From Candidatus Kapaibacterium sp. (GTDB lineage Bacteria; Bacteroidota; Ignavibacteria; Kapaibacteriales; UBA2268), in assembly GCA_937995785.1 (NCBI GenBank), contig CALKJQ010000048.1:1-40338 (forward strand): a DNA stretch of 40,338 nucleotides, in the 5' to 3' direction. The position numbers and the translations under genes are program-made. The notes beneath the pieces were generated by a model. That model saw only the letters and a list, made by a program, of their open reading frames with translations, searched no databases and was not told where the DNA came from. The first letter of the stretch is position 1. Each line of letters opens with the position of its first letter. Positions 1 to 40,338 of this stretch are shown here, piece by piece.

Positions 1-999
1 GGTTGTTCCTCGATTTATGGAGGCAATTTGCCAACAACGCCTTGGACAAAAAATGCAGACGGACGCGGACCTGCTTGGAACAATTCCTTGTTCGAGGATA
101 ATGCCGAATTTGGATTGGGTATGCGCTTGGCAGTGGACAAGCAATTCGAAATTGCTGCAAACCTATTGCCTTTGTTCCGCAATGAACTAGGCGATGAATT
201 AATAAACGCAATTATCAATGCAAAACAAAAGACCGAAAATGAAATTAATGACCAACGCGAAAGAATAAAAATAGTAAAAGAAAAAATAAAAAGTATAAAT
301 ACACCCGAGGCTAAGAGACTAATGATCACTGCTGACTATTTAGTTAAAAAATCAGTATGGATTATTGGTGGAGATGGGTGGGCTTATGATATTGGTTATG
401 GTGGATTAGACCACGTTTTGGCTTCCGGTAAAAATGTTAATATTTTAGTTTTGGATACCGAAGTTTATTCCAATACTGGCGGTCAAATGTCCAAATCTTC
501 ACCAATTGGTTCAATTGCAAAATTTGCCGCTGGCGGCAAACCAACAAACAAAAAAGACTTAGGTTTGATGGCAATGAACTACGGAAATGTTTATGTTGCT
601 TCGGTTGCATTCGGTTCCAACGATGTCCACACTTTGAGAGCATTCGTAGAAGCCGAAGCCTATGATGGTCCTTCTATCATAATTGCATACAGCCACTGCA
701 TTGCCCACGGTATCGATATGTCTGCACCTTTGAAAAACCAAAAAGCTCTGGTTGATTCAGGTCAATGGTTGTTATATCGTTATAATCCCGAACTTGCGAA
801 GGAAAACAAAAATCCATTCATCTTAGATAGCAAACAGCCCAAAATACCCGTTGCAAATTATATGGATATGGAAATTCGTTACAAAATGCTAAGTAAAATC
901 AACCCAACTGCATATAAAGAGTTATACGAACAAGCTCAGAAATTCGTCGATGAGCGGTATAAATACTATTCATTCCTTGCAACAAGAACAATTGAATAA
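1..999 (+). CDS. nifJ: Pyruvate:ferredoxin (flavodoxin) oxidoreductase, C-terminal part (5' end outside window)
   Basis: This is the C-terminal thiamine-diphosphate domain of a single-chain PFOR, which converts pyruvate and CoA to acetyl-CoA and CO2 while reducing ferredoxin. The reading frame is open from the first base, which encodes GCSSIYGGNLPTTPW, so the gene begins upstream and the TTG at position 28 is internal. The DGRGPAWNNSLFEDNAEFG block is typical of the family. The TPP-binding stretch starts with GDGWAYDIGYGG near base 370 and runs to the EVYSNTGGQ motif near base 485. The SHCIAHGIDM motif near base 690 probably supplies the last cysteine ligand of the proximal iron-sulfur cluster, with the Cys of GCSS as another. 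Nineteen bases separate the stop from the next gene, so the two are probably co-transcribed. The reduced ferredoxin could feed the hydrogenase encoded at 26410-30865. The identification is secure; the length and N-terminal domains cannot be judged. Confidence 0.95.
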   Translation, partial: GCSSIYGGNLPTTPWTKNADGRGPAWNNSLFEDNAEFGLGMRLAVDKQFEIAANLLPLFRNELGDELINAIINAKQKTENEINDQRERIKIVKEKIKSINTPEAKRLMITADYLVKKSVWIIGGDGWAYDIGYGGLDHVLASGKNVNILVLDTEVYSNTGGQMSKSSPIGSIAKFAAGGKPTNKKDLGLMAMNYGNVYVASVAFGSNDVHTLRAFVEAEAYDGPSIIIAYSHCIAHGIDMSAPLKNQKALVDSGQWLLYRYNPELAKENKNPFILDSKQPKIPVANYMDMEIRYKMLSKINPTAYKELYEQAQKFVDERYKYYSFLATRTIE

Positions 1000-1018
1000 A
1001 TAGACAGGAGATAAATAT

Positions 1019-2017
1019 ATGAATTTAGAAACAAAATATTTAGGACTAAAACTACGCACTCCATTAGTGCTTTCTGCTTCGCCAATTAGTAATGAAATCG
1101 AAAGTTTAAAAAGATTAGATGGTAATGGAATAGGTGCGGTCGTGCTCCATTCATTGTTCGAAGAACAATTAATCGACGAGCAATTTGAATTGGAATACCA
1201 CCTTACTCATGGCTCGGAAAGCTTTGCCGAAGCAACAACGTATTTTCCAAATTACGACGAATTCCGCTTGGGACCCCACGAATACTTAGAACACATCCGC
1301 AAGGTGAAAAGCTCAATCAGCTGCCCCGTTATTGCAAGTTTGAATGGTACAACAATAGGTGGTTGGACTCAATATGCAGTAGAAATGCAAAATGCCGGAG
1401 CCGATGCAATCGAACTTAATATTTATAATATTCCAACCGATACAAATTTAACTTCATTACAAATTGAAGATACTTACATAAAAATCTTGGAAGAAGTTAA
1501 AAAGAATTTAAAAATCCCCGTTGCAGTTAAGTTAAGCCCGTTTTTCACCAATATGTCCAACATGGCAAAAAGATTCGACGAAGCCGGCGCCGATGCTTTA
1601 GTTTTATTCAACAAGTTCTATCAACCCGATATTAATTTGGAAACTTACGAGGTGGAACCAAAAGTTACATTGAGTGCCTCATCTCACAACCTGCTCTCGC
1701 TTCGTTGGATTGCAATCCTTAAAGGAAAGATTAAAGCAGATTTTGCCGCAACGGGTGGTATCCTAACTTCAGCAGATGTGATTAAAATGCTTTTAGTTGG
1801 TGCCAATGCTGTTCAGCTGTTCGCAACAATCGCTCGCAACGGATTGGATTATCCTTTGGTATTGAATAATGAATTAATTTCATTTATGGAACAAAAGGGT
1901 TACGAATCAATTGAAGAGATGATTGGGGTGTTGAGCCAAAAGAATTTGAAAAACTCGAGTGCTTACGAGCGTGCTCAATATATGAAAGCACTTTCCAACT
2001 ATAAACTTAAGTTTTAA
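1019..2017 (+). CDS. Dihydroorotate dehydrogenase-like flavoprotein (PFOR-associated)
   Basis: A 332-residue TIM-barrel protein of the class 1 dihydroorotate dehydrogenase (DHOD) family. An AGGAG ribosome site at 1006-1010 fixes the ATG start. The FMN-barrel signatures are visible: PVIASLNGTTIGGW (about residues 103-116), AVKLSPFF (about 170) and the phosphate-loop region ATGGILTSADVIKMLLVGA toward the C-terminus. Where true DHODs carry a catalytic Cys or Ser in an N-x-[SC]-[SC]-P-N motif, this protein reads ELNIYNIPTD (residues 132-141), with no candidate base. It lies directly behind the PFOR gene, and relatives are often found beside nifJ in anaerobes, so a role linked to PFOR or central carbon metabolism is more likely than pyrimidine synthesis. 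The actual reaction is unknown. A terminator follows. Confidence 0.85.
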   Translation: MNLETKYLGLKLRTPLVLSASPISNEIESLKRLDGNGIGAVVLHSLFEEQLIDEQFELEYHLTHGSESFAEATTYFPNYDEFRLGPHEYLEHIRKVKSSISCPVIASLNGTTIGGWTQYAVEMQNAGADAIELNIYNIPTDTNLTSLQIEDTYIKILEEVKKNLKIPVAVKLSPFFTNMSNMAKRFDEAGADALVLFNKFYQPDINLETYEVEPKVTLSASSHNLLSLRWIAILKGKIKADFAATGGILTSADVIKMLLVGANAVQLFATIARNGLDYPLVLNNELISFMEQKGYESIEEMIGVLSQKNLKNSSAYERAQYMKALSNYKLKF

Positions 2018-2046
2018 TTCATTAATGTTTTAGCTAATAACTTACA

Positions 2047-2086
2047 AAAAAAATATGCCACACCTAGAAAGTGTGGCATTTTTTTA
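2047..2086 (+). terminator. Rho-independent terminator after the PFOR/DHOD-like operon
   Basis: A perfect 9-bp stem (ATGCCACAC at 2055-2063 with GTGTGGCAT at 2071-2079) and a 7-base loop are followed by a T-run at 2080-2085. An A-run before the stem pairs with the T-run, so it may also work on the opposite strand. Confidence 0.9.
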
Positions 2087-2333
2087 GCAAACTATATCAT
2101 TCATAAGAGTATTGATAGACTATATTCATTCAATTAACCCTTAGTTTATAACCCATTGAGCACAAAATAATCTAATTCCACAAAAAATACAATATCAATA
2201 AAAGTTGGCAAACATTAGGTCGATATAATATGAATACAAAAAAGAGTAATTTGAAAATAAATAAATAGATTAGATAATAAATAATGTGTTTTAAAAAATG
2301 AAAAAAGATAATTGTTAATTAACTAAAAGTCGT
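2087..2333. other. AT-rich intergenic stretch before secD
   Basis: This is the main part of a 375-base gap between the DHOD-like gene and secD. It lies between the terminator and the secD promoter element. It is very AT-rich, and I see no ORF, RNA gene or convincing regulatory site. A TTGGCA to TATAAT pair near 2204-2230 has only a 13-base spacer and was not accepted as a promoter. Confidence 0.5.
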
Positions 2334-2341
2334 TAATTTTG
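2312..2341 (+). promoter_or_regulatory. Bacteroidota-type promoter upstream of secD
   Basis: TAATTTTG at 2334-2341 matches the TAnnTTTG -7 element used by the Bacteroidota primary sigma factor. A TTG at 2312-2314 lies 19 bases before it, as expected for the -33 element. Transcription would start about 45 bases before the secD start codon. This is the only promoter in the window where both halves fit. Confidence 0.6.
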
Positions 2342-2392
2342 TAATCTTATATTTACGAATAATAATTTTTAAGGATATATTGGAGGTCGTCT

Positions 2393-4504
2393 TTGAAGAA
2401 GCAATATAGCAAAATAATACTGATAGCAATATCGATTATAGCGGCAGTAGCAATGCTTTACCCCACATATAGAGCAAGTGAACTGGAAAAAATCCACAAC
2501 GAATACATAGCAAGAGCCAAACAAGCAAAAACTCCGGCAGACTCGCTTGCTATTTTGGAATCGTTCCAGAAACAATATGGCGAAGCATTGGAAAGTGCAA
2601 AAAATGCACAATTGAAATTAGGTTTGGATTTGCGTGGCGGTATGTATGTTACCTTAGAAGTCGACGTACCCAAAATGATTGAAGAAACAGCAGATAAAAG
2701 AAATATTGATGATTTGTTCGAGCGAGTGATAGAAGCAACACGTAACGAATCCAAGGGGTCGGAAGAGGATGTGATTGATATTTTCATAAAACAATTCGAT
2801 AAGATAGCCCGTCCCAAAGGACGATCCCTAATTTATTATTTCGATTTTGGTAATGTTCGCGATTTGAGCGATGAAAAAATAATCGAGAAATTGCGTAACG
2901 ATCAGAGCCAGGCAATAGATCAAGCATTGGAAGTGCTTCGACAAAGAATCGACCAATTTGGCGTTGCCGAACCTAATATCCAAAAGCAAGGTTCAGCAAG
3001 AATTTTATTGGAATTACCCGGGGTCTCGAATGTTTCGCAAATGAGAAACTTGTTGCAAACCACTGCACGATTGGAATTCAATTTGGTGCGTAACAACAAA
3101 CAAATTGTTGAATTTTTCTATCGCGTCGATCAATATGTGAAATCCAAAAAAATTAAAGTCGCTAGTGATACGTTAACTTCATCTATAGATACTACTGCAA
3201 TTGCATCCGATACAATTAAACCCGCAAAACCAATTGCCCAAGATACAACAAAAAAATCAACCGATACGACTTCGATTGCCAAAGACACCACTAAAAAAGC
3301 CGATACAACAGACCCATATGCTGGTTTGCCTCAAGAAGAAGCCGCCAAAAGATATCTCGAGGATCACCCGTTCACACGATTATTCACAACTTACTATCTC
3401 CCACCACAAAAGAATGCAAACCTCGTCCCAATTTATTACACTGTTAACCAATTCCCCGAAGGCGAGTATATGTTCAAAATAATTCAGGATTCGATGCCAA
3501 GATTTAAAGAAATTCTGAATCGCCCCGAGATTAAAGCAATGATGCCAGCCGATTTGAAAATTGCATTCGATGCCAAACCCGACCAAAGATTTGTAAAGCA
3601 AGGCATTAACGCCTTCGATTTTTATTCTTTGAAAAAAGAACCCGAACTCACGGGCGAAGTAATAGTTGATGCATTAGCAACCTATGACCCATCGAACAAC
3701 CAACCCGTTGTAACAATGGCAATGAATAGCGATGGAGCAGAACGGTGGGGCAAAATTACTGGTGCAAACCTTCAGAAAAGAATCGCTATCGTATTGGACG
3801 ACAGAGTGTATTCTGCTCCAACGGTACAAAGCAAAATTACTGGTGGAAGTTCCCAAATTTCGGGAATGGCTAATGCCGAAGAAGCAAGATTATTAGAAAT
3901 AGTGTTGAAAGCAGGTGCACTTAAAGCTCCCGTTCAAATAATCGAAGAACGAGTTGTTGGTCCTTCGCTTGGCGAGGATTCAATTCGCAATGGTTTAACG
4001 GCGAGTTTGATTGCCGCAATATTAGTATTGCTATTTATGGTTATTTACTATTCTATGGGTGGAGTTTATGCGAACATTGCTGTAATATTAAACATCTCAC
4101 TATTAGTTGGAGTTCTGGCATCACTTGGAGGAACTTTAACACTGCCAGGTATTGCAGGTATTATCCTTACGCTCGGTATGGCGGTGGATGCAAACGTTCT
4201 AATCTACGAGCGTATACGCGAGGAATTGAGGAAAGGGCGGACACTTAAATCGGCTATCGACGAAGGTTTTGGCAAAGCATTGAGTGCGATTCTGGACTCG
4301 AACATCACAACCTTTATCACTGGTTTAATTTTATTTTATCTTGGTACTGGTCCTATTCAAGGTTTTGCTCTAACATTGATGATTGGTATTATCGGAACTT
4401 TGTTCACAGCAATTGTTCTCACTCGTGCAATGATTGAACTTACTTTACAATTTGGCGTCGAACGAATTTCATTTGGCGAAAAAAAATTAACAGCAAATAA
4501 ATAA
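2393..4504 (+). CDS. secD: Protein translocase subunit SecD
   Basis: SecD is an inner-membrane RND-type protein that works with SecF to pull exported proteins through SecYEG using the proton motive force. The start is a TTG preceded by GGAGG at 2382-2386 with 6 bases of spacing, giving MKKQYSKIILIA and an N-terminal membrane helix (about 8-25). The conserved LGLDLRGG motif is at 77-83 and LRQRIDQFGVAEPNIQKQG at about 182-200. Five C-terminal membrane helices follow, with the characteristic GMAVDANVLIYERIREE block. At 703 residues it is longer than E. coli SecD (about 615). Extra length comes from a 40-residue insertion before LGLDLRGG and a Thr/Asp/Lys-rich linker at about 257-307 containing repeated DTT units, presumably a flexible periplasmic segment. 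secF follows 13 bases downstream. Confidence 0.97.
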   Translation: MKKQYSKIILIAISIIAAVAMLYPTYRASELEKIHNEYIARAKQAKTPADSLAILESFQKQYGEALESAKNAQLKLGLDLRGGMYVTLEVDVPKMIEETADKRNIDDLFERVIEATRNESKGSEEDVIDIFIKQFDKIARPKGRSLIYYFDFGNVRDLSDEKIIEKLRNDQSQAIDQALEVLRQRIDQFGVAEPNIQKQGSARILLELPGVSNVSQMRNLLQTTARLEFNLVRNNKQIVEFFYRVDQYVKSKKIKVASDTLTSSIDTTAIASDTIKPAKPIAQDTTKKSTDTTSIAKDTTKKADTTDPYAGLPQEEAAKRYLEDHPFTRLFTTYYLPPQKNANLVPIYYTVNQFPEGEYMFKIIQDSMPRFKEILNRPEIKAMMPADLKIAFDAKPDQRFVKQGINAFDFYSLKKEPELTGEVIVDALATYDPSNNQPVVTMAMNSDGAERWGKITGANLQKRIAIVLDDRVYSAPTVQSKITGGSSQISGMANAEEARLLEIVLKAGALKAPVQIIEERVVGPSLGEDSIRNGLTASLIAAILVLLFMVIYYSMGGVYANIAVILNISLLVGVLASLGGTLTLPGIAGIILTLGMAVDANVLIYERIREELRKGRTLKSAIDEGFGKALSAILDSNITTFITGLILFYLGTGPIQGFALTLMIGIIGTLFTAIVLTRAMIELTLQFGVERISFGEKKLTANK

Positions 4505-4517
4505 GGAGAAAACCACA

Positions 4518-5462
4518 ATGCAATTATTAAGCAAAACTAATATAGATTTCGTATCCCCACGCAAGATTTTAGTCCTATTTTCTTTAGCCTTTATTCTTTT
4601 TGGAATTATTTTTGCAATAGTTGTCCCACCCGAATTTGGTATTGATTATACCGGTGGTGCAGAAGTTGCTGTTAAATTCGAAAAAAATATTTCGACCGAC
4701 CAAGTCCGTTCAGCCGTTGCCGCATCGGGTTTGAAAAATTCCGAAATCAAGTCATTTGGCGAAGATAACGAATTTCTTATTCGTATTAAGGAATTTGGAG
4801 ATGTTCAGGTGAAAATCCAAGAAGCTTTAGAAAAGGTAGAAGGTAATACTTTCCAAATTTTAAAAGTAGATAAAATTGGAGCAAAAGTTGGTGGCGAAAT
4901 GCGTCGCGATGCTTTTATTGCTGTTATCTTAGCCGTTATTGCAATGTTGATATATATTGGATTTCGATTCGAATTCACTTATGGTATGGGGGCAGTATTA
5001 GCATTAGTTCACGACGTGTTGGCAACCATAACATTTATAATTGTTTTCGACCACTTGGACATATTGGATTTGGAAATAAACCAAGCATTGATTGCAGCTT
5101 TGCTAACAGTAGTAGGTTACTCTGTTAATAACACTGTGATTATCTTCGACCGTATCCGCGAAAACAAAGAGGTTCACAAAGGTATGAACTTCCTTAAATT
5201 AGTTAATCTAAGCGTTAACGAAACATTATCGAGAACAATTGTTACCGTCTTAACTGTGCTCTTTGCTTTGGGGGCTCTCTTAATTTTTGGTGGACCCGTA
5301 TTGCGAGGATTTGCGTTCACAATGTTCATCGGTACAGTTGTTGGAACTTACTCATCGATTTATATTTCCAGCAATTTTGTAATTTGGTATTTAGAAAAAA
5401 TCAAAAAACAAAATTTGGAAGCCGGTTGGAATGAAGAGAAAGCAAAAATCAAAACAACATAA
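4518..5462 (+). CDS. secF: Protein translocase subunit SecF
   Basis: SecF is the partner of SecD in the SecDF translocation motor. The start ATG has a good AGGAG site about 10 bases upstream. The 314-residue protein shows the expected plan. An N-terminal helix (about 16-36) is followed by the GIDYTGGAEVAVKF motif, a small periplasmic domain, and five helices containing the conserved ALVHDVLATI and VVGYSVNNTVIIFDRIREN signatures. Length matches the family (about 300-320). It sits in the conserved secD-secF order, and the STAS gene begins 6 bases after its stop, so the three are probably one transcript. Confidence 0.97.
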   Translation: MQLLSKTNIDFVSPRKILVLFSLAFILFGIIFAIVVPPEFGIDYTGGAEVAVKFEKNISTDQVRSAVAASGLKNSEIKSFGEDNEFLIRIKEFGDVQVKIQEALEKVEGNTFQILKVDKIGAKVGGEMRRDAFIAVILAVIAMLIYIGFRFEFTYGMGAVLALVHDVLATITFIIVFDHLDILDLEINQALIAALLTVVGYSVNNTVIIFDRIRENKEVHKGMNFLKLVNLSVNETLSRTIVTVLTVLFALGALLIFGGPVLRGFAFTMFIGTVVGTYSSIYISSNFVIWYLEKIKKQNLEAGWNEEKAKIKTT

Positions 5463-5468
5463 AATTTA

Positions 5469-5813
5469 ATGTCGGATAAACCTTTAAATTACGAAATTAT
5501 CGATACTGCTCGGGGCATTGCTATGGTGCAAGCCTCCGAGCAAATCATCGGTGGTAGCGAAGTTTATGAACTTTCGTTGATTGCAACAGCGGTTCAAAAA
5601 ACTGAAGCAAATCATCTTGTTCTCGATTCAAGTAAAATCAAAGCTATCAATAGCAGTGGTTTAGGTTCGTTAATTGCTATAATGAGAACCCTTGCTGCAA
5701 AGAGAATTAATTTTTACTTACTTAATCCTTCGGACAAATTAATGGAAATTTTGTCTATAACTCATCTTGATAAAGTTTTTACCTTGATAAAAGATATTTC
5801 AAAATTACAATAA
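5469..5813 (+). CDS. STAS-domain protein, anti-sigma factor antagonist-like
   Basis: A 114-residue single STAS domain of the SpoIIAA/RsbV type. The core motif VLDSSKIKAINSSGLGSL (about residues 51-68) matches the consensus around the phosphorylated serine of anti-sigma factor antagonists, so Ser62 (or Ser63) is the likely phosphorylation site. Such proteins usually bind a Ser/Thr kinase of the RsbW type and release a sigma factor or other partner. No kinase or phosphatase gene lies nearby, so its partner is unknown. It begins 6 bases after secF, with no clear ribosome site, which suggests translation linked to secF. An alternative role in lipid or outer-membrane transport (MlaB-like) cannot be excluded. 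Confidence 0.85.
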   Translation: MSDKPLNYEIIDTARGIAMVQASEQIIGGSEVYELSLIATAVQKTEANHLVLDSSKIKAINSSGLGSLIAIMRTLAAKRINFYLLNPSDKLMEILSITHLDKVFTLIKDISKLQ

Positions 5814-5841
5814 TACAATTTCATTATCGTAATAGTATTTA

Positions 5842-6369
5842 ATGAAAGTAATTGCCAAACATATCATTACTTATTTAACAATCTTTTCGCTTTTTTTCTC
5901 CTCGCTTGGTGTTACATTCTATTATCATCACTGCAATAAAGAACAAATCACACTTAAGTCTCTAACCGGAAAAATCGACTGCAAACATCAAAAAAAAGAT
6001 ATTATTCCAGAACAAAACATTAATTCGTGCTGTCATAATTTTGAAAGCGAACACGATAGTTGCCACCAGCAAGATAAAAATAACACAACGAATAGTTTGC
6101 GTATTAACGAAGTTAGTTGTTGTGTCGATTCCCAGGTTACAAATCAATTGAACACTGAATTTTTAAATTATTCCAAACAAAAAATCGAAGTAAAACCACT
6201 TGTTGATAATAATAAAGAAGAAAAACACGAATATAAAAGTGATTTAATCACCAAAACAAAAGATTACCTCGATAAAAAAGTAATTCAACCAGTCAAAAAA
6301 TTTATTTCACTTCTTAGGCAAATATGTCAATTTGCCTCAAATTCTGATTACGAAGACCACAGCATATAA
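5842..6369 (+). CDS. Exported Cys-rich protein, HYC_CC_PP-like
   Basis: A 175-residue protein with an N-terminal signal or anchor segment (about residues 8-27) followed at once by YYHHC (His29, His30, Cys31). Further cysteines are at 47, 63-64 (Cys-Cys), 74 and 93-94 (Cys-Cys), with several histidines between them. This pattern resembles the small Bacteroidota family named HYC_CC_PP after its conserved residues; I assign it by pattern only. The Cys/His content suggests metal binding in the periplasm. It lies 56 bases upstream of a TonB-dependent receptor and 2.4 kb upstream of an HMA-domain protein, which supports a shared role in metal uptake or tolerance. The C-terminal 60 residues are charged and not recognised. 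Confidence 0.6.
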   Translation: MKVIAKHIITYLTIFSLFFSSLGVTFYYHHCNKEQITLKSLTGKIDCKHQKKDIIPEQNINSCCHNFESEHDSCHQQDKNNTTNSLRINEVSCCVDSQVTNQLNTEFLNYSKQKIEVKPLVDNNKEEKHEYKSDLITKTKDYLDKKVIQPVKKFISLLRQICQFASNSDYEDHSI

Positions 6370-6425
6370 TTTCCTTCAATATTTTAAATAATTAACTATT
6401 TGTTTCATTAAAAAAGGAAATTATT

Positions 6426-8669
6426 ATGCGTACGCTATTAATAATTATTATTGTCTTCATTACAACTATACAATTATATGCTGCAAATATACGAGGTATT
6501 GTATTTGGGCGGCAAGATGATGGTAAATTAATTCCTTTGCCAAATGCGAATATCAATATTTTAGGAACTGATAAGGGGACTTTGGCAAATCGAGATGGAT
6601 ACTTCGATTTGAATGTAGGGCACAATCAAAAATTAATCATCAGTTATATTGGTTATAGAAAAGATACGATAACAATAGACCATTCCAAAGATTTATACGA
6701 AATTATCCTTATGCCCGAATTGAAATCCAGGGAAATTATTATCGAAGAAATGAAGCCCACAAATGTGATAGATGGTTCTCAGATGGCAAAAACAGAACTA
6801 ATCACCCAACAAGGATTGCTAAAAGCCGCATGCTGTAATTTATCGGAAAGTTTCCAAACCAATCCTTCGGTCGACGTAACATTTACTGATGCAATTACGG
6901 GTGCCAAACAAATACAATTACTGGGATTGGCTCAGGTATATACCCAATTGATGACCGAAAAAGTTCCCAATTTGCAGGGATTGGCATCAAGTTACGGATT
7001 GAATTTTGTACCTGGTCCGTGGATGAATGCGATAGCCATCTCCAAAGGTTCATCTTCAGTTTCGACGGGCTACGAATCGATTACAGGGCAAATCAATGTT
7101 GAATACAAAATGCCCGAAGAGACCGAAAAACTATATTTAAATTTATATGCCAATGATATTGCCCGTTTCGAATTCAATGCAATAAGCAAATATCAAATAA
7201 GTGAGAGATTTACATCGGCTTATTTTTTCCATGGGAATATTAATCGATATGCTGTGGATATGAATCACGATAGTTTTGTTGACGTTCCATTAGCCGACCA
7301 ACTTAATTTTATGACCAAATTAAGTTATAATGGCGACCATTACGAAAACAAAACAATTATTCAAGCATTGAATATTAATCAAAAAGCCGGTCAGATGGAT
7401 TATGTTCTGAATAGGCAAAGCGAAACACCTTGGGGAAATAATACCGATATTAGAAGAATTAATTTTCTAACGAAGAATGGATTTAACTTCGAAGGCGAAA
7501 GAATGAGTAGTTTAGGAACAATTGTGAGCTTCACTCACCACAAGCAAAATTCATTGTTCGGAAAGAAACATTATGACGCAGAACAAAATTCAGGGTATTT
7601 AAATCTGCTATGGCAATCATCCATTGATGCGATGCACGAGCACCACGAAGGCGAATTGGAGGAAAACCATTCCGATGAAGAACCGAAGCATAATTATTTA
7701 GTTGGACTTGGCATTTCGTATAACAATTATTTGCAATACTTAGATGGTAAAAGTTATAGTATCCAAGAATTTATTCCTGGAGCTTTTATTGAATATACTT
7801 ATTCAGGAATTAAGGACTTAGTAATAATGCCGGGTATCCGTTTCGATAATCACAACAAATATGGAACACTAATAACCCCGAGGCTACACCTTAAATATCA
7901 ATTGAATGATTTTAACGAAATTCGTGCGTCTATTGGCAAAGGTTACCATAATCCTTTGCCAATTGCCGAAAATCAGAACATATTGATGTCCAATCGTTCT
8001 ATTGTATTCCAAGATGAACTAAAAATCGAAGAAGCACTTAATTTGGGAATCAACACTACCTCTGATTTTTCACTATGGGGTATGATTGGAACTTTCAATA
8101 CAGAGTATTATTATACTATGTTCCAAAATCAAACAATTATCGATATGGATAATAATGTTGCAGAAATTCTTATTTATAATTTAAAAGGCGAATCCTATTC
8201 TCATAACTTTCAGATAGATGCCAATATCGAAATAATAAACGATTTAAATTTGATGCTGGCATATAGATACAACGATGTGTGGACAACGATTGGCGACAAA
8301 TTGACCGAAAAACCATTGATAAGTAAATCCAAAGTATTCCTAAACGCTGCCTACGCCTTCTCGGGGTGGGCTTTGGATATTACCCTTGAATACAATGGCT
8401 CGGGACGCCTACCCAATACATCGAACTATCCCGAGCAATTTCGTTTAAGTAATCGTTATCCCAATTTTGTGCTACTGCACGGACAAATAACCAAGCAAAT
8501 AGGTAATTTCGAAATCTACTTTGGGGGCGAGAACTTAACTGATTACAAACAAAATAATCCAATTATAGCATCCAATGAACCATACAGCAAATACTTTGAT
8601 AGTTCTATGATATGGGGTCCCGTTCATGGACGCAAACTTTATTTGGGACTAAGATATAAATACAATTAA
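6426..8669 (+). CDS. TonB-dependent outer-membrane receptor, probable metal or metal-chelate transporter
   Basis: A 747-residue outer-membrane receptor. A signal peptide (about 1-19, ending LYA) is followed by a carboxypeptidase-D-regulatory-like beta-sandwich (about 20-100), typical of Bacteroidota receptors. A plug domain comes next with KAACCNLSESF (Cys136-Cys137), QIQLLGL, the GPWMNAI segment and GYESITGQINVEY. The remainder is a beta-barrel rich in alternating aromatic strands, ending in LGLRYKYN. A predicted extracellular loop is His- and acid-rich (His404, 406, 407, 415, 422 among many Glu residues), a pattern seen in metal-binding loops. The gene lies between a Cys-rich exported protein and an HMA protein, so a metal such as copper or zinc is a plausible substrate. 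The substrate is an inference; the receptor class is secure. An AAAAGGAA site precedes the ATG. Confidence 0.9.
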   Translation: MRTLLIIIIVFITTIQLYAANIRGIVFGRQDDGKLIPLPNANINILGTDKGTLANRDGYFDLNVGHNQKLIISYIGYRKDTITIDHSKDLYEIILMPELKSREIIIEEMKPTNVIDGSQMAKTELITQQGLLKAACCNLSESFQTNPSVDVTFTDAITGAKQIQLLGLAQVYTQLMTEKVPNLQGLASSYGLNFVPGPWMNAIAISKGSSSVSTGYESITGQINVEYKMPEETEKLYLNLYANDIARFEFNAISKYQISERFTSAYFFHGNINRYAVDMNHDSFVDVPLADQLNFMTKLSYNGDHYENKTIIQALNINQKAGQMDYVLNRQSETPWGNNTDIRRINFLTKNGFNFEGERMSSLGTIVSFTHHKQNSLFGKKHYDAEQNSGYLNLLWQSSIDAMHEHHEGELEENHSDEEPKHNYLVGLGISYNNYLQYLDGKSYSIQEFIPGAFIEYTYSGIKDLVIMPGIRFDNHNKYGTLITPRLHLKYQLNDFNEIRASIGKGYHNPLPIAENQNILMSNRSIVFQDELKIEEALNLGINTTSDFSLWGMIGTFNTEYYYTMFQNQTIIDMDNNVAEILIYNLKGESYSHNFQIDANIEIINDLNLMLAYRYNDVWTTIGDKLTEKPLISKSKVFLNAAYAFSGWALDITLEYNGSGRLPNTSNYPEQFRLSNRYPNFVLLHGQITKQIGNFEIYFGGENLTDYKQNNPIIASNEPYSKYFDSSMIWGPVHGRKLYLGLRYKYN

Positions 8670-8746
8670 ATAAATTTACAATTAAAGAAAATTAAACTCG
8701 TTTTATTATTTATGTTTAACAATCTTTTAATTTAGGAGAAAAATTT

Positions 8747-9172
8747 ATGAAAAAAACAGCAAAATACCTTGCTTTAACAGCAATCTTGATTGCTTTTAGT
8801 TTGTCGTCGGTTTTAGCAGAAAAAATCGCCGAAGCTCAATTAAAAACAAGTGCTTTTTGTGGTTCTTGCAAGACAAAAATCGAAAAATCTGTAAATAAAT
8901 TAGATGGAGTGATGAATTCCAACTTGAATTTAGAGTCCAAAGTACTCACAGTTAAATACGATAGCGACAAATTGAAGTTAGACGATATCCGTGCCAAAAT
9001 CAAGAAGGTTGGCTACGAAGCAGATTTAGTAGATGGTAGCACAAACAATAATTCCGTTAAAAAAGCTTCCAAGTGTTGCGATACCAAATCCGATTCTAAA
9101 ACTGATGCCAAGTGTTGCGATACTAAATCCGATTCTAAAACTGATGGAAAATGCTGCGATAGTAAAAAATAA
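8747..9172 (+). CDS. Exported HMA (heavy-metal-associated) protein with Cys-Cys repeat tail
   Basis: A 141-residue secreted protein. A signal peptide (about 1-24, SVLA then EK) precedes one ferredoxin-like HMA domain (about 27-95) with metal-binding CGSC (Cys38, Cys41), related to CopZ/Atx1 and MerP. The C-terminal tail is a tandem 13-residue repeat beginning KCCD, giving Cys pairs at 110-111, 123-124 and 136-137, which resembles a small metallothionein. A TAGGAG site lies just upstream of the ATG. It probably acts as a periplasmic metal carrier or buffer for the TonB receptor encoded just upstream, most likely for copper or a similar soft metal. The HMA call is secure; the metal identity is inferred. 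Confidence 0.85.
   Translation: MKKTAKYLALTAILIAFSLSSVLAEKIAEAQLKTSAFCGSCKTKIEKSVNKLDGVMNSNLNLESKVLTVKYDSDKLKLDDIRAKIKKVGYEADLVDGSTNNNSVKKASKCCDTKSDSKTDAKCCDTKSDSKTDGKCCDSKK
9071..9168 (+). repeat. 39-bp tandem coding repeat (2.5 copies)
   Basis: Two near-identical 39-base units (9071-9109 and 9110-9148) and a diverged partial copy from 9149 encode the KCCD repeats of the HMA protein tail. The first two copies differ at only a few positions, which suggests recent duplication and possible copy-number variation. Confidence 0.9.
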
Positions 9173-9247
9173 TAAAATTAAGGTGAATAATTATTCATAG
9201 GATTTTCTTAATTTGATAAATAACAAAACAACTAAAAAAGAAAATCT

Positions 9248-11383
9248 ATGAACTTATTACCAGAAGTGCATTTGCCCTTTACAAATCCAGTTGCAATATT
9301 TGCACTCGTACTTCTGATAATCTTATTCTCGCCAATAGTTCTAAAACGATTCAAGATACCCGGTATAGTCGGAATGATTATATCGGGTATTATTATTGGT
9401 CCAAAAGGTTTAAATTTAATTCCATACGATAGTAGTATAATTTTACTGGGTACAATTGGATTGTTATACATAATGCTATTAGCCGCATTGGAACTCGATT
9501 TGAACGATTTTAAATTAATAAAGTATCAAAGTTTTTTATATGCTACTCTAATCATTTTTACAACTATCACAATTAGTTTCGTAATTACTTATTATTGGCT
9601 CAATTATTCTATTCCAAAATCTATTTTTATTGGATTGTTACTCACTCCTTTCACTCTTATATCCTATCCTATTGTTTCGAGACTTGGATTGGCAAGCCAT
9701 AGAATCGTGGCTGTTGTTGTTGGTACTGTTGTTATTATTGATGTAGTGTCCTTAACATCGATAACGATAGTCAAAGATTTCGCAACTGAACAAGCAGATT
9801 TGCAATTGTCAATTATCAAACATATTACTCTTGCAATTGTATTTTTAGGATATGTGGTATTGGTTATACCAAAGATTGCTAAATGGTTTTTTAAAAACAT
9901 CGAAGAAGTGGGCACATGGCAGTATATATTTGTGTTATTTATATTATTTGCCTCGTCCACATTTGCCGAAATATGCGGTTTCGAACCCATAATTGGAGCA
10001 TTTGCCAGCGGTTTGGCATTGAATAAATACATTCCAATAAATTCAACCTTAATGGATAGAATTAATTTCGTTGGGACATCACTTTTTATCCCATTTTTTT
10101 TAATTCAAGTTGGAATGATAATCGATATTTCTGTATTATTCAGCAATTGGTCGGTATTGCTCATATCATTGTTCTTTTTGCTTGTTTGGTTTATTGCCGT
10201 TAATTTTTCTGCCCGTATCACCTCATATACCTTTAACTTCACGAAATCTGAACGCAATTTATTGATTAGCCTCACTTTGTCGAAAGCCGCGGCTGTCTTA
10301 GCAATTGCTGTAATCGGGTTCAAAGCCAATATTTTGGACGAACAAATACTAAACGCTGTAGTATTATTAATTCTGTTCACTTCTTTGTTCTCTTCGTTTT
10401 TCACAGAAAAGTATGGCAAACAAATTGTTGTAAATCGTGAAATTGAATTGAAAAATACTGCTATTCCTTCCCAAAAAATTATGGTATCTGTTTCGAATCC
10501 CGAAAATATCTCCCGATTGATTGAATTTGGTATTAGAATTAAACAACCCATATCCACCAATCCTATTATTGTGCTTACAATTGCGAATGATGATAGTCAA
10601 ATTCCCGAGAAAATTACTAATTGCCAAAAAATTATTGCAGAGGTCGTTCCTAATATTTCTATGGATATGATGAAGAATATTATCGTTACTGCTCGTTCGA
10701 GCTTTAATGTTACAGATGGGATTATCCGTACAATTCGTGAAAATATTATTACTGATGTGGTGCTTGGATTGAGTCCAAAAACCAAAGTTTCATCGCGGTT
10801 TTTTGGAACAATTCTACAAAACTTATTGGAAGATACCAACAAAGCACTCTATGTTTTTCGCTCGGTAGTCCCACTTAATTTAATTAACAACTTGATAGTT
10901 TTTATCCCCGAAAATGCCGAATACGAAATTGGCTTCACCAAAGTACTCAATACTATTTTCACTCTTGCCCGTAATCTGGATATGAAAATCCATTTCCACA
11001 CATTTACAAAAACAAATAAAGTAATCCATAATTACATTAGTTCCAATAAAATTGCAGTAAACTACAAATTTTATATAATTAATTCCCACGACGATTTGGA
11101 TAAATTTGCTTTCGTCCACGAAGACCAAACAATGCTATTGTGTGTTTTTTCCCGTCAGAAAGGTATTTCATATAATTTGCATTATCGCAACTTTGTAGAG
11201 CGACAGTTGGACGAAACCGAAAATTCCAACTTTGCATTATTCTATCCAGAACAATCCGAAACTTACGAAGAGCAGGATATAACCCATTTCGATATTTTGG
11301 ACACATCGCCTATCGAAGAAAATATCGTTAATTATCGAACCTTAGTAAAAAAAATACGAAAACTTCTGAATAGAAACAATTAA
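9248..11383 (+). CDS. CPA2-family cation/proton antiporter with C-terminal cytosolic domain
   Basis: A 711-residue Kef/NapA-type monovalent cation:proton antiporter. The first 390 residues contain about 12 membrane helices, with the family motif VPGIVGxxxxGxxxGP present as IPGIVGMIISGIIIGPKGL (about 37-55), and AALELDL (about 79-85). The conserved membrane aspartate is probably Asp165 in VIIDVVS. A long soluble region of about 310 residues follows, which looks like two universal-stress-protein-like lobes rather than a TrkA-N/KefC nucleotide domain, because no GxGxxG motif is visible. It most likely exchanges Na+ or K+ for protons in the inner membrane; the ion is not predictable from sequence. 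The gene follows the metal set by 75 bases on the same strand, but no functional link is evident. Confidence 0.88.
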   Translation: MNLLPEVHLPFTNPVAIFALVLLIILFSPIVLKRFKIPGIVGMIISGIIIGPKGLNLIPYDSSIILLGTIGLLYIMLLAALELDLNDFKLIKYQSFLYATLIIFTTITISFVITYYWLNYSIPKSIFIGLLLTPFTLISYPIVSRLGLASHRIVAVVVGTVVIIDVVSLTSITIVKDFATEQADLQLSIIKHITLAIVFLGYVVLVIPKIAKWFFKNIEEVGTWQYIFVLFILFASSTFAEICGFEPIIGAFASGLALNKYIPINSTLMDRINFVGTSLFIPFFLIQVGMIIDISVLFSNWSVLLISLFFLLVWFIAVNFSARITSYTFNFTKSERNLLISLTLSKAAAVLAIAVIGFKANILDEQILNAVVLLILFTSLFSSFFTEKYGKQIVVNREIELKNTAIPSQKIMVSVSNPENISRLIEFGIRIKQPISTNPIIVLTIANDDSQIPEKITNCQKIIAEVVPNISMDMMKNIIVTARSSFNVTDGIIRTIRENIITDVVLGLSPKTKVSSRFFGTILQNLLEDTNKALYVFRSVVPLNLINNLIVFIPENAEYEIGFTKVLNTIFTLARNLDMKIHFHTFTKTNKVIHNYISSNKIAVNYKFYIINSHDDLDKFAFVHEDQTMLLCVFSRQKGISYNLHYRNFVERQLDETENSNFALFYPEQSETYEEQDITHFDILDTSPIEENIVNYRTLVKKIRKLLNRNN

Positions 11384-11457
11384 AATCTTATCCAAAAAAG
11401 TTATAATATTTTAAATATGAAGATATTAATATTATCTCTATTTATCAACCAATTATT

Positions 11458-11488
11458 AAAAAAGGCAGGTTAGTGTAACCCGCCTTTG
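11458..11488 (-). terminator. Rho-independent terminator for isocitrate dehydrogenase
   Basis: Read on the minus strand, GGCGGGTTA and TAACCTGCC (11464-11472 with 11476-11484) form a 9-bp stem with one G-U pair and a 3-base loop, followed by six T (complement of 11458-11463). On the plus strand the same pair becomes an A-C mismatch, so it mainly serves the minus strand. Confidence 0.8.
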
Positions 11489-11508
11489 GTAAAAACGCAA
11501 ACTAAAAA

Positions 11509-13737
11509 TTATATTGCGGCGATTATAGAGTTGAATGTCGGACTTGGACGCATTGCCTTAGTTGTTAATTGAACGTCGGGATGGAAATATCCTCCAATAT
11601 CCACGGGATTACCTTGAGCGGCAAGCAATTCCTCATTAATTTTTGCTTCGTTTTCGATTATTTGTTGAGCAATAGGAGTAAATTTTGTTTTCAATTCCAT
11701 ATCTTTATCCTGTGAGGCAAGCGCTTGTGCCCAATACATTGCTAAATAAAAAGAACTACCACGGTTATCTATTTCGTTTACTTTTCGAGATGGTAATTTG
11801 CCGTTTTCTAAATACATTTCCACTGCTTTGTCCAAAGTTTCGATGTAAACAGCAACTTTGGGGTCTTGTGTTTTTTCGTAAATCAATTCTAATGATGGTA
11901 TTAAAGCGCAATATTCGCCCAACGAATCCCAACGTAAATGGCCTTCCTTCAAGAATTGTTGAACATGTTTTGGAGCAGAACCTCCCGCACCCGTCTCGAA
12001 CAAACCACCACCAGCAAGCAGTGGTACAATCGAAAGCATTCGAGCGCTTGTTCCTAATTCCAGAATTGGGAATAAATCCGTCAGATAATCACGAAGCACA
12101 TTACCCGTTACCGAAATAACATCCAACCCTTTGCGAACTCTTTCGCAAGACAATCGCATTGCTTCTTGTGGTTTCAATATTCTTATATCCATTCCCGTTG
12201 TGTCGTGTTCGGGCAAGTATTTATTAACTTTTTTGATTATCTCGCGGTCGTGGGCTCGGTTCTCGTCCAACCAGAAATAAGCTGGATTGCCCGTGGCCTT
12301 CACTCTGCGGACAGCCAATTTTACCCAATCGCGAATAGCAATATCTTTGGCTTGGCACATACGGAAAATATCACCTTTTTCTACGCTTTGCTCCATCAAA
12401 ACATTACCATCTAAATCCACCACGCGGATTATTCCATTGCCTTCGGCTTCGAAAGTTTTGTCGTGCGAACCATACTCTTCGGCTTTTTGTGCCATCAATC
12501 CAACATTAGATACATTGCCCATTGTTGATGGGTCGAACTGTCCATTTCGTTTGCAATCCTCGATAATTTCTTGATACATTGTTGCATACGACCTGTCGGG
12601 AATAATGCAGATTGTATCGCGTAACTGGTCGTTTTTGTCCCACATTTGACCACCATCGCGAACCACAACGGGCATCGAGGCATCGACGATTACGTTGTTT
12701 GGCACGTGCAAATTTGTGATGCCATATCTCGAATCTACCATCGCCAAATCGGGTTGGTTATCGTAACACTTGTTTATATCTGTTAAAATTTCGTTTTTCT
12801 TATCTTCGGGCAATCTGTCCAGCTTATCCAATATATCTTGCAAACCATTATTTACATTTGCACCAATTTGTTTTAGTGATTCTCTATGTTTATCCAACGC
12901 TTCTTTGTAATAAACTTCCACAGCGTGTCCAAACATTATTGGGTCGGAGATTTTCATCATCGTTGCTTTTAAATGAAGAGATAGCAACAAGTTGTCTTTG
13001 TGTGCTTCTTCGATGGTATCGGCATAAAATTTTCGCAATGCGGCAACATTCATAACCGAACTATCGATAACTTCGCCTTCGAGTAACGACAATTTTTCCT
13101 TCAATACTTTTACTTTTCCATCATTAGATACATATTCAATTCTCACGTTTGTGTCTTTATCCAATGTGAGAGATTTTTCGGAACCATAAAAATCTTTTTC
13201 GGTCATATGAGCAACCTTGGTCTTCATTCCCGCAGGGTTCCAAGGTTTCATCATTTTGTGTGGTTTCTTTTGAGCAAATTTTTTAACCGAAGCCGCAGGA
13301 CGTCGGTCGGAATTACCTTCGCGCAACACAGGATTGACAGCCGAACCAAGCACTTTGGAAAAGCGTTCTTGCAATTTTTTCTCTTCTTCATTTTTAGGTT
13401 CTTCGGGATAATCGGGAATGTTGTATCCTTGGGATTGCAATTCTTTAATTGTTGCTTGCAGCTGAGGGATAGAGGCACTAATATTTGGTAATTTGATTAC
13501 ATTTGCATCAGGCTGCTTAACGATATCGCCCAATTCTGCGAGATAATCGGGTATTTTTTGTTCTTCTGTTAAATTTTCGGGAAAATTGGCAATTATTCTT
13601 CCAGCCAACGAAATGTCCTTGGTCTCTACTTCGAGATTCGAGCCTTTAAAAAAAGCTTTAACAATTGGCAATAAGCAATAGCTTGCTAACTCGGGAGCTT
13701 CATCAATTTTGGTCCAGATAATTTTGTAATAATTCAT
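11509..13737 (-). CDS. icd: Isocitrate dehydrogenase (NADP), monomeric type
   Basis: A 742-residue monomeric NADP-dependent isocitrate dehydrogenase, converting isocitrate to 2-oxoglutarate and CO2 in the cytosol. The length matches this family (about 740) and excludes the 45-kDa dimeric type. Characteristic stretches include the N-terminal [20 protein letters not shown], the [20 protein letters not shown] region (about 143-162), FYGSEKS, and the central [20 protein letters not shown] segment with substrate- and cofactor-binding residues. The C-terminal half includes [19 protein letters not shown]. The gene is divergent from an aldehyde dehydrogenase and has its own -7 promoter element at 13799-13806 and a terminator downstream. 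Nothing looks truncated. Confidence 0.96.
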
Positions 13738-13798
13738 AATTCATCACTCTATTAATAAAAAAAAAGTTTGTTTTTGTTAATTCGAATATAAGTAACTT

Positions 13799-13806
13799 CA
13801 AATTTA
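13799..13806 (-). promoter_or_regulatory. -7 promoter element of icd
   Basis: TAAATTTG on the minus strand, about 62 bases before the icd start. Confidence 0.45.
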
Positions 13807-14018
13807 ATAAAAAATTATGAACTATATTATAACTTTAGTCGATTATTCTTGTTAGTTTTTATTCCAAAAAAATAGACAATTTACATTAACATTAAACAAA
13901 AAATATTTTAGTATTATCATCTCATTATATTTAAATTTTTATTAATCATAGAATTTGACTAAATTAATATTGCGAATTAATTTTTTTTAATAATAATGAT
14001 AATTAATAATTTAGAAGT

Positions 14019-14026
14019 TAATTTTG
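14019..14026 (+). promoter_or_regulatory. -7 promoter element of the aldehyde dehydrogenase gene
   Basis: TAATTTTG, 37 bases before the ATG at 14064. Confidence 0.45.
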
Positions 14027-14063
14027 TTATTTATCAATATTGCGAACAAACAAAAGGTAATTT

Positions 14064-15545
14064 ATGGAAAAGTTCAAAAATTATATCAACGGTCAATGGG
14101 TTGAACCCAAATCGGGCAAATATTTCCAAAACATCAATCCAGCCGATTTATCCGACATAGTGGGAGAATTTCCCGAATCAGGTCAGGACGACGTAAACGA
14201 CGCAGTTGCAGCTGCACGCGATGCATTTAAATTTTGGAAAAAAGTGCCTGCACCCAAACGCGGCGATTTGTTGCGTAAAGCCGGCGATATATTTGCCGCT
14301 CGCAAGGACGAAATTGCACGCATTATGACTCGCGAAATGGGCAAGCCCGTATTCGAAACCAAAGGCGATATCCAAGAAGCCATCGATACTGCTTATTATG
14401 CCGCAAGCGAAACTCGAAGATTGTTTGGCTTCAACGCACCAAGCGAATTGGTCGACAAAATGAATATGTCGTTCCGAACGCCAATTGGCGTTGTTGGGGT
14501 GATAACTGCCTTCAATTTCCCAATAGCAGTCCCAAGTTGGAAGATTTTGCCCGCAATCGCCGCCGGTAATACAGTTGTTTATAAACCATCGAAGGATGTG
14601 CCCCATGCCGGCGTTATGTTTGCCGAAGTTATGGAAGAAGCAGGATTTCCCGCGGGTGTATTCAACGTAGTGCTTGGCAAGGGTTATATGGGTAATATGA
14701 TTGTGGAGCATCCCGACGTAAAAGTAATCGGTTTTACAGGTTCAACGGGTATTGGCGTTAAGTTGGGCGAGATTTGCGGTAGGTTGAACAAACGAATTTC
14801 GTTGGAAATGGGCGGAAAAAATCCTCAAATCGTTATGCCCGATGCCAATATGGAATTGGCTTTGGATGGCGTTCTGTGGGGTGCATTCGGCACAACCGGA
14901 CAACGCTGCACTGCAACATCTCGATTAATTTTACATAAAGACATCTACGACGAATTCATCAATATGTTAGCCGACAAAGCTACTAAATTAATCCTTGGCA
15001 ATGGCTTAGACCCAAAAACGCAAGTAGGTCCGGTAATTCACGAAGCACAACTGAACACTTGCATTGAATATACCGAAATAGGCTTAAAAGAAGGTGCTCG
15101 ATTGGTTTGCGGCGGCAAGCGTGCCACCCAAGGAGATTTGGCAAAAGGGTATTTCTTCGAACCAACAATTTTTGCCGATGTAACTCGAGATATGCGTTTA
15201 TTCCAAGAAGAAATCTTTGGTCCGATACTTTCAGTTACCAAAGCCGATTCGTTCGAACACGCAATAGAATTGGCAAATGACATCGAATTTGGATTGTCGT
15301 CATCGATTTATACAAAAAATGTTAATTATGCTTTCCAGGCAATGAATTTGATAGAAGCCGGCATCACTTATATCAATGCACCAACAATCGGAGCCGAAGC
15401 CCATATGCCATTCGGTGGAGTTAAGGGCACCGGTAATGGTCATCGCGAAGGCGGTTGGACCGTTTTCGATATCTTTACCGAGTGGAAAACTGTTTATGTT
15501 GATTTTTCAGATAAACTGCAACGAGCTCAAATCGATAATTATTAA
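14064..15545 (+). CDS. NAD(P)-dependent aldehyde dehydrogenase, semialdehyde-type
   Basis: A 493-residue enzyme of the aldehyde dehydrogenase superfamily, oxidising an aldehyde to the acid with NAD(P)+. The cofactor-binding FTGSTGIG, general-base Glu in SLEMGGKNP and catalytic Cys in FGTTGQRCTATSR are all present. So are the oxyanion FNFPIAVPSWKILPA region and the QEEIFGPILSV motif. The C-terminal GAEAHMPFGGVKGTGNGHREGG segment resembles alpha-ketoglutaric semialdehyde and aminoadipic semialdehyde dehydrogenases, but the exact substrate is not determined. It is divergent from isocitrate dehydrogenase; both could feed or draw on 2-oxoglutarate. A strong terminator follows the gene, and a -7 element (14019-14026) precedes it, so it is probably monocistronic. 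Confidence 0.9.
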   Translation: MEKFKNYINGQWVEPKSGKYFQNINPADLSDIVGEFPESGQDDVNDAVAAARDAFKFWKKVPAPKRGDLLRKAGDIFAARKDEIARIMTREMGKPVFETKGDIQEAIDTAYYAASETRRLFGFNAPSELVDKMNMSFRTPIGVVGVITAFNFPIAVPSWKILPAIAAGNTVVYKPSKDVPHAGVMFAEVMEEAGFPAGVFNVVLGKGYMGNMIVEHPDVKVIGFTGSTGIGVKLGEICGRLNKRISLEMGGKNPQIVMPDANMELALDGVLWGAFGTTGQRCTATSRLILHKDIYDEFINMLADKATKLILGNGLDPKTQVGPVIHEAQLNTCIEYTEIGLKEGARLVCGGKRATQGDLAKGYFFEPTIFADVTRDMRLFQEEIFGPILSVTKADSFEHAIELANDIEFGLSSSIYTKNVNYAFQAMNLIEAGITYINAPTIGAEAHMPFGGVKGTGNGHREGGWTVFDIFTEWKTVYVDFSDKLQRAQIDNY

Positions 15546-15596
15546 AAGAATAATTGAAAGAATTATTAAAAGGTCTTATTTAGTAATTTAAATTTG

Positions 15597-15621
15597 AAGG
15601 CGGTCGGCATGACCGCTTTTT
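15597..15621 (+). terminator. Rho-independent terminator after the aldehyde dehydrogenase
   Basis: A GC-rich 6-bp stem (GCGGTC at 15600-15605 with GACCGC at 15611-15616), a 5-base loop and a run of five T. Confidence 0.88.
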
Positions 15622-15664
15622 GTGTATTTGTGGAATTTGAATCTATAGGTTTTGATTTTTGCAA

Positions 15665-15710
15665 AATAAAAAAGATGTTCAAATATAATTTTTGAACATC
15701 TTTATTTTGA
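15665..15710. terminator. AT-rich bidirectional terminator between convergent genes
   Basis: A perfect 13-bp stem (15671-15683 with 15691-15703) with a 7-base loop, flanked by A-rich and T-rich arms. It lies 42 bases beyond the stop of the minus-strand phytase-like gene and downstream of the aldehyde dehydrogenase, so it can end transcription in both directions. Confidence 0.75.
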
Positions 15711-15751
15711 TTATTGCTAATAATATTTTTTATCTGTATTTGTGTGTTATC

Positions 15752-17047
15752 CTAATATAAAGGTTTGCTAAGTTTAACAAAGTAGATGATATTCTCATCT
15801 TGTTTACCGCCAAGGAGAGGCATATTTTTTGGAATAACATTTCCTTTGTCTGTTAGTATTCCAAAATCATCGTCATTAACGATTGCTAAAGTCATATTGT
15901 CGATAACAACAACTCCTTCAGGTTTGTCGTGTGGGTAATTTGGAATTGACATTATATCAAGAACAACTTCTTTCGAAACTACTTTTATTCCAGCAGATGC
16001 AATCTCATCTTTTGTTAATTGTTCAATAGTTTTGTCGTTGTATTTTTTCCCATTTTCGTCTAAGCTTAAAACATTGGTTGCATTGGAAAGATCTATTTTG
16101 TATAATTTTTTAAGAATGTCTACATCTTTACCTGGTGTTTTCCCATCACGCTCTAGAACCAAAAAAGTATTATTAGTTAAAGCAGTAATTTCGCTAACAG
16201 CAGTGGCGGTAGACTCCAATAAATATATATATTCTTGGAATTTGCCAGTTGACAATTCATAGAGGAGTATCCTGCATGCAGTCGAAGTTTTTTGAACATC
16301 TTTATTGGGGTTCAATAATGGCGATTGCATCATACCAACAAGGTATTTTCCGTCGGGAGTGATCGTCAAACCTTCCATTCCTCTGTTTGGTCTACGGTAT
16401 TTGTAAACAATTGGAAGTTTTTTGCCGCCAACACCGCTGCCAAATGGATTGATCCATTCCAATACTTTTCCATTTGCATCAAAATGGATGAGATGTGGCC
16501 CATATTCATCAGCTATCCAGAAAGTCCCATCTTTCATTGCAACAAGTGCCTCGGGGTCTATTCCCTTGGGGTCTAATGATAATTGTTTACCAGTTAAATC
16601 CAATGGAGTTTCGCCGGTGCCACCTTGTCCGATTGGATTTGGTAACCCAGACAAATTTTTTCCCGTTTCATCTTTCAAAAAAATTACTTTCTCGAATTTT
16701 AACTCGCCATTAATCAATTTAAATTTGGCAATTTGGGGAATAAAATCAGGTTTTGGAAATATTTTTTCGGCTGCTGTTGCTCCATCAATATTTGGACCTC
16801 TATCTGTCAGTGCATAAAAAACTCCGGTTTCATTACTTGCTAGAGCAGAACCGAAGCCCCCGTTTATCACTTGAACACCGCTTGGGGTCGTCATAATCAA
16901 ATCTCTCTTACTAATCACCGCTTTATCGGGATATGTGATGTTGGTGTTTACTGAGTTGTCGTCTGTACAAGACAATAACATCAAAATCAACAAAGTAAAA
17001 GAAAAAACAAAAACAGGTAATTTTTTTTGAATAGTAGATATAATCAT
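15752..17047 (-). CDS. Lipoprotein with phytase-like (esterase-like) beta-propeller domain
   Basis: A 431-residue predicted lipoprotein. The signal peptide ends in LMLLSC with the lipidated Cys at 27, followed by an Asp/Asn-rich linker. The rest resembles the esterase-like-activity-of-phytase domain family. It has GGFGSAL and YALTDRGPN near 65-85, GIDPEALVAMKDGTFWIADEYGPHL (about 164-188), NRGMEGLTITPDGKYLVG (about 222-240) and DKPEGVVVIDNMTLAIVNDDDFG near the end. Repeated Asp/Gly loops suggest a beta-propeller with bound calcium. The substrate is unknown, and phytate hydrolysis should not be assumed from the family name. The gene stands alone on its strand, with a minus-strand -7 element at 17072-17079 and a terminator at 15665-15710. 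Confidence 0.8.
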   Translation of the reverse strand: MIISTIQKKLPVFVFSFTLLILMLLSCTDDNSVNTNITYPDKAVISKRDLIMTTPSGVQVINGGFGSALASNETGVFYALTDRGPNIDGATAAEKIFPKPDFIPQIAKFKLINGELKFEKVIFLKDETGKNLSGLPNPIGQGGTGETPLDLTGKQLSLDPKGIDPEALVAMKDGTFWIADEYGPHLIHFDANGKVLEWINPFGSGVGGKKLPIVYKYRRPNRGMEGLTITPDGKYLVGMMQSPLLNPNKDVQKTSTACRILLYELSTGKFQEYIYLLESTATAVSEITALTNNTFLVLERDGKTPGKDVDILKKLYKIDLSNATNVLSLDENGKKYNDKTIEQLTKDEIASAGIKVVSKEVVLDIMSIPNYPHDKPEGVVVIDNMTLAIVNDDDFGILTDKGNVIPKNMPLLGGKQDENIIYFVKLSKPLY

Positions 17048-17071
17048 TTTGTACCCAAAATTTTTTAATTA

Positions 17072-17079
17072 CAAAAATA
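17072..17079 (-). promoter_or_regulatory. -7 promoter element of the phytase-like lipoprotein gene
   Basis: TATTTTTG on the minus strand, 24 bases before the start at 17047. It fits TAnnTTTG but lies in very AT-rich sequence. Confidence 0.35.
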
Positions 17080-17478
17080 TCAACGATATTTTAAAATATT
17101 GTTAATTCAAAATTATATTTGTGTTAATAATCCCACATAATGATAGTTTTCTTTATCATAAAACTGCGAGAAACAATGTTTTGATTTTGATATTGAAATG
17201 GTAAGAAAATTATATGAACATTGTTATTTCGTTATGTAGAGTTATCGAATGGTGTGTAACTCAAATAAATTTCGTTAGATTTAATTAATTATATTTAATT
17301 AATTATATTTAATACTAATAACTTGTTATAATGAAAGTTATATCTAAAAAAACATATAAAGTGCGATTTTAACATTTGCAGAGATTTACGATCTTGTTTT
17401 AGGATAAATTTATCTTTTTTTAACCAAAATTATAAACAAAAGCTAGTTTTTTGGATAAATATACCAACAATTGCAAAG
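17080..17478. other. Intergenic stretch between phytase-like gene and GT2
   Basis: Most of a 431-base gap between two minus-strand genes. Apart from the promoter of the phytase-like gene and a short AT tandem repeat (17280-17313), I see no ORF, RNA gene or clear terminator. A 12-base palindrome GATAAATTTATC at 17403-17414 followed by T is too short in stem to count as a terminator. Confidence 0.5.
17280..17313. repeat. 14-bp AT-only tandem repeat
   Basis: TTTAATTAATTATA occurs at 17280-17293 and 17294-17307, followed by a 6-base partial copy. It is non-coding and within an AT-rich gap. Confidence 0.85.
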
Positions 17479-18177
17479 TTATTTATGTAACCTTCGGATT
17501 TGGAATATTTCCAAAAGCATTTTGGTGGAATCGACTATGGGATTGACTTTGGTTTTGGCATCGTTGTACCATTCAACGGGCACTTCGGCAACTTTATAAT
17601 TTGCCTTGTGTGCTAAATACAAAATTTCGACATCAAAACTAAAACCATCAATTTTGGATTGACCAAATAACTGGTGCGCAACTTGTTTTTTGAACATTTT
17701 GAAGCCACACTGGGTGTCGCTAATGCCCGAAAAAGTTAATAATTGCACTATCTTATTGAAGGTTTTGCCCATAAACTCTCTATAAAACGGTTGATGGAGC
17801 TTTATAAGTGAGGGGTCTATCGCCCGACTCCCTATTGCAATATCATAGCCGTTATTGAGTTCTGGTATTAATTTGTCGATTTCGTAAATTGGGGTGGAAA
17901 GATCGGCATCGCAAAAAAGGATGTAATTCCCCGTGGAAGTTAATATACCTTTTCGTATTGCGGCGCCTTTTCCGCTATTCCTTTTTAGTTGCACTACTTG
18001 GACGTCTGGGAATTGGTCGCGAGTGTTTTTTACTGTGTTGTCGGTGGAACCATCGTCGACTACGATTATTTCGAATGATTCTGTCCTATCTTTGATAAAA
18101 TCCGTGATTTTACGAAGAGAGAGCGGCAAGCGCTCCTCTTCGTTAAATGCAGGGATAACTATCGAAATATCAATCAT
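17479..18177 (-). CDS. GT2 glycosyltransferase, dolichyl/polyprenyl-phosphate sugar synthase-like
   Basis: A 232-residue GT-A glycosyltransferase of family 2. SIVIPAFNEEERL (about 5-17) and VVDDGSTDNT (39-48) form the nucleotide-sugar site. Asp90 and Asp92 in FCDADLSTP are the DXD metal ligands, and SDTQCGFKMF (153-162) is typical of the dolichyl-phosphate mannose or glucose synthases (DPM1/ALG5-like). No membrane helix is evident, as in soluble DPM1-type enzymes. It would move mannose or glucose from GDP or UDP to a polyprenyl phosphate at the inner membrane. Its ATG lies inside the end of the upstream DUF2723 gene (8-base overlap), indicating translational coupling, and the lipid-linked sugar it makes would suit that GT-C-like protein as a donor. 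The sugar is unknown. Confidence 0.9.
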   Translation of the reverse strand: MIDISIVIPAFNEEERLPLSLRKITDFIKDRTESFEIIVVDDGSTDNTVKNTRDQFPDVQVVQLKRNSGKGAAIRKGILTSTGNYILFCDADLSTPIYEIDKLIPELNNGYDIAIGSRAIDPSLIKLHQPFYREFMGKTFNKIVQLLTFSGISDTQCGFKMFKKQVAHQLFGQSKIDGFSFDVEILYLAHKANYKVAEVPVEWYNDAKTKVNPIVDSTKMLLEIFQIRRLHK

Positions 18178-21100
18178 TTTGGGCAGTGTCGCTGTTCATT
18201 AATTGATTAATTTTTGCTTCGACTTGTGGGATTAATTTTTTATAGTCTTGGTCGTTCGAATTTTTCATTTTATTCAACTCGTCTTGCAAGAACTTTATCT
18301 GTGCTGATTTGCCACCTTGTTTTTCGGCTTTTTCGAGTTGAAGCGTAAGTTGTTTGAAGTATAGCATTGGGATATTTTCGGTAATATAGGTATAGAATTG
18401 TGAGTATTCTGGATTTCCTTGGAGAGAATTGGCAAATTCGCGTGCATTTAAGATAGTTTCGTTAATAATTTCTGCACCCAAATTGTAATCCTTCATTAAA
18501 TATGCCATATCCGACATTACGGTATATGGTCCACGATAGCGCCCCATTAAGTCGTAAAGTTTAATTTCGAACATTACCTGATTGCGGGCAAGAGCAGTGC
18601 GAGCATTGTCGATTGTGTATTTTGCCCATTTTTTCATATTGTCGGTTTCGCCAACATTGTTATAAAGGTCGGCTACTCTTGCGGCTAAATTCCAATCCAA
18701 GGGGAATTGTTTTAATGATATCAATTCATCCATTTTTTGCAATACTAACTTTGCTTTTGCTTTATCGTTATTTTTGGTTATTAGATTTTGGGCAAACGAT
18801 AAGAACAGCATTCGATAACCTTCGATTGAACGGCGGTGCACTTCGTCGTAGAATACTGATGGATTGTTCAAATTTCGGAATTTGAAACCGTATTTTTGCT
18901 CTTTGCTATAATCATTTGAATTGTCGTAATTCAAGAGGCATTTTTCCATAATTCCAAAATCTAAGGGTATATCTTCAGTTGTATTCTGCAAAATGGGAGT
19001 AATTCGCAAAGCTAATCCACCACGAACTAAATGGTTGCGTAAACCGATATATACGTCCTCGCCAACTGTAGCGGAGAAGTAGATAGGTCTCTCGAATAAA
19101 TTAGTTTTCAGTATATCGAATACTAATTTATCTTGCACACGGAACAAGTAAACGGTTTTACCATCGTATTCGCCGTAATTTTGACCAGTATATGTAAATT
19201 CCATAATGCCATTATTGATTAATTCGGGATCGTTGGTGAATTGTTTCATTCTCTCGGGAGGTATTTTCAATCTAATTTGTCGTGCTTCGCCAAATTCGTA
19301 AGAAAATGCTCTAGCATCGGTCTCGTCGTAAATACTCAAGCTGTCGTTTGGTATACTAATGGGCACTCGTTTTGCTCCCCAGGGTTCTCGGTTTTTCAAT
19401 TGGTGGATATACCAAAGGGTATTGCCCAGACTAAGGTTAACAATTCTTACATCACGGCGGACACCAGCCACATCTTGCAGGTACCATACGGGAAATGTGT
19501 CGTTGTCTCCATTAGTAAATAATATTGCATCTTTTTCAACACTTTGTAGAATGTTGTAGGAATAATCGAACGGGAAATAATTGCCCGAGCGGTCGTGCAT
19601 CTTCCAGCCGCCCTTTGCCATATTTATCGGCACAAGTATCAAAGATATTGCAACAACGGCTGCGGGAATAAAGGCTTTATCCTGATATTTTCGCAAGGAT
19701 TCAATTATCGCAAACACTCCAACGCCAATCCACATCGCAAATATCATAAATGAACCTGTGTAGAAATAATCTCTTTCGCGCGGTTGAGGTTCTTGTTGGT
19801 TTTGCTGTATTGCTGCCAAGACCCCCATCATCAAAAATGCCAGAAGATAAATGAATGCCATTTTCTTATCGCGGGAGAAATGGAAAAACAATCCTATTAA
19901 ACCAAAGATTAAAGGCAGAGCAAAGAAACGAATTGGATAAATATCGCGATAACCATTGGCAACATTAATAGTTTCGGCTTCGCGATTGTCGAACCAAGCT
20001 GCACCCGCATCTTGAATGTCGGAGGAGCGCCCAACGAAATTCCATAAGAAATACCTGATATACATATGATATATTTGATACTTCCAAAGATAAGCCAATT
20101 CTCCGGCGGTGTTTATATTGGTAAATTCGGGAACTAAAAATCCGCTACCGTCCGATTTATAAACCTCTTTTTTTGTTGGTTGGTTCCAAGGTCCGTAAAC
20201 ATATTGACCTCTTTCGTCGGTTTTGTTGTAGTTTTGGACATAATAGCCATCGGTTTGGTATCGTCGGGGCCAATTTGGAGCATCACCATATTGCTCGCGA
20301 CCTAAATAAGATACCAAACGACTAACGGAATTAGGTTCGTTCTCGTTCATTGGTGGATTGGCATTGGAACGCAGTAATATTTGAGTATAAGTGGTATAAC
20401 CTAAAATTATAAGTAAAAAGGCCGAGGTTGCCAATGCAATAATTTGTTTTTCTTTCTTTTTTGCCCACCAAAGATAATAACCTGCAAGCACAACAGCAGC
20501 TATGGGTATTAAAGTAAGTACAAAACTATTTTCTATAGTATATTCGCGTGCAGCGTTTTTGCTTGGTGAGTGACCCGCCAATAATGCCGGTATCCACTTA
20601 ACAATTACGGGATAAATAATCGAAAATAGAATTACCGAAAAAATACCAACCAAAATGAATTTTACGGGTGTATGTTGATATTTGCGGAAATAAACTAAAT
20701 AGACAATAGAGAATATTGTTAATATTGCCAACAAGTGCACGCCCGTCGATAATCCAATTAAATAGGCAATTAGTAATAAATATTTTTCGTTGCCCGGTTT
20801 GTCGTAATTTTCGTTCCATAGCATCATTAAGTAGAGTATGATAGCAACGAATAAAGTTGAGGCGGCATAAACTTCGGATTCCACTCCGTTGAACCATAAT
20901 GTGTCGCTAAAATTAAAGGCAAGTGCACCAACAAAAGCCGAGCCATAAACCGACAAAATTTCAGTTGTGGATTGAGGTTCCCTACCTAATATACCTTGAA
21001 TAATTCTATAAGTAATCAAATAAGTTAGCAAAATTGTGAAAGCAGTTGCAACAACACTAACCATATTGATACGCCAACCATCATCTCCAAATGGGATTAA

Positions 21101-21295
21101 AAGATGGAAAACCTTTCCAATCATCAAGAAAAGGGGTGCCCCGGGCGGATGTGGCACTTGTTGCCATATCGAAGCTCCCGAAAATTCTCCACAATCCCAA
21201 AATGGCACTGATGGTTGAACAGTTAGCGTATAGGTTACAAGGGATACCACAAACGATAATGTGGCAAAAATCCGATTAATCAATTTTTTATCCAT
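18170..21295 (-). CDS. DUF2723/TMEM260-family membrane protein, probable GT-C glycosyltransferase
   Basis: A 1041-residue protein. About 12 membrane helices fill the N-terminal 580 residues, and a soluble C-terminal region (about 580-1041) includes TPR-like helices. The N-terminal loop contains WDCGEFSGASIWQQVPHPPG (Asp34, Glu37, His49), the signature of DUF2723, placed like the acidic catalytic loop of GT-C enzymes. Human TMEM260 of this family has been shown to be a protein O-mannosyltransferase; the bacterial members are mostly uncharacterised. The gene overlaps a polyprenyl-phosphate-sugar-synthase-like GT2 by 8 bases, a fitting donor source. I infer a role in glycosylating exported proteins or surface polymers from a lipid-linked sugar. 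The soluble part may bind the acceptor. Confidence 0.85.
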   Translation of the reverse strand: MDKKLINRIFATLSFVVSLVTYTLTVQPSVPFWDCGEFSGASIWQQVPHPPGAPLFLMIGKVFHLLIPFGDDGWRINMVSVVATAFTILLTYLITYRIIQGILGREPQSTTEILSVYGSAFVGALAFNFSDTLWFNGVESEVYAASTLFVAIILYLMMLWNENYDKPGNEKYLLLIAYLIGLSTGVHLLAILTIFSIVYLVYFRKYQHTPVKFILVGIFSVILFSIIYPVIVKWIPALLAGHSPSKNAAREYTIENSFVLTLIPIAAVVLAGYYLWWAKKKEKQIIALATSAFLLIILGYTTYTQILLRSNANPPMNENEPNSVSRLVSYLGREQYGDAPNWPRRYQTDGYYVQNYNKTDERGQYVYGPWNQPTKKEVYKSDGSGFLVPEFTNINTAGELAYLWKYQIYHMYIRYFLWNFVGRSSDIQDAGAAWFDNREAETINVANGYRDIYPIRFFALPLIFGLIGLFFHFSRDKKMAFIYLLAFLMMGVLAAIQQNQQEPQPRERDYFYTGSFMIFAMWIGVGVFAIIESLRKYQDKAFIPAAVVAISLILVPINMAKGGWKMHDRSGNYFPFDYSYNILQSVEKDAILFTNGDNDTFPVWYLQDVAGVRRDVRIVNLSLGNTLWYIHQLKNREPWGAKRVPISIPNDSLSIYDETDARAFSYEFGEARQIRLKIPPERMKQFTNDPELINNGIMEFTYTGQNYGEYDGKTVYLFRVQDKLVFDILKTNLFERPIYFSATVGEDVYIGLRNHLVRGGLALRITPILQNTTEDIPLDFGIMEKCLLNYDNSNDYSKEQKYGFKFRNLNNPSVFYDEVHRRSIEGYRMLFLSFAQNLITKNNDKAKAKLVLQKMDELISLKQFPLDWNLAARVADLYNNVGETDNMKKWAKYTIDNARTALARNQVMFEIKLYDLMGRYRGPYTVMSDMAYLMKDYNLGAEIINETILNAREFANSLQGNPEYSQFYTYITENIPMLYFKQLTLQLEKAEKQGGKSAQIKFLQDELNKMKNSNDQDYKKLIPQVEAKINQLMNSDTAQND

Positions 21296-21404
21296 TACAA
21301 TCCATTAATTTTGTTCAATTTAAAATTATAGAATTACTAAATTACAAATTACTGATAAAATAAAAATGTAATTTTAGTTCTTAATCGATTTACAAAAGTG
21401 TTTA

Positions 21405-23027
21405 ATGTTGAATAATATTTATATATTACGGAAAGTTGTCGATGCTATGCAACAATTTGTTGGTTGCAAAATTGTAGATTGCTATTCCGATAAATTAGGA
21501 ATACTACATCTCGAAATATACGATGGAGATGACATTTATACGTTGAATGTTTCACTTATTACCGATTTCGAAGCAATTTTTGTTACAAAACCCAAAAACA
21601 AACCTAAAAAGAACATTTATCGACAATTCAGTTCGATTTTTGGCGAGATAATACAAAAAATTGAAATAATTCCATTTAATAGAATTATAAAAATGGAATT
21701 AATTAACAAAAAATTCTTTATTCATATTTTTGGCAAAAGCCAAAACAATGCAATATTAACCGATAAATCCGAATTCATTAAGGAAGCACTAAAGAATCGT
21801 AAAGAACTTATAAATAATAAGTATATAATCTTACAACCAAAAGTAACGAAAATTTCGGAATTCCCGAATAACATTAAATTGCAAAAAGCCATCTCGGGTT
21901 CGGAATTTCTATTTGGAAGATACTTAACCAATGAGATGCTTTTTAGGTTAAAATTAGATGGAAACGCAATCTTATCTGAATTTTCGTTGCGTGATTTGAA
22001 GGAAATCGAAACCCAAGCCGAACTTTTTGCTAACGAAATTGAAGCGAGCAATTACTTTTATCATTCAAAAAATAATGATAATGCCAAAGTATTATCACCC
22101 ATAATTTTAAATCAATTTCCCGTGATTATCGATAAAAGTAATGATTTATTTGCACTTATTCGAAAAGTTTTTTCCGAACGGATTAGTCGATACCGATTCG
22201 ACAAATTGCTTAAAACACTTAAAAATATAGATGAAAAATTTATACAAAAATATGATAGCAAAATTAAAAGGTATTCGGAAATTCCCAGATTATTACAATT
22301 AATTGAACAATATCAAAATTATACTAACTTATTATATTCTATTCAAGATTTAAGGCAAAAAGGATTGGACAAATTAGAATTAGTCGATTACGAAGGAAAT
22401 AATACAATAATTCCATTGGATGCAAAGTTGTCCATCATACAAAATATCGAAAAATATTTCCTAAAAATCAAAAAAATCAAGCGTGATATTAGTATAACTG
22501 AGCAAAACCATAACACAATAATCGATGATTACAATGAACATTATCTCAGATTTCAAAAACTGCTTTCCATTGATAATTACCTCGACTTAAAAACACATTA
22601 TAGAAATCATTTTTCAATTTATAAAAAAAATATGCAAAATATTCCAAAAGAAATATCCGAAAAATTCAGAAAATTCGAAATTTCGCCTAATGCAACCCTT
22701 TATGTTGGAAAGGATTCGAAGAATAACGATGAATTAACCTTTGGATTTGGCAAGCCTAACGATTATTGGTTCCACTTGCGAGGGGGGAGCGGTTCGCATT
22801 GCATTTTGAAATATAACGGCGAGGGCAAACCACCAAAAGATGTACTGGAAAAGTCGGCTTCGATTGCAGCATATTATTCTTCTCAACGTAATGGGGGCTT
22901 TGTGCCGGTTATCTACACGCAAAGAAAATACGTAAGAAAACCAAAAGGCGCCAATCCGGGTTCGGTTGTTGTAGCCAAAGAAGAAGTAATTATGGTTGAA
23001 CCAAAGAGTTACGACGAGGTGAAATAA
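21405..23027 (+). CDS. NFACT-family protein (RqcH/Rqc2/FbpA-like)
   Basis: A 540-residue protein with the NFACT plan: an NFACT-N domain (about 1-180), central helical and coiled-coil regions (about 240-420), and a C-terminal NFACT-R (DUF814) domain (about 425-535). The latter has the conserved KPNDYWFHLRGGSGSHCIL and a basic PKGANPGSVVV stretch. RqcH binds obstructed 50S subunits with peptidyl-tRNA and recruits tRNA-Ala to add alanine tails to stalled chains. In the NFACT-N domain the usual Asp-Arg pair reads FNR here (Asn92-Arg93), so tRNA selection may differ. The usual helix-hairpin-helix region is hard to see. A weak -7-like TAATTTTA lies at 21369-21376. The family assignment is firm; Ala-tailing activity is not. 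Confidence 0.85.
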   Translation: MLNNIYILRKVVDAMQQFVGCKIVDCYSDKLGILHLEIYDGDDIYTLNVSLITDFEAIFVTKPKNKPKKNIYRQFSSIFGEIIQKIEIIPFNRIIKMELINKKFFIHIFGKSQNNAILTDKSEFIKEALKNRKELINNKYIILQPKVTKISEFPNNIKLQKAISGSEFLFGRYLTNEMLFRLKLDGNAILSEFSLRDLKEIETQAELFANEIEASNYFYHSKNNDNAKVLSPIILNQFPVIIDKSNDLFALIRKVFSERISRYRFDKLLKTLKNIDEKFIQKYDSKIKRYSEIPRLLQLIEQYQNYTNLLYSIQDLRQKGLDKLELVDYEGNNTIIPLDAKLSIIQNIEKYFLKIKKIKRDISITEQNHNTIIDDYNEHYLRFQKLLSIDNYLDLKTHYRNHFSIYKKNMQNIPKEISEKFRKFEISPNATLYVGKDSKNNDELTFGFGKPNDYWFHLRGGSGSHCILKYNGEGKPPKDVLEKSASIAAYYSSQRNGGFVPVIYTQRKYVRKPKGANPGSVVVAKEEVIMVEPKSYDEVK

Positions 23028-23120
23028 AATCTAACTTTTCGATAGTTCTTCAAACAAAATTAAAAATCTCTAATTGGCTACAAAGAATCCGAAAAACCAA
23101 TTTAAAGTATAGATATAAAA

Positions 23121-23681
23121 TCAGTGCTTGAGCAATCTATCGGGATTTTGTTGAATAAAATCACTCCAGTTTTTAATTTTTTTTGAAGCATTGGCAACTG
23201 AAGGTTGAGGTTCACCTTTTAGATGATGGGTCAAAGCAATTGCCAAAGCATCAGTTGCGTCGAAGAACTCGGGAGTTTCAGTTATATGAAGCAAGTTCCT
23301 CACAAAATACTGCACTTGTTGTTTGCTTGCATTACCTCGACCTGTAATGGACTTTTTCACCTCGCGAGGGCTATATTCAACGATTGAAATTTGGTTTTTG
23401 GCAGCAACCAAAACAGCAATTGCGCGAGCTTGAGCAAGTTTAATAAGCGTTTGAGCGTTTTTGTGAAAAAACATTTTTTCGATTGAAACCACTTCGGGTT
23501 CTACACGCTCAACAACTCTTGATAAATCATCGTAAATCTCGACCAATCGCAAATTGAAGTCTTCTTGTTTCAATTTAGGGCGAATAACGCCGTATTCTAT
23601 TAATTTGGATGATTTGTCCTCACTTTGGATTGCACCATAACCAAGAACAATCGAGCCGGGGTCGATGCCAAGAATAGTCAT
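23121..23681 (-). CDS. ruvC: Crossover junction endodeoxyribonuclease RuvC
   Basis: RuvC resolves Holliday junctions in recombination with RuvAB. The 186-residue protein begins MTILGIDPGS and shows the four catalytic acids at the expected spacing: Asp7, Glu68 (in SIEKMFFHKNAQT), and Asp141 and Asp144 (in FDATDALAIALTHH). The SITGRGNASKQQVQ loop (about 111-124) is the conserved DNA-binding region. The C-terminal 30 residues are basic and variable. The start codon lies 2 bases after the yebC stop, in a yebC-ruvC operon, a common bacterial arrangement. No ruvA or ruvB follows in the window. Confidence 0.96.
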   Translation of the reverse strand: MTILGIDPGSIVLGYGAIQSEDKSSKLIEYGVIRPKLKQEDFNLRLVEIYDDLSRVVERVEPEVVSIEKMFFHKNAQTLIKLAQARAIAVLVAAKNQISIVEYSPREVKKSITGRGNASKQQVQYFVRNLLHITETPEFFDATDALAIALTHHLKGEPQPSVANASKKIKNWSDFIQQNPDRLLKH

Positions 23682-23683
23682 TA

Positions 23684-24433
23684 TTAATCTAATTGCTCGG
23701 CGATATCGTCATCGATTTCGGCATTAGTAAAAATGTTTTGCACGTCGTCGTGTTCCTCGAATATATCGTTGAACTTCATAAATTTACGGGCTAAATCTAA
23801 ATCGGTAATTTTAACTGTATTTTGTGGTATAAATTCTAATTTACTTTCTTGAATGTCGAACTTATTTTCTTGCAAATATTTATTAACTTGTCCGTAATTT
23901 TCCATAGCACAAATTATTCGTGATGATTCCTCATCATATTCCAAATCGTCGGCACCACTTTCGATTACGACTTCCATCAATTCATCTTCTGTTTTGCCGT
24001 TTGTGTTTATCGTAATTACGCCTTTGCGGTCGAAACTCCAAGCAACTGAATTAGTATCTCCCAAGTTGCCGCCATGTTTGCTAAATAATGAGCGAATTTC
24101 GGGGAGTGTCCGGTTTTTGTTGTCGGTAGCAACCTCCAAAATCACAGCAATGCCGCCGGGAGCATAACCTTCGAAAACATATTCTTCGATAGTTGCGCCC
24201 GCAATTTCGCCTGTTCCTTTTTTAATTGCTCTCTGCACATTTTCGTTAGGCATATTTACAGAGCGAGCATTGAGTAATGCTAATCTTAATCTTGGATTTG
24301 CATCGGGGTCGCCGCCTCCTTCGCGGGCGGCTATGGTTATTTCCTTGGCAACACGTGTAAACATTTTACCACGTATTGCATCTTGCTTTCCTTTTCTATG
24401 CTTAATATTTGCCCATTTGCTATGTCCCGACAT
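23684..24433 (-). CDS. yebC: YebC/PmpR-family protein
   Basis: A 249-residue cytosolic YebC/PmpR (TACO1) family protein. The N-terminus MSGHSKWANIKHRKG and the AAREGGGDPDANPRLR segment (about 36-51) are diagnostic. Further conserved parts are RAIKKGTGE, YEGYAPGG-like EGYAPGGIAV, and FSKHGGNLGDTNSVAWSF (about 137-154). Members are described as transcriptional regulators, and more recently as factors that help ribosomes pass difficult nascent sequences such as polyprolines. Length fits the family (about 240-250). It is first in a two-gene operon with ruvC. Confidence 0.96.
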   Translation of the reverse strand: MSGHSKWANIKHRKGKQDAIRGKMFTRVAKEITIAAREGGGDPDANPRLRLALLNARSVNMPNENVQRAIKKGTGEIAGATIEEYVFEGYAPGGIAVILEVATDNKNRTLPEIRSLFSKHGGNLGDTNSVAWSFDRKGVITINTNGKTEDELMEVVIESGADDLEYDEESSRIICAMENYGQVNKYLQENKFDIQESKLEFIPQNTVKITDLDLARKFMKFNDIFEEHDDVQNIFTNAEIDDDIAEQLD

Positions 24434-24547
24434 AAATTTCTCACTTTTTGTTTTTTGGGAATATGCAAATTAACAATTTCTATAAAATCCAATAATAAAA
24501 ATGTAACTAATTAGCCAAAAATTTATAAAAATAATACAAGTTTGTTG

Positions 24548-24555
24548 TAATTTTG
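24548..24555 (+). promoter_or_regulatory. -7 promoter element of the L,D-transpeptidase-like gene
   Basis: TAATTTTG, 21 bases before the ATG at 24577. It overlaps the upstream in-frame TTG and so supports the ATG as the start. Confidence 0.5.
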
Positions 24556-24576
24556 TATTTTATTTTTCAATCTCTT

Positions 24577-25743
24577 ATGCTTAATAGATTTCTACATAGA
24601 ATTGGTTGTTATTTTTATTCAATTGCAACACTTGCATTATTATTTACCCTGAATTCCTGCAATGATACATCAAGCGAAGAAATCGAGCAAGAAAATCAAA
24701 ATATAAATACCAAAATTGACACTATCAGCTATCCATCTCCTTTTGTTGATACTTTTCCCGAAATTAAATATCGTAAATTCGAATTCAATTCTAAGTTAGA
24801 AAAAGAGCGTTTTTTAGATTCGGTAACGAAATTATCCACGATAGCCCATACTATATTAAACACATTAAACAGAAAACAGTGGAATTATGTAGTAAGTTCC
24901 AAAGAAATTTTGGTGCCCGAAGTATTCACCGAAAATCGATTGGCTTATTCAATATTTCCAACATACTACGAAGGTGCGAGAAAACTACCCAAACTAATTA
25001 TGGTCTCGGCACGCTACCAAGCACTTGCATGCTATGAATATGGAAATTTGGTAAAATTTGCTCCCGTTAATTCAGGCAAGGAAAAAACTCAAACTTATCC
25101 CGGTCGCTATGCCTTAACTTTTCGTCAAAGAACGCGACTTTCCTCGTTGGATAGCACTTGGGAAATGCACTACTATTATAACTTTCATCCCGATGCTGGA
25201 ATGGCACTACATCAATTCGAAATGCCAGGTTATCCTGCATCTCACTCTTGCCTAAGAATGCTCGAAAGCGACGCTGCATGGATTTATAATTGGGGGCAGG
25301 GTGCCAAAAAAGATTCATCTGGCAAAGTTGTTCGACTATCGGGCACACCCCTAATCATTATTGATTTCTATCCATTTGGTGCTGAATACCGACCATGGAT
25401 GGAAATTACTAGCAACAAATCACTCAAATTAGATTTGCCGCCCGACCCAATGGATGTTGATGAACCATTAATTCCTATTTCGCAAATTCCCGAAGATGTC
25501 CGTGGCGGGCTGATTAACAAACATCTTTTTGTGCTTGCCGAGGATTCATTACGAAAATTAGGTGTTATTCGCGAAGGCGTTCAGATCACTCCTTCTGTTA
25601 ACTTCAATAAATTAAGAAGAATAAAAAAAATTCAGCAATTGAAGGAAAAAGAATTGAAGGAAAAACAACTAAAAGAGCAACAGCGTTTATTAGAAGAGGG
25701 TCCTAATTCCAAATCAATTGAGAACGAAGAACCTCCAAATTAG
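24577..25743 (+). CDS. L,D-transpeptidase (YkuD-fold)-like lipoprotein
   Basis: A 388-residue lipoprotein counted from the ATG at 24577; an upstream TTG in frame at 24553 is rejected because it overlaps the -7 promoter element (24548-24555). The signal peptide ends in LFTLNSC. The catalytic L,D-transpeptidase motif appears as ASHSCLRM, with His223 and nucleophile Cys225; most family members have SHGC, so the Gly is replaced by Ser224. Upstream HQFEMPGYPAS aligns with the conserved HG...G stretch. Such enzymes cross-link peptidoglycan or attach proteins to it. The C-terminal 100 residues extend past the catalytic domain and end in a Lys/Glu/Gln-rich coiled coil with repeated KEKxLKE units, perhaps for wall contact. 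The gene is monocistronic. Confidence 0.82.
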   Translation: MLNRFLHRIGCYFYSIATLALLFTLNSCNDTSSEEIEQENQNINTKIDTISYPSPFVDTFPEIKYRKFEFNSKLEKERFLDSVTKLSTIAHTILNTLNRKQWNYVVSSKEILVPEVFTENRLAYSIFPTYYEGARKLPKLIMVSARYQALACYEYGNLVKFAPVNSGKEKTQTYPGRYALTFRQRTRLSSLDSTWEMHYYYNFHPDAGMALHQFEMPGYPASHSCLRMLESDAAWIYNWGQGAKKDSSGKVVRLSGTPLIIIDFYPFGAEYRPWMEITSNKSLKLDLPPDPMDVDEPLIPISQIPEDVRGGLINKHLFVLAEDSLRKLGVIREGVQITPSVNFNKLRRIKKIQQLKEKELKEKQLKEQQRLLEEGPNSKSIENEEPPN

Positions 25744-25787
25744 TGAAACAAGTTTGATTATAAATATACCTATTCCTCACAAAAGTA

Positions 25788-26315
25788 TTACTCACATTGC
25801 TCTGTTACTTGCAGTTTTGAAATGTCGAATTGTTTTTTCTCAATGCGTTCCAGCAACATTTTATATATGCTTTTATCCATTTTAGGGTTACGACTCAAAA
25901 TCCAAAGATATTCCCGATTTGGATGACCCACAACGGCATAGCTGTAATCCTCGGCTAATTCAATAATCCAATACTTTCCCCGGAAGGGCCAGAAAAATTG
26001 AACTTTCAGTTTAGCATTTCCGGTTCCTTCGTCGATAAACGCTTTACCCTCTGCTCGAGTTGTTCTGCCATCGATGCTATCTCGGTTACATTTATTTGTT
26101 ACAATGATGTAACCTTTGGGACTGAGCGAATATTCTGCTGTTGTGCAATTGCAACCTTTTTGGAAACTTTGGGGAAAAGATGCAATTTCATACCATTTTC
26201 CTAAATATTTTTCCAAATCCACATAAGGCACCGTCTCCAAATGAGGATAGGAGGAACAAGAAAAGAATAATATAGGGGATAAAAATGACAATAGGGTTTT
26301 ATTTATCTTCGACAT
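25788..26315 (-). CDS. blc: Lipocalin lipoprotein (Blc-like)
   Basis: A 175-residue outer-membrane lipocalin. The lipobox LFFSC places the lipidated Cys at 20. The first conserved lipocalin motif is KYLGKWYEIASFPQSFQKGC (about 36-55), followed by CTTAEYSLSPKGYIIVTNKC and the second motif near FFWPFRGKYWIIELAEDYSYAVVGHPNREYLWILSR. The length and order match bacterial lipocalin Blc/apolipoprotein D relatives, which bind lysophospholipids or fatty acids and help maintain the envelope. It is a single gene convergent with the L,D-transpeptidase-like gene. A minus-strand -7 element (TAAGTTTG, complement of 26345-26352) lies about 30 bases upstream of its start. Confidence 0.93.
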   Translation of the reverse strand: MSKINKTLLSFLSPILFFSCSSYPHLETVPYVDLEKYLGKWYEIASFPQSFQKGCNCTTAEYSLSPKGYIIVTNKCNRDSIDGRTTRAEGKAFIDEGTGNAKLKVQFFWPFRGKYWIIELAEDYSYAVVGHPNREYLWILSRNPKMDKSIYKMLLERIEKKQFDISKLQVTEQCE

Positions 26316-26344
26316 AAAATAATTCCGATATTAATTAGTTTTTG

Positions 26345-26352
26345 CAAACTTA
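26345..26352 (-). promoter_or_regulatory. -7 promoter element of the lipocalin gene
   Basis: TAAGTTTG on the minus strand, about 30 bases before the start at 26315, just beyond the hydrogenase operon terminator. Confidence 0.4.
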
Positions 26353-26392
26353 AATAAAAATCCCTTACTTTAGGATAAATAAGGGATTTTTT
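26351..26392 (-). terminator. Terminator of the hydrogenase operon
   Basis: An 11-bp perfect stem (26357-26367 with 26380-26390) and a 12-base loop, followed on the minus strand by a T-rich tract. It lies just past the NuoE-like gene and directly upstream of the lipocalin promoter. Confidence 0.75.
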
Positions 26393-26409
26393 CAATTAGT
26401 AGCAATCAA

Positions 26410-26919
26410 TTATTGGGCTTGTTTATCGATAGATTTAACTTTTATTAAAATCTCGGGTACTTGATTGGGAGTTACATTGCCAAATACCTCATCGTTGATA
26501 GTTACAACCGGAGCCAGGGCGCATACTCCCAAACATCTGGTTCCCTCCAATGAGAACAAACCATCCGAGGTAGTTTCTTTTATGTCGATTCCCAATTCGT
26601 TCTTGAATGATTGAAGCACCAAATCGGCACCTTTAACAAAGCAGGCAGTTCCCATACATATTGATATTGAGTATTTTCCTTTGGGCTTCAATCTAAAGAA
26701 ATGGTAAAAAGTGGCAACACCATAAACAGTGGAGGTTGGAACTCCAAGTAAATGAGCCACTTCGTACATATGATCCTCCGAAAGAAATCCATAAATGCCT
26801 TGCACTTTGTGCAAAACCGCTATAAGATAGCTTTCGGGATGTTCTTTTTGGCGGCATTCTTCTATATAATCAACAATAGATTTATCTAAAGTTATGTTTA
26901 AGTGCGTTATGTCTCTCAT
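26410..26919 (-). CDS. hydC: [FeFe] hydrogenase subunit, NuoE-like [2Fe-2S] protein (HydC/HndA)
   Basis: A 169-residue thioredoxin-like [2Fe-2S] ferredoxin of the NuoE/HndA type. The four cluster cysteines are at 88 and 93 (CMGTACFVKGA) and at 129 and 133 (CLGVCALAP). The N-terminal helical part (about 15-75) with GVPTSTVYGVATFYHFF is typical. It is the small electron-transfer subunit of multimeric NAD(P)-linked [FeFe] hydrogenases. Its ATG overlaps the stop of the catalytic-subunit gene by 4 bases (ATGA), so translation is coupled. The product should pair with the NuoF-like subunit in the cytosolic complex. It is the last gene of the operon and a terminator follows. Confidence 0.92.
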   Translation of the reverse strand: MRDITHLNITLDKSIVDYIEECRQKEHPESYLIAVLHKVQGIYGFLSEDHMYEVAHLLGVPTSTVYGVATFYHFFRLKPKGKYSISICMGTACFVKGADLVLQSFKNELGIDIKETTSDGLFSLEGTRCLGVCALAPVVTINDEVFGNVTPNQVPEILIKVKSIDKQAQ

Positions 26920-28673
26920 TTCACACCTCTTGGATATTTTTCGGAATATGTTGTATGGAGCAAGTTATGAGCAATCTCGCTACCAGGTTTTTTCAGAAAT
27001 TCTTTATAAATTTTCTTAATAGAAGGATTCTCAGCCGAAATTCTAATTGATTTATTGGAATCAATCGAATAAATTGCCGCCTGACGTTGGCTAATTATAT
27101 GGGTATCCAATGGATAGACGAATTGTTCGGCTGGTTGATGAGGTTGACCGCCACCAGCAACGCAACCACCGGGGCAAGCCATTAATTCTATTATGTGGAA
27201 TTGTTTTTCGCCCGATTGTATTTTATCCAATATTTTTCGTGCATTTGCCAAACCATTGGCAACTGCAACATTTAATTCCATGCCATTTATTTTGATTGTT
27301 GCTTCTTTCAATCCTTCGATTGCTCTAACGTCGTAGAAATCTAAGTTCTCTGGTTTTTTGCCCGTTAATTTAAGAATAGCGGTCCTTAGCGCAGCTTCCA
27401 TTACTCCTCCGGTGGTGCCAAAAATCGCTGCAGCACCCGTGGATTCGCCCAATGGATCGTCGAAATCCGAATCAGGTAAGTTCACGAAATCTATACCCAT
27501 TGCTTTAATCATCCAAATAAGTTCGCGAGTTGTGAGCACTGCATCGGTATAGGGATAGCCCTCGGGAGCAAAGTGTTCTTGACGTCCCGCTTCATATTTT
27601 TTGGCAATACAAGGCATAATTGCAACAGAGTAAATATCCTTGGGGTCGATTCCTTTTTTCTGTGCATAATATGTTTTAACCAAAGTCGAAGTCATTTGCA
27701 TTGGCGATTTGCAAGTGGAAGCGTATGGTATCATTTCGGGATAGAAATGTTCCATAAAATTAATCCATCCAGGTGAGCATGAAGTTAGCAAGGGCAATTT
27801 CTCATTTTTTTCTATCCGATTTATCAATTCATTGGCTTCTTCCATAATGGTTAAATCCGCTCCAAAATTGGTGTCGAAAATTGCATCGAAACCTAATCGC
27901 CGTAATGCTTCGACTGTTTTGCCTGTTGCATCAACTCCCAGAATATCCCATCCTTCGGCTATTGCTACCCGAATAGCAGGCGCCACTTGGACCACTACAT
28001 GTTTTTTTGGATTGCTAAGTGCATCGAAAACCTCGTCGTAATGACTCTTTTCGGAGAAGGCGGCTGTTGGGCATACGTTAATACACTGTCCGCACATAAT
28101 ACAAACCGATTCGTCCATTTTGGATTCGAAAGCTGGTGCAACAACCGTAGTGAAACCCCGGTACATTTGACTTAAATTATAAACACCTTGAACTTCGGCA
28201 CAAACTCGTACGCAACGACGGCATAAAATACATTTTTCGGCGTCGCGAACGATAGCGGTGTTATCTTTTTCAATCGGAAAACGCTTCCTATCGCCCGCAA
28301 ATAATCTATCTCTCACCCCAAGACGATACGACAAATTCTGCAATTCGCAATTCCCATCGCGGTCGCAAGTGAGGCAAGCCCTTGGATGATTATCGAGCAG
28401 TAATTCAGTTAAATCTCTTCTTGTTTGTCGTAGTTCTGCCGAGTTTGTTCTCACTTTCATTCCCTCGGCAACTAATGTGTGGCACGAAGCAACAAAGTTT
28501 CGGTAACCTTCTACCTCGACAATACATATACGGCAAGCACCATCGGTGGATAGATAGGGATGATAACACAAACGCGGAACGTGAGCTCCCACCTTGTCGG
28601 CGGCTTGCATAATTGTAGTACCTTCGGGTACTTGTATATCAAAATCATCAATTTTTAAATTTATCATATTCAT
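26916..28673 (-). CDS. hydA: [FeFe] hydrogenase catalytic subunit, NAD(P)-linked multimeric type (HydA/HndD)
   Basis: A 585-residue group A [FeFe] hydrogenase, the same size I recall for Desulfovibrio HndD. N-terminal electron relay: a [2Fe-2S] domain (Cys36, 47, 50, 64), a His-Cys [4Fe-4S] domain (HPRACLTCDRDGNC, about 96-109) and a two-[4Fe-4S] domain (CILCRRCVRVC and CIMCGQCINVC). The H-cluster motifs are TSCSPGW (297-303), MPCIAKKYE (353-361) and ELMACPGGCVAGGGQP (496-511). The second Cys of the usual TSCCP is Ser300. With the NuoF- and NuoE-like subunits it would make or consume H2 with NAD(P)H, possibly bifurcating with ferredoxin. It begins 11 bases after the NuoF-like gene. Assembly needs HydEFG maturases, which are not in the window. 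Confidence 0.95.
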   Translation of the reverse strand: MNMINLKIDDFDIQVPEGTTIMQAADKVGAHVPRLCYHPYLSTDGACRICIVEVEGYRNFVASCHTLVAEGMKVRTNSAELRQTRRDLTELLLDNHPRACLTCDRDGNCELQNLSYRLGVRDRLFAGDRKRFPIEKDNTAIVRDAEKCILCRRCVRVCAEVQGVYNLSQMYRGFTTVVAPAFESKMDESVCIMCGQCINVCPTAAFSEKSHYDEVFDALSNPKKHVVVQVAPAIRVAIAEGWDILGVDATGKTVEALRRLGFDAIFDTNFGADLTIMEEANELINRIEKNEKLPLLTSCSPGWINFMEHFYPEMIPYASTCKSPMQMTSTLVKTYYAQKKGIDPKDIYSVAIMPCIAKKYEAGRQEHFAPEGYPYTDAVLTTRELIWMIKAMGIDFVNLPDSDFDDPLGESTGAAAIFGTTGGVMEAALRTAILKLTGKKPENLDFYDVRAIEGLKEATIKINGMELNVAVANGLANARKILDKIQSGEKQFHIIELMACPGGCVAGGGQPHQPAEQFVYPLDTHIISQRQAAIYSIDSNKSIRISAENPSIKKIYKEFLKKPGSEIAHNLLHTTYSEKYPRGVK

Positions 28674-28684
28674 ATTATTCCTCG

Positions 28685-30865
28685 CTATATTTTAATAATT
28701 GCGTCGAACTTGCAAGAATTGTAACACTCGCCGCATTTAATACATTGATCTTGAATAATTTCGTGAGGCAATCTCTTATTTCCAATAATACAATTAACCG
28801 GACATCGTCGAGCACATACCGTACACCCCGTGCATTTGTCGGGCTCGATAATGTATTTGATTAATTGCGTGCACTTTTGGGTGGGACATCTTTGCTCTTT
28901 TATGTGTATTTCGAATTCTTCGCGAAAATTTTGCAACGAACTCAACACGGGGTTTGGAGCGGATTGTCCCAAACCGCACAACGAGGATTTTTGCATCAAT
29001 CTGCCAAGTCGTTCCAATTTATCAATATCTTCTAATGTAGCATTCCCGGTTGTGATTCTATCCAAAATTTCTAACATACGAACAGTTCCTTCGCGGCATG
29101 GCAAGCATTTACCACAACTTTCATCCTTGGTAAATTCCAGAAAGAATCTGCAAGTGGAAACGATGCAATCTGTATCGTCGAGTACAATCATACCTCCCGA
29201 ACCCATCATAGAACCTACTTCTTTGAGCGATTCATAGTCCACTGGAGTATCGATTTTGGATACAGGAATACACCCGCCCGATGGTCCTCCCGTTTGGACT
29301 GCTTTTAATTCTCGTCCATTTGGTATGCCACCTCCAATATCGTAGATTATTTCTCTTAGAGTAGTACCCATTGGCACTTCCACCAAACCCGTGTTCTTCA
29401 CTTTGCCAGCCAATGCAAACACTTTGGTGCCTTTGCTACCTTCAGTTCCAATTTTATTGAACCAGTCTGCACCGTATAGCATAATTGCGGGAACGTTTGC
29501 CCAAGTTTCCACATTGTTAATGTTGGTTGGGTGACCCCATAAACCTTTAACCGAAGGGAATGGAGGACGAAAAACGGGTTGTCCACGCTGCCCTTCGATG
29601 GATTTAATCAATGCAGTTTCTTCGCCACACACAAAGGCGCCCGCACCGAGACGGATTTCGATATCGAATGCAAAATCGGAACCCAGTATATTGTTTCCAA
29701 GTAATCCGAATTTTCTTGCTTCTTTTATTGCATTTTCCAATCTTTTTATAGCCAATGGATATTCTGCCCTAACATATATATAGCCTTTGCAAGCTCCCAT
29801 TGCATAGCCGCCAATTGTCATTCCTTCGATAATGCTAAATGGGTCGCCTTCGAGAGCACTTCTGTCCATAAATGCACCGGGGTCGCCTTCGTCGGCATTA
29901 CAAATAACATATTTTATTGGGTCGGGATTGGAATTTCGAGTGATTTTCCACTTCAATCCCGTTGAGAAACCACCACCACCGCGACCTCTTAGTCCCGATT
30001 TTATAATTTCGTCTATCACCCATTCGGGATTGCCTTTGAACAATACGTGTGCCAATGCTTCGTAACCTTGGGCATGAATGTAGTCCACCAAACTTTCGGG
30101 GTCTATTATTCCACAATTTCTGAGTGTAATTCTGTTTTGTTTATTAAAAAATGATAAATCACCGTAGAATTTTATGTATTTTTCAACCAAGTCGCGTGCA
30201 AAAACGTGGTTTTCCTTCACCAACACATTGTCGATAAATTGTCCCTTGATAATTGTTCGTAAATCTTCCTCTGTCGAAAAGCCATATAGAATGTTCTCGG
30301 GGAAAACCATCAATATTCCATCGAATTCTGATGCACTTCGATGACGTATCTCAATTTCGCCTCCATATAAAACACGAACATCGTAGTAAATTCCGTATTC
30401 TTCGAGTATCGAATTTATTTTTTTACCCCAACGTTCATAAAACTCAGTGGAGCTATGTTTGCTACCGAATATAGTTACTACCCATTTACAAAGTAGATTT
30501 GTGTGTTTGTCCAACATAAACTTAGTAACCGGTGCTCCTTTAAGAATATGTTCATTGAATATCTCATTAACTTTCTCGGTTGTAACTTTGCTATATTTCA
30601 CCGGAATTTGATTGGGAATAAAAACGCTAACAATTGGTTCTTGGGAGCATCGCCCCGTGCAACCCGTTTGTTTAACTACGATATCGTTTCGACCTGATGC
30701 CCTTATCAACTTTTGAAATTCGTCTCGAGCGATGTCGGAGCCTGCGGCTTTTTCGCAAGTTGCCGAACCAACTTGGATTATTATCTTTCCCGTTCTGTCG
30801 GCATCGGTTGAAGCAAAATCGAGTTCTCTTTTTAATGTTTCGTATTCAAGCAGTATGTTTGCCAT
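28685..30865 (-). CDS. hydB: [FeFe] hydrogenase NuoF-like flavin subunit with extra thioredoxin-like domain (HydB/HndC)
   Basis: A 726-residue diaphorase subunit. N-terminal thioredoxin-like ferredoxin domain (about 25-120) with Cys37, 69 and 73; the first of the usual four cysteines is missing. A segment at about 122-222 is extra compared with HydB proteins of about 600-630 residues and resembles a second such domain without cluster cysteines. The NuoF core (about 255-600) has the NADH/FMN loop [16 protein letters not shown] (291-306), [23 protein letters not shown] and the [4Fe-4S] motif [11 protein letters not shown] with [12 protein letters not shown]. The C-terminus carries two [4Fe-4S] motifs ([12 protein letters not shown] and [11 protein letters not shown]). 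It moves electrons between NAD(P)H and the hydrogenase or ferredoxin. It is first in the operon, with a -7 element at 30917-30924. Confidence 0.93.
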
Positions 30866-30916
30866 AATCTAACCTGATATTTTTGTCTTTTTCTTTTTGT
30901 GTAAAAAATGTTAATA

Positions 30917-30924
30917 CAAAATTA
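30917..30924 (-). promoter_or_regulatory. -7 promoter element of the hydrogenase operon
   Basis: TAATTTTG on the minus strand, about 52 bases before the NuoF-like start codon. No -33 TTG was found at the usual spacing. Confidence 0.45.
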
Positions 30925-31054
30925 AGATTATATTTCCAATTAATTGTTAATTTTCAATAAAATAAACAGCAAAAAATGAATAATAATTAATTTAATATTA
31001 GGTGATAATTATATATATTTGTATAAATGATATTTTATCAATAGATAAATTGTT

Positions 31055-31062
31055 TAATTTTG
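31055..31062 (+). promoter_or_regulatory. -7 promoter element of the DprE1/DprE2-like operon
   Basis: TAATTTTG lies only 15 bases before the ATG at 31078, so the leader would be about 10 bases. An in-frame TTG at 31060 falls inside this element, which argues against that codon as the start. Confidence 0.5.
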
Positions 31063-31077
31063 CTTTTTTTGTTGTCT

Positions 31078-32376
31078 ATGTATATTTCGGGTTGGGGGAA
31101 TTTCCCAAGAATTCATTCAAAGGTTTATAGGCATTGGTCAATCAATCAAGTTCAAAGTGCTATCAGTAATAGTTCAGAGATTATTCCAACTGGTTTATTA
31201 CGGAGTTATGGCGATTCTGCTTTGAATAGTGCGACCTTATCGGCATTGTCCTTGAATAAAATATTGAACTTCGACCAAAGCAATAAAACAATTACATGTG
31301 AATCGGGCGTTTCGTTTATGGAATTGATTAATTTTCTTAGTCGTTATAATCTAACCCTTCCCGTAACGCCAGGAACGAAATTCATCACTATTGGCGGGGC
31401 TATTGCCTCGGATATACACGGTAAAAACCACCACCGTAGCGGCTCGTTTGGTTCATGGGTGCAATCCATCAGGATTATATCTGCTGATGGCACAATTCAT
31501 AATTGTTCCCATACCGAAGAAATCGACTTATTTAGAGCGACCATCGGCGGAATGGGTTTAACGGGCATGATTTTGGATGCTACAATCAGATTAGTGCCAT
31601 TAAAATCAACTTCAATTGAGCAAATTACGTTTCGTGCTAATGACTTGAAAAATTTGTTCGATTTATTCGAACAAAACAAAGATGCTGAATATTCGGTTAG
31701 TTGGTTGGACACCAATTCTACTTCCGATAAATTTGGGCGAGGTGTGCTTTTTGTCGGAAAAGAAATTAACGAAAATCAGGAATTAATTCTATCCGAGCCA
31801 AAATTGAATATTCCTTTCTATTTTCCAAATAAAACATTGAATAAACTCAGCGTTAGTTTACTAAATAATCTTTATTATAGGGTTAATAACTCAGGTCGTA
31901 AACAAGTGGCTTTCGATGAATTTTTCTATCCACTTGATGTATTGAATAATTGGAACCGTGGATATGGCAAAAATGGCTTTATCCAGTATCAATTTGTTGT
32001 TCCAAAGGAATTTTCCTACCAAACAATAACCAAAGTATTGAAAACTATGCACCAATTTGGTATAAGTTCATTCCTAACTGTGCTAAAACTAATGGGAAAA
32101 TCGAACGATTTTCTCTTGTCGTTCCCAATGGAAGGCTATACTCTTGCTATGGATATACCCTTGTCCAATGCAACGTTGGAACTTGCCAAAAAAATTGATG
32201 AAATAATTATCGACAATGGTGGGCGGTTGTATTTAACCAAAGATGCACGAATGAGCGAAGAAATGTTCTGGAAAACTTATACAAAGATCGAGGATTTTAT
32301 CGAAATTAAATCGAAATACGATCCAAACAACAAATTTCAATCATTACAATCAAAAAGGCTGGGAGTGGGAGTATGA
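31078..32376 (+). CDS. FAD-dependent oxidase, DprE1-like (polyprenylphosphoryl-ribose 2-oxidase-like)
   Basis: A 432-residue flavoenzyme counted from ATG 31078. The FAD-binding half has LLRSYGDSALN near the N-terminus and a strong match to mycobacterial DprE1 in TIGGAIASDIHGKNHHRSGS and TIGGMGLTGMILDATI. The C-terminal half keeps the lysine of YLTKDAR (equivalent to Lys418 of M. tuberculosis DprE1). At the position of Cys387 of that enzyme, in GYTLAMDIPL, there is Ala357. DprE1 oxidises the 2'-OH of decaprenylphosphoryl-ribose; the next gene is the matching reductase, overlapping by 4 bases (ATGA). Together they would convert a polyprenyl-P-ribose to polyprenyl-P-arabinose. No phosphoribosyl transferase or arabinosyltransferase is nearby, so the exact substrate is inferred. 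Confidence 0.85.
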   Translation: MYISGWGNFPRIHSKVYRHWSINQVQSAISNSSEIIPTGLLRSYGDSALNSATLSALSLNKILNFDQSNKTITCESGVSFMELINFLSRYNLTLPVTPGTKFITIGGAIASDIHGKNHHRSGSFGSWVQSIRIISADGTIHNCSHTEEIDLFRATIGGMGLTGMILDATIRLVPLKSTSIEQITFRANDLKNLFDLFEQNKDAEYSVSWLDTNSTSDKFGRGVLFVGKEINENQELILSEPKLNIPFYFPNKTLNKLSVSLLNNLYYRVNNSGRKQVAFDEFFYPLDVLNNWNRGYGKNGFIQYQFVVPKEFSYQTITKVLKTMHQFGISSFLTVLKLMGKSNDFLLSFPMEGYTLAMDIPLSNATLELAKKIDEIIIDNGGRLYLTKDARMSEEMFWKTYTKIEDFIEIKSKYDPNNKFQSLQSKRLGVGV

Positions 32377-33110
32377 ATTCAAAAAGATGTTTGATAATTG
32401 GTGCTACGAGCGATATTGCTAAGGAATTGATTTATATATTTGCAAATAATGGTTATTCATTAGATTTAGCGGCTCGTCGAATAGATGAATTAGATAGAAT
32501 TGCAAACGATTTGGCGATTCGATACAAAACCGAAGTAATAAATTATCAATTAGACATCGAAAATCTGATTTCAGTGAATCAATTTATGAATAATTATAAA
32601 CATATTCCCGATGTCGTTGTATTTGCAATTGGTTATTTGGGTAATCAAAAATTAGCCGAAACAGATTGGGAAGAGGCAAAAAAAATTATCGATATAAATT
32701 ACACAAATCAAATTCCTTTGCTCAACCATTTTGCTAATTTATTGGAAAAATCAAATTTAGGGACAATTATTGGGATAAGTTCGATTGCAGGCGAACGTGG
32801 TCGTAAAGCGAACTATTTTTATGGCTCGGCAAAAGCGGCATTAACGCAATACCTTTCGGGATTGCGTCAGCGACTCTTTGATACTGAAGTTAATGTATTA
32901 ACGGTCAAACCAGGCTTTATACGAACAAAAATGACTTCGCATCTAAATGTTCCACCGATTTTTGAGGGTAATGCTCGAGATGTTGCAGAAAAAATATTCA
33001 AAGCCTACAAGAAAAACAAGCCTGTTTTGATAATTCCAGCAATATATAAATTACTTAATATGGTAATTAAATTGTTACCCGAAGCAATATACAAAAAATT
33101 AAATATTTAA
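32373..33110 (+). CDS. Short-chain dehydrogenase, DprE2-like
   Basis: A 245-residue SDR. The NAD(P)-binding motif reads IIGATSDIAKEL (about 8-19), an Ala/Ser variant typical of the DprE2 group. AIGYLGNQ (about 86-93) is the structural Asn-Ala-Gly region. The active site is ISSIAGERG with catalytic Ser and YFYGSAKAAL with Tyr-x3-Lys. The C-terminal part (about 200-245) ends in a hydrophobic KLLNMVIKLLPEAIYKKL helix that may contact the membrane. It is translationally coupled to the DprE1-like oxidase, so it probably reduces the keto intermediate with NAD(P)H to complete a 2'-epimerisation. It is convergent with lpxA, 38 bases away. Confidence 0.88.
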   Translation: MNSKRCLIIGATSDIAKELIYIFANNGYSLDLAARRIDELDRIANDLAIRYKTEVINYQLDIENLISVNQFMNNYKHIPDVVVFAIGYLGNQKLAETDWEEAKKIIDINYTNQIPLLNHFANLLEKSNLGTIIGISSIAGERGRKANYFYGSAKAALTQYLSGLRQRLFDTEVNVLTVKPGFIRTKMTSHLNVPPIFEGNARDVAEKIFKAYKKNKPVLIIPAIYKLLNMVIKLLPEAIYKKLNI

Positions 33111-33148
33111 GCAGATAAATAATGCAAAGATTTTCGATTAGATTTTGT

Positions 33149-33934
33149 CTATCGGCAATATACGCCTTTTTTGGAATTTTTAATAAAATCAATAATTTCT
33201 TGAATAGTATTATTGATAACTGGGTTTTCTGCTTCATATTTGGCTAATGCATCAGAAATGTTCAATCCACCTTTGAAGATTTGTTTGTAGAAATTGCTGA
33301 TTTCGGATATAGTCTCGTTCGAGAAACCACGCCGTTTAAGTCCAACAATGTTTATACCTTCGAATGTTGGATCTGCACCCGCAACAATGGCATAAGGAGG
33401 AACATCTTTCGACATTTTGGCAGCAGCTCCAATAAACGAATGCTTACCAACAGATAAAAATTGGATAACAGTTGCAAATCCACTTAGAATAACCCAATCT
33501 TCGATAGTAACATGTCCGGCAATTTGGGCATTGTTCGAAAAAATTACGTTGTTGCCCACTTTGCAATCGTGAGCGATATGGCAATACTCCATAATTAAAT
33601 TATTATCGCCAAGTCGGGTGTAATAGGTGCTGGCTGTTGCTCTGTTGATTGTGGTAAATTCTCGGATTTTATTATTATTTCCAATTATAACGAAAGTTTG
33701 CTCTCCTTGGTATTTCAAATCTTGTGGTTCTGTTCCAATTATAACGTTAGAAAACAATTTATTTTCCGAGCCAATAGTCGAGCCATTGTCGATATAACAA
33801 AAAGGACCAATTTCGGTATTATCACCAATTTGAACATTATCATTAATAATTGTGTAAGGACCAATTTTTACACCCACACCTAATTGGGCTTTTGGGGAGA
33901 CTATTGCTGTTTGGTGGATTAAAACTTCATTCAT
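33149..33934 (-). CDS. lpxA: Acyl-ACP--UDP-N-acetylglucosamine O-acyltransferase LpxA
   Basis: LpxA adds the first 3-hydroxyacyl chain to UDP-GlcNAc in lipid A synthesis. I place the start at ATG 33934, giving 261 residues (normal 255-265), because GAGG lies 5 bases before it and directly overlaps the lpxC/fabZ stop. A TTG at 33952 would add six residues but overlap the upstream gene by 11 bases. Hexapeptide repeats (IGPYTIINDNVQIGDNTEIG, and later ones) build the left-handed beta-helix. The catalytic His lies in MEYCHIAHDCKVGNN. The C-terminal helical part follows from about 190. It is last in the lpxC/fabZ-lpxA operon. Confidence 0.95.
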   Translation of the reverse strand: MNEVLIHQTAIVSPKAQLGVGVKIGPYTIINDNVQIGDNTEIGPFCYIDNGSTIGSENKLFSNVIIGTEPQDLKYQGEQTFVIIGNNNKIREFTTINRATASTYYTRLGDNNLIMEYCHIAHDCKVGNNVIFSNNAQIAGHVTIEDWVILSGFATVIQFLSVGKHSFIGAAAKMSKDVPPYAIVAGADPTFEGINIVGLKRRGFSNETISEISNFYKQIFKGGLNISDALAKYEAENPVINNTIQEIIDFIKNSKKGVYCR

Positions 33935-33941
33935 AATAACC

Positions 33942-35336
33942 TCATCTATCAACTACAGCGGCTTGTAATTCAGCTTCGGCTACAACTTGTTGGTCTACCC
34001 AAGCGGTTGCATTAAAATAATATATTCCAAACTTTGATTTTATTAATTTTAAATCCAACACGAGTTGGTCGCCCGGAACCACTGGTTTACGGAACTTAGC
34101 ATTATTTATCGATGAAAAATAAGCTAATTTCTTTTTTGGATTTTCTAATTTATGAAAAATAAGAATACCACCCGTTTGAGCCAAAGCTTCTAAAATCAAC
34201 ACTCCGGGCATTACTGGTTTTCCCGGAAAATGACCCAAGAAAAACTCCTCGTTCATCGTAACATTTTTCAACGCGATAATTCTGTCATCATTTTTATCAT
34301 ATTCGATCACTTTATCGACCAATAAAAATGGATATCTGTGGGGCAAAATATCCAAAATAGAATCAATGTTGAGTGATGTTTGGCTTTTGCGGTTTGGTTT
34401 TATTTTATTTAATTTTTTCTTTTCTAAGTAGGATTTTCTGACGAGTTTGCTAAATTCATAATTTGCGGCATGCCCTGGGCGTGCGGCTAATATCTGGGCT
34501 TTAATAGGTACGCCTATTAAAGTAAGGTCGCCTATCATATCCAATAATTTATGGCGTGCAGGTTCATTTTTGAAGCGAAGTTGTTTATTGTTTAGATAAC
34601 CATTTTGACCTACGAATGGAGTTTCTGTTAGATTTAACATTCTAGCAATGTTATCAAGGTCGGCTGAATTAACTTCTTTGTCCACTATTACCAATGCTGA
34701 GTCGACGTTTCCACCTTTTATCAAGCCTGCTTGATGGAGCATCTCTACTTCGTTCAAAAAGCAAAAAGTGCGTGCAGGAGCAAATTCATCGATAAATTCC
34801 TTTTCCATATCGAATAAACCGGTGTGCTGACTGCCCAAAGCAGGGTTGAAGTAGTCAATCATAACTGTAATTCGATAGTCATTCAATGGCAAGGCTACGA
34901 TTTCGACAAATTTTTCTTCGTTTTTGTAATCAATTGTTTCGTCGATGTAGAAATATTCACGTTCTGCGTCTTGCTCTTCAATCCCAGCTTCGAGCAAAGC
35001 CTCGACATATTTTTTGGAACTACCATCGAAAACGGGAGGTTCGTTTGCCGATAGTTCTATCAAGCAATTATCGATTTTGAGCCCGGCCAATGCCGCCAAA
35101 ACGTGTTCGACCGTATGAACTTTAACGTCCCCTATTCCTAAGGTGGTGCCACGCGATAAATCCACAACATAATCTACTAAAGCTGGTATTTCGATTTTTT
35201 CGGGGACATCGCTACGAATAAAACGATATCCGAAATTTGGAGTGGCTGGATGGAATGTTATTGTTGAATGATTACCTGTGTGTAAACCAATTCCGGTTAA
35301 ATTTATTGATTTTTTAAGAGTTCTTTGTTTTTCCAT
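33942..35336 (-). CDS. lpxC/fabZ: Bifunctional LpxC-FabZ (UDP-3-O-acyl-GlcNAc deacetylase / 3-hydroxyacyl-ACP dehydratase)
   Basis: A 464-residue fusion. The LpxC part (about 1-305) is the Zn-dependent deacetylase that commits lipid A synthesis, with SINLTGIGLHTGNHSTITFH at the N-terminus, zinc ligands in VHTVEHVLAAL and near RHKLLDMIGDL, and EFAPARTFCFLNEVE. The FabZ part (about 325-464) dehydrates 3-hydroxyacyl-ACP; its catalytic His is in LPHRYPFLLVD and Glu in GVLILEALAQTGG. The fusion is a known trait of Bacteroidota and Chlorobiota and supports the taxonomic placement. lpxA follows after 7 bases. A minus-strand -7 element at 35382-35389 precedes the gene. lpxD, often upstream in relatives, is absent here. 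Confidence 0.97.
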   Translation of the reverse strand: MEKQRTLKKSINLTGIGLHTGNHSTITFHPATPNFGYRFIRSDVPEKIEIPALVDYVVDLSRGTTLGIGDVKVHTVEHVLAALAGLKIDNCLIELSANEPPVFDGSSKKYVEALLEAGIEEQDAEREYFYIDETIDYKNEEKFVEIVALPLNDYRITVMIDYFNPALGSQHTGLFDMEKEFIDEFAPARTFCFLNEVEMLHQAGLIKGGNVDSALVIVDKEVNSADLDNIARMLNLTETPFVGQNGYLNNKQLRFKNEPARHKLLDMIGDLTLIGVPIKAQILAARPGHAANYEFSKLVRKSYLEKKKLNKIKPNRKSQTSLNIDSILDILPHRYPFLLVDKVIEYDKNDDRIIALKNVTMNEEFFLGHFPGKPVMPGVLILEALAQTGGILIFHKLENPKKKLAYFSSINNAKFRKPVVPGDQLVLDLKLIKSKFGIYYFNATAWVDQQVVAEAELQAAVVDR

Positions 35337-35381
35337 TTGCGAAAATTGTAAGTGTAAGTATTATAAAAATTGTATAAATTA

Positions 35382-35389
35382 CAAAATTA
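35382..35389 (-). promoter_or_regulatory. -7 promoter element of lpxC/fabZ
   Basis: TAATTTTG on the minus strand, about 46 bases upstream of the start codon. Confidence 0.45.
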
Positions 35390-35533
35390 CGAAAATATCA
35401 ATTAAAATATCTGAAAGGGACGATTTTATTTGTTTAGGTGGACAGAAACATAAATATTCAAATTAAAATTAAATATTATTAATATTTGCAATTATAAGTT
35501 ATTTTAAAATAATGTTATTCATCAATATTTTTG

Positions 35534-35541
35534 TAATTTTG
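35534..35541 (+). promoter_or_regulatory. -7 promoter element of the glutamine synthetase gene
   Basis: TAATTTTG, 28 bases before the ATG at 35570. Confidence 0.45.
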
Positions 35542-35569
35542 TTATTATAAATAAATTATAAATTAACTT

Positions 35570-37120
35570 ATGACAAATAAAATTAATTTCGCATTATCCA
35601 ACCCAATCGAAGTGATTACCAGAAAATCAAAGTACGATTGGAACACAGATGATTTATTAAAAGTAATTCTGGAAAAAGGTATTGAAAGAATAACTTTCCA
35701 TTACACTGGCTGGGACGGGAAAATTAAAGATTTGAGAATTCCTATCACAGATTACGACCAAGCAGTGCATATACTGACTGATGGAGAAAGGGTAGATGGC
35801 TCATCATTGTTCAAAGGGGTGGTGGATACGGGAAAATCCGATTTATACGTTGTTCCCTCCTATCGCTCTGCCTTCTTGAATCCGTTCGATTCCAAAAGTT
35901 TGGATTTTATATGTAGATTTTTCGACAAAGATGGCGAATTAGCAAACTTTGCTCCCGATAACCTTTTACTAAAACTCTCGAAAGAGTTGCAATCCAAGAC
36001 TGGATATGAACTTTATGCATTGAGCGAATTAGAATTTTATTTAATTCAAGAACCTAAATCCGAAATTTATAAACTCCAGGCACAAAACGGTTACCATGCC
36101 AGCTCTCCATTTGTTAAAAGTGCTGATATTTTGGACGAAATTCTAAGAAATATTGCTGTAACAATGGGCAATGTAAAGTATGCCCATTTCGAAGTGGGTG
36201 CTATCGAAAATTTAACAAGTGATTTTCCGCAATTTAGCGGAAAAAATGCCGAACAAGTCGAAGTTGAATTCCAATTAGCCCCGATTGACGAAGCAGCAGA
36301 TATGTCTGTTTTGGCAATGTGGATAATTCGCAACATCGCTTTCCGGCATAATGCTTTGGCGACTTTCTATCCCAAACTCGAAATTGGACACGCCGGCAAT
36401 GGATTGCATTTCCACCTTGCTTTAAAAAAGAATGGAAGCAATTCTATGTTGGACGACAATTGTAAACTTTCGAACGAGGCTTTAACCCTAATTGGTGGCT
36501 TGGTAAAATATGCTCCAAGTTTAACAGCGTTCGGGAACTTAGTGGCTGGTTCGTACTTGCGATTAGTTCCACACCAAGAAGCACCCACAAAGGTTTGTTG
36601 GAGCGAAATGAACCGCTCGGCAATGATTCGCGTTCCATTGGCATGGACTAATGTTGGCAAATTGTCGGACAAAATCAATCCAAAAGGAGATGTAACGCAT
36701 TGTTGCCAAGATGGCCGCCAAACTGTGGAAATCCGCACCCCCGATGGTAGCGCCAATATTCATTTACTATTAGCAGGAATTACCAAAGCAGCAACTTGGG
36801 CATTTGATAACCAGGATTATGCGATATCGCTTGCTAACAAACATCACGTTTCGGGTAATATTCACGACAATCCCGAATATAGTAATCTGCCAGAAATTTC
36901 CGATAGTTGCGAATCCTCTGCCGATGCGTTGCTTGCCGATAAATCGCTGTATGTTGCCGATGAAGGATTTCCCGAACGAGTTATTCTGAAAACTTACGAG
37001 ATGCTCAAAGCAGAACGCGATAAAAATTTGAATACCTTTATTGCTGGTTTGCCCGATGAGGAAAGAAACAACACATTGCGCCGAATTATCCATAAAGCCA
37101 TAATCGAAAGAAACATATAA
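35570..37120 (+). CDS. glnA: Glutamine synthetase, atypical type I
   Basis: A 516-residue glutamine synthetase-fold enzyme, forming glutamine from glutamate, ammonia and ATP. Beta-grasp domain with VDGSSLFKG (75-83). Catalytic domain with ELEFYL (153-158, metal ligands), Glu208 in HFEVG, a loosened segment reaching QVEVEFQ (229-235), GNGLHFHLAL (276-285) with the metal-binding His, RLVPHQEAPTKVCWSEMNRSA (331-351) with flap residues, and VEIRTPDGSANIHL (386-399). The NLYxLP motif carrying the adenylylated Tyr of enteric GS is missing, so control must differ. The sequence has drifted from standard GlnA; a gamma-glutamyl-amine ligase role is possible but I think glutamine synthetase more likely. 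It is monocistronic with its own -7 element. Confidence 0.85.
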   Translation: MTNKINFALSNPIEVITRKSKYDWNTDDLLKVILEKGIERITFHYTGWDGKIKDLRIPITDYDQAVHILTDGERVDGSSLFKGVVDTGKSDLYVVPSYRSAFLNPFDSKSLDFICRFFDKDGELANFAPDNLLLKLSKELQSKTGYELYALSELEFYLIQEPKSEIYKLQAQNGYHASSPFVKSADILDEILRNIAVTMGNVKYAHFEVGAIENLTSDFPQFSGKNAEQVEVEFQLAPIDEAADMSVLAMWIIRNIAFRHNALATFYPKLEIGHAGNGLHFHLALKKNGSNSMLDDNCKLSNEALTLIGGLVKYAPSLTAFGNLVAGSYLRLVPHQEAPTKVCWSEMNRSAMIRVPLAWTNVGKLSDKINPKGDVTHCCQDGRQTVEIRTPDGSANIHLLLAGITKAATWAFDNQDYAISLANKHHVSGNIHDNPEYSNLPEISDSCESSADALLADKSLYVADEGFPERVILKTYEMLKAERDKNLNTFIAGLPDEERNNTLRRIIHKAIIERNI

Positions 37121-37190
37121 AAGTCCATCTGATTATTGAACAATATGCAATTTTCAAACGCAAGTACTTTTATGGCTTTGGATTTATTAC

Positions 37191-37223
37191 TTTTCCATAG
37201 CCCTCTCGCACTGTTATGGAAAA
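37191..37223. repeat. Inverted repeat between glutamine synthetase and a lipoprotein gene
   Basis: TTTTCCATA (37191-37199) and TATGGAAAA (37215-37223) can pair as a 9-bp stem with a 15-base loop. It lies between convergent genes, but no T-run follows on either strand, so it is a weak terminator candidate at most. Confidence 0.4.
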
Positions 37224-37281
37224 ATATTAAATGGATTATTGATGTAATAAAATTGAAATATCCTAAATTTAAATAGGCGGT

Positions 37282-37980
37282 TTATTTCTTTTTCAAAAAA
37301 TTACAATTTGCAACTTTTAGGTAAATCGAGCGGGGATATTTAGTTCTAAGTTGATTAAAATAAATATCGGCATTAGCTTGATTGGTTTGGATACATTCAA
37401 TTTGTCCTAAGCGAACGAGAGTTTTTTCTTCAGTTTCCGAATTAATTTTTTTGTCTTTTAATAAATTTTGCAAAAGAGATTTTGCTTGAACTATATTGTT
37501 TTTGGCAATCAAGCATTCGATTTCGCCAAATTTTGCTTCGTAATAAAGCGAATCGCCCGACGGAAGAGTTCCAGCAAGTATGGTGAAATGTTCAATAGCT
37601 TTGTCGAATTGACCATTTTCTAATAATTTGTTGGCGGTTTCTATTTCTTTTTCGATGGGATTTATTGTCTTCTTTACCGATTCGGCTTGATTTTGTTTCA
37701 AAGCATAAATAGGTTCCATTTCGATTTTGGTGGTATCTTCGAATCGAACTTTTGGCTTTTGGGGGGTAGCTTGTTGATTCTTTTCTTCTTTTTTTGTTTT
37801 ATTGTCCGAAGGCTTGGAAGTTGGCTTTGTTATTGGTTTTTTACCTTTGGATTCTGTTGCAATAGTATCGATATTGCTTTTGATTGGTGTAGGTTTCTTC
37901 GCAGATTTCATTGCCGAAGGAGATGATACAGCACAACTATACAACAAAAATGACAATAAGAATATTATAATATTATACAT
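37282..37980 (-). CDS. Lipoprotein with disordered linker and TPR-like domain
   Basis: A 232-residue lipoprotein of unrecognised function. The lipobox LLYSC gives a lipidated Cys at 16. Residues 25-85 are rich in Lys, Pro, Thr and Ser and are probably disordered. Residues about 108-225 are helical, with TPR-like repeats (ANKLLENGQFDKAIEHF; AKFGEIECLIAKNNIVQAKSLL; LVRLGQIECIQTNQANADIYF) and end LRTKYPRSIYLKVANC. The last part resembles the TPR region of YbgF/CpoB or BamD-type proteins, so a scaffold role in the envelope is plausible. A minus-strand -7 element at 38019-38026 precedes it. Confidence 0.7.
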   Translation of the reverse strand: MYNIIIFLLSFLLYSCAVSSPSAMKSAKKPTPIKSNIDTIATESKGKKPITKPTSKPSDNKTKKEEKNQQATPQKPKVRFEDTTKIEMEPIYALKQNQAESVKKTINPIEKEIETANKLLENGQFDKAIEHFTILAGTLPSGDSLYYEAKFGEIECLIAKNNIVQAKSLLQNLLKDKKINSETEEKTLVRLGQIECIQTNQANADIYFNQLRTKYPRSIYLKVANCNFLKKK

Positions 37981-38018
37981 TTTTCTCTAATTTTTTATTT
38001 AGTATGCAAAAATTAAAC

Positions 38019-38048
38019 CAAATTTAAGAAATAATATTAGTAAATTTG
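38019..38048. promoter_or_regulatory. Back-to-back -7 promoter elements between two lipoprotein genes
   Basis: TAAATTTG reads on the minus strand (complement of 38019-38026) toward the TPR-like lipoprotein and on the plus strand (38041-38048) toward the Omp28-like gene. The two identical elements face away from each other, 14 bases apart. Confidence 0.5.
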
Positions 38049-38073
38049 TAATTCAAAAAAAATTCGAACGAAT

Positions 38074-38925
38074 ATGTTGAAATTCTTATTAAAATTCTTA
38101 TTAATAATCATACCCACAATCATCATAATGGTTGCGTGTGATGTGATTGAACCTCCATACGAAGAGAAACCAAATGTTACTATCGATACAGTTGCCAAAG
38201 TTGTTTTGTTGGAGGAATACACGGGGTTTCGCTGTGGCAATTGTCCCGCCGCCGGCGAGATAGCCCATCATATTAAGGAACTATACCCGAATAACGTAGT
38301 TTTGCTATCGATACATGCGGGAGTATTGGCTATGCCCACACCTCAGCATAAATATAATTTCATATCCCAAACGATGAAGGATTTGGAGAATTATTTCAAT
38401 ATTGGATGGGGAGTGGGAACGCCTAATGGTTTGGTTGATAGAGTGAAATATAGCAATAATCTCATTTTGCCCGAAAGTGATTGGCAATCGGCTGTTACCG
38501 AAAGGCTCAAAACCCCAGCAATCGCCAAAATTGATTTGTCGCCCAAATACAATGAAACCAACAAAACAATAGGTTGCGATGTGAAAGTTAAATTTTTGGA
38601 AAACAATAATAACTTTTTTAACATTGCTTTATATGTTGTTGAGGATTCAATTGTTCAATATCAAACAGATTACCGATTAAGTCCACCCGATGTGTACGAT
38701 TTCGTCCATAATAATATCGTACGCGATGCACTTACGCCCACATTTGGGGTTGCACTAAACACCGAAGCAATAAAAAAAGATGAAGAATTCACCAAATCAT
38801 TTAGCAAACAAATACCAGCAAATGCCGATTGGCGACCTAAATGGATTAGAATAGTTGCCATTGTAACTGTGCCCGAACAAGGTCATGCTGTTTATCAAGC
38901 TGCAGAAAAATACATATTGAAATAA
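38074..38925 (+). CDS. Omp28-related lipoprotein with thioredoxin-like CxxC domain
   Basis: A 283-residue lipoprotein. The hydrophobic signal peptide ends in IMVAC (lipidated Cys22). The domain begins VVLLEEYTGFRCGNCPAAGE, with a thioredoxin-type CGNC (Cys54, Cys57) in the style of the Omp28 family first described in Porphyromonas gingivalis. GVGTPNGLVDR (about 113-123) supplies the cis-proline region. A C-terminal beta-sandwich-like part (about 150-283) follows. Related proteins are often exported or surface-exposed in Bacteroidota; the redox partner and target are unknown. It has a -7 element at 38041-38048. The next gene, 77 bases downstream on the same strand, also encodes a Cys-containing lipoprotein. 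Confidence 0.82.
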   Translation: MLKFLLKFLLIIIPTIIIMVACDVIEPPYEEKPNVTIDTVAKVVLLEEYTGFRCGNCPAAGEIAHHIKELYPNNVVLLSIHAGVLAMPTPQHKYNFISQTMKDLENYFNIGWGVGTPNGLVDRVKYSNNLILPESDWQSAVTERLKTPAIAKIDLSPKYNETNKTIGCDVKVKFLENNNNFFNIALYVVEDSIVQYQTDYRLSPPDVYDFVHNNIVRDALTPTFGVALNTEAIKKDEEFTKSFSKQIPANADWRPKWIRIVAIVTVPEQGHAVYQAAEKYILK

Positions 38926-38971
38926 TTTTATTTGTAAAATAGTCTTAAATTATTTATTTAACGCAATTTCT

Positions 38972-38979
38972 TAATTTTG
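38972..38979 (+). promoter_or_regulatory. -7 promoter element for the CxC lipoprotein gene
   Basis: TAATTTTG, 23 bases before the ATG at 39003. It shows that this gene probably has its own transcript rather than only reading through from the Omp28-like gene. Confidence 0.45.
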
Positions 38980-39002
38980 TATCATATTTTTCGGAGTTCG
39001 AA

Positions 39003-39539
39003 ATGAAATTTCTTCTAAATACATTATTAGTTTTTATTATTTTATTCTCATTTTCGTGTAACGAGAATGTTGTGGAACCCGATGCCGTTTCAATGACGAT
39101 AGATGAAATGCTAAGCACGCCCGGCTATACTTGGGTGAACGAAGTGTTGGCAACTTACAAGCAAGATGCTGCAGTTTATTCTCAAATCCAAGCATTGATC
39201 GACAGCAGTCGCGACAAATTTGTGATATTTGCTCGTGCGGCTTGTTCGTGCCCCGACGAGAAAAAAGAATTTGCTCAGGTAGCTAAAATTCTACTCGATT
39301 TGGAAAAAGATAAGAAATTATCTCGGAAACATTGGGAAATGTTTGCGATGAGCTCGCGTTCCAATCCAAACCCATATTCCAATTTATGCAAGTTAAATAA
39401 TTTACCCGAAATTGTTTATCTCCGAAATGGCGTTCCATATTATAACTTTATCGACACGCTTCGCTACGTGATAAACAATAATCTAAAATATCCCGTAAGA
39501 GTCGAAGAACTTATGCTTGAGGCATTAAAGCGACCATAA
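39003..39539 (+). CDS. Small lipoprotein with possible thioredoxin-like fold and CxC motif
   Basis: A 178-residue lipoprotein not assigned to a named family. The lipobox FSFSC gives a lipidated Cys at 19. After a linker the sequence reads DKFVIFARAACSCPDEK (Cys81, Cys83), then helices, then LCKLNNLPEIVYLRNGVPYYNF. A beta-strand leading to a Cys-x-Cys at a helix start, and later a Leu-Pro before a strand, recall a thioredoxin fold with a cis-proline. It lies behind the Omp28-like gene and may share its periplasmic redox or metal role, but this is inference. Its stop codon abuts that of trmH on the other strand. Confidence 0.6.
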   Translation: MKFLLNTLLVFIILFSFSCNENVVEPDAVSMTIDEMLSTPGYTWVNEVLATYKQDAAVYSQIQALIDSSRDKFVIFARAACSCPDEKKEFAQVAKILLDLEKDKKLSRKHWEMFAMSSRSNPNPYSNLCKLNNLPEIVYLRNGVPYYNFIDTLRYVINNNLKYPVRVEELMLEALKRP

Positions 39540-40139
39540 TTATTTTAACAACCACTCTTTAAGCATTGAATTGAAAGTATCGTCAGGCAATTTTGGTGAG
39601 ATGTAATGGTTGGCTAACCTTTTTTGGCGAAAAACTTCGTAAACACTAATAGCTGCGGCAACCGAGATATTTAAGCTTTGCACCATCCCCACCTGAGGTA
39701 TTAGGAAATTTCCGTCGGCTAAATTGTATGCATCGTCCGACACTCCCGAATGCTCGTTGCCAAAAACCAATGCAATTGGTTCGGTTAAATCCATTTCGTA
39801 CAAATCGAATGAATCCTTTCCCATATGAGTTGTATAAACTTTTTTTCCTGATTGACGAAGATAATCAAAACAATCAGCCACATTGGTAAATTGCTTGAAT
39901 TTTAGCCATTTGCGAGCCGAAGCACTACTGGAATCCGCTAATCCGGGCATTGCCTGACCCGAGTGGTAGAGCAAACAAACCTCGAACACTCCAACAGCAT
40001 CACAACTCCGAAGAACAGCAGAAAGGTTGTGTGGGTCGTGGACGTTTTCCAAAACCAAAGAAAAATCAGGTTGGCGTTTTTCGAGCACCGACCTGATCTT
40101 ACTTACTCTTTGTTCTGTTCCAAGAAGATCGAAATTCAT
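39540..40139 (-). CDS. trmH: TrmH/SpoU-family RNA 2'-O-ribose methyltransferase
   Basis: A 199-residue SPOUT methyltransferase. The three family motifs are present: NVHDPHNLSAVLRSCDAVG (about 33-51) with the catalytic Arg, ALVFGNEHSGVS (about 122-133), and IPQVGMVQSLNISVAAAISV (about 147-166) of the trefoil-knot S-adenosylmethionine site. The match to the MVQSLNVSVA form and the short length fit tRNA (Gm18) methyltransferase TrmH better than the 23S enzyme RlmB, which has an extra N-terminal domain. It follows the tiny mS38-like gene by 27 bases, a pairing that puts two translation-related genes together. Confidence 0.9.
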   Translation of the reverse strand: MNFDLLGTEQRVSKIRSVLEKRQPDFSLVLENVHDPHNLSAVLRSCDAVGVFEVCLLYHSGQAMPGLADSSSASARKWLKFKQFTNVADCFDYLRQSGKKVYTTHMGKDSFDLYEMDLTEPIALVFGNEHSGVSDDAYNLADGNFLIPQVGMVQSLNISVAAAISVYEVFRQKRLANHYISPKLPDDTFNSMLKEWLLK

Positions 40140-40166
40140 AACAGAGGAAATTAATCCTACTAAATA

Positions 40167-40259
40167 CTACTTTCTCTTCTTATGTCTGTTCTTTCGCAGT
40201 CTCTTTTTTCTCTTGTGAGTTGCCATCTTATGGCGTTTTCTTTTTCTTCCGCAAGGCAT
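40167..40259 (-). CDS. COX24/AURKAIP1 (mS38-like) small basic ribosomal-type protein
   Basis: A 30-residue ORF: MPCGRKRKRHKMATHKRKKR followed by LRKNRHKKRK. Over half the residues are Lys or Arg. It matches what I recall of the AURKAIP1/COX24 domain proteins annotated in Bacteroidota and Chlorobiota, which resemble the C-terminal tail of mitochondrial ribosomal protein mS38 and the short bS22 of mycobacteria. It therefore probably binds 16S rRNA in the small subunit. A GGGAG ribosome site (complement of 40267-40271) lies 7 bases before the ATG, supporting real translation. trmH follows 27 bases downstream on the same strand. Confidence 0.85.
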   Translation of the reverse strand: MPCGRKRKRHKMATHKRKKRLRKNRHKKRK

Positions 40260-40278
40260 TTAATATCTCCCGTTATTC

Positions 40279-40296
40279 TTACTAATCGTTACTAAT
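40279..40296. repeat. Direct repeat upstream of the mS38-like gene
   Basis: TTACTAAT occurs at 40279-40286 and 40289-40296, exactly 10 bases apart, about 20 bases upstream of the start codon of the tiny basic protein. It could be a tandem protein site or chance. Confidence 0.5.
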
Positions 40297-40338
40297 TTCT
40301 GTATTGTTTACTTTTTTAAGAAAATCTGGTGATGGTTT

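Follow-up and report, generated by a model that had tools for sequence, protein, structure and literature searches.

A long TMEM260-like GT-C protein as a candidate initiator of O-glycosylation of exported proteins in Bacteroidota

Human TMEM260 (CAZy family GT117, PF11028; PDB entries 9rql, 9rqm and 9rqn) is an O-mannosyltransferase that targets IPT domains, and the mannose it adds is not elongated (PMC11292533). Bacteroidota attach glycans to D-S/T-hydrophobic sites of exported proteins. The first sugar is reportedly mannose and, unlike in the human case, the core is elongated (PMC12871550); another source gives the first sugar as mannose 'or other hexose' (PMC10897501). Fibrobacterota are likewise reported to be enriched in the motif (PMC12871550). 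According to a 2025 review, no flippase, transferase or ligase for the core of this system has been discovered, and homologues of eukaryotic O-mannosylation enzymes should be looked for (PMC12871550). The system needs a mannose-initiating enzyme, none is assigned in the literature, and the published pathway model proposes an oligosaccharyltransferase (OTase) (PMC12871550). A proven bacterial pairing of a polyprenyl-phosphate-mannose synthase with an extracytoplasmic protein O-mannosyltransferase is Ppm1/Pmt of Streptomyces (PMC5882110). The term 'DUF2723' was not found by name in the literature searched.

We analysed a stretch of 40,338 nucleotides (the window) from Candidatus Kapaibacterium sp., of the order Kapaibacteriales of Bacteroidota. 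Two adjoining genes on its minus strand were considered. The upstream one (18170..21295) encodes a long TMEM260-like (PF11028, DUF2723) membrane protein of 1041 residues with a predicted GT-C fold, hereafter called T. The downstream one (17479..18177) encodes a 232-residue GT2 protein, a candidate ALG5/AglJ-like polyprenyl-phosphate-hexose synthase. The end of T and the start of the GT2 share 8 bases (18170..18177, minus strand), an arrangement consistent with translational coupling. A sequence-only reading of this DNA had described a 1041-residue WDCGEF...HPPG protein overlapping a GT2 by 8 bases; both open reading frames are present at these positions, and T reads PFWDCGEF...HPPG. The identical overlap recurs in L050 and L052, both of this genus; genera other than this one have the two genes near each other, in most cases with a gap between them.

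The PF11028 domain was detected at residues 34-208 of T (20672..21196, minus strand) with an E-value of 5e-59 and 199 bits, against a gathering cut-off of 24.2. Extending the Pfam search to E-values up to 1 added no more than a weak DUF4131 match to that of PF11028, with no PMT or STT3. Human TMEM260 matched T with E-values of 3e-17 (phmmer) and 8e-26 (profile), and was the only relative of T found among PDB sequences. Orthologues of T, 45-72% identical, were found throughout the order, and in an alignment of 38 sequences W33, D34, C35, E37, H49, P50, P51 and G52 are invariant; because the loop residues are kept at such divergence, the signature is not due to chance. They lie in the first periplasmic loop (residues 26-53, QPSVPFWDCGEF...HPPG; 21137..21220, minus strand), whose invariant D34 and E37 are candidate catalytic acids, D34 being aligned with the Asp of the human GGDSGEL. 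On sequence comparison, T is thus homologous to human TMEM260, and its earlier description as TMEM260-like holds, both in the profile match and in the conserved acidic loop. The two proteins share an N-terminal GT-C module, in which the Asp loop and HPPG are conserved, and a second co-linear block around T residues 475-637. They differ in that T is bacterial, is longer (1041 versus 729 residues) and reads WDCGEF where the human protein reads GGDSGEL.

The sequence-only reading had proposed comparing the predicted structure of T with GT-C folds. In the AlphaFold2 model (pLDDT 86), the first transmembrane helix spans residues 3-25 and is followed by the acidic loop, and the top structural matches are all GT-C enzymes with Z-scores of 17-19. 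T is therefore predicted to be a GT-C protein with the invariant acidic loop D34/E37. Among the best matches PMT ties with STT3 and PglB (Z 16.9-18.8), and ArnT, AftB and the Emb enzymes likewise match; such matches cannot tell donors of the monosaccharide-phosphate kind from oligosaccharide-diphosphate ones. TMEM260 entries were not among the structural matches, perhaps owing to the date of the library, and this is no evidence against the fold. The C-terminal region (residues 811-1041; 18173..18865, minus strand) is all-helical in the model; its TPR-like assignment is weak because helical-repeat matches reach only Z-scores of 8-9.

The GT2 protein of the window contains a PF00535 domain (E-value 1e-31). 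Its DAD, DTQCGFK and FDVE motifs are conserved in an alignment of 18 orthologues, the first two, which the sequence-only reading had noticed, being invariant. Characterised ALG5/AglJ members make dolichyl-phosphate-glucose or -hexose. AglJ was the best NCBIfam match for 17 of the 18 orthologues, although at 81 bits the protein lies far below the AglJ cut-off of 325. Its best match among solved structures was the Pyrococcus dolichol-phosphate-mannose synthase; in profile comparison it scored 112 bits on the solved Dol-P-Man synthase, with ArnC close behind. The GT2 domain and the DAD motif are common to ALG5/AglJ- and DPM1-type synthases, but the DPM1 signature GYSFQIE...DR..G.SKM was not found in the window GT2 or its orthologues. 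The motifs, earlier labelled 'DPM1/ALG5-type', look ALG5/AglJ-like rather than DPM1-like, the likeness to ALG5 being one of motifs. The probable role of the protein is that of an additional lipid-phosphate-hexose synthase peculiar to the order.

A DPM1-like GT2 is encoded elsewhere in the window's genome (G000:C76:28424-29119). The members of its family (A3) carry GYSFQIE...DR..G.SKM and match the solved Dol-P-Man synthase with an E-value of 1e-43 (153 bits on 5mlz, the next match being far behind). ManC-type and RmlD-type homologues are also present in this genome. Another GT2, at G000:C114, was considered for the same role and ruled out; it is a different GT2 and overlaps a PMT_2 (PF13231) protein. 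A DPM1-like GT2 was detected in 147 of 148 Bacteroidota genomes. Within family f3 of the order, G034 has none and the gene is split in G025. Replacement by the ALG5-like GT2 in this family was rejected because the six other f3 genomes have both.

T itself was found in 294 of the 296 Bacteroidota genomes examined. Among 14 control genomes, PF11028 was found in only one, a Bacteroides. Near-universal genes such as T and the DPM1-like GT2 co-occur trivially. Long T is apparently missing from G101, yet the glycosylation motif is still enriched there, which counts against the role proposed below; this assembly consists of 160 contigs, and the absence may be a gap or a real loss. In the exported proteins of the order, the D-S/T-hydrophobic motif has an odds ratio of 2.67 (2.19-3.25); the cytosolic proteins give 1.38 and the exported proteins of E. 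coli 1.13. In the window's genome, tested on samples of about 500 kb, the difference is modest (2.31 exported versus 1.67 cytosolic), and in an earlier, smaller sample of this genome the two classes did not differ. Most T-bearing groups show enrichment of the motif in their exported proteins; in Chlorobi, where T is present, the enrichment is slight. We know of no glycoproteome of this order.

The sequence-only reading had also proposed a survey of gene neighbourhoods and regarded the two window genes as possibly a complete donor-plus-transferase unit. If the adjoining GT2 made the donor of T directly, the pair would form a self-contained O-hexosylation unit, perhaps for glucose, apart from the mannose-first system. 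The overlap, the affiliation of the GT2 with polyprenyl-phosphate-sugar synthases and the adjacency of both genes, which is conserved at deep divergence within the order, all favour such a unit, and of the 31 order genomes with the GT2, 22 carry it next to T. Yet 8 of the 9 order genomes without the GT2 retain long T (one of them solely as a contig-edge fragment), families f2, f6, f8 and f9 keep T and miss the GT2, and no window-type GT2 lies near T at any of the 31 loci of the Bacteroidia set. Moreover, the GT2 is found near a short T paralogue in G020, and elsewhere it precedes an MFS gene with no T there. In this survey the GT2 is not a general partner of T. We consider the self-contained unit unlikely.

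Other neighbours of T bear on the two remaining alternatives. Glycosyltransferases adjoin T in several lineages: KSB1/Calditrichota clusters hold T, a DPM1-like GT2, RmlD, glycosyltransferases and a flippase-like protein, and GT9- and GT4-like enzymes neighbour T in loci of the class Ignavibacteria. No glycosyltransferase neighbours of T were found in Bacteroidia, Chlorobi or Balneolaceae. T could be an OTase that hands over a core already assembled on a polyprenyl-diphosphate carrier, as in the published model (PMC12871550), and STT3 and PglB match its fold as well as PMT does; the presence of a DPM1-like synthase within T clusters, the lack of any STT3 match in Pfam and the exclusive kinship with TMEM260 in the PDB make this improbable in our view. 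We are just as doubtful that T glycosylates a non-protein component of the envelope (LPS, capsule or another lipid-linked glycan) in the manner of ArnT or the mycobacterial GT-C enzymes. The fold matches to ArnT, AftB and Emb and the GT9- and GT4-like neighbours would suit such a role, but T is homologous to a protein O-mannosyltransferase and the motif enrichment concerns exported proteins in most T-bearing groups.

Taken together, the near-universality of T, the mannose-first motif system of the phylum, the motif enrichment in the order and the KSB1/Calditrichota clusters make T a good candidate, as judged from genomes, for the initiating O-mannosyltransferase of Bacteroidota exported proteins. 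From the homology, the fold, the distribution, the conserved neighbours and the motif enrichment we infer donor, acceptor, sugar and every reaction as follows. T would be a periplasm-facing TMEM260-family GT-C enzyme that takes a single mannose from a polyprenyl-phosphate carrier and attaches it to Ser/Thr in exported proteins, and in Bacteroidota would most likely start the general O-glycan at D-S/T-hydrophobic motifs. Other enzymes would then add rhamnose, glucuronate and the outer glycan. As its usual donor T would probably use polyprenyl-phosphate-mannose from the DPM1-like GT2 encoded elsewhere, while the ALG5-like GT2 of the window, presumably co-expressed with T, may supply T or the short paralogue with another sugar.

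Of the proposed complete unit there thus remains a TMEM260-homologous GT-C protein lying beside glycosyltransferases in several lineages and belonging to a mannose-first phylum; the donor half of the unit is weakened because the GT2 has the patchy distribution described above and a clearer DPM1-like synthase is nearly universal. Compared with Ppm1/Pmt, the proposed pairing is alike in kind, a synthase with a protein O-mannosyltransferase, but Pmt represents a different GT-C family, Pfam gives T no PMT match and the GT2 beside T cannot be called a mannose synthase with confidence. Compared with Bacteroidota general O-glycosylation, the phylum and the enriched motif are shared; the core has no assigned enzymes, and T is a proposal for one. 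That T starts a general O-glycan with a DPM1-made donor, the window GT2 being an order-specific extra, has in our estimate an about even chance of being right. Somewhat more tentatively, falling short of even, long T may be the missing initiator across Bacteroidota and sister phyla, with a polyprenyl-monophosphate-mannose donor instead of the OTase route, in a system homologous to human TMEM260-type O-mannosylation.

The analysis names near-universal candidates for the transferase (T) and the donor synthase (the DPM1-like GT2) and, in the clusters of sister phyla, RmlD, GT4, a methyltransferase and the flippase-like protein as candidate accessory genes. If the proposal is true, removal of one or two genes could test the pathway, and there would be a link between an enzyme family implicated in human disease and a major modification of the surface of bacteria from gut, sea and soil.

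Both open reading frames of the pair proposed by the sequence-only reading were recovered on the reverse strand of the window at the same coordinates and with the same 8-base overlap. The upstream gene (18170-21295, -), called T below, encodes a 1041-residue protein matching the Pfam family PF11028, 'Protein O-mannosyl-transferase TMEM260-like', with an E-value of 5e-59. The downstream gene (17479-18177, -) encodes a 232-residue GT2 matching PF00535 (E 1e-31). The genome comprises 2.2 Mb in 153 contigs, the window being contig C48. Elsewhere in the window, three genes (26410-30865, -) encoding a thioredoxin-like [2Fe-2S] protein, an iron-only hydrogenase and a Nuo51-like subunit resemble a trimeric NADH-linked [FeFe] hydrogenase. 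LpxC and a FabA-like domain are fused in one protein (33942-35336, -), and a monomeric isocitrate dehydrogenase lies at 11509-13737 (-). Contig C114 of the same genome carries another overlapping pair, formed by a GT2 (243 aa) and a PMT_2 (PF13231) GT-C-type protein (L245:827-3159).

T is a member of a known family. Residues W33, D34, C35, E37, H49, P50, P51 and G52 are invariant among 38 orthologues of the order Kapaibacteriales. A sequence search of the PDB with T brought up human TMEM260 alone (three entries, among them 9rql; E 3e-17), and it was likewise the sole significant match when the search used the T profile (E 8e-26). The two proteins align in two co-linear blocks, with HPPG conserved and D34 of T paired with the Asp of the human GGDSGEL motif. 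The AlphaFold2 model of T (pLDDT 86, pTM 0.85) displays a helix at 3-25, then an acidic loop and a short helix at 36-44; lack of such a GT-C loop, which the sequence-only reading had named as counting against its proposal, was thus not observed. The top structural matches of the model were GT-C enzymes without exception, with Z scores of 18.8 for STT3, 18.2 for ALG12 and ArnT, 18.1 for Pmt4, 18.0 for Pmt1-Pmt2 and 16.9 for PglB. The last 230 residues are modelled as helical and are at best TPR-like.

Of 296 genomes sampled from the Bacteroidota, 294 contain T, which was also detected in records from Chlorobi, KSB1, Calditrichota and Marinimicrobia; its close named relatives are 'Candidatus Kapaibacterium' and Ignavibacteria-labelled MAGs. 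Among 14 well-known control genomes, only one, a Bacteroides, contains PF11028. Long and short PF11028 forms are both found in Kapaibacteriales genomes and in G158 of the same class, and only the long form in three Bacteroidota from outside the class (G042, G066 and G199). The short form, which these three lack, is common within the order. In the window's genome it is a 626-residue protein on contig C81 (L002:1402-3282), encoded beside a photolyase-like gene; its sequence, TFTDNGEL...HPTGYPLF, gives it a loop closer in look to that of human TMEM260 than T's.

We then considered whether the window's GT2 is the partner of T. A strong orthologue (at least 286 bits) is present in 31 of 40 genomes of the order, the window's genome included, and no neighbour of T is better conserved there. 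Conserved co-occurrence, whose absence the sequence-only reading had named as counting against its proposal, holds inside the order, where the GT2 directly adjoins long T in 22 of these 31 genomes, but not outside it; in the Bacteroidia set the GT2 was found in none of 31 T neighbourhoods. It also adjoins T in L110, an Ignavibacteria MAG, and in L150. Nine of the 40 genomes lack the GT2, and eight of these retain long T, one as a contig-edge fragment only. The link within the order is real, yet not obligatory. In G020 the GT2 lies two genes from the short paralogue. Long T is duplicated in tandem at L041, L110 and L169, the GT2 following at the first two; at L150, a broken T comprises two ORFs of 724 and 274 aa, which the GT2 precedes rather than follows. 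Away from T, the GT2 often precedes an MFS transporter gene (L253:6123-8059, L254:5882-7823, L257:6866-8639, L258:91-2182), a conserved pair of which one member might be a lipid-sugar flippase.

The identity of the donor synthase was examined by comparing two GT2 families. The window's GT2 carries DTQCGFK...FDVE...W.ND motifs, which we take to be ALG5-like (dolichyl-P-glucose synthase). AglJ is the best NCBIfam match in 17 of 18 members, far under the equivalog cut-off, and the best solved match is a dolichol-phosphate-mannose synthase, with ArnC close behind. The DPM1 signature GYSFQIEM...DR..G.SKM marks a separate family, matching the solved dolichol-phosphate-mannose synthase with an E-value of 1e-43 (next match 61 bits). 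It occurs in 147 of 148 Bacteroidota, nearly always in single copy, and at C76:28424-29119 in the window's genome. This DPM1-like GT2 is the likelier source of lipid-linked mannose than the window's GT2. The idea that one synthase had replaced the other in family f3 of the order was rejected, since f3 has both. At L265 and L268 the DPM1-like gene adjoins genes for glycosyltransferases, flippase-type proteins (PF01943) or sugar-phosphate transferases (PF02397); at L267 its neighbours encode a GT2 protein and a membrane protein that lacks a match and may be Wzx-like.

Neighbour counts, which rest on simple ORF picking, gave a glycosyltransferase within three ORFs of T at 24/35 Ignavibacteria-class, 10/11 KSB1/Calditrichota/unnamed and 6/6 Marinimicrobia loci, and at none of 11 Chlorobi, 6 Balneolaceae and 31 Bacteroidia loci. 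The KSB1 count alone is not specific, because these loci are glycosyltransferase-rich throughout (0.186 per ORF near T versus 0.140 elsewhere). T-bearing clusters in Calditrichota and KSB1 are drawn from methyltransferase, GT4, T, a TIGR00374 flippase-like protein or GT2, DUF4837, PurE, an RmlD scoring over the TIGR01214 cut-off, the DPM1-like GT2 and additional GT2s.

In Bacteroidota, exported proteins carry glycans at D-S/T-hydrophobic motifs, with a core of hexose (mannose), deoxyhexose (rhamnose), then glucuronate (PMC12871550); the first sugar is alternatively given as 'mannose or other hexose' (PMC10897501). The authors state that the flippase, transferase and ligase of the core 'remain undiscovered' and suggest searching for homologues of eukaryotic O-mannosylation (PMC12871550). 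We calculated the odds ratio of Asp before S/T given a hydrophobic residue after, on samples with heuristic gene calls and a simple signal-peptide rule. It was 2.67 (2.19-3.25) for exported versus 1.38 for cytosolic proteins of the order, and 1.13 and 1.03 in E. coli; the window's own genome shows the same direction more weakly (2.31 versus 1.67). ManC-type and RmlD-type homologues are present in this genome and 23 relatives, the latter falling under the equivalog cut-off in the window's genus. Co-occurrence among near-universal genes is weak evidence. In G101, rated 100% complete, no long T was found and motif enrichment persists, with a short PF11028 gene at L272: either the assembly has a gap, or the loss is real and is evidence against T as initiator.

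As a mechanism, the DPM1-like GT2 would, judging from its family, put mannose on polyprenyl phosphate. The lipid would then be flipped, a step for which the KSB1 TIGR00374 proteins and the MFS gene that follows the ALG5-like GT2 are no more than leads. T would move the mannose via D34 onto D-S/T sites of exported proteins, as homology, fold and phyletic match suggest, and rhamnose and glucuronate would be added next, following the published structures. In Kapaibacteriales, gene order points to the ALG5-like GT2 as an extra supplier, which would make a different lipid-phosphate-hexose that T or its short paralogue may use. A proven bacterial pair of this kind, donor synthase plus protein O-mannosyltransferase, is Ppm1/Pmt of Streptomyces, although its transferase belongs to another GT-C family than T (PMC5882110). 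No function for a bacterial TMEM260-like protein was found in the literature searched; preprints and most subscription papers lie outside it, and an earlier report is possible. The possibly new element is the argument that T's family provides the initiator still missing from this phylum-wide modification.
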